A DNA stretch of 64,000 nt from Vallitaleaceae bacterium 9-2 (lineage in GTDB: Bacteria > Bacillota > Clostridia > Lachnospirales > Vallitaleaceae), in the NCBI GenBank assembly GCA_038396585.1, contig CP121691.1, positions 2,170,001 through 2,234,000 on the forward strand, in the 5' to 3' direction. Positions 1 to 64,000 of the stretch are shown here, piece after piece (position 1 is the first letter of the stretch; each line of letters begins with the position of its first letter). The notes under the pieces are model-generated. The model did not search any database. It was not told the origin of the DNA and saw only the letters and a program-made list of their open reading frames with translations. A program made the translations under genes and the position numbers.

Positions 1-78
1 CTCTTCCTTTAACATACGTTGAATTAAAAATAAAATTTCATCTTGATCATCGACAAATAGTACTGTGCTTTCTGACAT
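1..78 (-). CDS. Response regulator receiver protein, N-terminus only (runs off the window)
   Basis: Only the first 26 codons are in the window. They read MSESTVLFVDDQDEILFLIQ and continue to RMLKEE, the first beta strand and helix of a CheY-like receiver with the acidic pair DD that binds Mg2+. The start ATG at 76-78 has an AGGAGG ribosome binding site six bases upstream. It lies 10 bases after the HPt gene, so it is probably the last known gene of the same operon and a candidate final acceptor of the phosphorelay. The output domain cannot be seen. Confidence 0.8.
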   Translation of the reverse strand, partial: MSESTVLFVDDQDEILFLIQRMLKEE

Positions 79-88
79 TTTTTACCTC

Positions 89-394
89 CTATTGTTTTTC
101 TACAAAGATAACTTTGACATTCAATAGATAATCTCCAAATTTTTCAAAAAGTTGCTTTAGCTGTTTTGTATCACTTACTTTTGATGCATGTTCAATATGC
201 ATGCCAATAGATGTTATCTCCTCGAATCCATACCCACTTCCAACACCTTTTAACGCATGTCCGATAAATTGAATTTTTTCCATATCATTAAGTTCAAATG
301 CTACTTCTAAATCCCTCAAATCTTTTTGTCGATTCTTCATAAATTCTGACACCAGTTCTTCTAAGTCGTAATCCACATATGCTTCGTATTGCAT
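89..394 (-). CDS. HPt (histidine phosphotransfer) domain protein
   Basis: A single-domain histidine phosphotransfer protein of 101 residues, the usual size of a four-helix HPt bundle. The phosphorylatable histidine is expected in GHALKGVGSGYGF (around residue 46), which matches the family pattern HxLKGxxxxxG. It would shuttle phosphate between the receiver domains of the hybrid kinase and another response regulator. Its start codon overlaps the stop codon of the hybrid kinase by one base (TAATG), which implies translational coupling and a shared pathway. Cytoplasmic; no membrane segment. Confidence 0.85.
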   Translation of the reverse strand: MQYEAYVDYDLEELVSEFMKNRQKDLRDLEVAFELNDMEKIQFIGHALKGVGSGYGFEEITSIGMHIEHASKVSDTKQLKQLFEKFGDYLLNVKVIFVEKQ

Positions 395-3144
395 TATCTT
401 TCATCCCCTTCTATAAACTGCGCTATCGTTTGTTTTAACCTGTTTTTATCAATCGGCTTCGTCATGTGTTCATCACATCCGGCTTCAAAACTTTTTTTTA
501 CTTCCTGTTCATATGCATATGCTGACAAGGCTATAATTGGCGTCCGCTTTAGACCTTTTTCAAACTCATGGGATCGGATTTTTTTAGTCGCTTCATATCC
601 ATCCATAACTGGCATCTGAATATCCATGAGAATTAGATCGTATGATTGTTGCGTATAGCTGGTAACGGCTTCCTGTCCATTTGTTGCCTCATCTATATAT
701 ACATTGATTTTTTTTAAAAAAGCTTTAACTAATGTTCGGTTATCTGCAAAGTCATCTACAAGGAGTATTCGCTTTTTGTCTTGCCCATGGGATCTTGGTT
801 GATCTATAGTTTCTTGTTTCTTTTGAGAAGCTCCTTTTCTTATATCTATAGTTTTCACAGGCATTTTGTGACCAATGGACATATGAATTTTGTATTTCAA
901 AACTTCTGCTGCAATAGGTTTTTCCAACACATAGTTCACTTTTTCGATGGGATATTTTACATGGTTGCCTCGTCCATTATCTGAAGATAATATAATCATC
1001 GGGAGCTGCTCTTTTGGATAGATTGTACGAATCCTATTCATTACCTCAAACCCTTGCAAGCCTTCCATAATATCATCACAAATAACAATATTAAAAGGCT
1101 CCTCCTTAGCCCGCTCTTCATCAATAATCCTTAATGCTTGCTCACCATCTTGTGCCTCCATCACTTGAACGTCATATTTACTTAGCATTTGCTTAATAAT
1201 TAAGCGATTTTCATAGCGATCATCAACAACGAGCGCTTTAATATCCTTAAACTCCATCTGTTTTCTTGACTTCATTGCTTCTCCGCTTCCAATAGGAACA
1301 GGAATATGAAAACAAATCCTCGTCCCTTCCCCTATTATGCTTGTTGCCTCAATATGACCTCCCATTAGTTCCACCAGTTGCTTAGATATCGTCAATCCAA
1401 GTCCTGTGCCTCCATATTTTTTTGTTGTTGAATGATCTACTTGAGTAAAGCTTTCAAAAATCATATGCAACTTGTCTCTTGATATGCCAATACCTGTATC
1501 TTGTACTTCAACCTCAAGTTCCACATATCTATTCTCTAGTATCTTAGCATCAACAGATATACGAACGGCTCCCTTTTCTGTAAACTTTAGCGCATTTCCA
1601 ATTAAATTAATAAGTATTTGACGTAGTCGACTTTCATCTGCAATAATAAACCTAGGAACGCTATCTTTAATTATATATTCCAGTTTTAATTGTTTTTTGT
1701 TCATCTGCGCCTGAAAAAAACTCTGCACTTCACGAATAAAATAATGAAAATCAAACTCTTTGGGAAGCAACTCGATTTGCTGGGCCTCTATCTTTGACAA
1801 ATCCAAAATACTATTAATTAGTTCAATCAAATTTTTTCCTGAACGATTAAAAATATCCACATATTTCTTTTGTTCCTCTGTCAATTCTGTATCAAGTAGT
1901 AATTCTGACATTCCTAAAATGATGTTCATCGGTGTACGAATCTCATGACTCATGTTTGCCAAAAATTCTGATTTGGCTTGGGTGGCTTTTTTTGCCTGCT
2001 CATGTGCTCGCAAAGTTTGCTCATGATCTTGAAAGCTCTTAATTGCAGACCCAATTCCTGATGCTGTTGATTTGAGAATGAGCATGTCACCTTCAGACCA
2101 CATCCTGCCTGTTGTACAGTCATCAAATCCTATCATTCCCCACAATTTGTTTTCAACATAAATTGGAACGACAAGTAATGATAAAATATCCTGTGCAATT
2201 AAAATCTCTTGTTCATCTACCGGAAAGTCTTCAACTAGTCCTGCAATCACTTCATTATTCTCAAAGGCATGAATCCATCTTGAAAATCCAGCCTCTGCAT
2301 AAGAAAGCCCTTGTAAATCCGGGCTGTTAATTTGAGGTTCGACCCCCGCACTAACCCACTCATAGATTTGATCACACAAAATATCTAGGCTTGATGACTC
2401 AATGCGATTTTTAAAAATATATACACGGTCAACACTTGTCGCCTTTCCAAGGATTTCTAACGCACTATTAATTGCTTTGTGCTGTTCCATATGAATTAGA
2501 ATAAGATTATTCACCTGTGCAACTGCTCGTAATAAGCGTTCTTTATTGCGCAAATCCTCTTCCATCGACTTTCGCTGTGTTACATCACTAATTAATCCAA
2601 CAAAATAATCTAACTCTCCTTGAGTGTTAAAGATAGGGCTCAATGAAAAATCATTCCAGAACTTCTCCCCATTTTTTTTATAATTTATAAGTTCAACATT
2701 GAGTTTTCTTTTTTCATTGATGGCTTGACGTATTTTTTTTACCACTATATAATCTGTTTCCTCTCCCTGTAAAAACCGGCAATTTTTTCCGATAACATCC
2801 GCTTCAGTATATCCTGTGATTTGTGTAAAAGCTTGGTTAACATAGATTACCTTTTCATCTCCAACGCGCATATCACTGATAACAACCCCATTATGCAGAT
2901 TTTTCATCGCCGCAGTTAGCTGATTGTTTTTTTCTAACATATCTTGTCTGTTTTTTTGCTGTATTTTTAAATGCTCTTCTAATTCACGCGAAGATATGAT
3001 TCCGTGTTGAACCAAAAGCTCACCCAGCTTATAACTTGGCAGCTGATGGCGCATTTTCTCTTGTTCATCTAAGATACTCTCCAATTCTTGCTCTGAAATT
3101 CTCCCTTCATTGACAAGAGATTCTCCAAGTTTAAATTTAGGCAT
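394..3144 (-). CDS. Hybrid sensor histidine kinase: MshEN-like tandem motif, PAS, GAF, HisKA, HATPase, two receivers
   Basis: A 916-residue soluble hybrid kinase. Residues about 1-70 hold two copies of a 24-residue pattern, (K)LGxxLx10LxxxLxxQ, at residues 5-28 and 39-62. A PAS domain follows (about 75-195, with the flavin-site-like GKNCRFLQG), then a GAF domain (about 210-370). The kinase core has the H box [14 protein letters not shown], the N box [10 protein letters not shown], the G1 box DTGIGI and the G2 box GGTGLGL. Two CheY-like receivers come last: one with [10 protein letters not shown] at the phosphoacceptor site, and a canonical one with [13 protein letters not shown]. No transmembrane segment is visible. 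The NCRFLQG motif is that of LOV domains, so blue-light or redox sensing through flavin is possible. Coupled to the HPt gene and co-oriented with glycosyltransferases. Confidence 0.9.
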
Positions 3145-3162
3145 AGTACTCCTCCTCTATAT

Positions 3163-4314
3163 CTATACCTCTCTATGAATAGTAATTTTTTTATTACGCT
3201 TTTTAATCATAAATACATTTTTAATGTAAGCAATCGAATCTTTTATGATATCAATATGTGATCCTTCCTGATCAATACACTGTACCGGAAATTGAAGGGT
3301 TCTAAATCCGTATTTTTTTGCAATGTGTAAAATCTCTAGATCAATTGCCAAACCAGTGGTTACGTTCAGATGAGGTAAAATATACTTAGCTGCAGTTCCA
3401 TTCATAGCTTTTAATCCCGTTTGAGAATCGTAGACCCCCTTGGGTAAGAGTGATTTTGTTAGCTGTCTTTTAACAAAGCTCATTAGACGCCGAATGGGCG
3501 GTCTGTTTTCTGCCGTCAAATCCTTCGTTCCCACAACCAAATCATAATATCCTTCTCGGATGATGTTAATCATTCTAGCCATATCTTCTATGCGAAACGA
3601 ATCGTCTGCATCAACAAATAAAAGCACATCTGCACGAATTGTTTTTATCCCTTCAATATATGTTCCTGCCTTTCGTGTATTCATAACCAATTGTTGTGCA
3701 TTTGCAAACGCTAGGTTTGACACTGTCGTTGTATCCGACTTTTGCTTCTGAACAATTTGCTCCACCAATTCTTGTGTTCGATCTTTGCTTCCGTCGTTCA
3801 CAAAATAAATTGTTGCATTGATAAAACTTTGGTTACAAAGGATTTCTAACTTTTCAAAAAAATGAATAACATTTTTAAATCGAGTTTCTTCATTGTAGAC
3901 TGGTAAAATAATCGCAATATCTGAAGCTCCAACTGGATATTCCGGGTGAATCAGTTGATTTACATACTCAATGAGCACCTCTGGATATTCCGATCGATAG
4001 TTTAAGATACGAAGTTGACCGTAGCCTTCATTGGATTTTAATAATGCATGCCGATGCTTTGAGGCAAAGGATTGTATAATTAAAAAACTCATTGATGGAA
4101 CATAATGATTGACTTGATGCAAAATCTTTTTAATACGTTTGTGAGATATCACATCAATAATCATTAATTTAACGTGTATTAGCTTATCTATCTGATTAAG
4201 CTGTTGTTCTTCCAGACGCTTTAGTTGAAGTGTATTTGTATAAAAAGTGTTTAAAATTGAGTAATCGACATTGCGTTGACCATCAGAAATAATAACAATT
4301 TGATTATCCATCAT
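3163..4314 (-). CDS. Family 2 glycosyltransferase with an N-terminal receiver-like extension
   Basis: Residues about 128-350 form a GT-A fold family 2 glycosyltransferase of the dolichyl-phosphate-sugar synthase type. The strand motif IAIILPVYNEE opens the domain, FVNDGSKDRT binds nucleotide, and FVDADDSF is the DxD-type metal site. The first 125 residues are not part of the usual enzyme. They start IVIISDGQRNVDYSIL and contain KLMIIDV and SFLIIQSF, an alternating strand/helix pattern that resembles a receiver fold without a clear phosphoacceptor pocket; that reading is inference. It lies six bases after the next glycosyltransferase and 18 before the hybrid kinase, so it is in the same operon. 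No C-terminal membrane helices are seen, unlike many polyprenyl-phosphate glycosyltransferases. Confidence 0.8.
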   Translation of the reverse strand: MMDNQIVIISDGQRNVDYSILNTFYTNTLQLKRLEEQQLNQIDKLIHVKLMIIDVISHKRIKKILHQVNHYVPSMSFLIIQSFASKHRHALLKSNEGYGQLRILNYRSEYPEVLIEYVNQLIHPEYPVGASDIAIILPVYNEETRFKNVIHFFEKLEILCNQSFINATIYFVNDGSKDRTQELVEQIVQKQKSDTTTVSNLAFANAQQLVMNTRKAGTYIEGIKTIRADVLLFVDADDSFRIEDMARMINIIREGYYDLVVGTKDLTAENRPPIRRLMSFVKRQLTKSLLPKGVYDSQTGLKAMNGTAAKYILPHLNVTTGLAIDLEILHIAKKYGFRTLQFPVQCIDQEGSHIDIIKDSIAYIKNVFMIKKRNKKITIHREV

Positions 4315-4320
4315 ATCCCT

Positions 4321-5193
4321 CTACTTTCTATATCTTAGAATTTCAAATCCACCTACAAAAGTTAATGCAATATACATTATCAACACGCCAAAAGTTAAAA
4401 GTGGATGACGAACATAAAGGCGCATATTTGCTCTGCAATAATAGACAGGTCTAAACAAATACCAACGTCGAAATGCCTTTATAAGCCCTTTTTCTTCTGT
4501 CTCTATTGTTTTATTCATCATTTTAAAATAATATCTTTTCTTCGATAAAATATTTATTAACGTTACATGCTTTTCATCATGATAAAGCCCAGACACCATT
4601 AATTTTTTTATGGTTCCACCTTTTTCTATACATTTTATCGTGGGTTGTATCTCTTCAAAAGATATTTGCTCTGGATGAATTCCTCCTGTTGCCACATATG
4701 CTTGACAACGCCAAAATCTGGCTGCTTCTATAGAGTTTAGATCAACCTCTTCACCTGAATTATTGATTAATCGACGCTCAAACACCTTCACTTTCGAATA
4801 AAAATTTGTATATTTTGTATAGGGTATTTCCTTGATAATTAATCCATCAATATCTATACGTATATCCAGTTTATTAACAGCTTCTTCTAATAAATCTTTT
4901 TTTAAATACATATCCGAGTCAATAATCATTAGATATTTTGGATTTGTTTTTAGTGCCTGTGTAATAGCAACTAAACGAGCAACGCCTCGTTCTGCATGCT
5001 CCAAAGGGTAGATATTTAGCCGTGGCATAATTTTTGCATACTTTTGCATGATTTTAACAGTGTTATCTGACGAACCATCATCTGCAATAAATAGTTCAAA
5101 ATCTTGCATGGTTTGGCGCTGACAACTTGTTAGTAGTTTTTGAATATGGATTGGATTATTATACGTTGTAACTGCAATGGCTACTTTAGACAT
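4321..5193 (-). CDS. Family 2 glycosyltransferase
   Basis: A 290-residue family 2 glycosyltransferase. VAIAVTTYNNP begins the nucleotide-sugar domain, LFIADDGSSDNT is the first acidic site and MIIDSDMYL is the DxD-like metal site. A hydrophobic stretch near the C-terminus (LLTFGVLIMYIALTFVGGF) probably anchors it to the membrane. An upstream in-frame ATG exists at 5220, but I chose the ATG at 5193 because AGGAGG sits six bases before it. With this start it overlaps the upstream glycosyltransferase by eight bases. Acceptor and sugar donor cannot be told from the sequence; context suggests a cell-surface glycan. Confidence 0.82.
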   Translation of the reverse strand: MSKVAIAVTTYNNPIHIQKLLTSCQRQTMQDFELFIADDGSSDNTVKIMQKYAKIMPRLNIYPLEHAERGVARLVAITQALKTNPKYLMIIDSDMYLKKDLLEEAVNKLDIRIDIDGLIIKEIPYTKYTNFYSKVKVFERRLINNSGEEVDLNSIEAARFWRCQAYVATGGIHPEQISFEEIQPTIKCIEKGGTIKKLMVSGLYHDEKHVTLINILSKKRYYFKMMNKTIETEEKGLIKAFRRWYLFRPVYYCRANMRLYVRHPLLTFGVLIMYIALTFVGGFEILRYRK

Positions 5194-6337
5194 TCTTACC
5201 CTCCTGACATATTTTGACAATTGCTTTATTAAATGCTACGGCTGTCTTATCCCAGTTTAACTCTTTTGAAAATTTATAAGCCGCAGTTTGAATATGCTTA
5301 TAAGCACTCGGGTCATTAACACTTTTCTCCATCAACTCTACAAGATTTTTTACTGTATTTTGCGACGTCATAAACCCAGATTGTCCCATTTGAACTGCAT
5401 CTCTTAATCCCGGCGAATTATAGACGATGCTCGGCGTTCCAACCGCTGCCCCTTCTGTAACAGTCAACCCCCACCCTTCTCGCTCAGATGGGAATATAAG
5501 GCAATGGCTTTGACTCATTAGCTGTAGTTTTTCTTCTTCGCTTACAAAGCCATGATACGTTATTTTCTCATGATTTACTCCATATTTTTTGATGATAGGT
5601 TCTAAAACTTCTTGAATGTATTGTTCATTTTTTTTGCCAATAATCCCAAGGGTTGCTACAGGATATTTTTTTTGGAAACGACAAAAAGCTTCAACCGTTG
5701 CATCAATTCCTTTATATGATGCATAACGTCCTACATAGGTAAAATGATAATCTGATCCTTTGAGCCATGCGTTTGTCTGCCATGGTTCAAAATCAATCCC
5801 TTCTGGAAGGATAATGATTTTATCCTCATCAAACCCAAGGTCAACCAAGTCTTGTTGTGTTGATAAAGACACCGTCAATGTCCATGTCTTACGGTAAATA
5901 CGCGTCATCGCCGATTCCAGTTGCATTCCAATTATACTCCACGGCTTTTTCATCTGCCTTAGCCAAATCTCTCGGGTCATTTGATGAATGAAAAAAATGC
6001 GTTTTTTCTTCTTAACCCAAAAAGGTGTAAAAAAGCGGTGGGTATTGCACTGATCGACTACATAATCAATTTTTTTTCGATGTTTTATATAGTAACATAA
6101 TGCATACATAATCACCGAATATATATTTCCTCGTCGAATATAGAGAACATTATCAATGACTTCCCTTTTTGGCGCCCCATCAAACATAGGAGAAAAGTGT
6201 ATAACTTTTATTCTTTTTTTATTTCTCCTTGACAGCATTTCATGAGTAAACACTTCTGCTCCACCTTTTTTAGGGGCCTTGATATCTCTCCATGATAAAA
6301 ATAGCATTGTTTTTTTTCCTTCACACTTTTGCCGCAT
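5186..6337 (-). CDS. Family 4 glycosyltransferase (GT-B fold)
   Basis: A retaining GT-B glycosyltransferase of 383 residues. The N-terminal domain has SWRDIKAPKKGGAEVFTHE, the GGAE motif common to this family. The C-terminal donor domain has FTYVGRYASYKGID and the E-x7-E motif region FPSEREGWGLTVTEGAAVGTP. Translation could start at 6337 (GGGAG seven bases upstream, inside the previous gene) or at the ATG at 6307; both have plausible ribosome binding sites. It is translationally coupled to the flippase-like gene before it. The likely role is adding sugars to a lipid-linked cell-surface glycan; the substrate is unknown. Confidence 0.85.
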   Translation of the reverse strand: MRQKCEGKKTMLFLSWRDIKAPKKGGAEVFTHEMLSRRNKKRIKVIHFSPMFDGAPKREVIDNVLYIRRGNIYSVIMYALCYYIKHRKKIDYVVDQCNTHRFFTPFWVKKKKRIFFIHQMTREIWLRQMKKPWSIIGMQLESAMTRIYRKTWTLTVSLSTQQDLVDLGFDEDKIIILPEGIDFEPWQTNAWLKGSDYHFTYVGRYASYKGIDATVEAFCRFQKKYPVATLGIIGKKNEQYIQEVLEPIIKKYGVNHEKITYHGFVSEEEKLQLMSQSHCLIFPSEREGWGLTVTEGAAVGTPSIVYNSPGLRDAVQMGQSGFMTSQNTVKNLVELMEKSVNDPSAYKHIQTAAYKFSKELNWDKTAVAFNKAIVKICQEGKNV

Positions 6338-7550
6338 CTTTTTTCTCCCTTCGCATATAACTCATGAATAGAGTAACTAATAATAAACTATAACTCACCA
6401 CTTCAACCACGATAATCATACGAATAGATTCATGATATAGAAGTATTCCCGTTGTTAGCATAGCGCTAACAGCAGCGAGTATATATATATGGACTTTTTG
6501 ATTCATAATAATCAATTCAGATATCATAAAATACGCAATGGTTAACATAACGTAGCCTAAAGCTTGAAAAACCATGAATTGACTAGCCCCTTGATAAGCT
6601 TCTCCAAATAAAAAGGCAATAAAATGTCGAACAACCAATTGATATCCTACCAAAATCACTACACCGCCAAGGCAAAATCGAATCAACCATTTATGAACAT
6701 ATGCTTTAAATTCTTCTGGATGTATGATTAGCCCTGAAGAATAGGATACAACGACGGTAATCACACTAAAACCAACCGCCATAATTAATTGGCTGAATTT
6801 TAAAGATACAGCATATAAAGCAGCTCTTTCCCCAATATAATAATTTGCAACAATCAGGCTAACCGACGTCAAATAATAAAGAAAGAAATTCGCCCAAATA
6901 ATATGAGCTAATCCAAATAAATTAACACGTATTTTTTTCGAAAAAAGCATTGGAAAATAAACCAATCGCCCTGAGCTATGGTATCCATGTATCAACGAAA
7001 AGAACATACCCAGCAAAATTCCGATAAGTGGAATATGCGGTTGAGAAAAAAACGGAAGTATGGCAACAATAACGATAAGTTTTGTAATGACCTCGACATA
7101 AAAATTGATATTCAAAGACAAAAAATGCTGTTGACTTTGCATAATCCCCCTATAAAAACTTAATATTATATTCATATCAAAAATAAGCATAATAAGGATT
7201 ATGCCAAGCGTATCGGTTCGCATGATTTTAATCAATGTTGGAAACAATAAGAGTAATAGTATGTTTAGAAAAAGTCCAATGGAAATAAGTAATGAAAATA
7301 TAGAACGTATAACCTGAGAATTATTTTTTGATTTTCCGACTTCTTTGTTTGTATAGGTTTGCACACTAATGCCCACAACAAAAAGAATCGCCAAAAAGGA
7401 GAGCATTGCATTTAAAATACTATATTCATTTAGAGAAATAAACCAGCTGATATAAATGTGCATAAAGAAATTTAGCCCATTAAGCAGCACATCAAAAACC
7501 GGAAAAAATACATCTTGGTATTTTATAAGCATCCCTTTTATATTTATCAT
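6321..7550 (-). CDS. Polysaccharide/lipid-linked oligosaccharide flippase-like membrane protein
   Basis: A 409-residue very hydrophobic protein with about 12 predicted membrane helices from residue 25 on. Examples are ILNAMLSFLAILFVVGISV, FLNILLLLLFPTLIKIM and a terminal pair ending MIIVVEVVSYSLLLVTLFM. Length, helix count and company of three glycosyltransferases fit the MATE/Wzx-like exporter superfamily, which moves lipid-linked sugars across the membrane. Sequence motifs alone do not fix the family. It is the first gene of the operon, and its promoter lies about 45-75 bases upstream. Confidence 0.7.
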   Translation of the reverse strand: MINIKGMLIKYQDVFFPVFDVLLNGLNFFMHIYISWFISLNEYSILNAMLSFLAILFVVGISVQTYTNKEVGKSKNNSQVIRSIFSLLISIGLFLNILLLLLFPTLIKIMRTDTLGIILIMLIFDMNIILSFYRGIMQSQQHFLSLNINFYVEVITKLIVIVAILPFFSQPHIPLIGILLGMFFSLIHGYHSSGRLVYFPMLFSKKIRVNLFGLAHIIWANFFLYYLTSVSLIVANYYIGERAALYAVSLKFSQLIMAVGFSVITVVVSYSSGLIIHPEEFKAYVHKWLIRFCLGGVVILVGYQLVVRHFIAFLFGEAYQGASQFMVFQALGYVMLTIAYFMISELIIMNQKVHIYILAAVSAMLTTGILLYHESIRMIIVVEVVSYSLLLVTLFMSYMRREKKDAAKV

Positions 7551-7595
7551 AATAGTCCCTCACACTTTACGACATATCAATATACTCCTTCTTTC

Positions 7596-7624
7596 ATTAT
7601 AATACACAGTATTAGATAACACAA
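7596..7624 (-). promoter_or_regulatory. Sigma-A-type promoter of the glycan/phosphorelay operon
   Basis: On the minus strand, TTGTGT (-35, 7619-7624) is followed after exactly 17 bases by a perfect TATAAT (-10, 7596-7601). It lies 46 bases upstream of the flippase-like gene, with a GAAGGAG motif in the leader. It is the only good promoter found ahead of this seven-gene run. Confidence 0.7.
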
Positions 7625-7636
7625 ATTGTTTATAAA

Positions 7637-7672
7637 AAAAAACACTCATCAAATGAATGTCTTTTTTAAAGC
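7637..7672 (-). terminator. Rho-independent terminator after the citrate lyase-like operon
   Basis: Read on the minus strand, ACATTCAT-TTG-ATGAGTGT forms an 8-bp hairpin followed by eight T residues, just past the citF-like stop codon. It separates the two minus-strand operons. Confidence 0.85.
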
Positions 7673-7676
7673 ATCT

Positions 7677-9212
7677 CTACAGATTATAGATTACATCTAT
7701 CACACTACCATCACGATACTCCACTACTGCGACTATTTTGTCTCCAAGTGTTGGTTTATCCGGCACTCCCGTTAGCTTTTGAATATTATCTTTAAGTTCA
7801 TGAATGGATATCACTTCAATCCCTGCATCTATCAAACTTCTCTTAATATCTTCTCGCTTTGGATTGACACAAATACCTCGTTCAGTTACCAGCATGTCAA
7901 TATCTGTTCCCGGAGTACAAATGGTCGTTACCTTGTCAACAACAATTGGAATACGGGTTCGCATGCTCGGCGCTACCACAACTGCCATCTTAGCTCCTGC
8001 CGCTGTATCAGGCGCCCCTCCAAGAGCTCCCATTATAACACCATTAGATCCAGTAATTGAGTTAATATTAAAGTCAACATCAATTTCTGTAGCAGATAAA
8101 ATCATTACATCAAGCTGATTGACAATGCACTTTGGATTGTTTGGATTAGCATAGGTATCCGCAGACATTTCAATATGCCCTGCATGATCTCGTAGCGAAT
8201 CAATTGCATCTTGTCCAAACGTCTGAACATCATATAGTTTTTCGAACAGACCTTTTTCAAACAATTCTACCAAGTTGCCTGTCACACCCCCTGAAGCAAA
8301 AGCTCCTACGATTTGATTTTGCTTCATATGATTTTCTAAAAACTTACATACCGCTAATGATATTCCTCCTGAGCCTGCTTGAAAACTAAATCCTTGCCTA
8401 ATGGCACCACTAGCAATAAGTGCATGCGCCGTTTTCCTTGCAATAAGTAAGTCCATGGGATTGCTCGTAATTCTTGTTGACCCTGTCGCTATTTGTTCCG
8501 GATCGCCAATACGTTCCACCTCAACAACATAGTCCACATAATCTCCCGAAATACTAATCTCATCTGGATATGCCTCTGTCATATCTTCAATTAAATTATC
8601 GGTAATCGCTATACTTCGCTTTGCATAAGCCACATCCACCATAGGATATCCCATAGATCCAAACGCTGACGGTCCGCGGGTTCCACACATGTTGCCATGG
8701 TAATCCGAACAAGAGGCCGCTACAAAAGCAATATCAATGTTTAAGCTCCCATCTTCGATTGCGCGTGCCCGTCCACCATGGGTCATAAAAACTATCGGCG
8801 CTTTAAGATTAAAGTGATGCTGAACTTCATGCGCCAATTGACTACGTAATCCTGCGGTATAGATCCGTGTGATTGTCCCATCTTGTAGATACTCAAGTAG
8901 ACTATCATGAATTTTGGATATTGATGAGGCACTCACTGTTAAATCTTTAATTCCTAGTTCATGGATAGTATCAAGAACCCGTTTCATCACATAATCTCCA
9001 TTGCGTAAATGATGGTGAAAGCTCACTGTCATGCCATCTTGAAGATTTGATTGACAAATCGCCTCTTTTAGGGTAGATATTTTGTTCTTAGATTGTATTT
9101 CTGTCACTGACCGCTTGTGAGCCATTGTTCTTTTGGGGACTACCTCCCCATAACACGCGACTTTTCCATATCCTTCAATATATTTAGGTATACTGCCTTG
9201 TCTATTTGTCAT
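7677..9212 (-). CDS. citF: Citrate lyase alpha subunit-like CoA (ACP) transferase
   Basis: A 511-residue protein of the citrate lyase alpha family, the expected length. In citrate lyase this subunit moves the acyl carrier thioester from acetyl-ACP to citrate. Recognisable segments are TVSFHHHLRNGD, the glycine-rich FQAGSGGISLAV and NGVIMGALGGAPDTAAGAKM. It is the last gene of the cluster, four bases after citE and before a terminator. No ligase (citC) or prosthetic-group genes (citX, citG) accompany it. The associated gamma subunit lacks the usual attachment serine, so the true substrate of this complex may not be citrate. Confidence 0.85.
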   Translation of the reverse strand: MTNRQGSIPKYIEGYGKVACYGEVVPKRTMAHKRSVTEIQSKNKISTLKEAICQSNLQDGMTVSFHHHLRNGDYVMKRVLDTIHELGIKDLTVSASSISKIHDSLLEYLQDGTITRIYTAGLRSQLAHEVQHHFNLKAPIVFMTHGGRARAIEDGSLNIDIAFVAASCSDYHGNMCGTRGPSAFGSMGYPMVDVAYAKRSIAITDNLIEDMTEAYPDEISISGDYVDYVVEVERIGDPEQIATGSTRITSNPMDLLIARKTAHALIASGAIRQGFSFQAGSGGISLAVCKFLENHMKQNQIVGAFASGGVTGNLVELFEKGLFEKLYDVQTFGQDAIDSLRDHAGHIEMSADTYANPNNPKCIVNQLDVMILSATEIDVDFNINSITGSNGVIMGALGGAPDTAAGAKMAVVVAPSMRTRIPIVVDKVTTICTPGTDIDMLVTERGICVNPKREDIKRSLIDAGIEVISIHELKDNIQKLTGVPDKPTLGDKIVAVVEYRDGSVIDVIYNL

Positions 9213-9216
9213 GGGA

Positions 9217-10083
9217 TTACTCCTTTTGCCTTAATGCCATAATTTTTCTTGCCTTAGTAATCACCGGAACATCCACCATCTTGCCATTAACTGCAATGAC
9301 TCCACCTTTTTCCACTTGTGCTTGTTCCACTGCTTCTAGAATCTTCTGAGCTTTTTCTACATCCTCTTTTGATGGTGCGAAGGTTTTATGCAGCAGTTCA
9401 ACTTGTGACGGGTGAATACATGACTTTGAGTTAAAGCCTAGACCTTTCACTCGACGTATTTCTTCAACAAAACCTTCCTCATCTCTAAAATCGGACCAGA
9501 CTGTATCCGTTGCAACCAAATCATACATACTCGCTACATTGGCAATCATACTTCTGGCAAACAACAGTTCATCGCCTTTTATTGTGCGTTCAACGCCTAA
9601 TGATGCTGTATAGTCTTCCGCTCCAAAAGATATGGCAATAACTCGCTCACATGTACTAACAATTTCTCTGACACCAAGAACACCTTTTGGAGTTTCAATA
9701 CCCACTTGAATTTTGGTTGAGCCAAGCTCAATGTGATGCTCTTCTTCCACCGCATCTAACAAACGGCACAGTGTCTGAACGTCTTCCGCTGATTGACACA
9801 TAGGTAGACGTATATTTCGAACCCCCGCCGGAACAATCGCTTCAACATCCGCTTTAAAAAACGGACTTGTCACTCCATTAATACGTACAAAGATCTCAAT
9901 GTCTTTAAAATCCAGTGTCTTGATTCCTTCCACCAACAAATCACGTGCTGCATCTTTTTCATTCACTTCAATAGCATCTTCCAAATCAAAAATAATACAA
10001 TCCGGCTTATAGCTAGGCGCTGTATAGTATAACTTTGGATTATTCGCCGGACAAAAAAGCATACTTCGCATTCTCTTTTTCAT
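9217..10083 (-). CDS. citE: Citrate lyase beta subunit-like (citryl-ACP lyase, HpcH/HpaI-type barrel)
   Basis: A 288-residue CitE-family TIM-barrel lyase. RSMLFCPANNPKLY is the family opening (usually R[ST]xLFVPG). DCIIFDLEDAI carries a conserved acidic pair, GIETPKGVLGV holds the metal-binding glutamate and ISFGAEDYTASLG is the second metal site. In citrate lyase it splits citryl-ACP to oxaloacetate and acetyl-ACP. CitE-like proteins also act on other 3-hydroxyacyl or malyl thioesters, so the name marks the family and not a proven substrate. It directly abuts citD. Confidence 0.87.
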   Translation of the reverse strand: MKKRMRSMLFCPANNPKLYYTAPSYKPDCIIFDLEDAIEVNEKDAARDLLVEGIKTLDFKDIEIFVRINGVTSPFFKADVEAIVPAGVRNIRLPMCQSAEDVQTLCRLLDAVEEEHHIELGSTKIQVGIETPKGVLGVREIVSTCERVIAISFGAEDYTASLGVERTIKGDELLFARSMIANVASMYDLVATDTVWSDFRDEEGFVEEIRRVKGLGFNSKSCIHPSQVELLHKTFAPSKEDVEKAQKILEAVEQAQVEKGGVIAVNGKMVDVPVITKARKIMALRQKE

Positions 10084-10338
10084 TTACTCACCCCGACTTC
10101 TGCGAACCGCCGTTCGCGTCCTGGCACGTATTGCAAAATCTAACGCCCCTTCGTCTTCAACAAGCACCTTTGCACCATGGATCCCTTCTTCATGCAGCAC
10201 TTGTCTAACAGCCTGTTTTATGTGTCTTTCAAACATCTGCTTTAATTTTGAATGAACGATAACTTCTATATCTTTTCCCGCCAATTCAACGGTCACTTTG
10301 GCATCACCTTTTCGGATATACCCACTGGTTCCTTCCAT
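10084..10338 (-). CDS. citD: Citrate lyase gamma subunit-like acyl carrier protein, lacking the usual serine
   Basis: An 84-residue CitD-family protein. The C-terminal half is a good family match (VEDEGALDFAIRARTRTAVRR). In canonical CitD a serine in the motif ES(G/S)D near residue 14 carries the phosphoribosyl-dephospho-CoA arm. Here the same place reads YIRKGDAKV, so the attachment position is Lys10 (alignment from memory of the E. coli and Klebsiella proteins). Ser5 is nearby but out of register. Either this carrier is modified differently or it is a structural subunit only. Its ribosome binding site AGGAGG is unusually far (12 bases) from the ATG. Confidence 0.8.
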   Translation of the reverse strand: MEGTSGYIRKGDAKVTVELAGKDIEVIVHSKLKQMFERHIKQAVRQVLHEEGIHGAKVLVEDEGALDFAIRARTRTAVRRSRGE

Positions 10339-10359
10339 TATCTTAAATAGCCTCCTATA

Positions 10360-12465
10360 TTATACTTCCTTAAATCGAATCCCTTTAACTAACATACGTC
10401 CATGATCTAGTATGCCATAGCCGACACAACCATGAGATAAGTAGTTCTCGTCCGTATATTCTAATACATCCATTCCATTAATCTTAACTTTAATATGTCC
10501 CTTAATCGCCTGTATATGCAGTGTATAGTCTTGTCCCTTTTGAACCGGAAAGTCTTGTTCACAAAGGGTTGTATAACCAAAATCATTTTTTAGTAGCTTA
10601 ACCTTATTTGCGTCAAAGCCAACCAAGTATCCGATTTTAATTCCTTGGCAACGAAAAGCTGCGTAATGCTGACTTCCAAATTCAGGTGTTAAGGTAACTT
10701 CATATTCAATGTCTGTTGAATAAAAATTGCCGGTTAATGCCAACGCATCTTCATTGGATATCACATGTAGATGATCCTCTTCGATAACAAATGAACCTGC
10801 ATTTTCAGTAAACTGTGTTGTTGTCAAAAATTCTCTTTTTTCTTTTTCTATATCTATCTGATGGTATCCTTTTCCTTTAATATGGAACTCACTGATATGC
10901 AAATTCCCCAACAGCTTGTTTTTCATACGTGTAAAGCTCTCAACCTTAAGACCTACCTCATCAATAGGCTCACCTTGACTATCCGGTATAATATATTCAA
11001 CATCCAGCCACTGGTCCGATTGAATCATACGCATCTGTCCTTTTAACTCACGTTTTGTATGGGACAAGCGTACATACGGAACCACTCCAAAATCATCGCC
11101 ATTCCACTTGTCTAACTTAATCCTAGCTGTTACTATCTGCCCACTAAACACTTTAGGTGAAAATGCTGGTTGATACCTTTCATCATCAAAGTCTTCGCGT
11201 CGATAGTAAGGTTTATAGTATATATTTGCTACATGTCCACGATATACTCGGTCAAGTAATACCGTCAAACTATTGCTTCCCTCTTCGCCTGTTCCATGGG
11301 TATGACGAATGGGATAGCGTATAGCATCACTGGTTCTAAACCCATGGGTTGAACCCTCAATATCAAAGTTAAAATGTGTCTCACGCAGATGATCCACAAC
11401 AGTTTTTACATATTGAGGCACGTCTTCATGAGCCAGTTGGTATCCATAGTTTGCCACTTCATAAGCCAAAGTCGGAATATCGATAATATTTAGTGAGCCT
11501 ATTGCACTTGATGCTACAATAACATCATTAATCTGTTGCCTATACTTATCTACCAAGCCCGAATATCCATTCAGCACACCTAGAATTGTTCCGATATTAC
11601 CCGCATTACAATCGGTGTCCCAACCACACATTGTGGCAATCTCTATAGTTCTAGCCAGATCCCCTTCCCCATAAAGCATTGCAAGCATCATCACCCCTGA
11701 GTTGGGTATGATATGGCACACACCTGGGTATCGGTCATATCCAAATTCTGCGCTTAAAAAGTCACGACACTTTCTAAAGTTCTTTTCATCATCTTGATGA
11801 TAAAAGTCAATCACTGCATCACATACACGACGATATTCGCATGTCTTAGGAATAACACTAAATGCTGAGGTTATTACCTCCATAATATCTGTTGCTTCAA
11901 ATGCTTTTGCAATACATGCCGCAATATATCTTGCACCATATATTCCATTTTTATCATGGGAGACACTGGCTGCTTTTCCTGCGTATTCTGCTGCTTTTTC
12001 CATATTTCCAGGGAAAATCAATCCCCATGTATCAATAAAAATTTGACCGCCTATCTGTTCTGCTATGGATAAACCATTCACTTCAACCGAACCTGAATGT
12101 GGAGCATCAATACCATGTTTAAGGTTTAAAAAGGCAGTATGTTCGGTACTCGTCCCATATCCGCCCCACCAAAACATTCCAATCCCTTCCCGTGAATAGT
12201 TCAGCCATGCTTTTCCGACATGGGAAGCTTCAAATGTTTCATCTGAGCGCATTAAGTCCAGTGCCTTTAAAAAGAAAATAGGACCATTCAAGTCATCATC
12301 TGCAGCAAAATTTTTAAAGGTCTTTACATACCCTGTAATATCGCCATAGGTTTCATATATTTTTTCATAAGTCCATAAAGTTGGTTCAACAGGCGCTCCA
12401 AGAATTACTCCCATGGTCTTACCCATAATTCCACTATATACTTTTTCTACATAATTTTTATTCAT
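10360..12465 (-). CDS. ADP-ribosylglycohydrolase-family protein with a C-terminal beta-rich domain
   Basis: A 701-residue protein. Residues about 8-340 are an ADP-ribosylglycohydrolase (DraG/ARH) domain: GIMGKTMGVILGAPVE at the start, the acidic cluster AADDDLNGP for the first Mg2+ site, and GWDTDCNAGNIGTILG for the second. The usual TDDT motif is modified to ADDD. Residues about 440-700 form a second domain rich in beta strands (for example YTLHIQAIKGHIKVKINGMDVLEY broken over several strands), resembling a carbohydrate-binding jelly roll. No signal peptide. It overlaps the upstream ARH gene by eight bases. It may hydrolyse an N- or O-glycosidic bond of a ribosylated or sugar compound imported by the neighbouring ABC transporter; this is inference. 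Confidence 0.8.
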   Translation of the reverse strand: MNKNYVEKVYSGIMGKTMGVILGAPVEPTLWTYEKIYETYGDITGYVKTFKNFAADDDLNGPIFFLKALDLMRSDETFEASHVGKAWLNYSREGIGMFWWGGYGTSTEHTAFLNLKHGIDAPHSGSVEVNGLSIAEQIGGQIFIDTWGLIFPGNMEKAAEYAGKAASVSHDKNGIYGARYIAACIAKAFEATDIMEVITSAFSVIPKTCEYRRVCDAVIDFYHQDDEKNFRKCRDFLSAEFGYDRYPGVCHIIPNSGVMMLAMLYGEGDLARTIEIATMCGWDTDCNAGNIGTILGVLNGYSGLVDKYRQQINDVIVASSAIGSLNIIDIPTLAYEVANYGYQLAHEDVPQYVKTVVDHLRETHFNFDIEGSTHGFRTSDAIRYPIRHTHGTGEEGSNSLTVLLDRVYRGHVANIYYKPYYRREDFDDERYQPAFSPKVFSGQIVTARIKLDKWNGDDFGVVPYVRLSHTKRELKGQMRMIQSDQWLDVEYIIPDSQGEPIDEVGLKVESFTRMKNKLLGNLHISEFHIKGKGYHQIDIEKEKREFLTTTQFTENAGSFVIEEDHLHVISNEDALALTGNFYSTDIEYEVTLTPEFGSQHYAAFRCQGIKIGYLVGFDANKVKLLKNDFGYTTLCEQDFPVQKGQDYTLHIQAIKGHIKVKINGMDVLEYTDENYLSHGCVGYGILDHGRMLVKGIRFKEV

Positions 12466-13633
12466 CGACTTCTTCTCCTAATTGTCGGCTCATCTGCTCT
12501 ATCCACTGTTCTTCATGACAAATATCTTGACGAATAATCTGTTCTGCCGTTATAGCAAAGCGTTGACCAATCTCACGTAGAGGATACTGATTCACATGCT
12601 CAATATCTGTAATATATTCTGTTGGCACAATGGATGGTCCATTAAGCGCTCCTAAAATAGCTCCGATCATAACACCAATCGAATCGGTATCGCGTCCTGA
12701 ATTCACACCATCAAGAATACTTTCTTCAAAATCCCCTTCATGAAGTGCAATGTAAAACAAGGCTACTGGTAACTCTTCAATACTTAATAAACGACTGGGT
12801 GTATAGTGATTGGAAGGCTTCCCAAGTTTTTGCGGACTTCGATTAACATCATCTCCCATAGGCGAATAAGGTTTGATAGCTTTTTGTAGCGCCTGTACAA
12901 CATATGACCGATCGTTCTTCTTAGGTCGTAACTCACGTGCAAGTTCAAGCAAAGAGGTTATAGCCATTTTAGTTCCGTCCTTGGCAACACGGATTGCTAC
13001 ATCTAATATATTCTCTATGGTTACATCAGGTTTATACGCTTCTGCTATACATGCTGCCAAAACGCCTGCCGCTTCAAGTCCATAACTGTTTTGATGACCT
13101 TGTGCAAAAGCTATGGCTTCATTATACGCTTTCATCGGCTGCATCGCATTAACTGCTGCTATGGGGGCAATATACATCGCCGCACCACAGTTTACCATGT
13201 TACCGATACCGCCTTCTCGCGGCTCACAGTTTGCCAGTGCATGGCGTAAAAAGATGAATTGTTCCGGAACAAATAACCGTTCATGGATATTACTGATTCG
13301 CTCCAGCTCAGGTATATAGCGCTTCGTATAATAGATCTGATTGACAAACTCATTAGCCATATCATATGCATCTAAGTGGCGCTTTTCTTTATTATACACT
13401 TCCATCAAGGCCATCGTCATTAGCGTGTCATCGGTAAAGATTCCATGTCCCCTTACTCGATGCTTTCGATCCTCTGGGGGCCACTGAGCTTTATGCCAGT
13501 CCATTTTATACGTTTCAATCCGACCATATTTTTCTACAATTTCATTATGGGAAAGCTTTTCTATCGTTGCGCCTAATGCATCTCCATAGGCAACCCCTAC
13601 AAACATTCCTAGTACGCGTTCTCTAAATGTCAT
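12458..13633 (-). CDS. ADP-ribosylglycohydrolase-family protein
   Basis: A 391-residue ARH-family hydrolase. It contains GMFVGVAYGDALGA, the metal-binding HGIFTDDTLMTM and, near the C-terminus, GRDTDSIGVMIGAILGAL, so both di-magnesium half sites are complete. I place the start at the ATG at 13633 because GGAGG lies six bases upstream; a longer reading frame to 13714 has no ribosome binding site. It sits directly after the sugar-binding lipoprotein gene and overlaps the second ARH gene. Related proteins remove ADP-ribose from proteins or small molecules; its partner here is unknown. Confidence 0.83.
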   Translation of the reverse strand: MTFRERVLGMFVGVAYGDALGATIEKLSHNEIVEKYGRIETYKMDWHKAQWPPEDRKHRVRGHGIFTDDTLMTMALMEVYNKEKRHLDAYDMANEFVNQIYYTKRYIPELERISNIHERLFVPEQFIFLRHALANCEPREGGIGNMVNCGAAMYIAPIAAVNAMQPMKAYNEAIAFAQGHQNSYGLEAAGVLAACIAEAYKPDVTIENILDVAIRVAKDGTKMAITSLLELARELRPKKNDRSYVVQALQKAIKPYSPMGDDVNRSPQKLGKPSNHYTPSRLLSIEELPVALFYIALHEGDFEESILDGVNSGRDTDSIGVMIGAILGALNGPSIVPTEYITDIEHVNQYPLREIGQRFAITAEQIIRQDICHEEQWIEQMSRQLGEEVDE

Positions 13634-13735
13634 CTGTTTCCTCCATTGCTTGCTTTTTGATATATTTTTTGATCTAGTGACATATATGAGCAGTATACAG
13701 TTTGTTAAAACCATATACTGCCATATTGATTTAAC

Positions 13736-15232
13736 TTATTTTAGCATGGAGTTTGCATATTCTGTAATCGCTTCTCCACCTTGGGCATACCACTCACTAA
13801 CAAAATCATCCCATTCACTAATTGAGCGTTTGCCTGTAATGACATCTGCTGAAAATTCATTATATAAATTATTAACTGCATCCAACTGTGGTGCATATTC
13901 TGCCGGAATAACGACATCCGTATCTGCCACATAATATTGTTGCGCCATGTCTAGAGAATCCATTGCCGCCGGTCCAAGTAGAGGTTTCTTTAACCCTTCT
14001 TTTGGTTCCCACTCTGGCATTTCAAAGAAAAATGCAAACCAGTTAGACGCGGCTTCGGTTAATTCTATCTGTCCGTCAACGATATTGTACTGTTCACCTT
14101 CAAAGCCTAGTCTATCAATATATTGGCCTTCATAAGACGCAAGAAAATCAATAACTTCCCATGCTAAATCCTTATGTTCAGAGATCGCAGAGATTGCTAA
14201 TCCTCGGGTTTCTTTTGTTACTGAAATCGGATTATATCCTTGCGCAACGCCTTTAGCTGGTGGTAGGACAGTTAAGTTAGCACTCTCACCATTAGCACTT
14301 ATCATATTTCCATCATAGATATCGATAACTTTACCTGATGTACCACTGATAACGCCCACTTCATTGGCATAAAACACTTGTTCTTTTGTATCCCATGCTT
14401 TGGTCAAATACTCTGGATCTAATAATCCATCTGCATATAGTTTTGCATAGAACTCAAGTTTATCTCTTTCCATGTCTGTCACACGTCCAAAGACATATTC
14501 TCCATCAACTTCAATCCAAGTACCTGTCACTCCAAAAGCATTATCAAAAATTGTGTCAATCTCTAATAATTTTCCTGGCGCTGTAAAAGCATATGTAGTA
14601 TTCTTTTCTGCCATTTCTTGAAAAAATGCATAATAATTGTCAATGGATGGATCCGCTAACAATGCTTCACCATTTTCCATTCCCTCAAAAAAGTCTGTTC
14701 GTACTACAGGTACTTTTGAGGCAATCGGCTTAATCCATAGAAGATATGGATAGTTCGCGATACGTTCTTTTTGATAGTCTAACAAAGCACCACTTATGAC
14801 CTCGGATTTTTCAATATATGGTGTCAAATCTTCAAGTAAACCTTGGTTAGCCATCTGTTCATCGCCACCTTGAAAATAAATAATATCCGGTACGTCGCCA
14901 CCTAAAAGCATAAGCCCTAGATTTTCTGCATAATTTCCTTGTGCCATTTCGATAACTTCTAGATCAACATATACCCCTTTATCCGCAAGTCCGTCTTCTA
15001 TTCGTTGAATATAAGCTTGATGCGTCTCATCACTTGGGCTTAAATCTTTCATGGCCATACGTAATGTCACTGGTGTATCACTTTCAGTTTCAGGTGTTTG
15101 TGCGTCCTCTCCTGTGTCGGTCGCAACGTCTGTCCCATTTTCTTCTGTGGTATTGGTTGCTTCATCCTTAGGTGAGCACGCTGTAATACCGATCAATGCA
15201 ATGACTAATACTAGTGCTAATAATTTTCTCAT
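13736..15232 (-). CDS. ABC transporter extracellular solute-binding lipoprotein (family 1, LplA-like)
   Basis: A 498-residue lipoprotein with a signal peptide and lipobox (LLALVLVIALIGITAC, Cys19) followed by an acidic, threonine-rich linker of about 40 residues. The mature part reads as a family 1 carbohydrate-binding protein, including YAEKNLGLMLLGGDVPDIIYF-type segments. Together with the two permeases that follow in the direction of transcription order (permeases first), it forms a carbohydrate importer. No ATPase gene is nearby, as usual for LplABC/YtcPQ-type systems that borrow a general MsmX-type ATPase. Ligand not identifiable; the flanking ribokinases and glycohydrolases suggest a ribose-containing compound. 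Confidence 0.85.
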   Translation of the reverse strand: MRKLLALVLVIALIGITACSPKDEATNTTEENGTDVATDTGEDAQTPETESDTPVTLRMAMKDLSPSDETHQAYIQRIEDGLADKGVYVDLEVIEMAQGNYAENLGLMLLGGDVPDIIYFQGGDEQMANQGLLEDLTPYIEKSEVISGALLDYQKERIANYPYLLWIKPIASKVPVVRTDFFEGMENGEALLADPSIDNYYAFFQEMAEKNTTYAFTAPGKLLEIDTIFDNAFGVTGTWIEVDGEYVFGRVTDMERDKLEFYAKLYADGLLDPEYLTKAWDTKEQVFYANEVGVISGTSGKVIDIYDGNMISANGESANLTVLPPAKGVAQGYNPISVTKETRGLAISAISEHKDLAWEVIDFLASYEGQYIDRLGFEGEQYNIVDGQIELTEAASNWFAFFFEMPEWEPKEGLKKPLLGPAAMDSLDMAQQYYVADTDVVIPAEYAPQLDAVNNLYNEFSADVITGKRSISEWDDFVSEWYAQGGEAITEYANSMLK

Positions 15233-15288
15233 GTTTTCCTCCCTTGTAATAAATTCATATTATAGCAATATTATTATTGCTTAAGTTA

Positions 15289-16164
15289 CTACTTGCTTGA
15301 TCCTTCAAACGTTCCCTTCGTAAAATACCTTAATATAATCGGATATATGATTAATATCGGAAGTATACCGACAATAATCGCTGCTGCCTGTAATGCTTCA
15401 AAATTCATACTGCCATAGACTTGGCTCATCTGATCAAAGCCCCCTACGATAGCTTGGGTATCTTCAAGAACAACAAACTGGCGAAGAACTACCTGCAATG
15501 GCCACTTGCTCGGTTTTGAACTCAGATAGATTCCTGATCTAAAGTACTCATTCCATCGATATACTGAATAGAATAATGTAATGGTTGCGATAGAAGGCTT
15601 TGACATAGGGGCAAAGACTTTTGAAAGCATCTGAATCGGATTCGCCCCATCAAGTAGCGCCGCTTCTTCAATGGACTTTGGTATATCTTCAAAAAACCGC
15701 ATCATGATAACCAAGTAATAGACATTGACCATTTTATATAGAATAATTGACCACATACTTCCCAATAAATTAAAATCTTTCATGACAAAGTATTCCGGTA
15801 CGATTCCAGGTTCAAAGACCATCACAAAAATTGTAATCACAATAAATATACGCCGTCCAATCAGTTGCTCTCTTGTCAATGCAAAGGCAGTAATTACTGT
15901 AAAACTCACGCTCAAAAACACACCAATTGCTGTATATAGTACGCTGTTAAATATTCCCTTTAAAATACTCGGATTTGATAAAATAAATTGATAATTCAGT
16001 AGTGAAATTTTTTTAGGGAAAATATCAAGTCCACTCAATTCTTGTACGCTGTCTGGATGGGTCAGCGATAATGCCAACAAGTTTAAGATGGGCTGTAATG
16101 CATAGATGACAAAAAACAATAAGATGACTCCAACTACAAGGTCTACGACTTTAATTTTTTTCAT
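15289..16164 (-). CDS. Carbohydrate ABC transporter permease (LplC/YtcP type)
   Basis: A 291-residue inner-membrane permease with six predicted helices, beginning VDLVVGVILLFFVIYALQP. The cytoplasmic EAA loop that contacts the ATPase is IEEAALLDGANPIQMLSKV. It directly follows the partner permease (adjacent without spacing). Family match is strong; substrate is inferred from context only. Confidence 0.88.
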   Translation of the reverse strand: MKKIKVVDLVVGVILLFFVIYALQPILNLLALSLTHPDSVQELSGLDIFPKKISLLNYQFILSNPSILKGIFNSVLYTAIGVFLSVSFTVITAFALTREQLIGRRIFIVITIFVMVFEPGIVPEYFVMKDFNLLGSMWSIILYKMVNVYYLVIMMRFFEDIPKSIEEAALLDGANPIQMLSKVFAPMSKPSIATITLFYSVYRWNEYFRSGIYLSSKPSKWPLQVVLRQFVVLEDTQAIVGGFDQMSQVYGSMNFEALQAAAIIVGILPILIIYPIILRYFTKGTFEGSSK

Positions 16165-17067
16165 CTACCACAACCCCCTTCCTGAAACTTTGCGCGCCAC
16201 TTTATGTGCTCCAATAATTAGGATAAACCCAATAATTCCCTTGAACACACTTGATGCTGTTGCAACAGAATATAAGCCTGACTCTAGTCCGATACGATAA
16301 GTATACGTGTCAAGAATGTCAATGACACTTAATACCGATGGGTTCATAAAATTAAAGACTTGGTCAAACCCGGCATTCATAAAAAATCCCAAGTTCAAAA
16401 TAAATACGGTTATAATCGTGTTACGTATCGAAGGTAGTGTAATATAAAGGGCTGATTGGAATTTTGATGCTCCATCAAGTGTTGCTGCCTCATAGAGACA
16501 TTTGTCAATTTTTAAAATTGCCGCAAGATATAAGATAGAGTCCCAACCGGCAGAACGCCACATCTCCGAAGCAACAAGGACCCAGCGAATATGAGTTTTG
16601 CTGGTCATAAAGTCAATCTCTGTTCCACCAAAAAGTCGAATAATGTTATTAACCGCTCCATATCCCGGAGACAAAAACGAAATCCATACCCCCGCGATAA
16701 TTACCCAAGATAAAAAGTGCGGTATATATAAGGATACTTGAACAAATTGTCTGTACCTTGGGCTTCGAACCTCATTAATTAAAAATGCCAAGATAATCGG
16801 AACCGGGAACAATAGAATCATTTTCATAAAACTTAATGTTAGCGTGTTAATAATAATCGTTTTAAACTGTGGCGAGGAGAACAAATATCTAAAATGTTTT
16901 AATCCAACAAAGACGTTGTCCCCAATAATTCTAAAGTCTTCAAAAGCTATCTTCATTCCTATAACAGGCAAAATATGATACACAATAAAAAACAGAATCA
17001 CTGGCAAGAGTAATATATATAAAATTCCATATTCTCGAATATATCGTTTTTGTTTGCTGCTAATCAA
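16165..17067 (-). CDS. Carbohydrate ABC transporter permease (LplB type)
   Basis: A 300-residue permease with six predicted helices, starting YGILYILLLPVILFFIVYH. Its EAA loop is LYEAATLDGASKFQSALYI. The gene overlaps the end of the ribokinase gene by eight bases and abuts the second permease, so transporter and kinase are made together. Confidence 0.88.
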   Translation of the reverse strand: MISSKQKRYIREYGILYILLLPVILFFIVYHILPVIGMKIAFEDFRIIGDNVFVGLKHFRYLFSSPQFKTIIINTLTLSFMKMILLFPVPIILAFLINEVRSPRYRQFVQVSLYIPHFLSWVIIAGVWISFLSPGYGAVNNIIRLFGGTEIDFMTSKTHIRWVLVASEMWRSAGWDSILYLAAILKIDKCLYEAATLDGASKFQSALYITLPSIRNTIITVFILNLGFFMNAGFDQVFNFMNPSVLSVIDILDTYTYRIGLESGLYSVATASSVFKGIIGFILIIGAHKVARKVSGRGLW

Positions 17068-17944
17068 GTTGTCCCCACCTCTCTACATCTTCTCTTGTCG
17101 GCATCCCTCCTTGCGCCCCATACTTTGTAATGGAAATGGCAGCGACCTTGTTAGCATATTCAATAGCTTCAAGCAATGGTTGTCCTGATACCAAGCATGT
17201 AGCAAGTGCACCATTGAAGGTATCTCCTGCCCCTGTTGTATCGACAACATCGACACTCAAGCTTGCAATATGGCGCTTATATTGTCCGTCAAAAAACACG
17301 ACGCCTTGATCGCCTTGAGTAATAATCAGTTTATTCGGATATTGTTTAAGCAAATCATCTATCGCTTGCTTTCCAAAAATTTCAACTGCTTCATGCTCAT
17401 TTGGCGTTAAATAACTTACCTTTTCAATCAATTGTTCAGGCACTTTTCTCGCCGGAGCGGGATTAAGAATTGATATGATATGATTTTGATGACAAATATC
17501 AATTACATACTCAATAACGTCCATCGGTATCTCAAGCTGTAATATGACCACTTTTGCTCCTTTTAGAACATCCATGTGCTTGTCAATCATCGCTTTGCTT
17601 AACAACTTATTTGCCCCTGGAATAACGACAATACTATTATCTTCATTATCCACCATAATGCCTGCAACCCCCGTTGATATATCAAGCACTTCAATCATTG
17701 ATGTATCAACACCATTGGCAATAAAATTCTTTAGCATTTTTTCTCCGTAAATATCATTGCCGACACATCCGATAATAGATACATCCTTTCCCAGCTTTGC
17801 AGATGCAACCGCTTGGTTGGCACCTTTGCCTCCAGGAATGGTTAAAAACTCATCTCCTAATATTGTCTCACCTGCCTTTGGTCTTTTTTGACTAACAAAC
17901 ACTAAATCCGTATTGATACTTCCAACGACAACTATTTCACTCAT
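17060..17944 (-). CDS. rbsK: Ribokinase (PfkB family)
   Basis: A 294-residue PfkB-family kinase. VVGSINTDLVF begins the fold and IPGGKGANQAVA is the sugar-binding GG motif typical of ribokinase. DTTGAGDTFNGAL holds the anion hole and catalytic aspartate, and NPAPAR is also characteristic. It would phosphorylate ribose or a similar pentose released from the imported compound. First gene of the transporter/glycohydrolase/cit cluster. Length is normal for ribokinase (about 300). Confidence 0.87.
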   Translation of the reverse strand: MSEIVVVGSINTDLVFVSQKRPKAGETILGDEFLTIPGGKGANQAVASAKLGKDVSIIGCVGNDIYGEKMLKNFIANGVDTSMIEVLDISTGVAGIMVDNEDNSIVVIPGANKLLSKAMIDKHMDVLKGAKVVILQLEIPMDVIEYVIDICHQNHIISILNPAPARKVPEQLIEKVSYLTPNEHEAVEIFGKQAIDDLLKQYPNKLIITQGDQGVVFFDGQYKRHIASLSVDVVDTTGAGDTFNGALATCLVSGQPLLEAIEYANKVAAISITKYGAQGGMPTREDVERWGQLD

Positions 17945-17989
17945 TCACTTCTCCTATATTTTTATCATTTAACTGTTATGTTATATCTA

Positions 17990-18017
17990 ATTTTAACAAA
18001 TTTTCTTTTGTTTACAA
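17990..18017 (-). promoter_or_regulatory. Putative promoter of the ribokinase-transporter-cit operon
   Basis: On the minus strand TTGTAA (18012-18017) and TAAAAT (17990-17995) are 16 bases apart, about 45 bases upstream of the ribokinase start. A small inverted repeat GTCACCAATGAC lies just upstream, at about 18019-18030, and could bind the adjacent PucR-type regulator. Both calls rest on short motifs. Confidence 0.4.
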
Positions 18018-18071
18018 TGTCACCAATGACAAAGCCGCATCAAAATCCATTCTGTTTTTTTGGTATATTAG

Positions 18072-19193
18072 TCAAAATGACGAATCCACCTCTTCTTCTC
18101 GCTTGTTAAACAAGTTAATTGCGGTGAACAATTTGTATAGGTCCATTGTATTTCTTGGGTTATATCCTGTAAGTTCACGTATTTTATTCAAACGATATTG
18201 TAACGTGTTTTTGTGGATAAAGAGCTGTCTACTTGTCGCATTTAACGATGTGTCAAAGTCAATATACACACGTAATAAAGCTTCAATGTCTTTAATCTCT
18301 TCGACACTTAGTCCGCCAAACACTTCCATAATAAAGCTATCAATCAGCGCATCATCCACATGAGAAAATAGCAATTCCAAGGAATAATCGGCAAAGGCAA
18401 AACTTCCTTTTTTATATTTCTTTTTACCCAGAGCTAAGGTTTTTTTTGCTTGAAAAAAAGCACGCTTACACTCTGTATATGTATTAATCACATCAGAAAT
18501 ACCTACAGAAATGTTATTCACATATTTTTTTTCCAAGTACTTTTTCACATCGCTTAGTTCATTTAGAACCTCATCTAGTTTTGTTGTGGCAAATAGAATC
18601 ACAATATTTTTCCCATATTCTGCAATTAAATGTTTGGGCTGCAGATTTTTTTCTATACTATCGATAATAAGCTCACTTGTTACTTGAATCTTATCTTCTT
18701 CACCAATATCGATAAGGGCCAAATACTTAAAATCATTAATCTGTTTTCCTATCACCTCGGCAATCCATGTCAATGTCTCGACATTGCCTTTGCCATGAAT
18801 AAGTTCGTTAACCAGTAGACGGTTGTTCTCTGCATTTTTGATTTTGTTCTGATAGTACAAGGATTCGCTTAGAAGGATTTCAACAATTTTAACCACCAAT
18901 GCGCTATATTGAGAAATCAATGCATAGTCCCCTACCAACCCAACAATCGCAACTAAGCTATTGCCAATGTGCACCGGAAATAAAATTGCTTTTGCTGTCA
19001 GGTTTTTTACATCCTCTACAAGAATCACCTGCCGCTTTGCAACAATTTTTCCAAATGAAAGTAATTCTTCATCCGCTTGCTCTCGATTGGTTGCCAATAA
19101 TGCACCTTTGTTATCATATACATAAATATCATCATAGATAAGGTCATTAAGGCTTCGTATGACGTTTTTTGCTTGCTGACTATTAATTTTCAT
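18072..19193 (-). CDS. PucR/CdaR-type transcriptional regulator
   Basis: About 373 residues. The C-terminal 60 residues are the PucR-type helix-turn-helix (HTH_30): LRVYIDFDTSLNATSRQLF then IHKNTLQYRLNKIRELTGY. The N-terminal part resembles the sugar-diacid-recognition or GAF-like sensing region of CdaR relatives (YDDIYVYDNKGALLATNREQ). I take the ATG at 19193, which has AAGGAG upstream; the frame is open to 19274 without a ribosome binding site. It overlaps the end of the upstream PfkB kinase by 11 bases. Likely a local activator of the downstream transporter/cit operon. Confidence 0.8.
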   Translation of the reverse strand: MKINSQQAKNVIRSLNDLIYDDIYVYDNKGALLATNREQADEELLSFGKIVAKRQVILVEDVKNLTAKAILFPVHIGNSLVAIVGLVGDYALISQYSALVVKIVEILLSESLYYQNKIKNAENNRLLVNELIHGKGNVETLTWIAEVIGKQINDFKYLALIDIGEEDKIQVTSELIIDSIEKNLQPKHLIAEYGKNIVILFATTKLDEVLNELSDVKKYLEKKYVNNISVGISDVINTYTECKRAFFQAKKTLALGKKKYKKGSFAFADYSLELLFSHVDDALIDSFIMEVFGGLSVEEIKDIEALLRVYIDFDTSLNATSRQLFIHKNTLQYRLNKIRELTGYNPRNTMDLYKLFTAINLFNKREEEVDSSF

Positions 19194-20088
19194 CGTTTTC
19201 CATCTCCTTAGATAACCGCTCCACTTCACGTCGACTTGGAATTGAAATAGCTGAACCTTCCACTGTAGCCGCAAGCGCTCCCGCTTTTGAACTGTAATCT
19301 AAAATATCTTTTATCGCCATGCCATTAACCAATCCTGCAACAAAATACCCTACAAAAGCATCTCCGACAGCAGTCGTATCAACAACATCCACTAAGTGAC
19401 TTTTATATGGTATCTGGGACATATCCCGTCCAACATATAAACCACCCTTGTCCCCCAACGTAATGACAATATTCAAATCATACTTTTGCAATCGTTGGAT
19501 TGCCTCTTCTACACTCGCTGCATGCGCGATGCTATACAGCTCCGTCTCGTTTACGATCAGCGTATCTACCTTAGAAAAATCAAATCGATATACAGATTCA
19601 TGAAAAGGTGCTGGATTAACGATAATTTTCATGTTTTTTTCATATGCAAGGTCAATAATATAATCCACATCATTAATCTCATTTTGAACAAGGAGGATAT
19701 CCCCTTCTTCGAAGTGTTCGAGGACGCTTTGCATTGTATCTTTTTGATTATTGTAATTACTGCCCCCATGAACAATAATTGTATGTTCTCCTTCATCTGA
19801 ATACTGAATAATTGCATGGCCTGTATCTGAATTACTTTTTTGAATATAATCAATTTTGATATTGTGCTCCAAAAGCGTAAGCTTTAAAAAGTCCCCATTT
19901 CGCCCGATATTCCCCGCATGATATATCTCTTGAATGCCTGCTTTTGCAATAGCTACACTTTGATTTAATCCCTTGCCCCCAGACATTACTTTTAATCCCT
20001 TGTCCGCTATCGTCGTCCCCGGTTTAACTAATTTTTCAACACTATATACATAATCAACGTTTAAGGACCCATAGTTTAAAACCTTCAT
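19183..20088 (-). CDS. PfkB-family sugar kinase (ribokinase-like)
   Basis: A 301-residue second ribokinase-like protein. LNYGSLNVDYVY and MSGGKGLNQSVAIAKAG form the sugar-binding part. The catalytic loop is DTTAVGDAFVGYF in place of the common DTTGAGDTF; the catalytic Asp is kept but the first glycine of the anion hole is alanine. It is about 35-40 percent similar by eye to the ribokinase 1.2 kb away, with a different substrate likely. It is cotranscribed with the PucR-type regulator. Confidence 0.82.
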   Translation of the reverse strand: MKVLNYGSLNVDYVYSVEKLVKPGTTIADKGLKVMSGGKGLNQSVAIAKAGIQEIYHAGNIGRNGDFLKLTLLEHNIKIDYIQKSNSDTGHAIIQYSDEGEHTIIVHGGSNYNNQKDTMQSVLEHFEEGDILLVQNEINDVDYIIDLAYEKNMKIIVNPAPFHESVYRFDFSKVDTLIVNETELYSIAHAASVEEAIQRLQKYDLNIVITLGDKGGLYVGRDMSQIPYKSHLVDVVDTTAVGDAFVGYFVAGLVNGMAIKDILDYSSKAGALAATVEGSAISIPSRREVERLSKEMENDEN

Positions 20089-20150
20089 ATAACCTCTCCT
20101 TTATTAAAATTTAAAGTTTTTACTTCTCTCGCTACGCTGCACCTTCTTTA

Positions 20151-20179
20151 AATATAACAAAGGTGTAACAAGGTTTCAA
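20151..20179 (-). promoter_or_regulatory. Promoter of the kinase-regulator transcript
   Basis: TTGAAA (20174-20179) and TATATT (20151-20156) are 17 bases apart on the minus strand, 62 bases upstream of the sugar kinase. Near it are two direct TGTAACA motifs (20164-20170 and 20187-20193) that could be regulator sites. Confidence 0.55.
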
Positions 20180-20348
20180 TGTCACATGTAACAATAAAGT
20201 TGCATTTATTCATTATCTATTTGTTAATAAGACTATTTTTTTCCCTTTAAATGAATAAATGTAATGAATTGCTATTTATTGGTAAATCTGATAACATATT
20301 GGTACATATTTGATATGCTCACTATTTTACCTTTGGAGGTCTCAAAAA

Positions 20349-21035
20349 ATGAACATCTTAATCGTCGATGACAATGCTGAAATCCTTGACATCATAAAAT
20401 ACCACTTATCCAAGCACAAATATAACGTATACTGTGCTATGTCTGGCGAAGAGGCAATGGAGATTATTCTAAATACCCCCATTGATTTAGCAATTCTTGA
20501 TGTAATGCTTCCAAGAATAGATGGTTTTAGTCTTTGCGAACAAATTAGAATAAACTTCTTTTTTCCAATTTTGTTTTTAACTTCAAAAGTTAGCGAGGAG
20601 GATAAGATTAAGGGGTTAGTTTGTGGTGGTGACGATTACATGCTTAAACCTTTTTCATCCAAAGAACTTATGGCAAGAGTCTCTTCTTTACTTCGAAGAA
20701 ATACAATATATAACAGGCAAAGCAAATCAAAAAAATCAACACATCATATACATAATTTATTTTTAGATGAAGATTCTTCTACCGTTACTGTTAATAATCA
20801 CATGATAAGTTTTACCGATATAGAATACAAAATCCTCCTAATTTTATTAAAAAACAGAGGACATAGCTTATGTGTAAAACTCATTTTTGAAAAAGTTTGG
20901 GGAGAGCTTTTTACTCAGACATCACATAATACAATTGTTGTTCATATAAAAAATATACGCAAAAAATTGCATCAATATGACAAAGAAACGGAATATATAC
21001 ATACCGTATGGGGAAAAGGTTATGAAATTTATTAA
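20349..21035 (+). CDS. OmpR/PhoB-family response regulator
   Basis: A 228-residue two-component regulator. The receiver starts MNILIVDDNAE, with the phosphoacceptor aspartate in LAILDVMLPRIDGF and the conserved lysine in MLKPF. The C-terminal winged helix begins around residue 130 and includes VVHIKNIRKKLHQY and the terminal VWGKGYEIY. The ATG at 20349 is preceded by GGAGGT at eight bases; an in-frame upstream start at 20310 has none. It overlaps its partner kinase by 14 bases. Confidence 0.88.
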   Translation: MNILIVDDNAEILDIIKYHLSKHKYNVYCAMSGEEAMEIILNTPIDLAILDVMLPRIDGFSLCEQIRINFFFPILFLTSKVSEEDKIKGLVCGGDDYMLKPFSSKELMARVSSLLRRNTIYNRQSKSKKSTHHIHNLFLDEDSSTVTVNNHMISFTDIEYKILLILLKNRGHSLCVKLIFEKVWGELFTQTSHNTIVVHIKNIRKKLHQYDKETEYIHTVWGKGYEIY

Positions 21036-22086
21036 TAAAAAACAGTCTTTTGGAATAATCAATCAACTTATCTATCTATCCGTAAAGACCATTGCAGGTT
21101 TAATTCTTCTTTTTTTTATTTTCTTTATCTCTTGGCGCTATATCATTGATCTACATGTTTCACCTGTTGATAATATGCATTTAAATCATCAATTAAAAGA
21201 TGTTGCGGTATTTATAGGTATTTTGATATGTTTTTCATTATATCTTGCTATCATTGTCCGTTTTTTAATGCAAAAACTTGAGTACATTAAGCATCTTATC
21301 GAGTGTATTCACGTAATGAAAGGTGGAAATTTTTGTGACCCAGTGACAATTTGTGGACACGACGAACTTTCCCACCTTGCACTACATATTGATGAGCTTA
21401 GACAAGAAATACATACTAACAACCTAGAAAAGCGAAGAAGAAAAGTAAAGGAGAATACTTTTTTAACCTCGATCTCTCATGATTTAAGAACACCATTAAC
21501 TAGCATTATCGGCTATTTAGAAATTCTACTTGATAGTGATTTTAATGATTGCAAGAAACAATCTAATTATCTTAAGTTATGCCTCAAGCGTTCCATACAA
21601 CTTCAAGAATTAACAAATAGCGCCTTTGAGCACTTTTATCTAAAAGATAAACAACTAGAAACCACGGAACTTTTACGTTGCAACTCTATAATGAACTTGG
21701 AACGTATTATCATAGATTCTGCCCAAATATTAGCTCAGCAAAATTTAACTTACTCTACTGTTTTCCCTAAAAAGCGCTATGCCTTGGTCTATGACATTCG
21801 AATGATACAGCGTCTTTTTGATAATGTGTTTACAAATATTTGTCGCTATGCAAAAAAAGAGACAAATATTAACATTACTGGTACCATCACAGATTCAAAT
21901 CTAATTATTAGAATTACAAATAAAATAGATATACAATGTAAAAGAAAGGAAAGTACAGGTATTGGAATAAATAACTGTAAAAAAATAATGCAAATTCATG
22001 AGGGAAGTTTTTCCCATGAAATAGACAACCTTTTATTTACATCAACTGTTCGTTTTCCCATAAAATGTGGCAATAATATCTCTTGA
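21022..22086 (+). CDS. Membrane sensor histidine kinase with a shortened ATP-lid region
   Basis: A 354-residue kinase with two N-terminal membrane helices (TIAGLILLFFIFFISWRYI and VAVFIGILICFSLYLAIIV) and only a short extracellular loop, then a HAMP-like linker. The H box is SISHDLRTPLTSIIGYLEIL and the N box is DNVFTNICRYAKK. The usual G1 DxGxG stretch is missing: the chain goes from RITNKIDIQC almost directly to STGIGINNCKKIM, where the F and lid region should be. It may be an intramembrane-sensing kinase next to an ABC importer. Start chosen at 21022 inside the regulator's last codons. Confidence 0.82.
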   Translation: MKFINKKQSFGIINQLIYLSVKTIAGLILLFFIFFISWRYIIDLHVSPVDNMHLNHQLKDVAVFIGILICFSLYLAIIVRFLMQKLEYIKHLIECIHVMKGGNFCDPVTICGHDELSHLALHIDELRQEIHTNNLEKRRRKVKENTFLTSISHDLRTPLTSIIGYLEILLDSDFNDCKKQSNYLKLCLKRSIQLQELTNSAFEHFYLKDKQLETTELLRCNSIMNLERIIIDSAQILAQQNLTYSTVFPKKRYALVYDIRMIQRLFDNVFTNICRYAKKETNINITGTITDSNLIIRITNKIDIQCKRKESTGIGINNCKKIMQIHEGSFSHEIDNLLFTSTVRFPIKCGNNIS

Positions 22087-22127
22087 CTATTCTTGACTAT
22101 AATAAAGGATTTCACGATAACCTTTTA

Positions 22128-22736
22128 CTATCTTTCGATTGATTCTAAGGATATAACTTTGTCACAAAGTTTTGATATAATCTCTGTTTCATGACTAATA
22201 ATGGCAAGGCCTATTTTTCTCTCTTTACATATTCGCAATAATTGACGCCATATCTTCGCTTGAGTAATGGCATCCAACATGGTTGTCATCTCATCTGCAA
22301 TAATGTACTTTGTTTGAGGATTAAGTGCTCGAACAATACAAAATCTTTGCATTTCACCTCCGGATATTTCCATGGGAAAACGTTCAAGCCATTCTTCTTT
22401 TATACCAAAACTATCAATTATGTCCTGAGACGGTGTATAACTTTCACACAGCAAATCTTTTAGCTTCCACTTAGGATTAAGAACTTTTTCCGGATGTTGA
22501 TAAATCAGCTGTACAGGTTGGAACACTCCGTCTTTGAAAGGTTCTCCATCGACCAATACTTGACCATTAACAGGTTTAAGGTAATTGGAAAGAACCTTTG
22601 CCAAGCTGGTTTTCCCACAACCACTATACCCTGAAATCCCAAGTATTTCTCCATAAGATAATTCAAATTCCACATTTTTAAACAGCCACTCATTCTTCTT
22701 ATAATAAAACCCCAAATTGTTTGCTTTTAACGACAT
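22128..22736 (-). CDS. Peptide/nickel-type ABC transporter ATP-binding protein (DppF/NikE type)
   Basis: A 202-residue ATPase with Walker A GYSGCGKTSLAKVLS, signature ISGGEMQRFCIVRAL and Walker B YIIADEMTTMLDA. It lacks the C-terminal oligopeptide-transporter extension seen in many DppF proteins, so it is closer in size to NikE. It overlaps the preceding ATPase gene by ten bases. It is the last gene of a five-gene importer operon and converges with the two-component system. Confidence 0.85.
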   Translation of the reverse strand: MSLKANNLGFYYKKNEWLFKNVEFELSYGEILGISGYSGCGKTSLAKVLSNYLKPVNGQVLVDGEPFKDGVFQPVQLIYQHPEKVLNPKWKLKDLLCESYTPSQDIIDSFGIKEEWLERFPMEISGGEMQRFCIVRALNPQTKYIIADEMTTMLDAITQAKIWRQLLRICKERKIGLAIISHETEIISKLCDKVISLESIER

Positions 22737-23539
22737 GATCGAACCTCCTTATATAATGTGAACTGATTTTGAGGCAAGCAATTCCATAAAGCTTTTGTAT
22801 ACGGATGTAAAAGCCCCTCTCCGTTCCCCTTAAAATTTTCAGCCTCCGTTGTTTCAATAGCCTCTCCATCTTTAAAAACCGTTACCCGATCACATATCGT
22901 TAATGCAGATACTACATCATGAGTAATAAGCATAACAGATACACCTTCATCAGCAAACTGTCGCAATTGATTTAAGATTCTACTTAATGCTTCTGGATGT
23001 ATTCCCGGAGTGGGTTCATCTGCTATTACAAGTTTTATATCTTCCTTAACACTTGTTGCAAAAAGAACTCGTCTTAACATGCCTCCCGAAAGTTCAGATG
23101 GATACAACTTTGCATCTGTTTTTTTTAATCCATATCTTTCAAATAAACTTTCTTGTATATTATTTGCTTGTTTTTTAGGCAATCCAATTTTTACCTGCTT
23201 ACCTACACGCATTAATGGATCTAAGTAATTTACTGATTGAGGTATAAAGGCAATCTCTTTTCCCCTAAGTTGAACTTTTCTTTCTTCTGTCAGTCGTTTT
23301 TTTTGATAATATATTTCCCCTCTACATTCTGCATTGGCTGGCAAGATTCCAAGAATTGCATGGGCAAGCAAGCTTTTTCCTGACCCGCTCGCACCAATAA
23401 CCGCATGAATTTCTCCTTTCCTAACAGAAATATTCAAATTATTTATGGGTGTTGTTTTTTTTGTTTTAAGTCCTTTTACATATTGCGAAAATGAAATGGA
23501 CAAATTTTCAACTGTTAAAATATCGCTTTTTTGATTCAT
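22727..23539 (-). CDS. Peptide/nickel-type ABC transporter ATP-binding protein (DppD/NikD type)
   Basis: A 270-residue ATPase: Walker A GASGSGKSLLAHAILGILP, signature ELSGGMLRRVLFATSV and Walker B LVIADEPTPGIHPEA. The signature Q (SGGMxQR) is changed to SGGMLRR. The C-terminus HPYTKALWNCLPQNQFTLYK is the usual start of the family's tail (HPYTKxLxxxxP). Works with the second ATPase as a heterodimer under the two permeases. Confidence 0.87.
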   Translation of the reverse strand: MNQKSDILTVENLSISFSQYVKGLKTKKTTPINNLNISVRKGEIHAVIGASGSGKSLLAHAILGILPANAECRGEIYYQKKRLTEERKVQLRGKEIAFIPQSVNYLDPLMRVGKQVKIGLPKKQANNIQESLFERYGLKKTDAKLYPSELSGGMLRRVLFATSVKEDIKLVIADEPTPGIHPEALSRILNQLRQFADEGVSVMLITHDVVSALTICDRVTVFKDGEAIETTEAENFKGNGEGLLHPYTKALWNCLPQNQFTLYKEVRSCR

Positions 23540-23550
23540 TGATTACTCCT

Positions 23551-24387
23551 TTACTCATTAGCAGTGGCTGGTTCTACAAGCGTACGTACCTGTTCACCTA
23601 TGTTATCAAAACTTTTTACAATAAGTACAAGTAACACCCCTGGGAAAACAGCAAGCCACCAATCACCAACAGATATATGTTTAACCGCTTCTGAAAGTAT
23701 CAACCCAATCGAAGGCGTTTGAACAGACAAACCAAAACCTAAGAAAGTAATTGAGGCTTCATGTAGTATGGCATGTGGAAACAGAAGTAAAAATCCCACC
23801 ATGATTTGTGGAATAATGTGTGGCATTATATGTTTTCTGACGATAAACCACTTAGTCTTCCCAAAATTCTTTGCCATTTGAATATATTCACTGTTTTTTA
23901 TACTTAAAACTTCTGCTCGAATAATTCGTGTTAATGACGGCCAATGTGTAAAAGCAACACCACACACAACTCCTTTGATCCCTCCTCCTACTGCAAAAGA
24001 GATAAGGATGATGAAGACCAAATGCGGTATGCCTATGAACATATCTACAAGCCAAGAAATAATATAATCTGCTTTTTTACCTAATGTTGCTGCACAAATC
24101 CCCAATATCGTTGCAATAACAGCACCAATAGAAGCACCTAAAAAGCCAACAAAAAGTGATAACCTTAGCCCTTTAAGTGTTCGCGTCAGCATATCTCTAC
24201 CTAACCAATCCGTTCCAAATAAATGGCTCCAAGAAGGAGGCAAACTTTTTTTTGCAAAATTAGTCGTTAAGTTTTCGTTAGTTAATATAAAGCTAAAGAT
24301 AATCGCAATAAATATTAATCCGATAGATACCGTTAGTGTAAGTATAACTTTTTGTCGTGCATTTAAACCTCGCTTTTTATCTTGCAT
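23551..24387 (-). CDS. Peptide/nickel-type ABC transporter permease (DppC/NikC type)
   Basis: A 278-residue permease with about six helices. The N-terminal region includes SHLFGTDWLGRDMLTRTLKG, the family signature GTDxxGRD. The EAA loop is YIQMAKNFGKTKWFIVRKH and the last periplasmic part has HEASITFLGFGLSVQTPSIG, typical of DppC/NikC. Confidence 0.9.
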   Translation of the reverse strand: MQDKKRGLNARQKVILTLTVSIGLIFIAIIFSFILTNENLTTNFAKKSLPPSWSHLFGTDWLGRDMLTRTLKGLRLSLFVGFLGASIGAVIATILGICAATLGKKADYIISWLVDMFIGIPHLVFIILISFAVGGGIKGVVCGVAFTHWPSLTRIIRAEVLSIKNSEYIQMAKNFGKTKWFIVRKHIMPHIIPQIMVGFLLLFPHAILHEASITFLGFGLSVQTPSIGLILSEAVKHISVGDWWLAVFPGVLLVLIVKSFDNIGEQVRTLVEPATANE

Positions 24388-24388
24388 C

Positions 24389-25363
24389 TTATATCTCCTC
24401 CTTTAAACAAGGATTAATGACTGAATTTAATATGTCCGCAAGCATATTCCCAGTAAATACAAATATTGCACTTATCATAACAATCCCCATAAGTAACGGC
24501 ATATCACTTTTGAGTCCCGCTTCAGTAAGCGTTGACCCCAATCCTGGATATGAAAAAACTTGTTCTGCCAAAACCGATCCCCCAAAAAGTTCTCCAAAAT
24601 ATGCAAAATGTAAAGTTATAGCGGGTAACGCAACATTTCTTAATCCATGATTTTTGATAATTTGCCAAGTCGTCTCTCCTCTAGCTTTTGCAAAGACTAT
24701 ATATTCACTATTAAGTACATCAATCATCTTTTCCCTTGTATGTAAAGTTACATTAGCAATTCCAAGCACACTAAGCGTTGCTACCGGTAAAATTAAATGA
24801 TGTATGCGATCCATCAAAGTCACATCACTTGAAGCAACCCCTATCGGCACTGAAATACCTATTGGAAACCATTCAAGCCAAACCGAGAAAATAATTAACA
24901 ATAATAATCCTAGCCAAAAAGTTGGAACTGAAGCTTGAATATAGGATATCCATTTAATAATTTTATCTGTCACTTTTCCTTTTTTTATCGCTGCAATGAT
25001 ACCCATACAAAAACCTATACTCCCAGATAAAATCCATGATAGCCCCATTAATGCAAAAGAAGCTAAAAACTTTTCCTGTATGATGTCACTGACAGGTCTA
25101 CGGTGAACTTTTGACGTTCCCATATCACCTCTTACAATATTTTTTAACCATGTTAAATATTGTTCAACCGGATGTTTATCAATTCCCCAATATGCTTCTA
25201 GTGCCGCTCTTTGTTCTAATGATATGTTTACATCTCCACCAACATAAGCTGTTATTGGATCTATAGGGGAATTATGCATCATTATAAATGTTAAAATTGA
25301 CAGCCCAATCAAGAGTGTAATCCCTCTAGTTAACTTATATATGACATACTTTAATTTCTCCAT
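24389..25363 (-). CDS. Peptide/nickel-type ABC transporter permease (DppB/NikB type)
   Basis: A 324-residue permease. It starts ITLLIGLSILTFIMMHNSPIDP, the DppB-type first helix. It has MGTSKVHRRPVSDII, the EAA loop YIVFAKARGETTWQIIKNH and EQVFSYPGLGSTLTEA near the end. It is one base from the DppC-type gene and 74 bases after the binding-protein gene. Confidence 0.9.
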   Translation of the reverse strand: MEKLKYVIYKLTRGITLLIGLSILTFIMMHNSPIDPITAYVGGDVNISLEQRAALEAYWGIDKHPVEQYLTWLKNIVRGDMGTSKVHRRPVSDIIQEKFLASFALMGLSWILSGSIGFCMGIIAAIKKGKVTDKIIKWISYIQASVPTFWLGLLLLIIFSVWLEWFPIGISVPIGVASSDVTLMDRIHHLILPVATLSVLGIANVTLHTREKMIDVLNSEYIVFAKARGETTWQIIKNHGLRNVALPAITLHFAYFGELFGGSVLAEQVFSYPGLGSTLTEAGLKSDMPLLMGIVMISAIFVFTGNMLADILNSVINPCLKEEI

Positions 25364-25437
25364 GATCTGCTCCTTTCAAAGAAATAGGATACATGTCAAT
25401 TTACTTGCATGTATCCTAAAGAAATTAATACACTCTC

Positions 25438-27138
25438 TTAATCAACTTTCACTTCAGAATCCCAGCTCCATTCTCCAATATTTGCTAGTAGCGACCATTC
25501 ATGCCCATGCGTATGAATCGCTTGCTCACCAAAGTTTAAGCGGGCATCTCCAAGATGAATATGATCAAGGCGCACTAACCATATAAATGGAACCTCTCCA
25601 AGTCCACTTGCTCCGGTTTCTCCATCCCATTGCGCAAGTTTCCAATATTCATTCGCCTCTTCCATACTAGTTGCATGCATTGCTTTATTCATATATGTGT
25701 TAACTGTCGCATTATCAAAATATACAATGTTATTATAGGCCGTCCCTGCAAGGTCAGGATTATGCATCGTGTAAAACTGATGTGGATGATGTCGTCCACC
25801 TGCAAATAGAATTGGATTAGAATGCATAATTGTTTTCATCTCATCCCAGTTACTTCCGACCAATTCAATCTCAATTCCCAACTGTTTGGCTTGTTCTGCA
25901 ACTACAAGTGCAACATTTGTACGAATAATATCTGCCGTTGGATGATAAAGTTTAAACGCCGCTTTAAGTCCATCTTTTTCTCTTATTCCATCTTGGTCCG
26001 TATCTATCCATCCTCCTTCTTCAAGAATCAGGTTTGCTTGTTCAACCTTATTATCTTCAAGAACAGTTTCTTCATTCCACCATGGCATCTTATCCACAAG
26101 TGAATATGCCTTTTTCCCATGACCATTAAGCACAGTATCTACCATGGCTTGTCGATCCAACCCAATATACAACGCTTTTCTAATTGCTAAGTCACTTGTA
26201 ACATCATTTCCAATTGGATAGCCTTCCGGCGTCTTTCCATAACCACTTTTTTGTGTTGGCATTGAAACACCTCGGACATCATTACTTTCATATGAAAACA
26301 ATTTAAACCCTTCAATTTTTTCATCTGCAAATTCTGGTAGTGTATAGATCAAATCTACTGTACCGTTCTTGGCTGCAGCTAACGCAGCATTTTCATCAAG
26401 AAAAAGCAATGTAAATTTTTTAAAATGCGGCTCTTGTCCATGGTAATATGGATTTACTTCAAAAATTGCTTGTTCTCCTCTATCCCATTGAACCAATTTA
26501 TATGGACCTGAACCAATTGGGTTTTGTGCATAATTGTCATCATAGTGGTTCTTTGGCAAAATAACAATTTCTGTAAGTTGAGCAAAAAATGTTGACCTTG
26601 GTTCTGTTAAAACAAATTTCATGGTAAGTGGGTCTATAATCTGAATCTCTTTTAAAAAAGTTAAGTCCCAATGCATTCCATGTTCTTTTAACATTTCAAA
26701 GGAAAACTTTACATCTTCTGGCGTTACTGATTCTCCATTAGAAAATTTGTAATTGTCATTAAGATAGAACATCCATGTAAGTCCATCTTCACTTACCTCA
26801 TATTTTTTTGCATAGTCTCCAACAATTTCAAGTTCATGTGTTTTCTTTAACAATGTACTATGAAGTATTTGTGATTGACTATATAGTCCCCATCTTGTTT
26901 TTGGATCAAACTCTCCTGGTGGGCGTGTACCCATACAAATCACAAGCTCATCTTTTAATTCTGGTAGTTGTTCATCCTCTATATTTTCAGCACTATTTTC
27001 CTTGTTTTCTTCTTCCTTGTGCGTCGATCCGCCTGCTGCTGATTCTGTCACATTACTATTAGTGCAGCCAACAAGCAATGAAAAACTCATCATCAAAGCA
27101 CACAATAGGCATCTTATTTTTCGCTTACTTTTGTTCAT
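25438..27138 (-). CDS. ABC transporter solute-binding lipoprotein, family 5 (peptide/nickel/metallophore)
   Basis: A 566-residue lipoprotein: signal peptide and lipobox MSFSLLVGC, then an acidic linker and a family 5 binding fold (YKFSNGESVTPEDVKFSFE, GSGPYKLVQWDRGEQ, LRIALYIGLDRQAM-like region). The C-terminus is rich in histidine and acidic residues (FGEQAIHTHGHEWSLLA). That, plus the Fur-like site upstream, points to import of nickel, another metal or a metallophore complex more than peptides. This ligand reading is inference. Confidence 0.85.
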   Translation of the reverse strand: MNKSKRKIRCLLCALMMSFSLLVGCTNSNVTESAAGGSTHKEEENKENSAENIEDEQLPELKDELVICMGTRPPGEFDPKTRWGLYSQSQILHSTLLKKTHELEIVGDYAKKYEVSEDGLTWMFYLNDNYKFSNGESVTPEDVKFSFEMLKEHGMHWDLTFLKEIQIIDPLTMKFVLTEPRSTFFAQLTEIVILPKNHYDDNYAQNPIGSGPYKLVQWDRGEQAIFEVNPYYHGQEPHFKKFTLLFLDENAALAAAKNGTVDLIYTLPEFADEKIEGFKLFSYESNDVRGVSMPTQKSGYGKTPEGYPIGNDVTSDLAIRKALYIGLDRQAMVDTVLNGHGKKAYSLVDKMPWWNEETVLEDNKVEQANLILEEGGWIDTDQDGIREKDGLKAAFKLYHPTADIIRTNVALVVAEQAKQLGIEIELVGSNWDEMKTIMHSNPILFAGGRHHPHQFYTMHNPDLAGTAYNNIVYFDNATVNTYMNKAMHATSMEEANEYWKLAQWDGETGASGLGEVPFIWLVRLDHIHLGDARLNFGEQAIHTHGHEWSLLANIGEWSWDSEVKVD

Positions 27139-27171
27139 ATGTTCCTCCTTGTATCTAATTAAAGTGTTATT

Positions 27172-27187
27172 TTTTGCTTAAGCAAAA
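27172..27187. promoter_or_regulatory. 16-bp perfect palindrome just downstream of the importer promoter (operator candidate)
   Basis: TTTTGCTTAAGCAAAA is a perfect 16-bp palindrome between the -10 element (27191-27196) and the binding-protein ribosome binding site. At about +3 to +18 it is well placed for a repressor. The cognate regulator is unknown; it has no T tract and no loop, so it is not a terminator. Confidence 0.5.
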
Positions 27188-27190
27188 CCT

Positions 27191-27219
27191 AGTATAGTTC
27201 ATTCCATTTGCAAGCTCAA
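27191..27219 (-). promoter_or_regulatory. Promoter of the family 5 ABC importer operon
   Basis: TTGAGC (27214-27219) and TATACT (27191-27196) on the minus strand, exactly 17 bases apart and about 55 bases before the binding-protein gene. Confidence 0.65.
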
Positions 27220-27254
27220 TCCTTTTATATGATTCTTCATATTTCTTCATAATT

Positions 27255-27273
27255 AAGATTGATTATCATTTTC
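27255..27273. promoter_or_regulatory. Fur-box-like site upstream of the ABC importer
   Basis: On the minus strand GAAAATGATAATCAATCTT matches the classical 19-bp Fur consensus GATAATGATAATCATTATC at 15 of 19 positions. It lies 36 bases upstream of the -35 element of the importer promoter. Fur or another Fur-family metalloregulator could act here; the position is more distal than a simple blocking site. Confidence 0.45.
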
Positions 27274-27284
27274 ATGCTTTGCGC

Positions 27285-27317
27285 AAAAAAATATCATTGT
27301 ATATAAACAATGATATT
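27285..27317 (-). terminator. Rho-independent terminator after the frameshifted lipoprotein gene
   Basis: On the minus strand AATATCATTGT and ACAATGATATT pair around a short TTTAT loop, followed by seven T residues. The hairpin starts at the stop codon of the 27316 gene. Confidence 0.8.
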
Positions 27318-28007
27318 AATTCTTCTTGATGAATAAATCGTATTCAATTCTTCCTTCATTTAACCTAAAATCCTCTGTTATAATATCATCTACACTGCTT
27401 TTTTCTTGAGTGTTAACATCATACTTAGATAACCTATAGCGGTCTCCAATATAATATATATATTGTCCATCAAAGGCAATATTATACACTGTATTAATAT
27501 CACCAATTGCCGTTATTTTAGACGTCATTCTATCAATCATACGAACAGCATCTGTATCAATAATATATATTGTATCCTTGTCCAAAAAGAATCCATCAAT
27601 CCCTCGCATAAATCCCCATTTTTTATTCTCTTCTTTGAGTATTCCACTTCTATTTCTCCCCAAATTTTTCTCAAAAATCACCGTTTCTTCAAACGTCTGC
27701 ATATTTACTTGCACAACAGCAAAAAACCTACGCTATTTACATTTCCTTCAAGTTCAACATAATAATCAATCTCAACGTCCGTACCTGAATATTCGATAAA
27801 TTCATTCTCATCTAATTTATCATTTAATCCATGCCCAAGAGAACCCAGTACTTTCATTTGTGACTCTGCTTCCTTAAAGGGATCTTCTGCCAACTCTTCT
27901 GCTACCTCTTTTTCAATACTTGAAACATCTATTGGTTCATTACTCGCACATGACACAAATAATACATTAAATAGGATTATCATTGATATTAACATTACTC
28001 TCTTCAT
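27316..28007 (-). pseudogene. Lipoprotein gene split by a single-base frameshift
   Basis: Two adjacent frames look like one gene. The first (27705-28007, 100 residues) has a lipobox signal peptide (ISMIILFNVLFVSCAS), then an acidic helix and a strand ELEGNVNSVGF, and stops a few codons later at LLLCK. The second (27316-27714, 132 residues, GTG start, no ribosome binding site) has beta-propeller-like repeats (TIYIIDTDAVRMIDRM, FDGQYIYYIGDRYRLSKYD). Adding one A to the A6 run at 27721-27726 (T6 on the coding strand) would join them as NSVGFFAVVQVNMQTF, about 231 residues. This is a homopolymer slip or a sequencing error. Function unknown; a surface lipoprotein with a sensor-like WD/DUF5050-type repeat is likely. 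Confidence 0.75.
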
Positions 28008-28345
28008 ATTATCCCCTTTCTTATATGCTTATCTCTCCATTTTTCTACGCATTAGTTCTCCTCTTACTTCAACATCAAAAGAAAGAAACTTAATCTATTG
28101 TTCTTTGATACGTACCATAAATGTATTTAAAAACTATTAATATTAATATGCATCCATTGTAACAAGCAGTATTATTTAATCAAGTCATTTTGCTTATTTG
28201 GTATACTTGATGTACTATTTGGTTATACACAAGCATTTAATCATAGATTTCTCTATATTATGTGCTATTGTACATGCCGTATCATTCCATCAGGAACCCC
28301 TGATGCATCTGTCTATTATCGTGTTATATTTTCGAATGTATCTGC
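28008..28345. other. Intergenic region without a recognised gene
   Basis: This AT-rich stretch separates the lipoprotein gene start from the aldo/keto reductase terminator. Translations on both strands show only short frames. It must hold the lipoprotein promoter, but no clear -35/-10 pair could be chosen. A weak inverted repeat, CAGGAACCCCTG (28291-28302), is the only structured element noticed. Confidence 0.5.
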
Positions 28346-28384
28346 AAAAAAAAGGAATCTAACACTAAAAAAGTATTAGATTCA
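28346..28384 (-). terminator. Rho-independent terminator after the aldo/keto reductase gene
   Basis: On the minus strand GAATCTAATAC and GTGTTAGATTC form an 11-bp hairpin with a T-rich loop, followed by C and eight T residues; it begins 16 bases past the stop codon. Confidence 0.85.
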
Positions 28385-28399
28385 CATTGTTTAATCATT

Positions 28400-29383
28400 T
28401 TATATCAATTTTGTTTTTACAAGTTCGTCAATAGCACCTACTGTTGTCTGATCCATCTCCCATTCTAAGGCTTTGATATTAGCCATAACCTCTTCTATAT
28501 TTGCTTGTGTGGCAATAACCGAGGTTACGTTCTTCTGTGCTACTAGATAGTTCAAGGCAATTTCTGCAAGCTTCTTGTTTTGTAAGCTTTCTATATTCTT
28601 AATTTCATCGAGAACGCTCAGATGACGAATTCTTTCATTCCCTCTAAGTTTTGGATTGGCATTACGAACATCATCCTTGCCAAAAATTGTATCTGCTGTT
28701 ATTTTACCTGTCAATAGACCTTGGAATAGAGGACTATAAGGTAAGAAAGCCAGACCTTCTTCTTCACAAAGAGGAAGAACCTCTTTCGCCGTTTGATACT
28801 CTAATGGTATATCGTGATACGATTTTGGATTATGTTCAAGCATATTAAATAGTCCTTGCATGGATACAATATCTACTATTTCATTCGCTTTCTTGTAACT
28901 CTCTACTGAAAAATTACTGAGCCCAATATAGCGGGCCTTCCCTGAAGCTTTAATATCTCTCATAGCTTCAATAGTTTCTTCCAATGGCACGCCCTCTGTC
29001 GAAGGCCAATGCACTTGATAAAGATCTACATACTCCACATTTAACCTTTTCAAAGATTCTTCAATCTCCATCATAATATTTGCTCTAGACACATCATTTC
29101 GGACCTCTTGACGTTCATTCCACGGCAACCCTACTTTTGAAGCAATAAAGATATCATTTCTGTGACCTTTAATTGCTTTTCCTAATACCTCTTCTGCATG
29201 ACCCAGACCGTAAACTGGTGCAACATCAAAAAAATTAACACCAGCATCAATTGCCGCTCTAATAGCTTTAATCTGTTCTTTGTCACCATGATCTGTCCAG
29301 CTTCCTTTTCCAGATGCTCCCCAACAACCAAATCCTAAAACACTAAAGTCATGATCAATTTTTTTTACTCGTTTATAGCGCAT
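28400..29383 (-). CDS. Aldo/keto reductase
   Basis: A 327-residue NAD(P)H-dependent aldo/keto reductase, normal length. The catalytic tetrad is visible: Asp in NFFDVAPVYG, Tyr in the same segment, Lys in FIASKVGLPW and His in LYQVHWPS. The C-terminal cofactor part has LAFLPYSPLFQGLLTG and the VIATQANIEEV loop. It probably reduces a sugar-derived or short-chain carbonyl. An operator motif shared with the adjacent LacI-type gene lies in its upstream region, so it is the likely target of that repressor. Confidence 0.88.
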   Translation of the reverse strand: MRYKRVKKIDHDFSVLGFGCWGASGKGSWTDHGDKEQIKAIRAAIDAGVNFFDVAPVYGLGHAEEVLGKAIKGHRNDIFIASKVGLPWNERQEVRNDVSRANIMMEIEESLKRLNVEYVDLYQVHWPSTEGVPLEETIEAMRDIKASGKARYIGLSNFSVESYKKANEIVDIVSMQGLFNMLEHNPKSYHDIPLEYQTAKEVLPLCEEEGLAFLPYSPLFQGLLTGKITADTIFGKDDVRNANPKLRGNERIRHLSVLDEIKNIESLQNKKLAEIALNYLVAQKNVTSVIATQANIEEVMANIKALEWEMDQTTVGAIDELVKTKLI

Positions 29384-29468
29384 AATTTCCTCCTACTTTA
29401 TTTTGATTAATTATTAAGTTAATTAGTCCACATTTGTTCAAAGACAGGTTTTATGTCCAGCAGATTTG

Positions 29469-29482
29469 TGTGACCGGTTTCA
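29469..29482. promoter_or_regulatory. LacI-family operator, downstream copy
   Basis: TGTGACCGGTTTCA is a near-palindrome centred on CCGG. It differs in one position from the copy upstream of the LacI-type gene. It lies 86 bases ahead of the aldo/keto reductase start and 20 bases past the repressor's stop codon, so the reductase is likely under this repressor. Confidence 0.65.
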
Positions 29483-29502
29483 TAAATGGCTGAGAAAAAA
29501 AC

Positions 29503-30537
29503 TTACATCTTTTTCTCTGAACCTCTATAGATAATCTCTGGTTCCATAACTATTCTTAATGGCTCCGTATTTACTGCATTTTCTGTCTCGTTCATTCTAG
29601 CATACAATAAATTCATTGCTTCAATTCCCATCTTGATATTATCTCTTTTTATAACTGTCAAGTTAATATGTAGTGTTGTTAATACGTCTATATCATCAAC
29701 TCCCACAATCGCTATATCTTCAGGTATTCTTAATCCTTTTTGAAAAATCCCCTGAAGTATCCCAAGTGTTGTGAGATTATTTGGTGAAAATATTGCCGTT
29801 GGCCTATTGTCTGAATCAATAATATCAATCATAATATTATAAGCCGTCTTTGTGGTAAAATCACCTGGGTAGATAAGTTCTTCTCGTACTTGAAGTCCAT
29901 GTGCTTGCATGGCTTCTGTGTAGCCTCTAAGCCTTTCACGTCCAATCATTAAGCTCAAATCACCTGCAATTGTTGCAATCTCAGTGTGTCCTGCTTCAAT
30001 CAAACATTTGGTTGATTCATAGGCGCCACGGTAATTATCGATAAAAACTCCATCCCAGTTTACATATGGCACATCTCTATCCAAAAGTATAACCGGCACA
30101 TTTAGCGCCTTTACCCCATCTATAAATTCTTGACTAGGTCTTTTTTTATACATTCCACCAGCAGCCGGTGTTAAGATGATGCCTTGAATTTCATAGCTCC
30201 TAAGCATAGCAAGCGCTTTCATTTCTTTTTCAGCGCTATTGTCTGTATCACAATAAAATATATTAAGATTATGTTCTTCTGCAATCTGGCTAATTCCTTT
30301 GAAAACTTCACCAAAAAAAGGATTGCTGACCTCAGGAATGACAACGCCAATTACGTTGTTTTTTCTATTCGAGAGGTTCCTTGCTGTTGCTGATGGGACA
30401 TAATTCATCTCTCTAATCTTCGTTGCTATCTTTGCAGCTACTTCTGCAGATACATAACCAGAGCCATTGATATATCTTGAAACTGTTGCTTTTGATACAT
30501 GACATGCATTTGCAATATCTTTTATTGTTGTTGCCAT
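29503..30537 (-). CDS. LacI-family transcriptional repressor
   Basis: A 344-residue LacI/GalR repressor. The N-terminal helix-turn-helix is TIKDIANACHVSKATVSRYI, and the hinge helix region is SATARNLSNRKNNVIGVVIP. The periplasmic-binding-like core includes PVILLDRDVPYVNWDGVF and GVDDIDVLTTL. The start has GGAGGG upstream. The TGTGACCGGTTACA operator just before its ribosome binding site indicates autoregulation. Effector probably a sugar; not identifiable. Confidence 0.9.
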   Translation of the reverse strand: MATTIKDIANACHVSKATVSRYINGSGYVSAEVAAKIATKIREMNYVPSATARNLSNRKNNVIGVVIPEVSNPFFGEVFKGISQIAEEHNLNIFYCDTDNSAEKEMKALAMLRSYEIQGIILTPAAGGMYKKRPSQEFIDGVKALNVPVILLDRDVPYVNWDGVFIDNYRGAYESTKCLIEAGHTEIATIAGDLSLMIGRERLRGYTEAMQAHGLQVREELIYPGDFTTKTAYNIMIDIIDSDNRPTAIFSPNNLTTLGILQGIFQKGLRIPEDIAIVGVDDIDVLTTLHINLTVIKRDNIKMGIEAMNLLYARMNETENAVNTEPLRIVMEPEIIYRGSEKKM

Positions 30538-30553
30538 ATAGCCCTCCTAGGTG

Positions 30554-30567
30554 TGTGACCGGTTACA
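30554..30567. promoter_or_regulatory. LacI-family operator, autoregulatory copy
   Basis: TGTGACCGGTTACA is a palindrome (one G/T exchange from perfect) with the central CG typical of LacI-family operators. It ends 17 bases before the repressor's start codon, in the leader next to the ribosome binding site. Confidence 0.7.
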
Positions 30568-30805
30568 TATGCAATATTATCATAAGAATTTACTAATGTC
30601 AATTTTTAATAAATGACTAAACTTCGTAGTCCCCTCTTATATTTCTATTACACCACATTTTTTGTTATGAAAAAAAAGCTATATTATGTGTTCAAATTCT
30701 TGAAATACCATAAAATCATAAAATTGAATATCTAAAAAGAAGATTTTAATAACTTATTCATGTATCATCTAGATTATAACGTCAATAAGAGGAGATAAAT
30801 AGTTT

Positions 30806-32821
30806 ATGAGAAAAAAATCTATATTACTTAAAAGTATTTTGTCACGGTTTATATTGTTAGTTGTCTCAATAGGTCTAATAAGTAGTATTGCATTATTTCA
30901 GTTTTATAATAAACAAAAAGACGTCTTAGATCAAAAAAAAGACATGATTATTGAAAATGCCAAACAACAGATTGATGCTCAAGTAAGTAATGTTGAAGCA
31001 GTAGCTATGACGCTTTCAACCTTAGATTTATTTAAAGAAGCCACAAGGGATAATGCTATCATCCTTCGTGAAATAAGAAATATCTTATTAACGTATGTAG
31101 AAAAAGATCAAGGATATATCAAATACGCCTTTTTTGTTGATCTTAACGGAAAGGTAGTTGCAGGTAGCGATACGCTTGTTGAAAGCTTAGACTTTGAAAA
31201 TGAACGCTTTTTTCTTGAAGCGATAAACGGTAAAATCCAATGGAGCGAAAGTCGTATAGGTCTTGAAGGAGTGGGATACGAACAAATTGTCGGCGTACCC
31301 GTTTACGATGATTTTGATATTATTGGCGTCTTATGTATGACGTTATCCTTAGACTATGTAGGTGATTTAGTAAAAGAGGTTCAACTAAGTGAATCTGGAG
31401 AGACTTTTTTACTTGGGCATGATGGTAGAATCTTAGCACATAAAAATATGGACCTGATCGGAAAATCAATATTAAGCTTTGATGACTTAGGTTTAACAGA
31501 GAAAGGAAAAGATATTCTTAAAGAAAAAGAAGGCGATTTTATATTAACTTTTAATGGTGAAAAGACTAAGAATTACTTTTGCCCTATAAATGACTGGATA
31601 TTCTTAACAAGGAGTCCACAAAGTGAATTAACGAAAGATATAAAACATATGATTTTTCTGATTGGCTTTACCTCTCTAGTAATTCTTATATTAGCATTAG
31701 TGATTGCTTATATTGATTCAAAGCACCAAATAAAGAGAATACGACAGTTACAAAACAAGTTAAAACAAGTTGCAAAAGGTAACTTAGATACTAAAACAAA
31801 TCAAGTTCAGCTTGCTTCCTCTAATGAACAATCGAAAGATGAACTGGTTCAAATGGAGTTAAGTTTATATCAGATGATTGATAGTATACGCAGCATTCTG
31901 TTAGGAATCAATGAATCCGCTAATAACCTTTACCGATCAGGAGAACATGTGGAAAGATCTGCTAGTGAGAATAATCAGGCTAGTCAGGACATAGCAAGCT
32001 CTATGGAAGAAATTAGCGAGTTAAACGAAGTTCAGACGCATCAAGCAGGAAGTGTGCATATTAATATGAAAAGTATGCGTCAGCAAATGATACAGGTCGT
32101 ATCTTCAATTGAAGAAATGAGCCATGTTATTGAAGGGGTAAATAAGGACACCATTATTGGGTTAAAAGTCATGGCAAATACTAAACAGCAGATGGAGCTT
32201 GTAGAAGATTCAAGCCAAACCACATCAAGTCAGTTAGATGGCTTAGCTTATAAATCCAAAGAAGTTCAAGACATTAATCAAGAAATTCATCATATTGCAG
32301 AACAAACTAACCTTTTAGCCTTAAATGCTGCGATTGAAGCTGCACGAGCCGAAATCCATGGTACAGGGTTTGCCGTTGTTGCAGATGAAGTTAGGAAGTT
32401 AGCTTTCATGGCTGAAGAAGCCGCGGGACGAACCAATCAAATTATGGAAGAATTGTCACAAGAGGTAAGTCTAGTTCAGTCGACTATGGACGTTGAACGG
32501 GAAAATGTTCAAAGCGGTATGACTTTTATAAGTGAATCAGTAAGTGCATATAATCGAATAGCAGAAGGTATTGAAAAATTCCATAATACCCTAAATGATA
32601 CAGAAATAGTGATTAAAAAAACACAACGAGCTAGTCAACACGCCTTGGAATTGAGCCAAAAAATGGAAGAAGCAGTTAATAAGAGCAAGGGTGAAACTCA
32701 ACAGATTGCTGCTGCAAGCCAGCAGCAGTGTGCTATAAGTGAAGAAATAGCACAACAAGCTGAAGTACTAATGGAATTAGGAAAGAATCTTGAAAAAAAT
32801 ATTCAAAAATTTAGGCTATAG
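30806..32821 (+). CDS. Methyl-accepting chemotaxis protein (Cache-type sensor)
   Basis: A 671-residue chemoreceptor. The first membrane helix is about 13-31 ([19 protein letters not shown]). An extracellular dCache-like domain runs to about 278, and the second helix is [24 protein letters not shown] region follows, then a cytoplasmic signalling domain with the hairpin tip [34 protein letters not shown]. The tip has AEIHGTG where AGExGRG is usual. It would control CheA and flagellar rotation in response to a small ligand. Ribosome binding site AGAGGAG upstream. Stands alone between a LacI unit and a remnant gene. Confidence 0.9.
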
Positions 32822-32835
32822 CATCTGCTATAGCC
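32814..32835. terminator. Perfect hairpin at the chemoreceptor stop codon
   Basis: GGCTATAGC-ATCT-GCTATAGCC is a perfect 9-bp stem with a 4-base loop that contains the chemoreceptor's TAG stop. There is no T tract after it, so termination is probably weak or it only protects the mRNA end. Confidence 0.45.
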
Positions 32836-32842
32836 CCTAATC

Positions 32843-33087
32843 TTACATTATGTCTGTAAATATCTCATGAATATTACCATCCGGACCTGCAAATAATGCC
32901 ATTCTTTGATTCCACGGCATATCTTTAGGTTCACATATGCCCACAGCACCCTTCTCAAGGAGATTTACATAAGTTTTCTCCAAGTCTTCAATAGATTCGC
33001 ACGGAAATGCTAATTCAAAACTTTGACCACTAACTTTTAGCTAATTCAAACCGCTTATCTGTTTCGTTTATCTCCAACTTTAGCCAA
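32843..33087 (-). pseudogene. Broken VOC (glyoxalase/bleomycin-resistance fold) gene
   Basis: The minus strand encodes the C-terminal half of a VOC-superfamily protein. SGQSFELAFPCESIEDLEK is followed by AVGICEPKDMPWNQRMALF and the family end AGPDGNIHEIFTDIM, stop at 32843. Upstream of about 33028 the frame meets TAG. A second frame gives LKLEINETDKRFELAKS, which fits the preceding strand and helix of the same fold, so a frameshift or small deletion lies near 33030. No intact N-terminus is present before the ATPase gene at 33088. Confidence 0.75.
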
Positions 33088-33840
33088 CTAGTCTTCAAGT
33101 AGAATTTTTAGCATCTTTTCTGGATTATTCAAAAACTCTTTCGTCACCGCATAATGTTTTGTATCCTTATAATCTATAATCTGATATCCGTTCTCTATAT
33201 CAAAAATCTGCGCATTAGGATAAGACATAATGATTGGCGAATGCGTTGCTATTATAAACTGTGATTGTCTCTTAACAAGATCATTAATTCTCGAAATAAG
33301 TGCCATTTGTCTAGTAGGAGACAAAGCAGCTTCGGGTTCATCTAGAATATATAGCCCTTTTCCTCCAAATCTATTCATCATGAGCGATACAAAAGCTTCA
33401 CCGTGAGATTGTGCATGCAACGACTTCCCGCCATAGAATCGAATCAATTCACCATCGTCTTCATTTAATTCATCAATGTTACTCGCTAAGTTATACATAC
33501 TCTCTGCTCTAAGAAAATACCCATCATCAGGACTTGCTGCCCCCTTTGTAACTTTTATAAAATCAGACAAATCCGAATGCGTATCATTAGTAGAAAAGTT
33601 AAAACTTCTGCTTCCACCTTCTGGATTGAAACCACAAGATATTGCAATTGCTTCCAGCAAGGTTGACTTACCAGCACCATTCTCACCTACAATAAATGAA
33701 ACATTCGGATGTAATTCTAATTCCCCTAATCTTTGTATAGCAGGTAGCGTCATCGGAAATCTACCTCTACAAGTATATGCAGACGGAGATAATTCAACAG
33801 CCCTAATATATTGAAACATTCCACGTTCCAGAATTCCCAT
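33088..33840 (-). CDS. AAA (ABC-like) ATPase of the single-domain SMC/RecF-like type
   Basis: A 250-residue ATPase: Walker A FIVGENGAGKSTLLEAI, a Q-loop/signature-like SHGEAFVSLM, Walker B GLYILDEPEAAL and an H-switch IIATHSP. No transmembrane or transporter partner is near. This compact family (AAA_21-like) is common in Firmicutes, of uncertain role, sometimes linked to defence or DNA maintenance. Start taken at 33840; MFQYI at residue 8 is an alternative. Confidence 0.8.
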   Translation of the reverse strand: MGILERGMFQYIRAVELSPSAYTCRGRFPMTLPAIQRLGELELHPNVSFIVGENGAGKSTLLEAIAISCGFNPEGGSRSFNFSTNDTHSDLSDFIKVTKGAASPDDGYFLRAESMYNLASNIDELNEDDGELIRFYGGKSLHAQSHGEAFVSLMMNRFGGKGLYILDEPEAALSPTRQMALISRINDLVKRQSQFIIATHSPIIMSYPNAQIFDIENGYQIIDYKDTKHYAVTKEFLNNPEKMLKILLED

Positions 33841-33921
33841 AGTAAGCCCTCTCTATATATTCTATATTACTTGAATTAATGTTTGAAAATCAAATCCATG
33901 TATTTCTGATTTCTTTATCCA

Positions 33922-34470
33922 CTATAACTTATAGATGCAAAGATACATATTCTCACCAAGACTCTCAAACACATCATTTTTAAAACCACCTGCAAGAAAA
34001 ATCTGATCCAATTCTTGGGGACTCAACCGCATACTTTCGGCAGGACCTGATGGCGAGTTTTTCTTATGAAATTCTACAAGTGCCACTTTGCCGCCTTCTT
34101 TAAGAGAAGTCTTCAGGTCAGCAACAAATTTCATCGTATTTTCAATATGATGAAATACCGTAATGATAACAAAAAGATCAATGGTTCCAGCCTCCAAAGG
34201 TACTTGATCATGCTCAACCTTTTGAAGAATTACCTTACTTAGTCCAAACTCACGAACTTTTTTCTGGACAAGTTTTAGCATATCTTCATTCGCGTCGAGA
34301 GCATAGACCTTACTTTGAGTTTTTTTAGCCAAAGCCTTCGTGAATATACCCGTTCCTGCCCCATAGTCACAAACCACCTGCCCTTGTTTAAGATCTGCCA
34401 GTTCCATAATTCGTTCTATATTAATTTCATCTAGTCTGTCTTGATTTTCAAATCTGCTAGGATCTTTCAT
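33922..34470 (-). CDS. Class I SAM-dependent methyltransferase
   Basis: A 182-residue Rossmann-fold methyltransferase (Methyltransf_11/25 type). Motif I is VVCDYGAGTGIFTKAL, the acidic residue binding ribose is in VYALDANEDML, and motif IV is IDLFVIITVFHHIEN. Short for the family, with a minimal substrate domain. Small molecule substrate likely; target unknown. Confidence 0.82.
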   Translation of the reverse strand: MKDPSRFENQDRLDEINIERIMELADLKQGQVVCDYGAGTGIFTKALAKKTQSKVYALDANEDMLKLVQKKVREFGLSKVILQKVEHDQVPLEAGTIDLFVIITVFHHIENTMKFVADLKTSLKEGGKVALVEFHKKNSPSGPAESMRLSPQELDQIFLAGGFKNDVFESLGENMYLCIYKL

Positions 34471-34506
34471 CCAGTCCTCCTTTTTGTGTTTTTTTAAGTT
34501 TCTATA

Positions 34507-34932
34507 CTATAGGTGTGCTTCATAGCTATCTGTTGTTATGGATTGTGCCAAAACAACTCCACACCCCACTCCTATAATACCTCGGAATAATCCTTCTTGC
34601 ATTATTCTATAGATAATTCCAAATCCAGTGATGCTCGCTCCCACAACAAATGGAAGCAATAGCATTATGATAATACTTATAGAAAGTATAACGCCAAACC
34701 ACATGATATTAAGTCCATTGGTCAGTCCTTTAATTAGTCGCTCTAATTCCAAGAGAAGACCTATTATAACCGTTCCCATCACAAAAACCACTCGATATGC
34801 ATCATATGTTGGGCTTATTCCCCTGGCACCTTCAACAAAATCAGGATAAATCTTTGCTAAGGCTACTATAATGCATACAATAAGTATCCAAGAAATCAGA
34901 CGTATTTGCTTCCCTTTAATTAATTTTTTCAT
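34507..34932 (-). CDS. Small integral membrane protein of unknown function
   Basis: A 141-residue protein with about four hydrophobic helices: LISWILIVCIIVALAKIYP, VVFVMGTVIIGLLLELE, MWFGVILSISIIIMLLLPF and a glycine-rich last helix GLFRGIIGVGCGVVLAQ. No family recognised. Ribosome binding site GGGGAG. Orphan in an accessory region. Confidence 0.6.
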   Translation of the reverse strand: MKKLIKGKQIRLISWILIVCIIVALAKIYPDFVEGARGISPTYDAYRVVFVMGTVIIGLLLELERLIKGLTNGLNIMWFGVILSISIIIMLLLPFVVGASITGFGIIYRIMQEGLFRGIIGVGCGVVLAQSITTDSYEAHL

Positions 34933-34987
34933 TCAACTCTCCCCTCGTACTCCTAAAAAAAACTGCATAATATCAGGCGTATTCCAA

Positions 34988-35479
34988 TCAAATATATGCC
35001 TCAAGCACTTCAAATATCTCATTAGATACGTCTTCATATCTATAGCGAATAATATCTACTAACTTACTTTTATTGTTAAAATCAGGATTTTCAAGAAGAG
35101 TACGTTCAAATATTGAATACTGTGGCATATTTTGGCTATCTACCCACTTTTCGTTTTTCATCTTTTGCCAATAGTTTATCTGGATCTCTTTTGTCTGTGC
35201 CACAAGCCATATTTCAAACTCTGCTTTTTGGTGATTTAAAACAAGTGCCAACTTCAGTTTGCTTTTTTTTAGTAAATCATTTTGCAGATAAAAATACGTG
35301 ACATCAATATACCCATGCAAAACACTTGAAACTGTGTACGTCCCCTTATACTCCTTCAAAAACATTGTTCTTAAATTTTGAATAATGCTAACAAGATACT
35401 GATAGGTCATCTGAAACTCTCCATCCGTCAATACTTCTTTGTAACTACTCACTAACTGATTCATATTCTTATCCGCCAT
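34988..35479 (-). CDS. DUF7000-like hypothetical protein
   Basis: A 163-residue soluble protein. The order of motifs (LVSSYKEVLTDGEFQMTYQ, GYIDVTYFYLQNDLLKK, LALVLNHQKAEFEIWLVAQT, YWQKMK) resembles the DUF7000 family found in Firmicutes and Bacteroidetes. Function unknown. Single gene with its own spacing; family assignment is from memory. Confidence 0.65.
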   Translation of the reverse strand: MADKNMNQLVSSYKEVLTDGEFQMTYQYLVSIIQNLRTMFLKEYKGTYTVSSVLHGYIDVTYFYLQNDLLKKSKLKLALVLNHQKAEFEIWLVAQTKEIQINYWQKMKNEKWVDSQNMPQYSIFERTLLENPDFNNKSKLVDIIRYRYEDVSNEIFEVLEAYI

Positions 35480-35554
35480 AGTTTTTACTCCTTAACATGT
35501 ATGAGTGTACCATCTATCAAAACAAATCATCTTCTTTTTCATCTTGAATTAATC

Positions 35555-35760
35555 CTACCATAGATTCACAAGCGATTCAACGTTTTGAATATCCACAATA
35601 TCACTTTGAGACATCACTATAAATAACTCAGCAATTCCATTATCTGATTCTAAAATGTAGATTGCAGGTATAAAGTCAAGACTTTTATTCAAAACGTATA
35701 ACGAGTATTCGTGTTCAAAGTAATTGTGCCTTCATACATGACTGTATATATTACATCCAT
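35555..35760 (-). pseudogene. Small gene broken by a frameshift, function unknown
   Basis: A minus-strand frame starts MDVIYTVMYEGT at 35760 and stops soon after. A shifted frame continues naturally as NYFEHEYSLYVLNKSLDF, IPAIYILESDNGIAELF, IVMSQSDIVDIQNVESL, and ends at 35555. Joining them needs one extra base near 35725 and gives about 69 residues. The flanks of this 316-base gap (35480-35554 and 35761-35795) show nothing else. Confidence 0.55.
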
Positions 35761-35795
35761 ATAAACCTCTCCAATAACTATTTTAACTGAATATC

Positions 35796-36773
35796 TTACA
35801 TACCGCTTTTTTTAATATCAATGCGAATTAATTCGCCAAATGGTTCATCAAACCCAAATATGACCGTAATCTTTTCTGACATTTGATATACAAGCATTTT
35901 CTCTTTTTCAAAAATATAACTACTATCTGTATATTCAGAATAGTTTACATCACAATAAGTTTTAACCTCTTGATACGAATCCCCAACACTAATACCTGAA
36001 ATCAATTTAATATGTGGTGATGTGATTTGCAATTCAGATAATTGTTGAAATTCAAATGTAAATTTGCATATCAACGCATTTTCAAGAGATTCCCTGTTAC
36101 TTACTCCTGTAGCGTATCTTTTAACTTCGTGCTTATATCTTTCCTCATTAAAATAAAATACAACGCTATCGCCATAAAAATCTTCCAGTACAATATAATT
36201 ATTACCAAATAATAATTTCATCTCAGAAAATGTCATCCCAATGCTAATATCTTCAGAAACAGAAAAATGGTCAATAATAACCTCCGGAGTGTCATGATTT
36301 AATAAGTCCGAAGTAACAAATCCATACGGAGATATACCCAACACATCCTTAGATTGTAATTTAACATAAGCCCACCTTCCACTTTCAGTACTTACCTCAT
36401 ATAAAACCAATACACGACCTTCAATATTTTCTTCAATTATTTCTGCCCCCATATTAGGTGCTGAATATAAATTGCTTTTTTTAAGAAGCATAGCCTTACT
36501 TTCCAAAGGCTGTGCTTCACATATTGTATATTCAAACCCCTTAGCATAGCTCTCTTCTTCGCTGATATTAACTTCATTTTGCAATTTTTCTACAAGCAAT
36601 GTTGTGTTTTTCATATCGTCTTTAAGCTTTAAAAGCTCATTCTCTTTTTGCTTAATAGCTATTTTTAATGATTCCATTTCTTTTTTTGTCTCCTTTAATT
36701 GGATGTAATTATCATTTGTAGAACATCCCATTAACATACATATGGCAATTAAAATAATAATTATTTTTTTCAT
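35796..36773 (-). CDS. Lipoprotein with coiled coil and SH3-like region
   Basis: A 325-residue predicted lipoprotein: lipobox LIAICMLMGCS, a coiled coil at about 25-70 (KKEMESLKIAIKQKENELLK), an SH3b-like segment (LKKSNLYSAPNMGAEI to WAYVKLQ) and a C-terminal half with two repeats of the type SIGMTFSEMKLLFGNNY and SVGDSYQEVKTYCDVNY. Surface-exposed; function unknown. It has an AGGGG ribosome binding site. Confidence 0.7.
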   Translation of the reverse strand: MKKIIIILIAICMLMGCSTNDNYIQLKETKKEMESLKIAIKQKENELLKLKDDMKNTTLLVEKLQNEVNISEEESYAKGFEYTICEAQPLESKAMLLKKSNLYSAPNMGAEIIEENIEGRVLVLYEVSTESGRWAYVKLQSKDVLGISPYGFVTSDLLNHDTPEVIIDHFSVSEDISIGMTFSEMKLLFGNNYIVLEDFYGDSVVFYFNEERYKHEVKRYATGVSNRESLENALICKFTFEFQQLSELQITSPHIKLISGISVGDSYQEVKTYCDVNYSEYTDSSYIFEKEKMLVYQMSEKITVIFGFDEPFGELIRIDIKKSGM

Positions 36774-36925
36774 ATACCCCTCTCCAAAATCTCGCTTTAT
36801 TCTTTAAGCAAAGTTCCTTTTTTCTATTAGTAACTGCTCCGATAATCATGATAATCTAATTTATTCCGAAATAGAAATAAAACAAATATTGCTATACTCT
36901 CCTAATAGCCCTATTTAGGCTAATT

Positions 36926-36959
36926 AAAAAGGCTACCAAGATCCATTGACAGCCTTTTT
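36926..36959 (-). terminator. Rho-independent terminator after the DUF4190-like gene
   Basis: On the minus strand AAAAAGGCT and AGCCTTTTT pair around an 16-base loop that itself holds a CAA/TTG pair. It lies 20 bases after the stop codon at 36980. Confidence 0.8.
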
Positions 36960-36979
36960 CTTTATCTACGAGTACCTCG

Positions 36980-37759
36980 TTAATCTCGATTCACCTTAGT
37001 CAAATGCACATTATTGAATGTTTGTACATTCGCACCGACAGCAACATCACTTTGTTCATCCTCAAAGTAAATATATAGTGCTGTCTCCGAAGTTTCACCC
37101 GGTATCATTACATTTTCCCCATCTATAATCCACTGCTCATTAAATAAAACAAGGATATGTACATCATCAATAATTGCACCTGAGTGCTTTTCAAAGCCTT
37201 CTCTATCAAATCCTACTAGTGCATCTAATATATCAACTGCTAGCTCGCCACGAATAACCTTGTATTGTCCTGCATAGTGATTAGATTCATAATCGTTTTC
37301 TTGTTGCCACCATTTGAAAGAACCGTCATCATCCAATTGCAGTTCTGAATAATCCCCCATCACCCATGAATAACCAGTAAGAAACTCTTCTTGTTCATTG
37401 CCTACTGTTATATTATCAAAAACTACTTTCGTATTCTCAATGGCTTCTATATCAGCCTGTGTTTTCACAGGCTCTTCAAAGTCAATATTCCATAAAACAG
37501 CCACAAAGACAATTACTGAGATCATCCCTATTGATGATAAAACAATACTCAAAATACCTAATAATTTCTTAGAACTTCTAATCACTGAAATGATTCCTAG
37601 AATTATCGAAGGAATCCCAAATATAAAGGGCATAACCAACATAAATCCTGTTAAAAAAGCCAATCCCCCTAAAACAATTGCAATAATACCAACCACGTCG
37701 GTTGGTTCCTTCTTAACACCTTCATTTCCCACCACATACTGATTCTCATTATTCTCCAT
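36980..37759 (-). CDS. DUF4190-like membrane protein with extracytoplasmic domain
   Basis: A 259-residue protein. Residues about 20-95 hold three hydrophobic helices (VVGIIAIVLGGLAFLTGFM, LVMPFIFGIPSIILGIISV, GILSIVLSSIGMISVIVFV), as in DUF4190 proteins. The rest, about 100-259, is an outer domain with YSELQLDDDGSFKWW and GQYKVIRGELAVDIL, a lipocalin-like beta pattern. Function unknown. Confidence 0.65.
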   Translation of the reverse strand: MENNENQYVVGNEGVKKEPTDVVGIIAIVLGGLAFLTGFMLVMPFIFGIPSIILGIISVIRSSKKLLGILSIVLSSIGMISVIVFVAVLWNIDFEEPVKTQADIEAIENTKVVFDNITVGNEQEEFLTGYSWVMGDYSELQLDDDGSFKWWQQENDYESNHYAGQYKVIRGELAVDILDALVGFDREGFEKHSGAIIDDVHILVLFNEQWIIDGENVMIPGETSETALYIYFEDEQSDVAVGANVQTFNNVHLTKVNRD

Positions 37760-37949
37760 TTTTACTCTCCCATCGTAATATATTTTTATTTATATAGTAT
37801 AGCCCACATACAAATAAGTAGTCGGCTATATTAACAGAATTATATTCACACTCACAGTCCCTATTATTCAAAACTTGTTTGCTCATCAAGTATCATATAT
37901 TTTACTTTTCAGGTAAACATCCATGATATCTGATGTAGTCTACGAAAGT

Positions 37950-38531
37950 CTAAGATAGCCTTGGAATAAACTGCTTTGCAAATTCAATCTTCTCGTCTTC
38001 ACTATTAAACTCTCCAAGATAAGCCAAAACCTCTACTGCAAAGTCGACAAATGCAATTCCTTTAGCTGTAATAATATTCTTGTCACATACCACTCTTTCA
38101 TCAAGATAATTCTCCCATTCAAACGGATCATCTATACAAAATCGTTTTCTTTTTTCATCATCCCATGCAGTAATAGATGTCGTATATCTAATGCCATTCA
38201 ATACATCAGCTTTGGCAACTATCCAGGGAGCAGCACAAATCGAAGCAATCAACTTATTATCTGAATTAAGTCGTCTTATAAAAGAAATTAGTTCATTACT
38301 AATTCCAGTCATCCAACCTCCTGGAATAATAACACCCACAACGTCTTCTAGTTGTATATCTGATATCTTCATGTGTGGGGTAAACTGCATACCAGATGCA
38401 CTATTCACAGCTTCTAATTTCTCTGATAGTGTAATAACTTCATAACCTAAATCTCTCTTAAGCACATGCACTAAAAGTGATACTTCAAAATCTGCCATCT
38501 CATCATAAATATACAAACATATCCGCTTCAT
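37950..38531 (-). CDS. DJ-1/PfpI family protein
   Basis: A 193-residue class I amidotransferase-like protein of the DJ-1/PfpI family. ICLYIYDEMADFEV has the conserved glutamate position, GVIIPGGWMTG is the nucleophile-elbow approach and LIASICAAPWIVA holds the reactive cysteine. Start at the ATG at 38531, which has GGAGG five bases upstream. Members act as protease-like, deglycase-like or stress proteins; not distinguishable here. Confidence 0.82.
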   Translation of the reverse strand: MKRICLYIYDEMADFEVSLLVHVLKRDLGYEVITLSEKLEAVNSASGMQFTPHMKISDIQLEDVVGVIIPGGWMTGISNELISFIRRLNSDNKLIASICAAPWIVAKADVLNGIRYTTSITAWDDEKRKRFCIDDPFEWENYLDERVVCDKNIITAKGIAFVDFAVEVLAYLGEFNSEDEKIEFAKQFIPRLS

Positions 38532-38561
38532 AAAAACCTCCAACTTCCGCATTATTATTTT

Positions 38562-38626
38562 GCCGAACCGCTGATGTAAACCTGACTCGGTTTTCCAACT
38601 GAGTGTCGCTGGATCATATGTTAGAC
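38562..38626. repeat. attC-like site (possible outlying cassette boundary)
   Basis: GCCGAAC at the left and a consensus GTTAGAC at the right bound 65 bases. In the middle ACTCGGTT-TTCC-AACTGAGT forms a hairpin (one G-T pair). It lies 19 bases past the stop codon of the lipoprotein gene at 38646 and 30 bases ahead of the DJ-1 gene, the same geometry as the sites of the array at 42.9-55.1 kb. Left core is one base off consensus (G in place of a pyrimidine). Confidence 0.45.
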
Positions 38627-38645
38627 GACATTTTTTCAGGACGGC

Positions 38646-39251
38646 TTATTCAAGTATAACTCCTAACATCTTCAGTAAATGATCGTTATCCTCTAAAAAA
38701 TCAAACGCATCATTCTCATATTCATATGATTCAATTGAGTATTCATACAAATTCCCATTAATTTTAATCTCATTGATACTAATAGAGATTCTAGGAAAAG
38801 TTTCTGCCGAGAAGATCACCTCGTCTACAGCTTCTCCGATTTCAAGTGAGACCTTCTTAGAACCTTTAAACACCGCATCAAATTCAGGTTTATATTCAAC
38901 AATATCAGCTTTGTCAATACCAAACTCGATTTCATTTCTATACGTTATTATTTCATAGTCAATCTCAATCTCCACGCTTTTATCGCTATAATTCGCCATT
39001 TCAATAATAAACAAGGTAGGATCTACCTTGTTTACATAACCTTCATCAAAGTATGGCTCATTGACATACTCATTGTTATACTCATATTCAAGCAATTCTG
39101 TTTCAAAGATATCAAACCTTACATCTATCAATGGTTCTTCTTTAGCTTTATCGCTATTACTTTCTTCATTATCAATTGGTTTTTCATCATTATTCATGTT
39201 TGTGCATCCAATCATTATCAATAGACACAAAAAAACAGGTATGCTTCTCAT
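38646..39251 (-). CDS. Lipoprotein of unknown function
   Basis: A 201-residue lipoprotein: IPVFLCLLIMIGCTN is the signal with lipobox, followed by an acidic linker (DEKPIDNEESNSDKAKEE) and a beta-rich domain (VDEVIFSAETFPRISISIN). Start at ATG 39251 with AAAGGAG upstream; the frame extends to 39296 without support. A possible attC-like site follows the gene. Confidence 0.65.
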   Translation of the reverse strand: MRSIPVFLCLLIMIGCTNMNNDEKPIDNEESNSDKAKEEPLIDVRFDIFETELLEYEYNNEYVNEPYFDEGYVNKVDPTLFIIEMANYSDKSVEIEIDYEIITYRNEIEFGIDKADIVEYKPEFDAVFKGSKKVSLEIGEAVDEVIFSAETFPRISISINEIKINGNLYEYSIESYEYENDAFDFLEDNDHLLKMLGVILE

Positions 39252-39355
39252 TACATTCTCCTTTTCCAACTTTATATAGAATGAAAAATACCACATAGCG
39301 AACCCTATAGTTCTTGTTCAATCGGTCATGTCGTTAAATGGCTGTTTTACTAGTG

Positions 39356-39760
39356 TTATGCTCCCAAAAGTGGTAACTTCTTTATCTTATGATATTTAAG
39401 CGCCAATGATAAACAATGTTTTAATTCATTAACAGGTTGTTCTTCTGAAATCTTTAATATGATTGCTCGATTACCTTCGAACTCTAATGTATTCCTATAT
39501 AATTCTCTAAATGTTTCTATTAATGTCGTACTGCATATAAAAAATATATAGAAGTTATCCGGCGTCTTTTCTTTCCAGTCCATCCTAATCGGACTGCCAT
39601 CTGGTGCTTTAAAACATGGCTCGCCCCATTTTAAGCTTTCTTCAATCAAGTCAATTTTTTCATCTTTAGCCACTTCATATAATATCTCTTTCATACGAAA
39701 AGCTAAAGCTTTTGCAGTCTTTGGATAGGTATTAAACCTTTCATCTATTGGATTACCCAA
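39356..39760 (-). CDS. DUF1801 domain protein
   Basis: A 134-residue protein with the DUF1801 (YdhG-like) pattern: IDLIEESLKWGEPCFK, then IRMDWKEKTPDNFYIFF and the end GNRAIILKISEEQPVNELK. I prefer the TTG at 39760, eight bases after AGGAGG; the GTG at 39769 overlaps the ribosome binding site. Related to FrataxIn-like/iron chaperone names in databases without firm function. Confidence 0.75.
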   Translation of the reverse strand: MGNPIDERFNTYPKTAKALAFRMKEILYEVAKDEKIDLIEESLKWGEPCFKAPDGSPIRMDWKEKTPDNFYIFFICSTTLIETFRELYRNTLEFEGNRAIILKISEEQPVNELKHCLSLALKYHKIKKLPLLGA

Positions 39761-39792
39761 TTGTTGCACCTCCTCTTATGCTTTTAATGTAA

Positions 39793-40206
39793 GCTACATA
39801 TATTCATGCTTTTGATTTATTAACATCAATTCCTGGAGTTGGCGAAATTACTGCCATTACCATACTCTCAGAAATCGGTGATATCCATAATTTCAACTCA
39901 TCAAAACAACTAGTCGCTTATGCCGGTATTGATCCGTCTGTTCATCAGTCCGGTTCCTATACTGCTCGGAATTCAAAAATTTCTAAGCGTGGTACACCTT
40001 ACTTACGAAAAGCTCTTTACCAGGCCACTGTAGCTGGTATTTCCAATCGAAAAACCGGACCTGTTAACATGACTTTACATAAATATTATATCTTAAAAAA
40101 AACTCAAGGCAAACCTACAAAAGTTGCTATCATTGCTACTTGCAATAAACTTCTTAGAATCATTTACGCCATGCTTACTAATGGCGAACTGTATGTTCAA
40201 CAATAA
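39793..40206 (+). mobile_element. IS110-family transposase remnant (C-terminal part)
   Basis: An open frame of 137 codons without a start encodes the C-terminal Transposase_20 domain of an IS110 transposase. TSIPGVGEITAITILSEIG is the helix-hairpin-helix, followed by AYAGIDPSVHQSGSY, SKRGTPYLRKALYQA and KVAIIATCNKLLRIIYAML, stop at 40204-40206. The N-terminal DEDD catalytic part is missing, and the fragment begins right after a TAA at 39790. It lies opposite in strand to its neighbours. Inactive by itself. Confidence 0.85.
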
Positions 40207-40284
40207 TTAGTTTAAATTTTGAGAGGTCTTTTTGTTGTGCCTTTTTTTATTCTAAAAACTTTTACTTGACTGGGATTAGCTGGT

Positions 40285-40887
40285 TTATGTGACGTCTGAT
40301 ACGGACAAATCCAATTCACAAAACCTTTCTGACAAATACCCTAAAAAAGCTTCGTACTTCTTTTCACTCCAAAAACTGAATGGATAATCTCTATTCTCAG
40401 TCGATACAACAATGTTATATAAATCATCTTTCTTATAATGTCTGATATCAGAAAGACTTACTTTGAAATCACCTAAAATGAAATATTCATCATTCTCATA
40501 AATTGTATTATGGTTAACGACCTTAGTCATTAAAGGCATAATCATAGAAATTACAAATAGATAATCTATCTTCTGCAATAATAACATTAGTAAAACAAGA
40601 AAATTGATGATACATAGTGCTATAAATTGAAAATACTTAGAGAACAATTTTGGATTATACAGCTTTCTCAAACGCATACTCTTTACTCTAGATTGAATTA
40701 TATAATTCCTTGAAAAATAGATAATCGTATGAATAGCAACATATCCGTAAACCAGACTATATGGAATCAATTTCGTATCCAATTGTTCTATATCATAGAA
40801 ACGAAAAAGTAAATACATCGATATTATAAAAGACATATAAACTATTGTAAAAATTCTATTCTCCTTCTTCGTTAAAATTGTATCCAT
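40285..40887 (-). CDS. Membrane protein of unknown function
   Basis: A 200-residue protein with two pairs of hydrophobic helices (IFTIVYMSFIISMYLLF, LVYGYVAIHTIIYF and FIALCIINFLVLLMLLLQ, FVISMIMPLMTKVV) and a cytoplasmic C-terminus that looks like a PH-like/YcxB-type strand pattern (YFILGDFKVSLSDIRHYKK). Start at ATG 40887 behind GGAGG. The gene is bracketed by an inverted repeat (40286-40306 and 40914-40936). Confidence 0.55.
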   Translation of the reverse strand: MDTILTKKENRIFTIVYMSFIISMYLLFRFYDIEQLDTKLIPYSLVYGYVAIHTIIYFSRNYIIQSRVKSMRLRKLYNPKLFSKYFQFIALCIINFLVLLMLLLQKIDYLFVISMIMPLMTKVVNHNTIYENDEYFILGDFKVSLSDIRHYKKDDLYNIVVSTENRDYPFSFWSEKKYEAFLGYLSERFCELDLSVSDVT

Positions 40888-40950
40888 TAATTTTATTCCT
40901 CCGTATTTATAATGGCTAGTATCGGATGTCACATAACATCCCGTAAGCTC

Positions 40951-41566
40951 TCAATCCACTTCATGTTCATGACCACATTTTGGGCATTTTATTGTTCTCT
41001 TTCTTGATATCTCTTCCATAAATCCCGAACTTAATATACCAGTAGGTAAGGCGACTAATCCAATACCAGTTATAGCAATTATTGATGATAACACTTTTCC
41101 AACTCCAGTAACAGGATATATATCACCATAACCAACTGTAGTTAATGTTGCAATCGCCCACCAAAACGAAGCAACAATATTAGGAAACCCTTCTGGTTGT
41201 ATTTCGTGTTCAGCGTAATATATTAGTGTCGAAGATATAAGAACTATTAATATCATAATCGAAATCGTTGCTAATAGCTCTTCTTTCTTATCACGAATTA
41301 CCTTAGCTATCAAGTTCAATGCTTTGGAATATCTATTAAGTTTGAATATTCTAAATATCCGTGTTAATCGCAGTATTCTTAAAAATCTCAAGTCAAACGG
41401 GATAATCATCGGCAGGTAAAATGGTAAAATTGCAAACAAATCAACCAATGCCATAAATGAAAATATATATAAAACCCTAGATATCGCTTTCGATTTCCCT
41501 TCATATTTCAAATCAGCAGTCCACACTCTTAGCAAATATTCAATCGTAAATATTGTTACTGTGAAT
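40951..41566 (-). pseudogene. Voltage-gated potassium channel, 5'-truncated by the IS3 element
   Basis: The frame encodes the end of S2, then S3-S6 of a Kv-type channel: LLRVWT, the arginine-rich S4 RFLRILRLTRIFRIFKLNRY, the selectivity filter in ATLTTVGYGDIYP and S6 GIGLVALPTGILSSGF. It ends with a CPKCGHEHE zinc-ribbon-like tail. The open frame continues upstream as FTVTIFTIEY up to the IS boundary at 41566 and has no start, so S1 and most of S2 are lost. Probably nonfunctional. Confidence 0.85.
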
Positions 41567-41642
41567 TGTTCTGATACAATAAAGTTGTAACACCAAGAGC
41601 GAGTTTGATGATATAATTCAAACTTGAAAAGGAGTTACGATT

Positions 41643-41930
41643 ATGGCAAATAACAAATATGATAAGGTCCTCCAGGACAAAATTATCCGTCTTCATCTTG
41701 AAGAAGGAAGAACCATCAAAAGTTTAAGCGACGAATACAACTTAGGTAATGGCACACTCAGATATTGGCTGAATAAGCACCGTGAAGAATGCAAGAACAA
41801 CCCACAGTTACAAAGCGAAACAAATCAAATGCTTGAAATTCAACGCTTGAAGAAGGAACTTGCCGAGACCAAGAAAGAGAATGATTTCTTAAAAAAGGCA
41901 GCAGCATTCTTCGCGAAGGAAATCGACTAA
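41643..41930 (+). CDS. IS3-family transposase OrfA (helix-turn-helix)
   Basis: A 95-residue protein with the IS3/IS911 N-terminal helix-turn-helix (LEEGRTIKSLSDEYNLGNGT) and a leucine-zipper-like C-terminus (LEIQRLKKELAETKKENDF). It ends shortly after the slippery sequence A AAA AAG at 41891-41897, where -1 shifting enters the OrfB frame. Ribosome binding site AAGGAG. Confidence 0.9.
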   Translation: MANNKYDKVLQDKIIRLHLEEGRTIKSLSDEYNLGNGTLRYWLNKHREECKNNPQLQSETNQMLEIQRLKKELAETKKENDFLKKAAAFFAKEID

Positions 41931-42784
41931 AGAAGTACGAGTTTATTCGTGAGTATCATCTAGAGTTTGGCGTAAACTGGTTGCTAAATAAACTTAGCCT
42001 TTACCCAAATGACTACTACAATTACCTAAAAGACCGCAAAGCAGCCTATCGTCAGCAAAAAGAAACATTGAAGCAACAGATCAAAGATGTGTATCACGAA
42101 CTTAACGGAGCCATTGGTTACCGAATGATCTGCGATTTACTGAACCGTAAAGGGATTCAGTGCTCTTATGGTACCGTTTATTCATACATGCGTGAAATAG
42201 GCATTAAAGCCATTGTACGTCGCAAGAAGAATCCGTATATCAAAGGTTATCAGCATCACATTTTTGATAACCTGTTAGGACAAAACTTTACTGCTGCAAA
42301 GCCTAATCAGGTTTGGTGTACCGATTTTACATACCTTAGTCTGAAGAATGGTTCTAAACGCTACAATTGTAGCATTATCGACCTATATGACCGCAGTATT
42401 ATAGCTAGTCTCAACAGTAAATGGATTGATTCTAACCTTGCCATAGAGACCTTGGAGGTTGCACTAGAGGCAAATCCTGTAAGGGATGAATTGATTCTCC
42501 ACAGCGACCAGGGGTCGCAATACGCCTCAAGGGATTTCATTGCCTACTGTGCTAATAATGAGATTACTCAAAGTATGAGCAGAGCCGGCAATCCGTATGA
42601 CAACGCTCCGATGGAACGTTTCTATAATACATTGAAAACAGAGTTCGTATATCAGTACTCTTTTGAGACCGATGAAGATCTTAACCAAGGCATCTATGAA
42701 TACATCTTCGATTGGTATAACCATCGTAGACCACACTCATATAACGGTGGTAAGACGCCATTTGAAATGAGACATTCAAACTAG
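41897..42784 (+). CDS. IS3-family transposase OrfB (DDE integrase), made by -1 frameshift
   Basis: In the -1 frame after 41897 the reading continues without stop as GSSILREGNRLKKYEFIREY and on through the integrase. The part usually called OrfB from a TTG at 41981 is 267 residues. The DDE triad is visible: WCTDFTYLS, LHSDQGSQYAS and PYDNAPMERFYNTLK. HTH_21 region is GYRMICDLLNRKG. Intact, so the element may be active. Confidence 0.88.
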   Translation, partial: GSSILREGNRLKKYEFIREYHLEFGVNWLLNKLSLYPNDYYNYLKDRKAAYRQQKETLKQQIKDVYHELNGAIGYRMICDLLNRKGIQCSYGTVYSYMREIGIKAIVRRKKNPYIKGYQHHIFDNLLGQNFTAAKPNQVWCTDFTYLSLKNGSKRYNCSIIDLYDRSIIASLNSKWIDSNLAIETLEVALEANPVRDELILHSDQGSQYASRDFIAYCANNEITQSMSRAGNPYDNAPMERFYNTLKTEFVYQYSFETDEDLNQGIYEYIFDWYNHRRPHSYNGGKTPFEMRHSN

Positions 42785-42817
42785 CCACTGGTATGACAAT
42801 TTTGCTTGACTAGAACA

Positions 42818-42870
42818 CAACCACCTAACACTAATATTGCACTCAACATAAGTATAAAAAATTTATTCAT
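42818..42870 (-). pseudogene. Lipoprotein gene start, cut off by the IS3 element
   Basis: MNKFFILMLSAILVLGGC is a complete lipoprotein signal peptide with lipobox, start ATG at 42868-42870 and AAAGGAT ribosome binding site. The frame enters the IS exactly after the lipobox cysteine. The remainder is not found on the other side of the element. It lies next to an attC site and was probably the next cassette gene of the array. Confidence 0.75.
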
Positions 42871-42901
42871 ATTTATCCTTTCATTACAGAGTATGTATTG
42901 C

Positions 42902-43028
42902 GTATAACGTTCTCGTGTTTGAGAGGCCGTTGAGTTTACAGTGCTTGCTTATGTCAGTCACCGCTTGCGGTCGACTAACTCAAGCGCGCCTCGGTTAGCG
43001 ATACGGTCTTTCAAACACCATGTTAGAA
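42902..43028. repeat. attC site A (127 bp)
   Basis: Bounded by GTATAAC and GTTAGAA. The arms GTGTTTGAGAGGCCGT (42915-42930) and ACGGTCTTTCAAACAC pair with two mismatches, giving a long imperfect stem. It lies 17 bases after the stop codon of the ATPase-nuclease cassette. The core triplets AAC and GTT are kept, the outer bases deviate from strict RYYYAAC/GTTRRRY. Confidence 0.75.
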
Positions 43029-43045
43029 GCTGTATATTACGGAAA

Positions 43046-44734
43046 CTATGTAAACTTTAAATCTAGTTCATCTTCCATATATTCTCTTAACCGTATTACT
43101 TCAATTTTAATTGTAGTTTGGTCAGAATCCAAAAAATATTTCTTCTTTCCATTAACTACTGCAAACTTAAATACCCTGTCTATACTATCAACTTTAGAAG
43201 TCATCACTGTACCATCTTTAATATCACTATTAAACTCCCAACAAATAACCTTTCGGATATTTTGAAATGAATGGTTAAACTCATTTTTGTTTAGAATATA
43301 CTTCAATTCAACATACCAAAATTCAGAATCTGTTACTTGAGCCGGAGAATTATTTCTAGCTAATATATCTATACCTAATGATGTATTATAATCTAATGGT
43401 TCAAAATCAAAATTATCTGGATAGAAATTATATATAGTATTAAACAAAATTGATAATTCAGATTCATTTTTGGGTTCAATCAATCTAACTTTATCATGTT
43501 GTATAAACTTTCTCTTTCGTACATTTTCACTTCTTTTTTTAAACTCTATCTTTTCAATTTCTTTAGTTCGATGCTCATTTTGCCATTGCTTTAAGGTGTA
43601 GATTTCCTTTTTATATAAATCCTCATTAACTTCATCTAAGCAATTTTGAATCTCTCCTTTTACCGCTTCTAAATGGTCAATATTTGTATTAGCAATAGTA
43701 CCTCTATTCGCTGTTAATTTAAAATGTTGACAGTTTACAAATGCATGTAGCATTACAACAGAGTTTGAACCTGTACCAAAGTTGCTTACCCAACTATTCT
43801 TATTTTCTATTGGTATATAGTCTTTACATAGCCAAAGTCCATATCTATCTGATACTTTGTATTTACCCGTTCTTCTTGACTTTCTTTCTGCGAGCATATG
43901 ATTATATTTCCGCTTAGCTTTATCACCTTCTACATATATTACTACATCGTATTTAATATACGGAAACCTATCTAAAGTGCAATCTTCCCAAACATACTTT
44001 TTAACAAAATGGTCAACTGCATCCGTTTTAAAATCCTCAAAAAGTTGATTTATATCACTATTTTCTTTAGCAAAGCGATGCCCAAACTCAAGCACCTCAT
44101 ACCCATCTTCTTTATCAAGTGCAGATAACTTAATTGTGAATGCCTTGGGATTGTTACCTTCAAATTCTTTTTCAACTGAACCATGTTTCGTGAACCAATA
44201 AATGTAATCTACAATGATATCTTGTCTGTAATGTGATGTCTCTTTTGAATAATTTTCAAGAATTATTTTTGTGCCTTTTTGTGTAGTTTCTGGATCTATA
44301 GTTTTAACTTTAGGTTCATGTAATATCCCTCTATTTAAAGACCTAAAAGGGTTATCACAATATGAATGAAAAGCTTCTTCACCTGTAGATGTGGTCACTT
44401 CAATCCTTTCTGCACGTAAGTAGATCTTTGTACCGTGACCTTTTTCTCCAATTAAATCTGGATTGCCCTTAGAACTGGAATCACCAAGATTCCAAAAATT
44501 TTGTGTCAATCTATCATATGTCATTCCTTCACCATCATCAGTAAAACTCATCATTAACACATCTGATCCCTGTGTTGTATCAATATAGATATCAATAGAT
44601 AACTCAGAAGCACCTTTATCATATGAATTTGATATTGCTTCTCTAATTACTTCTAATGGATTCCCAAAATCACTGGCAATTTCTAAAAACTCATTTTCTT
44701 GGTTTACCTTTGGTACAATTGTTTGATATGACAT
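43046..44734 (-). CDS. GHKL ATPase fused to a PD-(D/E)XK-like C-terminal domain (cassette gene, defence candidate)
   Basis: A 562-residue protein. Residues about 20-190 are a GHKL (Hsp90/MutL/MORC-type) ATPase: LEVIREAISNSYDKGA (N box), SFTDDGEGMTYD (DxGxG-type) and GEKGHGTKIYLRAE (lid). The C-terminal region, about 440-540, has NTSLGIDILARNNSP followed by EFWYVELKYILNKN, i.e. an acidic residue and ExK as in PD-(D/E)XK nucleases. ATPase-nuclease fusions of this kind are typical of anti-phage effectors; function here is inference. It is flanked by attC A and B, so it is a gene cassette. Confidence 0.8.
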   Translation of the reverse strand: MSYQTIVPKVNQENEFLEIASDFGNPLEVIREAISNSYDKGASELSIDIYIDTTQGSDVLMMSFTDDGEGMTYDRLTQNFWNLGDSSSKGNPDLIGEKGHGTKIYLRAERIEVTTSTGEEAFHSYCDNPFRSLNRGILHEPKVKTIDPETTQKGTKIILENYSKETSHYRQDIIVDYIYWFTKHGSVEKEFEGNNPKAFTIKLSALDKEDGYEVLEFGHRFAKENSDINQLFEDFKTDAVDHFVKKYVWEDCTLDRFPYIKYDVVIYVEGDKAKRKYNHMLAERKSRRTGKYKVSDRYGLWLCKDYIPIENKNSWVSNFGTGSNSVVMLHAFVNCQHFKLTANRGTIANTNIDHLEAVKGEIQNCLDEVNEDLYKKEIYTLKQWQNEHRTKEIEKIEFKKRSENVRKRKFIQHDKVRLIEPKNESELSILFNTIYNFYPDNFDFEPLDYNTSLGIDILARNNSPAQVTDSEFWYVELKYILNKNEFNHSFQNIRKVICWEFNSDIKDGTVMTSKVDSIDRVFKFAVVNGKKKYFLDSDQTTIKIEVIRLREYMEDELDLKFT

Positions 44735-44771
44735 ATACTATTCTCCTTTTTTATATATAGTAATATATTGC

Positions 44772-44845
44772 TTCTAACGTTCCTGCAGTTCCCGACTTGT
44801 GCATCCTCCGATTTCCTGTACATGTTGGGAACTGGCGTGTTAGAT
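44772..44845. repeat. attC site B (74 bp)
   Basis: TTCTAAC at one end and GTTAGAT at the other. CAGTTCCC and GGGAACTG form the outer stem. Central CATCCTCCGATTTCCTG is shared nearly unchanged with sites D and E. It lies 37 bases upstream of the ATPase-nuclease gene. Confidence 0.8.
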
Positions 44846-44895
44846 GATGCCCTACCTTTCCGAGGAATTAAGCCATGGACGGCGTAGTGACGACT
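44839..44895. repeat. Cassette 3'-flank repeat R1, copy 1
   Basis: About 57 bases starting GTTAGATGATGCCCTACC and ending GTAGTGACGACT. It recurs with few mismatches at 45925-45981. The remainder of the 44.9-45.2 kb gap shows no gene; it must be the 3' part of the 45230 cassette. Confidence 0.75.
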
Positions 44896-45132
44896 ACTTA
44901 TATTTTCTCAATCTTATTAACGTTAATAAATTTCACTTATATATTAAATTTCAATTTGACGCTGAGTTAACTAATTATTCATAGTCTATATCGAATTACT
45001 AGAAAAACCAATTACAACGGTAGTAAATGGTACTTCTTAAAAATTTTATTGTAATTTTTCCTGATGTGAATTTATATTGCTTTTTAAAGCCTTAATCATT
45101 CACTTGGAAATTTCAGAAAAATTTATCACAGG

Positions 45133-45158
45133 TACTACAAGAGTTACCTCTTGTAGTA
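45133..45158. repeat. Perfect 11-bp hairpin in a non-coding gap
   Basis: TACTACAAGAG-TTAC-CTCTTGTAGTA. No run of T follows on either strand, so it is not a clear terminator. A lone GTTAGGC core-like motif lies at 45175-45181, which could mark a decayed cassette end between the lipoprotein gene and attC B. Confidence 0.5.
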
Positions 45159-45229
45159 ATAATAACTTTGTTTTGTTAGGCCCTGGATAGGATAATGTAG
45201 TCCCTCACCATCAAATAGAATTTTTTATT

Positions 45230-45715
45230 CTATTCCTCGCATATTAATCCTGCCTTAATGTAATCTGTCTTTAAAATTGAGTATACTACTTCATAATCAT
45301 CATTCAGATACACTATATCAACTAACTGGCTTTCATTAATTAATAAAGACTCTACATCCATCGCCTCAAAGTCATAGGTCATATTTAACACAATATAATT
45401 ACTCTCAATTTCACTACTATAGCTAAATCCATTTACATCAAACACTTCGTTAGAAAAGGTTTTATCCGCTAACTCCTTTTTCATTTTTAAATTATCATAC
45501 TTGCCATCTATTAATTCGTATTTATCCATAACCACAGTTTTAATAACGATATTATCAATATGATAAACTTCAACCTGATATGAATGTTTTACCTTCGACT
45601 CGTAAATATTAGTCTCAGTAGGTTCTATGCTAAATTTAGAAATCACTTCTTCGTTTGAAGTACATCCACACAATATAAATATTACAAATATGCATATACT
45701 TAATATTTTTTTCAT
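45230..45715 (-). CDS. Cassette-borne lipoprotein, unknown function
   Basis: A 161-residue lipoprotein: ICIFVIFILCGCTS is the signal and lipobox. The mature part is beta-rich with KFSIEPTETNIYESKVKHSY and SLLINESQLVDIVYLNDDY, perhaps related to DUF1307 lipoproteins. Ribosome binding site CAGGAGA. It lies between attC B and attC C and shares both flanks (R2 before, R1 after) with the next cassette. Confidence 0.7.
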   Translation of the reverse strand: MKKILSICIFVIFILCGCTSNEEVISKFSIEPTETNIYESKVKHSYQVEVYHIDNIVIKTVVMDKYELIDGKYDNLKMKKELADKTFSNEVFDVNGFSYSSEIESNYIVLNMTYDFEAMDVESLLINESQLVDIVYLNDDYEVVYSILKTDYIKAGLICEE

Positions 45716-45789
45716 GTAATTAATCTCCTGGTCTTATTATCACTACCCATTTCCAACAGTTAACTGAAGGTCAAATCAAATTTTAACAT

Positions 45790-45887
45790 TCACTATTTGC
45801 AATCACTTCATATCAACCTAATACTAGCACTACATTGACGTAGTGCGGAAACTACATGGTAGGGTTTCATCTAACGTTCCCGCAATT
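45790..45887. repeat. Cassette 5'-flank repeat R2, copy 1
   Basis: About 97 bases, from TCACTATTTGCAATCACTTC through the GCACTAC/GTAGTGC hairpin and GTAGGGTTTCATCTAACG into attC C. Copy 2 is at 48625-48721 with about 90 percent identity by eye. It lies 75 bases before the lipoprotein gene start. Confidence 0.8.
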
Positions 45888-45931
45888 GCCATCATCCCAG
45901 TCTGTGCATGATGGCAATTGTCGTGTTAGAT
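45869..45931. repeat. attC site C (63 bp)
   Basis: ATCTAAC (consensus RYYYAAC) to GTTAGAT (consensus GTTRRRY). CAATTGCCATCAT and ATGATGGCAATTG give a perfect 13-bp stem. The palindrome extends outside the cores as GGTAGGG...CCCTACC. It is the shortest site and is farther (198 bases) from its gene's stop. Confidence 0.85.
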
Positions 45932-45981
45932 GTAGCCCTACCTATCCGAGGAACGAAGCCATGGACGGCGTAGTGACGACT
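45925..45981. repeat. Cassette 3'-flank repeat R1, copy 2
   Basis: Second copy of the block at 44839-44895 (CCTATCCGAGGAACGAAGCC against CCTTTCCGAGGAATTAAGCC). It belongs to the 3' end of the 46129 cassette. Bases 45982-46128 show no gene. Confidence 0.75.
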
Positions 45982-46128
45982 CTAATGACAACTTCAAACT
46001 CAATTACAAATTTTAGTTTGTAGGGATGATTCTTATCACTCTATTGCTGTAAATTCTATAAGCCTCAGACAACTTGTGAGTCTTTGGCATCAATTCTACC
46101 AACTTGATTAAATCTACCTGTCTGACCG

Positions 46129-48432
46129 CTACTGAATTGTTATCACCTTCAGATCTCCATCCCAACTAACAGACTTATCAAAAGCTTCTAAAATTGCCCT
46201 TACCGGTACATAGGTTCTATTTTCTATTAATGTTGGCGGTATATCGATTTCGTGAAGTTGATCATTAACATAAACTTCACGAAGATCAATCTGCATTACA
46301 ACATTATTAACCCCATCACTCAGTATAATAGATTGTGTCTCATCAACCCATTCAATGTCATATCCAAAGCTACTTCCAATATCACGAAGCGGAATCATCG
46401 TTCTTCCCTCTACTACGGTTGGCTTCACTGTAAATTCTAAAAATTCATTGTTATAATTTACAATAATATCATCATTATTTTTCATTAGTTTAAACATTGC
46501 ATTTGCATCTAATCGGAAGTTTTTATTATATAAAATCGTATCTTCATCAAAAGTTTTTTCTACAACTTTCCAATCTGTCAAATTATTACTTTCATGTACA
46601 ACAGAATTTCCGATAACCCTATATACGCCATCCTCATAATTACATACTGATTCTGCTTCACTAAAGAGTTCTTTAACTGTAAAATTTTCAAAATCATTAG
46701 TCTCAATACAATAATATTCCGATGGCTTATAACTGCTTGAATTCCCAAAATCCATAACCCATAATTTGTAAGTACCATTATCATATATAATATCTTCTAT
46801 TCCATAATTTTCTCCTAATACCTCAAGTTGCTGCCTTACTCCAGTCTTTATTTCCCAATCTATAAGGTTTTCTGAAATAGCAAAGAAACCATAAGCACCC
46901 CTTGTATAGTATTGTCCATTATCCAATTGATATACCGTATTAAAATGTGTGCTATAACCTGCTGCTCCTTTATATTCATAAGTTCTAGGACAATCGTATT
47001 CCTCAACCAATACCCAATTATTCAGATCTGAAGATTCGATGATATAATAATGAACAAGACTCAGCGTACTATTTCTATATCTGAAGATCAACCGCCATCC
47101 ATTATCGACTGTACTTAGATTGACACAACTCATTTCCATACCATAATATATATATTTATTAAATGTTAGTTTCTCATGGGTTGGTACTGCTTGAAACTCA
47201 TCTCCACTTGCATGAATATTTACTTCGATATCAATACTACCAAGGATTTCATATCCTTCTTTTTCGTCATATAGGGCGATTTTGTATGGCTCATCATCGT
47301 TAGCAACAAGATAGTAATCACCATCAGAACTCCCGCCTTCATGACCAGATATTCTTTCAATATAAGTGTAATCAAATTTATTGGTATCTTCGTTTCCTAC
47401 AAACTGCCATTCCATCATATTTCGGGATGTATAGATATCTCCATTGACATACTGAACATAATACATATCTTCATCTTCTTGAAAGTATGCTGATTCTATT
47501 TCACTAATAAAGGCATTTTCTGGCATTTCTGTATTCCAACTATTGAAATATTCAAGGTAATAATCATAATGTGACACATCCAACTGATTTGATATATCCA
47601 ACGCCTCTACAATGTTATCCGCATCAATAGAATATAATTGTTCAAAATCAGATTCTCCATCAAACTGATACACCGTTACTGATTCAGAATTTTTAACCAT
47701 ATATATTTTTTCCTCATATTTATATAATCCTCTATATCTACTATCATCAAGTTCATGTGCTGTCTGATTGATTCCATACCAATTCACTTGGTCATCAGTA
47801 TAGAATATCCCATAATGATAATCCACACCTCCCAAAGAATTTTTTTGGACATAATCAACAATAGAATATGACCGATTTCCAATATATTGTATTTGGTTAA
47901 AATGAGCAGATATAACCGATTCTATTTCAACATTATCACTTGTATAAAAATTCAATTCTTCAGTTTTCCAAGTTCCGCCTTCATTTGTTACTTGAAAAAC
48001 TTCTTGAATGTTTAAATCTAGATACGGCGTAATATAAATATAACCATTATAATACCGAAAACTATCTACATAATGCGGTATATCTATCTGTCCAACTACG
48101 TGTCTCCCATCAAATTCTATTATTTTCTCACCATAAAATAATAACGTATCATCAAACTCATTGTATCGAATTCCGGAAACTCCAGTTCCATTAAAAAACT
48201 GATCACTTAAGTTTGTGTACTTTGTTCCATCAAATTTTATCGCTGTCATATCTGATGTTGCTGCATACCATTCACCTTTATAAAAAATTACTTCACTATC
48301 AATTTCCGACATCAGGAATTCATCAATATATTTGATGTTATCACGAGTATCTGAAACTTCTTCTGCTACAACCAATTGAGTACCTACTGTCAATAGCATA
48401 CAACAAATAAACCCTATTATTACCTTTTTCAT
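46129..48432 (-). CDS. Secreted protein with C-terminal copper amine oxidase N-terminal-like (stalk) domain
   Basis: A 767-residue exported protein: signal peptide VIIGFICCMLLTVGTQLVVA. A long region with repeated YxxG/W-rich strands follows (for example NGYIYITPYLDLN, GKWYAATSDM-like segments) that looks like a beta propeller. The last 110 residues form the copper amine oxidase N-terminal-like domain common in Clostridia: GRTMIPLRDIGSSFGYDIEW and ENRTYVPVRAILEAF. Start ATG at 48432 with GAGGAG upstream. Wall-associated role likely. Unusually large for an integron cassette. Confidence 0.75.
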   Translation of the reverse strand: MKKVIIGFICCMLLTVGTQLVVAEEVSDTRDNIKYIDEFLMSEIDSEVIFYKGEWYAATSDMTAIKFDGTKYTNLSDQFFNGTGVSGIRYNEFDDTLLFYGEKIIEFDGRHVVGQIDIPHYVDSFRYYNGYIYITPYLDLNIQEVFQVTNEGGTWKTEELNFYTSDNVEIESVISAHFNQIQYIGNRSYSIVDYVQKNSLGGVDYHYGIFYTDDQVNWYGINQTAHELDDSRYRGLYKYEEKIYMVKNSESVTVYQFDGESDFEQLYSIDADNIVEALDISNQLDVSHYDYYLEYFNSWNTEMPENAFISEIESAYFQEDEDMYYVQYVNGDIYTSRNMMEWQFVGNEDTNKFDYTYIERISGHEGGSSDGDYYLVANDDEPYKIALYDEKEGYEILGSIDIEVNIHASGDEFQAVPTHEKLTFNKYIYYGMEMSCVNLSTVDNGWRLIFRYRNSTLSLVHYYIIESSDLNNWVLVEEYDCPRTYEYKGAAGYSTHFNTVYQLDNGQYYTRGAYGFFAISENLIDWEIKTGVRQQLEVLGENYGIEDIIYDNGTYKLWVMDFGNSSSYKPSEYYCIETNDFENFTVKELFSEAESVCNYEDGVYRVIGNSVVHESNNLTDWKVVEKTFDEDTILYNKNFRLDANAMFKLMKNNDDIIVNYNNEFLEFTVKPTVVEGRTMIPLRDIGSSFGYDIEWVDETQSIILSDGVNNVVMQIDLREVYVNDQLHEIDIPPTLIENRTYVPVRAILEAFDKSVSWDGDLKVITIQ

Positions 48433-48624
48433 AATTCTTCTCCTCGCTTCCCACATATCAACATCCTTACTTCTGTCATCTGCATTACAGGATATGATTG
48501 TGGATATCTACTATTTATAATAAGTTGAACCATTAATTTCTACTCAGAATACGCTTACATTAATAATCAAAAACTAGTTGTATTTGTTCCAATGATTTCT
48601 TCACTTCAGATTTAAATTTGACGC

Positions 48625-48721
48625 TCACTATTTGCAGTCACTTCATTTAACCCAATACTAGCACTACATGGACGTAGTGCGGAAACTACATTGTAGGGTT
48701 TCATCTAACGTTCCCGCAATT
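48625..48721. repeat. Cassette 5'-flank repeat R2, copy 2
   Basis: Copy of 45790-45887 upstream of the secreted-protein gene. It includes the GCACTACATGGACGTAGTGC hairpin and runs into attC D. Bases 48433-48624 hold no gene. Confidence 0.8.
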
Positions 48722-48775
48722 CCCGGCGTGTGCATCCTCCGATTTCTTGCGCATGTTGGGAACAATGTGTTAGCT
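48703..48775. repeat. attC site D (73 bp)
   Basis: ATCTAAC to GTTAGCT (one base off GTTRRRY). Arms TTCCCGGCGTGTGCA and TGCGCATGTTGGGAA pair imperfectly. Its centre is the same as in sites B and E. It lies 22 bases after the stop of the 48798 gene. Confidence 0.82.
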
Positions 48776-48797
48776 GAAGTAATAACGGCGGTCTACA

Positions 48798-49436
48798 CTA
48801 CTTGTTTTTAGCTTTCCTAAATCGTTCAAATTCAATACCCCAAAACTTAATCTTACTAGCGAATGGAGCAATAATAAGACCTATAATTGCTCCGAGCAAT
48901 GTTAAATCTGTTGCTGAAAGAGTAAATGACCATATCTTTGACCCTACTCCAATTCCAAATAGAATCCCAGCTAAAATCCAACTTACTAGCGAAAATCGAT
49001 CTACAACTTCTTCCTTCTTCTTCTCAGCCTTATTTGCTTTCTCTGCTAGTCTTGCCTTTCTTTGTAAATTATAATCGATACTCTTCACGGACTTATATTC
49101 TGCAACATCAAGATTGCTAATATTTGCATCTACTTCAATAACTTCAAAGAATGGATCAACATCCTTTGGAAATACCAAATAAGTAGGGATTTCTTCTGGT
49201 AAATTTAGTTCTTGAACATATCTCCTAAGTTGATCGGTCCCCATCCTAACAAAGTCTCTTCTCTTACGAGATTTCAATTCAAATAGCATTATAGGTAGTT
49301 GCGTCGTTGTATCGATCACAGCTAAGTCAACCCTCCCTCTTCCTGCCTTATACTCAGTTAAGAGACTCTCCTCTGGAAAACCATGTTCTAATAAATAAGT
49401 TAAAAACTTATCCATTAAATCTCTTTCTAACTCCAT
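48798..49436 (-). CDS. PD-(D/E)XK nuclease-like protein with two membrane helices (cassette gene)
   Basis: A 212-residue protein. The N-terminal 110 residues resemble the HSDR_N/type I restriction nuclease domain: LLTEYKAGRGRVDLAVI supplies Asp and MLFELKSRKRRD the ELK motif. The C-terminal part has two helices (SLVSWILAGILFGIGVGSK and LTLLGAIIGLIIAPFAS), so the domain sits at the membrane. A nuclease with membrane anchor is seen in some abortive defence effectors. Single cassette between attC D and E. Confidence 0.78.
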   Translation of the reverse strand: MELERDLMDKFLTYLLEHGFPEESLLTEYKAGRGRVDLAVIDTTTQLPIMLFELKSRKRRDFVRMGTDQLRRYVQELNLPEEIPTYLVFPKDVDPFFEVIEVDANISNLDVAEYKSVKSIDYNLQRKARLAEKANKAEKKKEEVVDRFSLVSWILAGILFGIGVGSKIWSFTLSATDLTLLGAIIGLIIAPFASKIKFWGIEFERFRKAKNK

Positions 49437-49463
49437 AACTCCTCCTACAAACTAGTTATTATT

Positions 49464-49536
49464 TCAGCTAACGTTCCCACTGTTCCCGACGTGTGCATTC
49501 TCCGATTTCCTGCGCATGTAGGGAACAGTGTGTTAG
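49464..49536. repeat. attC site E (73 bp)
   Basis: AGCTAAC to GTTAGGC (right side fits GTTRRRY). CACTGTTCCC and GGGAACAGTG form a perfect 10-bp stem. 20 bases after the stop codon of the HEPN-like gene. Confidence 0.85.
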
Positions 49537-49556
49537 GCGAAGTAAATTCCAACTTA

Positions 49557-50525
49557 CTATATAGTATAAATATTCCAGCTGGCATTCAGTATATCCCTTA
49601 TACATGACAACACTACGAAGAAATACTCTACACTCGTGTCAGAAGTTATCGACCATGCTTGACCAATATCTGAATCAGGACCGTGATTACAAGCATTCCT
49701 AATATGACCTAAATACTTTGACATGAACTTATGTTTATGTAGTATCTTATTGCTCGAAGACAATCTATCAATCTTGGCATTTATCCCATTAGCACCACTC
49801 ATATTCACACTATTATCATCCCCAAACTTATTAAGAAATGATTCAAATGCATTTCCTGCGTGGAGTATTGCGCCTCTTGGATCATTGCTTATTGTCACAA
49901 TCTTTAAGTATGAGGTGATAAGTGGTTCAATAACATCAGTATTACTTACTGAATTACATACTCTGTCACCTAATCTATTTCTTATTTCAACTTCTGCTTC
50001 AGTTCTTGAAAGTACGGATTCTCCAACCACAAGTAACGGAATATGTTGTTCATTTGATGAGTTTACTTTGTACAAACCAGCGCCCTCCGAAACAAGGATT
50101 CTGGCATATGTTCCTAGACTAGTCAACGTATCTCTTACTTCATCACGATGTGTTGCTAAGGAGTAAAAAGCTTTAACTTGTTCAGCAGCTATGTGGACAA
50201 ATCCCGTTACTTCTAACCTCATTGTAAAAAACTTAAACGGTTCAAATTCCTCAAGCAAAATTCTGATAACAGATGATTTTAGCTTCTCATCATTTGTAGC
50301 CAAATGCTTGGTAAGCATAGAATCACAATAATATTTATTATCACCAGAATTCATCTTTAGAAGACCTAATTGAACAGACATTTCAAGTGAATTGCTGATA
50401 GAAGCTAAAGGAATATCCAAAAAATCTGCCAACTCCTGATTAGTACATCCATTTTTAAATAAATTAACTGCTTCCGCCGCAGTTACAATATTCTCAGCTG
50501 TAGTAGGTACAATAACATAACTCAT
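49557..50525 (-). CDS. Winged-helix protein with HEPN-like C-terminus (second gene of a two-gene cassette)
   Basis: A 322-residue protein. The N-terminus is a helix-turn-helix (NQELADFLDIPLASISNSLE). The C-terminus about 225-320 resembles an Abi-C/HEPN domain: AILHAGNAFESFLNKF, then HIRNACNHGPD, which has the R-x4-H motif of HEPN RNases, and a last hydrophobic helix EYFFVVLSCIRDIL. It is 14 bases after its partner without an attC site between them, so the pair moves as one cassette. Possible toxin or abortive-infection effector; inferred. Confidence 0.7.
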   Translation of the reverse strand: MSYVIVPTTAENIVTAAEAVNLFKNGCTNQELADFLDIPLASISNSLEMSVQLGLLKMNSGDNKYYCDSMLTKHLATNDEKLKSSVIRILLEEFEPFKFFTMRLEVTGFVHIAAEQVKAFYSLATHRDEVRDTLTSLGTYARILVSEGAGLYKVNSSNEQHIPLLVVGESVLSRTEAEVEIRNRLGDRVCNSVSNTDVIEPLITSYLKIVTISNDPRGAILHAGNAFESFLNKFGDDNSVNMSGANGINAKIDRLSSSNKILHKHKFMSKYLGHIRNACNHGPDSDIGQAWSITSDTSVEYFFVVLSCIRDILNASWNIYTI

Positions 50526-50539
50526 AATTACCTCCTACT

Positions 50540-51256
50540 TCATTCATCTATATTGACTTTCACTTGTTGATTTAAATCGGAAATCAATTTATTTAGTTTA
50601 GTACCTAACTCGTCCAAATCCTCTACTTTTATATCAAGATTTATGTCAATATTTATAGCTAACTGATTTCTATTGTTAGAATTACTAGATATTGTAAATT
50701 TTTGTTTATCTGGTTCAACAGGCTCTTGTATCACTTGATGAGTTTCCTTATTTATAGCAGCTTTTTCGATATCAGAAATAGCAACGATCTTCCCCTCCTC
50801 TTCCTCAACAAGTTTAGCAAGCTTAAGAATTTCAATAATTGTACTAGAACCAATTTTCACATAATTATTACTCTTCTGACCAGAAGAATATGCTATATGA
50901 CTCTTTAGACTTTGAATATCCATGCCATTTCTTATCCTTATTGCAGAAAGCATCTTTGAGAAAAAATCATTTTCGATGGCAATATCTTTCCACAATCTCT
51001 GAATCTCATCTGCAATTCCGTGTTCAATAGCACGAGATAACTCATTGCCACTTTCTGTGATAGATTTATTTCTTGCACCTTCGATTATTCCAGTAGCCAA
51101 TAAAAAACCACTATTTCGACTAATTTGTGTAGATGGTACACCACATCTTTGACTCAAATCGTCTAGTGATGCTTCTCCATTCGCATGTCCATAAGCAAGT
51201 ATAATCTTTTCAAGTTCCTCATAACTTGAACCTGGTAATTTAAATTCTGTGTTCAT
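50540..51256 (-). CDS. Winged-helix protein (first gene of the two-gene cassette)
   Basis: A 238-residue protein with winged-helix pattern SLDDLSQRCGVPSTQISRNS, then a second one around SSTIIEILKLAKLVEEEEGK, and a C-terminal beta/helix segment (NRNQLAINIDINLDIKVEDL and ELGTKLNKLISDLNQQVK) that may be an oligomerisation domain. DUF5343-like logic, family uncertain. It has AGGAGG before its ATG. Its N-terminal domain resembles that of the following protein, so the two may form a complex. Confidence 0.65.
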   Translation of the reverse strand: MNTEFKLPGSSYEELEKIILAYGHANGEASLDDLSQRCGVPSTQISRNSGFLLATGIIEGARNKSITESGNELSRAIEHGIADEIQRLWKDIAIENDFFSKMLSAIRIRNGMDIQSLKSHIAYSSGQKSNNYVKIGSSTIIEILKLAKLVEEEEGKIVAISDIEKAAINKETHQVIQEPVEPDKQKFTISSNSNNRNQLAINIDINLDIKVEDLDELGTKLNKLISDLNQQVKVNIDE

Positions 51257-51314
51257 AAATACCTCCTTAAAATTTGTCGTTTATTTTATTCCTCATCATC
51301 GAAGAATTTATTTC

Positions 51315-51388
51315 GCCTAACGTTCCGGGTGTTGCCGACGTGGACATCATTCCAATTTATCGTCCATGTTGTCAATGCGCTGTTAGAC
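51315..51388. repeat. attC site F (74 bp)
   Basis: GCCTAAC to GTTAGAC, both exact fits to RYYYAAC and GTTRRRY. Inner segments GTTGCCGACGTGGAC and GTCCATGTTGTCAA pair imperfectly. Palindromic flanks TTCGCCTAAC and GTTAGACGAA extend the cores. It is 29 bases past the OLD-like gene. Confidence 0.88.
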
Positions 51389-51417
51389 GAAGCAATCAAC
51401 GGAAGCTACCAATCCCA

Positions 51418-52911
51418 TCAATTTGATAAATTAGTACACAAAAATTCTGTCAATGCTTTCATATTTTCATCAGGTTTTTCAAATAAATATTCTACAACCG
51501 AATCGGATAAAACGGATTCTAGTTTTCTCATCTGCCTTAACTCATGCTGAAGCTTTGAATAAAACGCCTTACCGTTCTTAATCTTTTCTTCATCGTTTAT
51601 CTTTCCGTTTTTGACTTCAGTCTGATATTCAGATACAATATCCGATAAAGATTTATTCTGAAAAACGTAATCATTCATCACTCTAAAGAAACAGTGATCA
51701 ACCTTCAACACTAATCTTTCAACAAGGTACTTCTCTAAGCTCTTTATTGGTAGATAATGAGGTGGATTAGCGAACCCAATATTGTTTTTGTTCATAAAGT
51801 TTGGTACAAGACCTTTGATGTCTCGATCCAAGACAATCATTATCTTTGTTGTGTTCAATGTAAGATTGGATTTAATCATATCGTATGTGAAACGTATTAC
51901 TTCAGCCCAACCACCTACTGGAATAACTAAAACCCTCTTATTACCAAGCAGTCTCTCTTTATAGAGAATTCTATTTAAAATAGCTTGAGCAAGATTGTCT
52001 TCAACAACAAAAATATAATCATGTCCATAGTTAGAGGACTCTAGATTTCTAGTTGCATAGACTGGATAACAAGGATTTATTACTTCAATTGATTTGTCAG
52101 TATGTCTTTGTAAAAAATAAATCCGGCTATGGTCAATATTTCTTATTAATTCTATAGAATGAGTTGAAAATATTACTACAAAATTATGTTCTTCTGACAA
52201 TCTCTCTAAGAAAAAAACAAGTCTTCTTAATGCTGATGAGTGTAAAGCCAACTCAATCTCATCAAGCAATATTAATGCTGGCGTTGTTCCATAATTCTCG
52301 CGACTTATTCGTATATGAAGAGATTGAAGTATACTTAAGAGCAAGTTTTCTCCAGTAGACATATGAAGTTGATTTACCCTTCTATTATTTTCATAATTAT
52401 AATAAAGAGCTCTCATTAAATCATATTTACGCTTTGAATTTTCACCTAAGACCCTTAGGTCTTTGTAGTAAGTTTTATCATCTCTCAGTATCTCGCCAAG
52501 ATTATCTTTAACAAACTGCGGTGCATCTTCAAGTTCACTTTCCTTCACTTTAGATACTTTCTTTAAGTTCTTAAAATCAACATCTTTAAACCTATTCCCA
52601 AATGTTAAACTACCTTCATAAAAGCCCGTAATACCAAGATGACCTGACGCATCAAACCACTGACCTTTCTTCGACCTAATATTTCTTTTATTGCCTTTAT
52701 ATTGAAAAGAAATCGACGAATGCATAGGCGTTCCAAAATAATGATACATCATTGGATTATAGAATGATGTTGACATTGCCATCATAATGGTACTCTTTCC
52801 TGTTCCATTCTCACCTGTAATTGCATACAATCCTTTAGTCATTGGAATATTAAACTCGAATTCCTTGATGGATTTTATGTTCTTCACGTTCATATTTATA
52901 CTCATAATCAT
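51418..52911 (-). CDS. OLD-family ATPase-TOPRIM endonuclease (cassette gene, defence candidate)
   Basis: A 497-residue protein. Walker A is AITGENGTGKSTIMMAM, the signature region is HMSTGENLLLSIL, Walker B is ALILLDEIELALHSSAL and the switch is FSTHSIEL. From about residue 300 a TOPRIM domain follows: DYIFVVEDNLAQAILNRIL (conserved Glu) and IMIVLDRDIKG (DxD). This is the layout of OLD nucleases such as the GajA-type anti-phage effector. Here it stands alone in its cassette without a UvrD-like partner. The start may be the ATG at 52905, with better spacing from GGAG. Confidence 0.85.
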   Translation of the reverse strand: MIMSINMNVKNIKSIKEFEFNIPMTKGLYAITGENGTGKSTIMMAMSTSFYNPMMYHYFGTPMHSSISFQYKGNKRNIRSKKGQWFDASGHLGITGFYEGSLTFGNRFKDVDFKNLKKVSKVKESELEDAPQFVKDNLGEILRDDKTYYKDLRVLGENSKRKYDLMRALYYNYENNRRVNQLHMSTGENLLLSILQSLHIRISRENYGTTPALILLDEIELALHSSALRRLVFFLERLSEEHNFVVIFSTHSIELIRNIDHSRIYFLQRHTDKSIEVINPCYPVYATRNLESSNYGHDYIFVVEDNLAQAILNRILYKERLLGNKRVLVIPVGGWAEVIRFTYDMIKSNLTLNTTKIMIVLDRDIKGLVPNFMNKNNIGFANPPHYLPIKSLEKYLVERLVLKVDHCFFRVMNDYVFQNKSLSDIVSEYQTEVKNGKINDEEKIKNGKAFYSKLQHELRQMRKLESVLSDSVVEYLFEKPDENMKALTEFLCTNLSN

Positions 52912-52939
52912 ACTCTCCTTTAAAATAGTTGATCGTTTC

Positions 52940-53013
52940 CTCTAACGTTTCGCATGTTGACGACGTGGACATCCTTCCGATTTCCTGTCCATGTTGTCAA
53001 CATGCTGTTAGTC
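52940..53013. repeat. attC site G (74 bp)
   Basis: CTCTAAC to GTTAGTC, each one base off consensus. GCATGTTGAC and GTCAACATGC form a perfect 10-bp stem, continuing to CGTGGACA/TGTCCATG. It lies 33 bases after the stop of the 53047 gene. Confidence 0.83.
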
Positions 53014-53046
53014 GACGTAATTGATGACCCCTTTAGATAAACTGGG

Positions 53047-54213
53047 CTAAAGTCTAATAAACTCAGCTTTTTCTGCCAAATAGACAAATTCTTTCTTTCC
53101 AACTGCTATTTCACTACATACAGTAGCAGTAGTCTGAGATTTTAAGTACGCCACACCACTCTTATCTATATAATCTATAGCCACTTTGGTTCTGTTAGTA
53201 AGTTCCCATAACTTAAATAAGAACGCTGAAGCCTTAACGGAACGAAGTTTCACATCTTGGTCTGTCATTTCTTGTACTGTTACTGTAACCACCATTCCAT
53301 CATCATTTACGTTTATGAGCTCAAATCCATTAGTAAATAATTCTGTATGAAATAACATTTGCCATGTTTCATCTCTAATTGTTGATGTCTTTGTAACCGC
53401 TTGATAATAAGGTGAAATCTCATAGATATTGTCATATAAAAAGAACTTAGTTGCAAAATTAACTATCTGCGACAATGTATTAAGCAAAACTGATATCTCT
53501 AGCAATTCTTCCTTATCTTCTACAACAACTTCCTTGTCTAGGTTTCTTCCGTAAGCACACTTAATTGATGTTCCGACTACTTTGTAACTTTTATGACAAG
53601 CAATATTCCTCCATTGTGTTAATGGAACATTATGAATTTCAGAACAGGTAAAATCCGCTAATATACCTAATGTCTTGAATTCATTATAAATATTACCAAA
53701 TGATAACTTCATCACTTTATCTAACTCTACTGTTGGATTTGCCTTTAGCCTCTTGATATAGACTAGAAAACCAAGAAAAACTTTCAGCATAACTTCACCG
53801 ATATTTTCTATCAATCCAAACACTTCTGTAATATACTCAAACAGTTCTAACTCAGATAAGTCTCTTTGTAATATACACAAAGACCAATGCTTGTTTCCCA
53901 TTTCGGTTGTCAATTCTTGAAACTCTGCAAATGCTTTATATACTGAATCCGGTTCTACTGCTTTCACAGAGTTAAGATAATCTACAACTTCTTGTATATG
54001 GTCATGTAAACCCTCATAGTTGTTCTTATTGTAGTTAATCCAATCATGCACAAGAAAATCAAGAGAATATCTCTTAAGATTTTCTTTGTTTTTAAAGAAG
54101 CTAGAAAAAGTAAAAATAATATCCCCTGTTATCTCTTCTTTACTCTTCCCTTCTTTTACCTCTCTTCCTAATTCGTGCATACATAATTCATCACTCAATT
54201 TTTTATAAATCAT
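53047..54213 (-). CDS. Hypothetical cassette protein with a HEPN-like R-x4-H motif
   Basis: A 388-residue mostly helical soluble protein with no recognised family. Within a helical region it has LTQWRNIACHKSYKV, an R-N-x3-H arrangement as in HEPN RNase active sites, preceded by the helix ADFTCSEIHNVP. The N-terminal part (SLDFLVHDWINYNKNNYEGL) and C-terminal beta part (DKSGVAYLKSQTTATV) are unassigned. Between attC G and H. Could be a nuclease or a nucleic-acid-associated defence protein. Confidence 0.6.
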   Translation of the reverse strand: MIYKKLSDELCMHELGREVKEGKSKEEITGDIIFTFSSFFKNKENLKRYSLDFLVHDWINYNKNNYEGLHDHIQEVVDYLNSVKAVEPDSVYKAFAEFQELTTEMGNKHWSLCILQRDLSELELFEYITEVFGLIENIGEVMLKVFLGFLVYIKRLKANPTVELDKVMKLSFGNIYNEFKTLGILADFTCSEIHNVPLTQWRNIACHKSYKVVGTSIKCAYGRNLDKEVVVEDKEELLEISVLLNTLSQIVNFATKFFLYDNIYEISPYYQAVTKTSTIRDETWQMLFHTELFTNGFELINVNDDGMVVTVTVQEMTDQDVKLRSVKASAFLFKLWELTNRTKVAIDYIDKSGVAYLKSQTTATVCSEIAVGKKEFVYLAEKAEFIRL

Positions 54214-54253
54214 AACTACTCCCTTTTTCCACTTATACGAATCAATTATGTCG

Positions 54254-54380
54254 ACTAACGGACCGCCGGTTTACGCTGTACGGGAGCTTACAGGATGAGC
54301 TTATGGCTGTGAGCCTGCGAACGCCTTATGCGATTCCGACTCGGTTAGCGAGCCCTATAGCGTAAAACGGGTGTTAGACG
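54254..54380. repeat. attC site H (127 bp)
   Basis: GACTAAC (A at position 2) to GTTAGAC. Arms CCGGTTTACGCT and AGCGTAAAACGG pair, and an inner stem is seen around AGGATGAGCTTATGG. Same length as attC A. It lies 18 bases after the stop codon of the 54399 gene. Confidence 0.8.
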
Positions 54381-54398
54381 AATTATGAGACGCCAAGT

Positions 54399-55046
54399 TT
54401 AAAATGTATTTGCCATAAACTGCTCAATTCCATTAAGCATATTCACAACATCATTAAAATCATAATCATCAAACTTTCCATGTGCTGCTGAGTTACCTAC
54501 ATCAAGCCATGATTGTATCAATCTCCACTGTGGAGTAGAATATACTCCTTGTTTCTTCAACTCATCATTAAGACGCGCGGCTTTAAGATTTTCAGTTATA
54601 TCTTCACGCCTTGCAATTCGTTTCAAAGTATCTTCAACTACAACACGTCCCAAAACAGCAGCAGGATCTTTATGTTGTGCTTTCAACAAGTGCTTTGCTT
54701 CTTCAAGCACACTATCAAATATCTCGCCGGCTATTACAAACTCCTGACCTTCTATAAAACCGTTCTCAACATCATCAAGCGCTCCAATTAGTAAGCCTTT
54801 TATAGCCTTGACGTGCGAAGTTTTGGAAACTTGCCCAGTTAACTTGTTCAACTCACGCTTATGAATACTATGAGTTCCAAAAACGACTTGCACTATATTC
54901 TTAACTTTGGTAAGCCATGCATTTAGGGTCACTTTCTCACCTATATAATCACCATATGTATCCTGAACTGTTGAATCTAGAACATCATCTGCTTCATCAA
55001 TCAGTTCCCTAATGCGTTCGACATACCGCTTCATTTTGTACTTCAT
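54399..55046 (-). CDS. HEPN/DUF4145-like protein (first cassette)
   Basis: A 215-residue helical protein. The C-terminal 100 residues follow the DUF4145/HEPN pattern: VLGRVVVEDTLKRIARRE, then the helix PQWRLIQSWLDVGNSAAHGKFDDYDF, where N-SAAHG replaces RNxxAH and thus lacks the catalytic arginine in register. Proteins of this type often are non-catalytic partners in defence systems. It is the cassette nearest the attI-like end of the array. Ribosome binding site AAAGGAG. Confidence 0.68.
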   Translation of the reverse strand: MKYKMKRYVERIRELIDEADDVLDSTVQDTYGDYIGEKVTLNAWLTKVKNIVQVVFGTHSIHKRELNKLTGQVSKTSHVKAIKGLLIGALDDVENGFIEGQEFVIAGEIFDSVLEEAKHLLKAQHKDPAAVLGRVVVEDTLKRIARREDITENLKAARLNDELKKQGVYSTPQWRLIQSWLDVGNSAAHGKFDDYDFNDVVNMLNGIEQFMANTF

Positions 55047-55080
55047 TGTGCTCTCCTTTCGAAACCAAGTCTCATGTTTT

Positions 55081-55087
55081 GTCTAAC
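55081..55087 (-). repeat. Core site GTTAGAC at the array end (attI-like)
   Basis: Minus-strand GTTAGAC fits GTTRRRY and lies 34 bases ahead of the first cassette gene. No matching partner core is found in the next 150 bases, so it is not an attC but is placed as an attI crossover site would be. Confidence 0.55.
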
Positions 55088-55100
55088 GCCACTGTTTCTA

Positions 55101-55186
55101 CATTGCATCAATCCCCCCTTTGCCATATGGGTTTACGCATTGCGACAATATGCATTTTATTGCAGGGTTGACGCATTGCGACAATA
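55101..55186. repeat. Three direct repeats at 36-37 bp spacing beside the attI-like core
   Basis: ACGCATTGCGACAATA occurs exactly at 55135-55150 and 55171-55186. A degenerate copy CATTGCATCAAT is at 55101-55112. The spacing of CATTGC is 37 and 36 bases. The position next to the core recalls the DR elements of attI sites that bind integrase. The rest of the gap up to the metA terminator (55187-55465) shows no convincing gene; an 86-codon plus-strand frame there is not supported. Confidence 0.6.
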
Positions 55187-55465
55187 CACTTACGGTTTTG
55201 ATGCGTTTATATACTTTTGTTTTATCTTATATACGCAAAGAAGACCAACTGCTTTATGGAATAAATAGTAAGGCCTTGGTGACACTTTTATTCTGCGTTG
55301 GTCTGTGTATTCTATATTTTGTTGTACTGTATTTTTTGGTTAAAAATGATTGCTCTGGTGCTATTAAGCTCGCCATTTGATTTTCCCCCATCAATAATTT
55401 ACTCACCTAGTTATTATTTTACCATATTTTGATATATCTTCCAACAACAGATGCCCCTTTTGTAC

Positions 55466-55501
55466 AAAAAAAAGCTGAAAGCCTTTTCATGGGCTTCAGC
55501 G
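55466..55501 (-). terminator. Rho-independent terminator after metA
   Basis: On the minus strand GCTGAAGCC and GGCTTTCAGC pair around CATGAAAA, followed by eight T. It starts 16 bases after the metA stop codon. Confidence 0.88.
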
Positions 55502-55516
55502 TTTTTATATTGAGTC

Positions 55517-56440
55517 TTATTCTCCACCGATTTCTTCCATTAAGTATGGTGTCATCTGGTAGACGTAATAGTTTAGCCAGTTTGAGTATAGAAGGTGCGC
55601 ATGGGACTTCCAGGTAGATTCCGGTTCTTTGGATACATCATCATCAGGAAAATACCTGTGCGGAGGATGCGGATTCATCCCCTTGGATTGATCCCGTTCA
55701 TATTCTTGCTTAAGGGTATCTGAATCATATTCTGAATGACCTGTCACAAAAATCTGCTTCTCGTCTTTAGATACAGCAATGTATAGTCCGGCTTCTTTTG
55801 ATGTTGAAATCAAGCGAATCTGATCATGTTCTAGCACATCATCTACCGATACCGTCGTATGTCTCGAGTGTGGCACCATAAATTCATGGTCAAACCCACG
55901 TACCAACGGACAGTATGGATCACTGACAGAATGTTTGAACACACCATGGAGCTTATTTTTTAGAGGTATCTTATGAATACCGTAGTGATAATAGAGTCCT
56001 GCCTGCGCTCCCCAGCAGATATGGAAGGTGGAGGTTACGTGCTTCTTGGTCCATTCCATGATTTCTGTTAGCTCTTCCCAATAGGTTACCTCTTCAAAAG
56101 GCAAGTTCTCCACTGGTGCTCCTGTTATAATCATTCCATCAAACTTTTTATTCTTTATGTGATCAAAAGTTGTGTAGAACGAACGCAGATGTTCAATCGG
56201 GGTATTTTTGGATTGATGTGTTTTTGGCATCAACAAGGTTACCTCAATTTGCAGGGGTGAATTACTCAACATTCGTAATAGCTGGGTCTCTGTCTGCTCT
56301 TTTAGAGGCATCAGATTGAGGATGGCAATATGCAAAGGACGTATATCCTGATGCATTGCACGCTTGTCATCCATGATGAAGATATTCTCATCTTGTAAAA
56401 TCTGTTTTGCCGGCAAATCATTGGGTATCTTAATGGGCAT
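55517..56440 (-). CDS. metA: Homoserine O-acetyltransferase (MetA family)
   Basis: A 307-residue MetA enzyme, first committed step of methionine synthesis. The nucleophile cysteine is in [16 protein letters not shown], and the His-x-Glu pair is in FVTGHSEYD. At the position that decides the acyl donor, [14 protein letters not shown] has Glu where E. coli has Gly (Gly111 to Glu), which in the family marks acetyl-CoA in place of succinyl-CoA. It follows ilvB by 29 bases and shares its T-box leader. Confidence 0.9.
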
Positions 56441-56469
56441 TGTCTATCACCTATCTTCCGTTTTTTTAT

Positions 56470-58125
56470 TTATTCACTAATTGCCTCATAGATTGATTTT
56501 CCTGGAGGAACCATTGGATATACGTTGGATGCTTGGTCAACGATACAGTTAACAACCACCGTCTTATCTGATTCAAATACTTTTTGTAATACCGTATCAA
56601 CGGAGTCCACTGAATCAATGATAAAACCTTCTGCCCCCATGGACATGGCAAATCCGATATAGTCCATGTCTTCATCAAAGTGGGTTGCTGAAAAACGCTG
56701 ATCATAGAACAAGTCTTGCCATTGACGTACCATCCCTAGAGCGCGATTATTCATGACAAATATTTTAATCGGCAGCTTATTTTTAGTCGCTGTCAACACC
56801 TCGTTAAAGTTCATCTTAAAGGATCCGTCTCCTGTTATCATTAAGACCTGATCATAAGGGTTGGCAAGTTGAGCTCCTATGGCTGCACCTAGTCCATATC
56901 CCATAGTACCAAGTCCACCGCTTGTTAAGAAACGGTTAGGCTTTTCAAAGGGATAGTGTTGCGCCGTCCACATCTGGTGCTGACCAACATCGGTACTTAC
57001 AATAGTATTTTCATTGGAATATTTTGCGATACATTTTAATAGATAGGGCACATTCAAACTATCACTATGGGTTTTATGTCCTACTGTGGCACGTAGTTCA
57101 TCAACATACTTGGTCCATTCAGGATGGTCTTGCTGCTTAACGTCTTCAACCAAAATATCTAAGGTTGTTTTTATATCTCCGGTAATTGAGGCATCGATAA
57201 TATAGTTCTTGTTAATCTCTGCTGGATCAATATCTATCTGGAGTACCTTAGCCTTGGCTGCAAATCCGCTCTCTTTACCAACAACACGGTCACTAAATCT
57301 CCCTCCGATGACAATCAAAAGATCCGTCTCATGTATCGCCCTATTTGAAACCAAGGATCCATGCATTCCGATATTACCTGTATACTTTGGATGTGAATAT
57401 GGCATACCGCCAATTCCCATAAGGGTACACGCAACTTGAGCATCTATCTTTTCTGCAAATTTTATAAGTTGTCTATTGGCCTTTGAGCGAATAACACCTC
57501 CACCTGCAAGGATCATCGGTCGTTGGGCTTCATTTATCATTGTAATGATATCTTCAGATATAGGTTCTGTTAATGTTGATGGCTTATATTCAATAGGCTT
57601 TTGATATTCATAATCCGCCTCTTCCCATGTTAAGTTCTTAGGGATATCAATAAGGACCGGGCCGGGCCGACCGGATTTGGCTATATAAAAAGCTTGTCGA
57701 ATTACGCGAGCCAATTCATTAATGTCTTTGACCATGTAGTTATGCTTAGTGACCGGCATGGTAATTCCTTGGATATCGACTTCTTGAAAACTATCTTTTC
57801 CAAGCTTATCGACCTCAACGTTACCTGTGATGGCTACCATCGGTACGGAGTCCATGTAGGCTGTTGCAATTCCTGTAACAAGGTTGGTCGCTCCTGGGCC
57901 TGATGTTGCAATACAGACTCCAACTTCACCTGATGATCTTGCATATCCATCTGCTGCATGTGCAGCTCCTTGTTCATGCGCCGTCAAAATATGGGTGATA
58001 TGTTGACTGTTTTTATACAGTTCATCATAAATGTTAATTGTAGCTGCTCCAGGGTATCCAAATAAGTATTTCACATTTTGTTCCTTTAAACATTCAACAA
58101 CGATTTCTGCACCATTCTTCTTCAT
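56470..58125 (-). CDS. ilvB: Acetolactate synthase, catalytic subunit
   Basis: A 551-residue ThDP enzyme that makes acetolactate or acetohydroxybutyrate for Val, Leu and Ile. The catalytic glutamate is in LTAHEQGAAHAADGYAR, followed by CIATSGPGATNLVTGIATA. The ThDP/Mg2+ motif is MITGDGSFKMNFNEVLT. FAD/acetohydroxyacid type indicated by AGGGVIRSKAN region. No regulatory subunit gene (ilvN/ilvH) is adjacent; metA follows. Controlled by the T-box leader upstream. Confidence 0.9.
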   Translation of the reverse strand: MKKNGAEIVVECLKEQNVKYLFGYPGAATINIYDELYKNSQHITHILTAHEQGAAHAADGYARSSGEVGVCIATSGPGATNLVTGIATAYMDSVPMVAITGNVEVDKLGKDSFQEVDIQGITMPVTKHNYMVKDINELARVIRQAFYIAKSGRPGPVLIDIPKNLTWEEADYEYQKPIEYKPSTLTEPISEDIITMINEAQRPMILAGGGVIRSKANRQLIKFAEKIDAQVACTLMGIGGMPYSHPKYTGNIGMHGSLVSNRAIHETDLLIVIGGRFSDRVVGKESGFAAKAKVLQIDIDPAEINKNYIIDASITGDIKTTLDILVEDVKQQDHPEWTKYVDELRATVGHKTHSDSLNVPYLLKCIAKYSNENTIVSTDVGQHQMWTAQHYPFEKPNRFLTSGGLGTMGYGLGAAIGAQLANPYDQVLMITGDGSFKMNFNEVLTATKNKLPIKIFVMNNRALGMVRQWQDLFYDQRFSATHFDEDMDYIGFAMSMGAEGFIIDSVDSVDTVLQKVFESDKTVVVNCIVDQASNVYPMVPPGKSIYEAISE

Positions 58126-58183
58126 ATACTACTCCTTTCAAAAAGGTCAAACACTCCCTAACAGAGCAAACTGTCTAATAGTA

Positions 58184-58219
58184 CAACAAAACCCTTCATC
58201 CAATATAGGACGAAGGGTA
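58184..58219 (-). terminator. T-box terminator hairpin
   Basis: On the minus strand ACCCTTCGTCC and GGATGAAGGGT pair, followed by TTTTGTTG. It competes with the antiterminator formed by the T-box sequence directly upstream. Confidence 0.88.
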
Positions 58220-58462
58220 TATCTTCGCGGTACCACCTAAGTTCACTTGCGTGCGCTCATCCATACAGGCTAAAAAACCGATATGGTGTCTATTAACGGT
58301 GTACAACCGGCTTCCTCTACTTGGGACTTCCCTTTCAATTCGCTGCTCGAAGGCTACCTTCAATAAAGTTGTCTCGAAGAATTTCCACCATCATCTTCTC
58401 TCTATAGAGTCCCTTAATCTACTCTTCCTTGTCATAGCATTTTAATATTTTATTCATAATAT
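58184..58462 (-). promoter_or_regulatory. T-box riboswitch of the ilvB-metA unit
   Basis: The minus strand has the T-box AGGTGGTACCGCG (58226-58238) that base-pairs with the acceptor end of uncharged tRNA, followed by the terminator. Upstream are Stem I elements (AAGAGTAGAT, ATAGAGAGAAG, GATGGTGG) and a Stem III-like CCGGTTGTACACCG. I could not fix the specifier triplet; the candidates by eye were GTA, ATT and TTG. Context (ilvB) suggests a branched-chain amino acid. Confidence 0.9.
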
Positions 58463-58470
58463 GTATTACT

Positions 58471-58499
58471 ATATTACTTTACCCTATTAGATTTGTCAA
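58471..58499 (-). promoter_or_regulatory. Promoter of the T-box/ilvB/metA transcript
   Basis: A perfect TTGACA (58494-58499) is followed by 17 bases and TAATAT (58471-58476) on the minus strand. It lies within the last bases after the GGDEF gene's stop codon (58508), so transcription starts near 58464. Confidence 0.82.
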
Positions 58500-58507
58500 G
58501 GAGTTCT

Positions 58508-60661
58508 TTAGATTAAGTGATAACTGTTACGCCCATTTTCCTTCACTTTATATAATGCTTGGTCCGCTTTATTAAACACTTTGGCATAGTCTTCGCCCAT
58601 TGCATCAATAATTACCGCTCCTATAGATACTGTCACACGTGAAGATATTTCGGAATGTTCATGGATAATATCTAACAACTTGATACGTTGATTTAACGCC
58701 TTTAATACATCAATCGCTTGTTCTTTATTACAGCGTTCTACAAGAATAAAAAACTCATCTCCCCCGTATCGAAACACATGATATCGATAACGCCGCAAGA
58801 CTTTATGTAACGTTTTGGTTATCTCTTGTAGGCAAATATCCCCTCGAACATGTCCATAATTATCATTGAACTGTTTAAAAAAATCCACATCCAACATCAT
58901 TGCACATGCAGGTAGATTGCGTTCCGCTCGCGATGCAAACTCATTTTGCATATATTGTTCTAATGCACGACGATTATATACATCGGTAAGGCTGTCTCTT
59001 AAGGACATCTCCCGAAGTTTTTCATTTGCAGCAATTAATTCATGTGCCCTGAGAATGTTTGTCACTGCAATGGCTACATACGAAGCAACAATACGTAAAC
59101 TCTCCAGATCTACATAGGTAAACATGTTCTTTGATGCAGATTGCATAGTAATGCCACCCATAGTTTCTTTTTCAAACACAATAGGGCTAAACAGTATCGA
59201 TTTACTCTCACTCCTACGGGCAATCTTGGCAATTGCAGCATTAAATGAATCTTCATCTTCGAAACCGTTGTACACATTATCTGCATCATAGATTATTATT
59301 TCTTGACTGTTTTGGACACAAAGAGACATCATATAATTTTTACTAAGAATAGGAATAGATGTCTTGTGCATCTCGCCTTCACTCGATTCAAAGTAATAAT
59401 AATCGATTTTTGTGTTATTTTGATGTTTGATACCGATTCCAAAACCATCAAAGGGAAACATGTCTCTAAGTTGTCGATAAAATGTCTCGACAAGTTCATC
59501 AACACGGGTGCAGGAGGTAATATATTTTCCCGTTTCAGACAATGTTTTTAAAATCTGTATTGATTTTTGTAGCTTTCGAACATCATCATATTCTCTATTA
59601 CTAGCGTCGGTACTTTCTTTATTCTCACTGCGTTCAATGGTTTTATTGACCCGTTCCAGTTCTTTTTCTTTAAGATGTGCATACGCATACTCTTTCACCT
59701 TGGATAATCGTGTGAGTGTATCATATGCACGAAGGATATCGTTTTGCATTTTGTATATGCTTTCTAACATCGACAGCGCCGTGATTTCAATATTGCGATA
59801 ATTTTTGTCATAAATCCTGACAAGCATTGCTTCTAGCCATTCAATGGCAAACTCATACTGCTCGCGTTCAATACTTTCTCTCGCAAATAGATTAATCATC
59901 TCGCATTGATCAATAAGTCCCACATCATCATTAAAGTAAACCATTCCCTCTTCAAATAATTCCTGAACTTCTTGCCAAGGCGCATTTTCCTTACTCAATA
60001 TCAATGCTTCATATACTTTTACAAAAGCGTTCTCAAGCCCATCGGGATTTTTAATGGCTACTTTATAGTGATCATGATTATATTTTTTTGCTTGTTCCAC
60101 ATCTTTGATACGCAAAAAAATCTCGGTGAGATTCCCCGTTATCTTACCGATTAGTTCATCATTTTCTACCGTCTTCACCAAGTCAAGCGCTTCCATCATA
60201 TATTCGGATGCTTTTTTATAGTCACCCATCTCTATATATAAGACGCCAATATTATTGAGTATCTTTACACGTTCGCACAATCCTCCTTTTGACGTTTGGA
60301 GAATTGTTAATGCTTCAATATATTTGGATATGGCAAGATGCAGTTCGCCGTGAACTGAGTATATGTTGCCACGATTATTCAATGCCGCGACTAAGCATTC
60401 TTCAATACTGTATTCACGTGATATGCGAGTTGCACGGGTATAATATGTCATTGCTTTTGGGATATGCCCTTTGGTTTCTTCAATGACACCAAAGCAGTAA
60501 ATACAATAGGCAATTTGATCAATCGCATCCGTTGCAAGCGCCTGTTCATACTTTCGGATATTCAAATCCAAAGCCTCTTCAACACTCTGAGCCTCGATCA
60601 TTAACCGTATTGTATCTATATAGTTTTTCTCTATATCCTGCTTTGTTTTATCACAAATCAT
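58508..60661 (-). CDS. Diguanylate cyclase with TPR and GAF domains
   Basis: A 717-residue cytoplasmic protein. Residues about 40-330 form TPR repeats (AYCIYCFGVIEETKGHIPKA, AALNNRGNIYSVHGELHLAI, KILNNIGVLYIEMGDYKKA). A GAF domain follows (about 375-545), then a GGDEF domain (about 555-717) with LRDSLTDVYNRRALE and the intact active site VFRYGGDEFFIL. The RxxD inhibitory I-site five residues before GGDEF is absent (RRYRYHVFRY), so no product inhibition is expected through it. It begins eight bases after gatB, an unexpected position in a translation operon. Confidence 0.88.
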   Translation of the reverse strand: MICDKTKQDIEKNYIDTIRLMIEAQSVEEALDLNIRKYEQALATDAIDQIAYCIYCFGVIEETKGHIPKAMTYYTRATRISREYSIEECLVAALNNRGNIYSVHGELHLAISKYIEALTILQTSKGGLCERVKILNNIGVLYIEMGDYKKASEYMMEALDLVKTVENDELIGKITGNLTEIFLRIKDVEQAKKYNHDHYKVAIKNPDGLENAFVKVYEALILSKENAPWQEVQELFEEGMVYFNDDVGLIDQCEMINLFARESIEREQYEFAIEWLEAMLVRIYDKNYRNIEITALSMLESIYKMQNDILRAYDTLTRLSKVKEYAYAHLKEKELERVNKTIERSENKESTDASNREYDDVRKLQKSIQILKTLSETGKYITSCTRVDELVETFYRQLRDMFPFDGFGIGIKHQNNTKIDYYYFESSEGEMHKTSIPILSKNYMMSLCVQNSQEIIIYDADNVYNGFEDEDSFNAAIAKIARRSESKSILFSPIVFEKETMGGITMQSASKNMFTYVDLESLRIVASYVAIAVTNILRAHELIAANEKLREMSLRDSLTDVYNRRALEQYMQNEFASRAERNLPACAMMLDVDFFKQFNDNYGHVRGDICLQEITKTLHKVLRRYRYHVFRYGGDEFFILVERCNKEQAIDVLKALNQRIKLLDIIHEHSEISSRVTVSIGAVIIDAMGEDYAKVFNKADQALYKVKENGRNSYHLI

Positions 60662-60669
60662 GCGCTCAC

Positions 60670-62109
60670 CTATTTTTTACTTTTCAAAATCTCTTTTAAC
60701 AAGTCAATCACCATTTTGGGGTTGGCTTTTCCTTTCGTACGTGCCATCATTTGTCCCATAAGTGCTTGAATTGCAGCTTCTTTGCCTGACAGGTAATCTT
60801 GCACGGCTTTATCATTTTTAGCGATAACTTCTTCTGCCATTGTTCGTAGCGCACCATCATCACTAATTTGCTTTAAGCCTTCTTGTTCAACAATTGTTTC
60901 CGGATCATCGTCTTGCTCCCACATCTTTGCAAAAACTTTCTTTGCAATACTTGAACTAATCACATTTGTATCCACTAAGTGTGCAAGCTTCCCAAGGTTT
61001 TTGGCTCCGATGGGTATTTGTCCTAATTCTTTTTCATCTTCATTCATCCGAGAAAAAGCTTCAGAGATAATGATATTTGCAAGTGTTTTTTTGTTTTCAG
61101 TATATTGAGAAGCATCATCAAAATAATCGGATATCTTCATCGACGCGACCAAAAGTTCACTGTCGTATTTTGACAGACCCGCATGTTCCATATATCGATG
61201 CATCCGTACATCGGGAAGTTCGGGGATGGATGCTTTGATTCGGTCAATCTCTTCATCCGCTGTTACAATCGGCATAAGATCAGGTGCCGGAAAATAGCGA
61301 TAATCATGAGCTTCTTCTTTACTTCGCATAGAAACCGTCACACCTTTGGCTTCATCCCAACGACGTGTTTCTTGAACAACTGTTCCACCACTTTCGATTA
61401 GTTTAATCTGACGTTTTGCTTCATACTCAGCCGCTTTAACCGCAAAGTTAAAGGAGTTAATGTTTTTCATCTCTGTACGCGTTCCAAAAGCTTCTTCGCC
61501 TTTTTTGCGTACCGATAAGTTAACATCACATCGAAAAGATCCTTCGTTCATACGACAATCTGAGACGTCTGTATATAAAAGAATAGAGCGAAGCTTGGTC
61601 AAAAAGATACGAATTTCTTCCGGTGAACGCAGATCCGGTTCTGTTACAATCTCAATCAGTGGAACTCCACATCGATTGTAATCGACATAGGTCCCTTCTG
61701 CTGCATGAATGAGTTTTCCGGCGTCTTCTTCTATATGGATTCGTGTAATTCCGATGCGCTTTTCTTGGTCTTCGATTTCTATATCAACATGCCCTTCATA
61801 ACATAGTGGCAAGTCATATTGAGACGTTTGGTATGCTTTTGGTAAGTCTGGATAAAAATAATTTTTTCGGTCTTGCTTTGAAAATTGATGGATACTGCAA
61901 TTTGTTGCTAATCCTGCTTTAATCGCATACTCAACCACTTTTCCATTAAGTACCGGCAACGTTCCTGGCATTCCTGTACAGATAGGACAGCAATGGGTAT
62001 TAGGCTCACCGCCAAACTGGGTTGTACAACTACAATATATTTTACTTTTTGTCTTAAGTTCTGAATGGACCTCAAGTCCAATGACAATCTCATAATCTTT
62101 ATAAGCCAT
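60670..62109 (-). CDS. gatB: Aspartyl/glutamyl-tRNA amidotransferase subunit B
   Basis: A 479-residue GatB. It starts YEIVIGLEVHSELKTKSKIY, has the zinc cysteines in KIYCSCT and HCCPICTGMPG, and the phosphotransfer region ITRIHIEEDAGKLIH, ending with the YqeY tail (QALMGQMMARTKGKANPKMV). It activates mischarged Glu-tRNA(Gln)/Asp-tRNA(Asn). I take the ATG at 62109, seven bases after GAGG; the in-frame GTG at 62115 is too close to the ribosome binding site. Confidence 0.95.
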   Translation of the reverse strand: MAYKDYEIVIGLEVHSELKTKSKIYCSCTTQFGGEPNTHCCPICTGMPGTLPVLNGKVVEYAIKAGLATNCSIHQFSKQDRKNYFYPDLPKAYQTSQYDLPLCYEGHVDIEIEDQEKRIGITRIHIEEDAGKLIHAAEGTYVDYNRCGVPLIEIVTEPDLRSPEEIRIFLTKLRSILLYTDVSDCRMNEGSFRCDVNLSVRKKGEEAFGTRTEMKNINSFNFAVKAAEYEAKRQIKLIESGGTVVQETRRWDEAKGVTVSMRSKEEAHDYRYFPAPDLMPIVTADEEIDRIKASIPELPDVRMHRYMEHAGLSKYDSELLVASMKISDYFDDASQYTENKKTLANIIISEAFSRMNEDEKELGQIPIGAKNLGKLAHLVDTNVISSSIAKKVFAKMWEQDDDPETIVEQEGLKQISDDGALRTMAEEVIAKNDKAVQDYLSGKEAAIQALMGQMMARTKGKANPKMVIDLLKEILKSKK

Positions 62110-62119
62110 GGTCACACCT

Positions 62120-63571
62120 CTATCCTATCGCAACTGTTCGTTTTTCCACATTAGCATGTTGCTCGTACTGATACGCAAAATTTAAAAGTGTTGATTCATC
62201 AAATGCTTTTCCAATCAACTGCATTCCTATGGGAAGCCCTTTTTCATCAAATCCACAATTTATTGATATTGCAGGTACACCGGCAATATTAATTGGCACT
62301 GTACATATATCCGTTAAATACATCTCCACCGGATTATCCGTTTTTGCACCCACTTGAAAAGCCGTTGTCGGTCCTGTCGGCGTAAGTAGAACATCATATT
62401 TTTCAAACAGCTGGTCAAACTCTTGTTTAATCAAGGTACGTACCTGTTGTGCTTTTTTATAATATGCGTCGTAGTATCCTGAGCTTAATGCATAAGTTCC
62501 TAGCATAATACGTCGCTTCACTTCTTTTCCAAAAGCTTCATCCCGAGTCTTTTGATACAAATCTAACAGATTATCAAATTCAGGGGTTCGATATCCATAT
62601 TTTATGCCATCATATCGTGCAAGATTTGAAGAAGCTTCCGCTGAGGAAATCAAATAATATGCCGGCAATGAGAGGTTCGATAAATCAAAGCGAACTTCTT
62701 CAACAATGGCGCCAAGTTTTTCATATTCTTTTGCCGCTGCTAATACAGCCGCTTTCACTTGTGGGTGAATCCCTTCACCAAAAAATTCAAGTGGAAGACC
62801 AATACGCTTGCCTTTTAACGCGTCTTTAAGATGTGCTGTAAAATCCGGTGCCTCTATTGGTGCACTTGTTGAATCCATAGCATCATGTCCTGCGATGACA
62901 TTCATTGCAAGAGCCACATCTTCAACATTATTGGCTAGTGGTCCAATCTGATCTAGCGATGAAGCAAATGCAACAAGCCCAAATCTTGACACACGACCAT
63001 AGGTAGGCTTTAATCCCACAACTCCACAGTAGCTGGCTGGTTGACGAATTGAACCTCCTGTATCTGACCCCAGTGCCAGTGGTGTCATCATCGCTGCTAC
63101 AGCTGCTGCCGATCCGCCGGAACTTCCTCCTGGAACATGCTCAAGGTTCCATGGATTACGTGTAATCTTATATGCGCTATTTTCAGTTGATGATCCCATC
63201 GCAAACTCATCCATGTTAAGCTTTCCAAATAAAATCATATCGTTGGCTTGAATTTTATTCACCACAGTTGCACTATAGGGAGGAACAAATGTCTCTAGCA
63301 TTTTTGAAGCACATGTTGTGGGAATTCCTTGTGTACAAATGTTATCTTTGATACTGATAGGAATTCCAGCCAATGAAGATAAAGCTTCGCCTTGGATTCG
63401 TCTATTATCAATTGCTTGTGCTTGTGCTTTAATTTTCTCTTCATCCATGTGTAAAAACGCATTAACCTTTTGTTCTGTCTTATGAACACGCGCTATATAC
63501 GACTCAACAAGCTCGAGACTACTGACTTCTTTGTTCTTTAATTGTGTTGCCATATCTAATACTGTCTTCAT
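62120..63571 (-). CDS. gatA: Aspartyl/glutamyl-tRNA amidotransferase subunit A
   Basis: A 483-residue amidase-signature enzyme that releases ammonia from glutamine. The catalytic Lys is in IPISIKDNI, the cis-Ser in GGSSGGSAAAVAAMM and the nucleophilic Ser in GSDTGGSIRQPASYCG. Normal length. Gene order gatC-gatA-gatB is the usual Firmicutes order. Confidence 0.96.
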   Translation of the reverse strand: MKTVLDMATQLKNKEVSSLELVESYIARVHKTEQKVNAFLHMDEEKIKAQAQAIDNRRIQGEALSSLAGIPISIKDNICTQGIPTTCASKMLETFVPPYSATVVNKIQANDMILFGKLNMDEFAMGSSTENSAYKITRNPWNLEHVPGGSSGGSAAAVAAMMTPLALGSDTGGSIRQPASYCGVVGLKPTYGRVSRFGLVAFASSLDQIGPLANNVEDVALAMNVIAGHDAMDSTSAPIEAPDFTAHLKDALKGKRIGLPLEFFGEGIHPQVKAAVLAAAKEYEKLGAIVEEVRFDLSNLSLPAYYLISSAEASSNLARYDGIKYGYRTPEFDNLLDLYQKTRDEAFGKEVKRRIMLGTYALSSGYYDAYYKKAQQVRTLIKQEFDQLFEKYDVLLTPTGPTTAFQVGAKTDNPVEMYLTDICTVPINIAGVPAISINCGFDEKGLPIGMQLIGKAFDESTLLNFAYQYEQHANVEKRTVAIG

Positions 63572-63581
63572 ATCAAGCCTC

Positions 63582-63869
63582 CTATTCTACAACTTTCGGT
63601 ACGTTATAACATCCGTCTTGTTTGCTCGGTGCATTCTCCAACAAAATATCGCGCTCCATTGAAGGCAATACTTCATCTTCACGAAAAACATTGTTAATCG
63701 GAATAACATGCGCCGTTGCATTGACATCTTCAAACGTATATTCATTGATCTGATCTGCAAACTCCAGAATCATTTCCATATCTTTTGTCATCTGAACCTT
63801 TTCTTCTTCTGTAAGGCTTAAACGGGCTAAGTGTGCCACATGTTCAACTTGGTCTTTTGTGATTTTCAT
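63582..63869 (-). CDS. gatC: Aspartyl/glutamyl-tRNA amidotransferase subunit C
   Basis: A 95-residue GatC with the pattern VEHVAHLARLSLTEEEKVQM at the start and the C-terminal FREDEVLPSMERDILLENAP. It belts GatA and GatB together. First gene of the gat operon, 53 bases after ligA, from which it may be cotranscribed. Confidence 0.95.
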   Translation of the reverse strand: MKITKDQVEHVAHLARLSLTEEEKVQMTKDMEMILEFADQINEYTFEDVNATAHVIPINNVFREDEVLPSMERDILLENAPSKQDGCYNVPKVVE

Positions 63870-63922
63870 CCTTACCCTCCGTTTCTATAATATAATGCTT
63901 TATTGTATCACAGTGTTAATCA

Positions 63923-64000
63923 TTATTCAATGAGCGCTTTAAAGTCTTGCTCGCTAATAATGGGTATATTCAAACTTTTGGCTTTTTTATTTTTTGACGA
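63923..64000 (-). CDS. ligA: NAD-dependent DNA ligase, C-terminal end only
   Basis: The last 25 codons read SSKNKKAKSLNIPIISEQDF then KALIE and stop. This is the end of the BRCT domain of LigA (usually SKxxKAxxLGIPIxxExxF). The rest lies beyond the window. Assignment is based on this short but characteristic end and on the common ligA-gatC order. Confidence 0.75.
   Translation of the reverse strand, partial: SSKNKKAKSLNIPIISEQDFKALIE

Follow-up and report, generated by a model that had tools for sequence, protein, structure and literature searches.

Three attI-like sites and one integrase without the IntI insertion suggest a multi-attI chromosomal integron in Vallitaleaceae bacterium 9-2

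The chromosome of Vallitaleaceae bacterium 9-2 carries three attI-headed cassette arrays (A, B, and C) and one integrase gene, and therefore a single integrase faces all three arrays. The best explanation, to which we assign a probability of roughly 0.8, is a multi-attI chromosomal integron at three places that would be worked in trans by one integrase lacking the I2 insertion. This reading was drawn from sequence comparison, and recombination is inferred. The genome is complete in a single contig (C1; 3,813,169 bp). The window, that is, the whole stretch of 64,000 nucleotides that was analyzed, corresponds to C1:2170001-2234000 and holds array B.

The attI sites and their iterons

For array B, an earlier note had described an attI-like end with a lone GTTAGAC core upstream of the first cassette, two exact iterons and a degenerate third at 36- to 37-bp spacing, and metA with its terminator, not intI, as the neighbor. 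All of these elements were seen again, at the following window positions.

55081-55087, minus strand: core GTTAGAC of attI B, putative crossover point and start of cassette 1
55098-55113, no strand assigned: third iteron, degenerate
55135-55150, no strand assigned: iteron ACGCATTGCGACAATA, copy 1
55171-55186, no strand assigned: iteron ACGCATTGCGACAATA, copy 2
55231-55461, minus strand: attI B leader, about 231 bp, 81% like the array C leader
55254-55376, minus strand: 40-aa frame in the leader (counterpart at C, 43 aa, L018:14099-14230)
55416-55444, minus strand: promoter-like TTGGAA-17-TAAAAT with TG, candidate Pc by consensus match only
55478-55497: terminator-like hairpin beside metA
55517-56440: metA (PF04204), neighbor of attI B

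The exact iterons are 36 bp apart, with the degenerate copy 37 bp further, and they form the sole exact 16-mer repeat at 17- to 60-bp spacing in the 64-kb window. A tblastn search with the array-A integrase was negative in the window at E ≤ 1, and none of the seven phage-integrase-family matches of the genome falls inside it. Among Rfam families, only a T-box reached its gathering score in the window.

The leader common to B and C had no other match in this genome. The candidate Pc has identical hexamers and the same 17-bp spacing at C, and it points into the array at both sites; four promoter-like sites were observed near attI B, against 2.5 expected by chance. Transcription of the cassettes from this leader may be proposed as an inference only. 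As a gene, the leader was rejected: 12 of the 13 changed codons between the B and C frames are replacements, so a selected peptide is unsupported.

The earlier note had proposed that the iteron be searched for across the genome. The exact 16-bp iteron was found at only three places, the two in the window and C1:1347315. The latter is 878 kb from the window and two bases past the stop codon of a gene (C1:1346437-1347312) for a tyrosine recombinase of 291 aa (here, the array-A integrase). With up to three mismatches allowed, 44 matches were obtained, compared with 21 for a control pattern. The tighter pattern TATTGYCGCAATGC with at most one mismatch gave five matches, four of them the iterons of attI A and B, and one match when reversed as a control. 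At attI A, an imperfect iteron, TATTGCCGCAATGCTA, follows the exact one by 37 bp, and then come a 13-nt spacer and a GTTAGAG core. The cassettes of array A follow this core on the same strand. The integrase reads toward its array, with attI A at its 3' end. The attI-like reading of the window site is supported by this result, since the same iterons stand at the own attI of the only closely related integrase in the genome.

An attC model (R1) was built from 16 attC sites of arrays A and B and none of array C. At E ≤ 1, with 150 of 875 candidates scored, it gave at least 25 genome matches, and all those listed belonged to three clusters, at A (1.348-1.359 Mb), at B (the window), and at C (2.813-2.820 Mb). 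Array C starts with TGTTGGCGCAATGCGTAAACAGTGGA followed by GTTATAC; attI C lies at C1:2819992, 1.47 Mb from the recombinase gene. Its single clear iteron is degenerate and sits behind an unrelated gene, with no integrase gene adjoining. The distance from the iteron end GCAATG to the core is 13 nt at A, B, and C alike; shared iterons and geometry can be read off the sequence directly. An attI site with a GTTR core adjoining an integrase gene is present at A, and at B and C the site stands without such a gene. With at least two attC sites and no integrase nearby, array B also meets the definition of a CALIN.

The integrase and its attC sites

A genome search for tyrosine recombinases with the IntI patch, also suggested by the earlier note, left the array-A integrase as the sole close candidate, and it lacks the IntI insertion. 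At E ≤ 1e-30, this protein matched only itself in its own genome, and no second such integrase was found. The other six phage-integrase-family matches look like a Xer protein, a XerS-like protein, one short protein, and long phage/ICE types (by reading, not formally typed). Of the three options that had been left for the missing integrase, encoded elsewhere (878 kb away) and of a new type (without the IntI insertion) both fit; loss is not supported at this site, as tblastn gave no convincing remnant in the 1.2 kb before the B core.

The array-A integrase scored 172.7 bits with NCBIfam model TIGR02249 (cut-off, 265), in two separate stretches, and 190 bits with a XerA-like NCBIfam model (cut-off, 220). 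The distance from the KDR box to the HxLRH box is 62 residues, compared with 103 in five of five true IntI proteins, and it is 57 to 63 residues in all 15 rows aligned (12 of clade 1 and 3 of family f72). The IntI-specific insertion (I2, or patch) is missing from it. Inspection by eye showed all catalytic boxes (R, K, HxxR, H, and Y) at their expected positions. A tree of 35 rows placed all five IntI proteins in one group (support, 100/99), with the array-A integrase outside. The clade-1 group was weakly supported (68/58) and included unlabelled relatives; therefore, we restrict the claim to a position outside IntI. For comparison, TIGR02249 matches above the cut-off occurred in at least 2 of 398 genomes of the phylum in a survey that scored at most five candidates per genome and in which the own integrase went unreported at E ≤ 1e-40. 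Upstream of the integrase, a LexA-like GAACN4GTTC box was found at none of 12 loci and a loose TGT-N-ACA match at 3 of 12, with crude patterns and approximate starts.

The attC sites have inverted RYYYAAC/GTTRRRY cores, a hairpin, and a preference for the bottom strand, the last in terms of predicted stability only. In the first set of sites, the bottom strand was favored in 15 of 16. The model gave 94 matches in 19 sources, 53 of which scored at least 45.9 bits; six in the loci of Clostridiales bacterium UBA4039 were omitted, and 47 were folded. The bottom strand was predicted to be more stable in 46 of these (18/19 own, 28/28 related). A one-sided 4-nt bulge between two stems was predicted in 38 (15/19 own, 23/28 related), and 26 had no single extrahelical base at all (12/19 own, 14/28 related). 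The mean number of single-base bulges per predicted fold was 0.42 for own and 0.64 for related sites. As a control, three 94-bp sites from a genome with a true IntI (G403) were predicted to carry three single-base bulges each, and their top strand was slightly more stable in all three. This contrast rests on predicted folds and on three hand-picked control sites of one genome. The five long attC sites of the own genome (about 129 bp) scored below 28 bits and were outside the 47 folded.

Because the integrase lacks I2 and the attC sites are, in predicted folds, poor in single extrahelical bases, the integrase probably reads attC as a near-perfect hairpin, with the strand chosen by stability. 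The choice of strand would then come from hairpin stability more than from extrahelical bases, and the stability bias would come from G-T pairs that the bottom strand forms at positions of A-C mismatch in the top strand. As far as the accessible text of PMC7790495, PMC3053210, and PMC4792948 goes, IntI docks single extrahelical bases of attC, and I2 is viewed as existing to hold them. The predicted scarcity of such bases beside a missing I2 fits this published role. It is also conceivable, but in our judgment unlikely, that the same multi-attI system recombines attC in double-stranded form as Xer does, a difference of mechanism only that overlaps with the best explanation. The lack of an I2 domain and the few extrahelical bases would suit a double-stranded substrate, but such a site has no need of long palindromic stems or of a strand bias seen in 46 of 47 predicted folds.

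Cassette content and exchange between arrays

Array B runs from attI B through eight cassettes to an IS3-like element, at the following window positions.

54252-55087, minus strand: cassette 1, 215-aa ORF at 54399-55046 with a sub-threshold DUF4145 match
54252-54380, minus strand: long attC of cassette 1
52939-53014, minus strand: attC of cassette 2; 388-aa ORF at 53047-54213
51314-51389, minus strand: attC of cassette 3; 497-aa AAA ATPase, defense-like, at 51418-52911
49465-49539, minus strand: attC of cassette 4; two ORFs, 50540-51256 and 49557-50525
48702-48776, minus strand: attC of cassette 5; 212-aa ORF at 48798-49436 with a sub-threshold PD-(D/E)XK nuclease match
45868-45932, minus strand: attC of cassette 6; 775-aa ORF at 46129-48456
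44771-44846, minus strand: attC of cassette 7; 161-aa ORF at 45230-45715
42901-43029, minus strand: long attC of cassette 8, scored weakly by the model (24.6 bits); 562-aa HATPase-like ORF at 43046-44734
41563-42817, no strand assigned: IS3-like element (named by eye), far end of array B

PADLOC matched the ATPase of cassette 3 to ATPase-Toprim_I-B-like. Its defense models also matched a Pycsar cyclase (PycC) and PDC-S46 in array C (L018:8130-13442) and PDC-M02B in array A (L017:375-1499). A roughly 526-bp cassette that has no evident long gene and carries an attC of the long kind (about 127 to 129 bp) occurs twice in A and once at the head of C (L016:16473-17002, L017:3924-4453, and L018:13464-13993).

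The turnover of cassettes was compared with that in Clostridiales bacterium UBA4039 (L020), which has a 99% identical integrase and the same three attI sites. Upstream of the core, the two genomes agree in 394 of 400 columns at attI A and in 390 of 402 at attI B. At both sites, the agreement ends at the core GTTA, and different first cassettes lie beyond. At attI C, a global alignment matched only 346 of 451 columns because of indels, and blastn gave 97.2% identity over 609 bp; here too, the first cassettes are unlike. UBA4039 has two iterons at attI C and the own genome one, a difference of one 37-bp repeat period. In addition, the first cassette at A in UBA4039 is the first cassette at C in the own genome (94.8%).

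Within the own genome, A and C share 530-bp blocks that run exactly from core to core (97.4% and 95.5% for the two A copies). Cassette 1 of array B is also present in array A, in an 879-bp shared block (98.5%) that begins at the core and overruns the next core by about 43 bp. B and C share 969 bp (95.0%; window 44923-45890), which includes the cassette 7 ORF and excludes its attC; because the attC end is left out, this block is not by itself a core-to-core transfer. The A-C blocks and the switches of first cassette thus indicate, by comparison only, that cassettes move as core-bounded units. Switches at the core and sharing between arrays, both observed, are the traces to be expected if a single integrase acts on three attI sites.

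In the proposed mechanism, the integrase would bind the iterons at attI A, B, and C, excise cassettes by recombination between attC sites, and insert the excised cassettes at the core of whichever attI it occupies, with the iterons as a guide. Insertion at all three cores by one integrase would mean that cassettes move among the arrays, through action in trans. Binding to the iterons, trans action, recombination of single-stranded attC, attI-attC recombination, and cassette expression are all inferences. Neither recombination nor excision circles nor binding has been observed, and this counts against the best explanation, as do the lone clear iteron at own attI C, the relatives with attC or integrase alone, and the lack of extra attI sites in the five other genomes probed (see below).

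Arrays B and C might instead be dead remnants, static since the loss of their own integrases, i.e., CALINs with a kept attI. Such decay does occur in relatives: all four species of genus g8 have one array whose neighboring integrase is broken or truncated (L054, L045, L048, and L037) and whose attI is retained. For example, L054:3900-4650 of G016 (C1:3.274 Mb of that genome) has a truncated integrase (L054:4241-4579) with intact attI repeats heading a large array, and the same 27-bp attI stretch accompanies broken integrases in G009, G013, and G018. Orphan attI sites can therefore also arise by decay. For B and C, however, we consider this improbable. A tblastn search with the array-A integrase in the 1.2 kb upstream of the B and C cores gave no convincing remnant (best E, 1.4), and at E ≤ 1, nothing was found in the window, at the C locus, or at the B and C loci of UBA4039; moreover, at B and C the two relatives have different first cassettes. 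A further point against the best explanation is that a plasmid-borne integrase passing through could have placed the cassettes at B and C.

Less probable still, cassettes may have been shifted by homologous recombination or by a shared IS element, without an integrase. The 1.25-kb IS3-like element is 99.9 to 100% identical in all three arrays (window 41563-42817, L017:6635-7888, and L018:9550-10801), and no core marks the end of the B-C block. However, the A-C blocks run exactly core to core, the A-B block begins at a core, and the IS element is absent from the ends of both.

Relatives, known systems, and significance

Among 96 related genomes, at least 14 had attC matches at E ≤ 0.001 (at most 50 candidates per genome scored, with strict filters), and integrase matches at E ≤ 1e-30 were seen in 17. 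Of these, G003, G007, and G054 were set aside because they had only matches running into an IS91-type transposase, which left 14. A clade-1 integrase was present in 11 of the 14 genomes with attC matches, compared with 3 of the other 82; the Fisher test of this association takes no account of kinship. The exceptions were G002, G019, and G054, with attC and no clade-1 integrase at the threshold used, and G004, G017, and G026, with an integrase and no attC matches.

In the relatives, lineage-specific repeats lie behind the integrase stop codon and are followed by GTTA or GTTG. Thirteen of 20 rows had a best self-match shift of 36 or 37 bp (own A and B; UBA4039 A, B, and C; UBA2432, G016, G018, G013, G009, G017, G004, and G014), including 10 of 16 integrase 3' ends, that of array A among them. 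Another shift was best in own C, G034, G006, G011, G475, G136, and G214. G041 and G026 had no recognizable core and were omitted, the table had no shuffle control, and the G017 score (10/24) was no better than background shifts. As repeats recur behind integrase stop codons across relatives, the iterons look like a trait of the integrase family and not of metA. That they are operators of an unrelated DNA-binding regulator of metA, as the earlier note had allowed, or of the cassettes was not borne out and can practically be dismissed: they do also lie just downstream of a candidate promoter, but the same iterons follow the integrase gene, a degenerate form of them follows an unrelated gene at C, and repeats of other sequence occupy the same place in relatives. 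The metA-attI stretch had no match in the two same-genus genomes searched, whose metA status was not established.

Extra attI sites were sought with one pattern each in G006, G016, G009, G013, and G018, and one site was found in each; a second, intact integrase of G016 has a different attI outside the pattern probed. The multi-attI state is therefore known from this genome and UBA4039 only.

More distant matches were also noted. Three recombinases of family f72 in the same phylum (L079, L080, and L082; 46 to 49% identity) have repeats and GTTA behind the stop codon, so the system may reach well beyond the order of the window. The Chryseobacterium plasmid NZ_CP041688.1 (L084:3761-8000) encodes a recombinase of 49% identity that lacks the I2 insertion. 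Behind its gene come a GTT core and an attC-like palindrome that ends in CCGTTATACG, and five genes there share one direction; this may be a system of the same kind in Bacteroidota. A match in Gelidibacter (L022) was 25% identical. Recombinases at 31 to 42% identity were considered as canonically oriented integrases and rejected, because their 3' flanks run into an IS91-type transposase (by eye). Such elements, with a tyrosine recombinase and the transposase, occur at L044, L051, L052, L027, L037, L050, L047, and L049. In L044, L027, and L052, the left end of the element, GTTG plus about ACTAAACCGCTAGCGCGGTAGC, lies in an attC core, and in L037 it lies in an attI core; no such end was seen at L049. 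Integron sites seem to be the target of this mobile element, which would use a cousin of the integrase for this.

In the integron of Treponema denticola, the integrase gene is likewise turned toward the array, but that integrase is a true IntI. The published systems below were compared through the portions of the cited papers that were available. Like the Vibrio-type sedentary chromosomal integron (PMC11023631), the present arrays are headed by attI, have cassettes bounded by attC sites that are predicted to fold on the bottom strand, and have genes reading away from attI. Here, by contrast, the integrase lacks the IntI insertion, falls outside the IntI clade, and has attI at its 3' end, and there are three attI sites in one chromosome and attC sites predicted to be poor in single extrahelical bases. 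Like a CALIN (PMC9024848, PMC8618304, PMC9668308), the window array has no integrase gene nearby, but it keeps an attI that matches the own attI of a distant integrase, and its first cassette differs between relatives. The available descriptions in those papers set no attI criterion, and an origin of CALINs by off-target insertion by an IntI elsewhere, or their mobilization in trans, has already been proposed (PMC8618304, PMC9668308).

Class 1 attI1 likewise has a core with upstream direct repeats (DR1 and DR2), which bind the integrase (PMC8946536, PMC12901181, accessible parts); here, the repeats are 36 to 37 bp apart, binding is inferred, and no sequence comparison with attI1 was made. In XerCD-driven CTXphi integration, an I2-less recombinase acts on a hairpin without extrahelical bases (PMC4792948, in part), as is inferred here for many attC sites, whereas the present system has a dedicated integrase, many cassettes, and an attI of its own. 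The patch is present in archaeal IntIs, with attI directly downstream of intI, according to the portion of PMC9668308 at hand. In the available text of PMC8946536, attI and IntI are thought to coevolve, and the shared iteron fits this view.

In the accessible sections of PMC9024848, IntegronFinder 2.0 found one complete integron and a few CALINs in all Firmicutes, attI sites are called poorly described outside class 1, and an extra domain is said to make IntI easy to distinguish from other integrases. By inference, systems of the present kind would show up only as CALINs in IntegronFinder. Literature on integrons in Clostridia, Firmicutes, Vallitalea, and Bacillota revealed no such system in titles and the beginnings of abstracts, and subscription papers were mostly outside this coverage. 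The "integrons" of a Petrocella paper (PMC6647913) are, in the part available, conjugative integrated plasmids.

Whether there is a Bacillota lineage of cassette capture without I2, the domain regarded as the key innovation of integrons, with an integrase of a different branch, bulge-poor attC, attI with 36- to 37-bp iterons at the integrase 3' end, and here a network of three attI sites served by one integrase, we regard as an even question. If true, this lineage would be a relic of a stage before I2 or a separate origin of integrons. The available portions of PMC7790495 and PMC4792948 claim that I2 made single-strand recombination possible, and IntI1 without I2 is described as a dead protein (PMC7790495). 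If the I2-less integrase recombines attC hairpins, that claim would become testable with a natural enzyme. For the cell, several attI platforms per integrase could allow several first-cassette positions to be expressed at once. Because the cassettes include candidates for a Pycsar cyclase, PDC-S46, and PDC-M02B, the system would also bear on how anaerobes store and swap antiphage defense genes.
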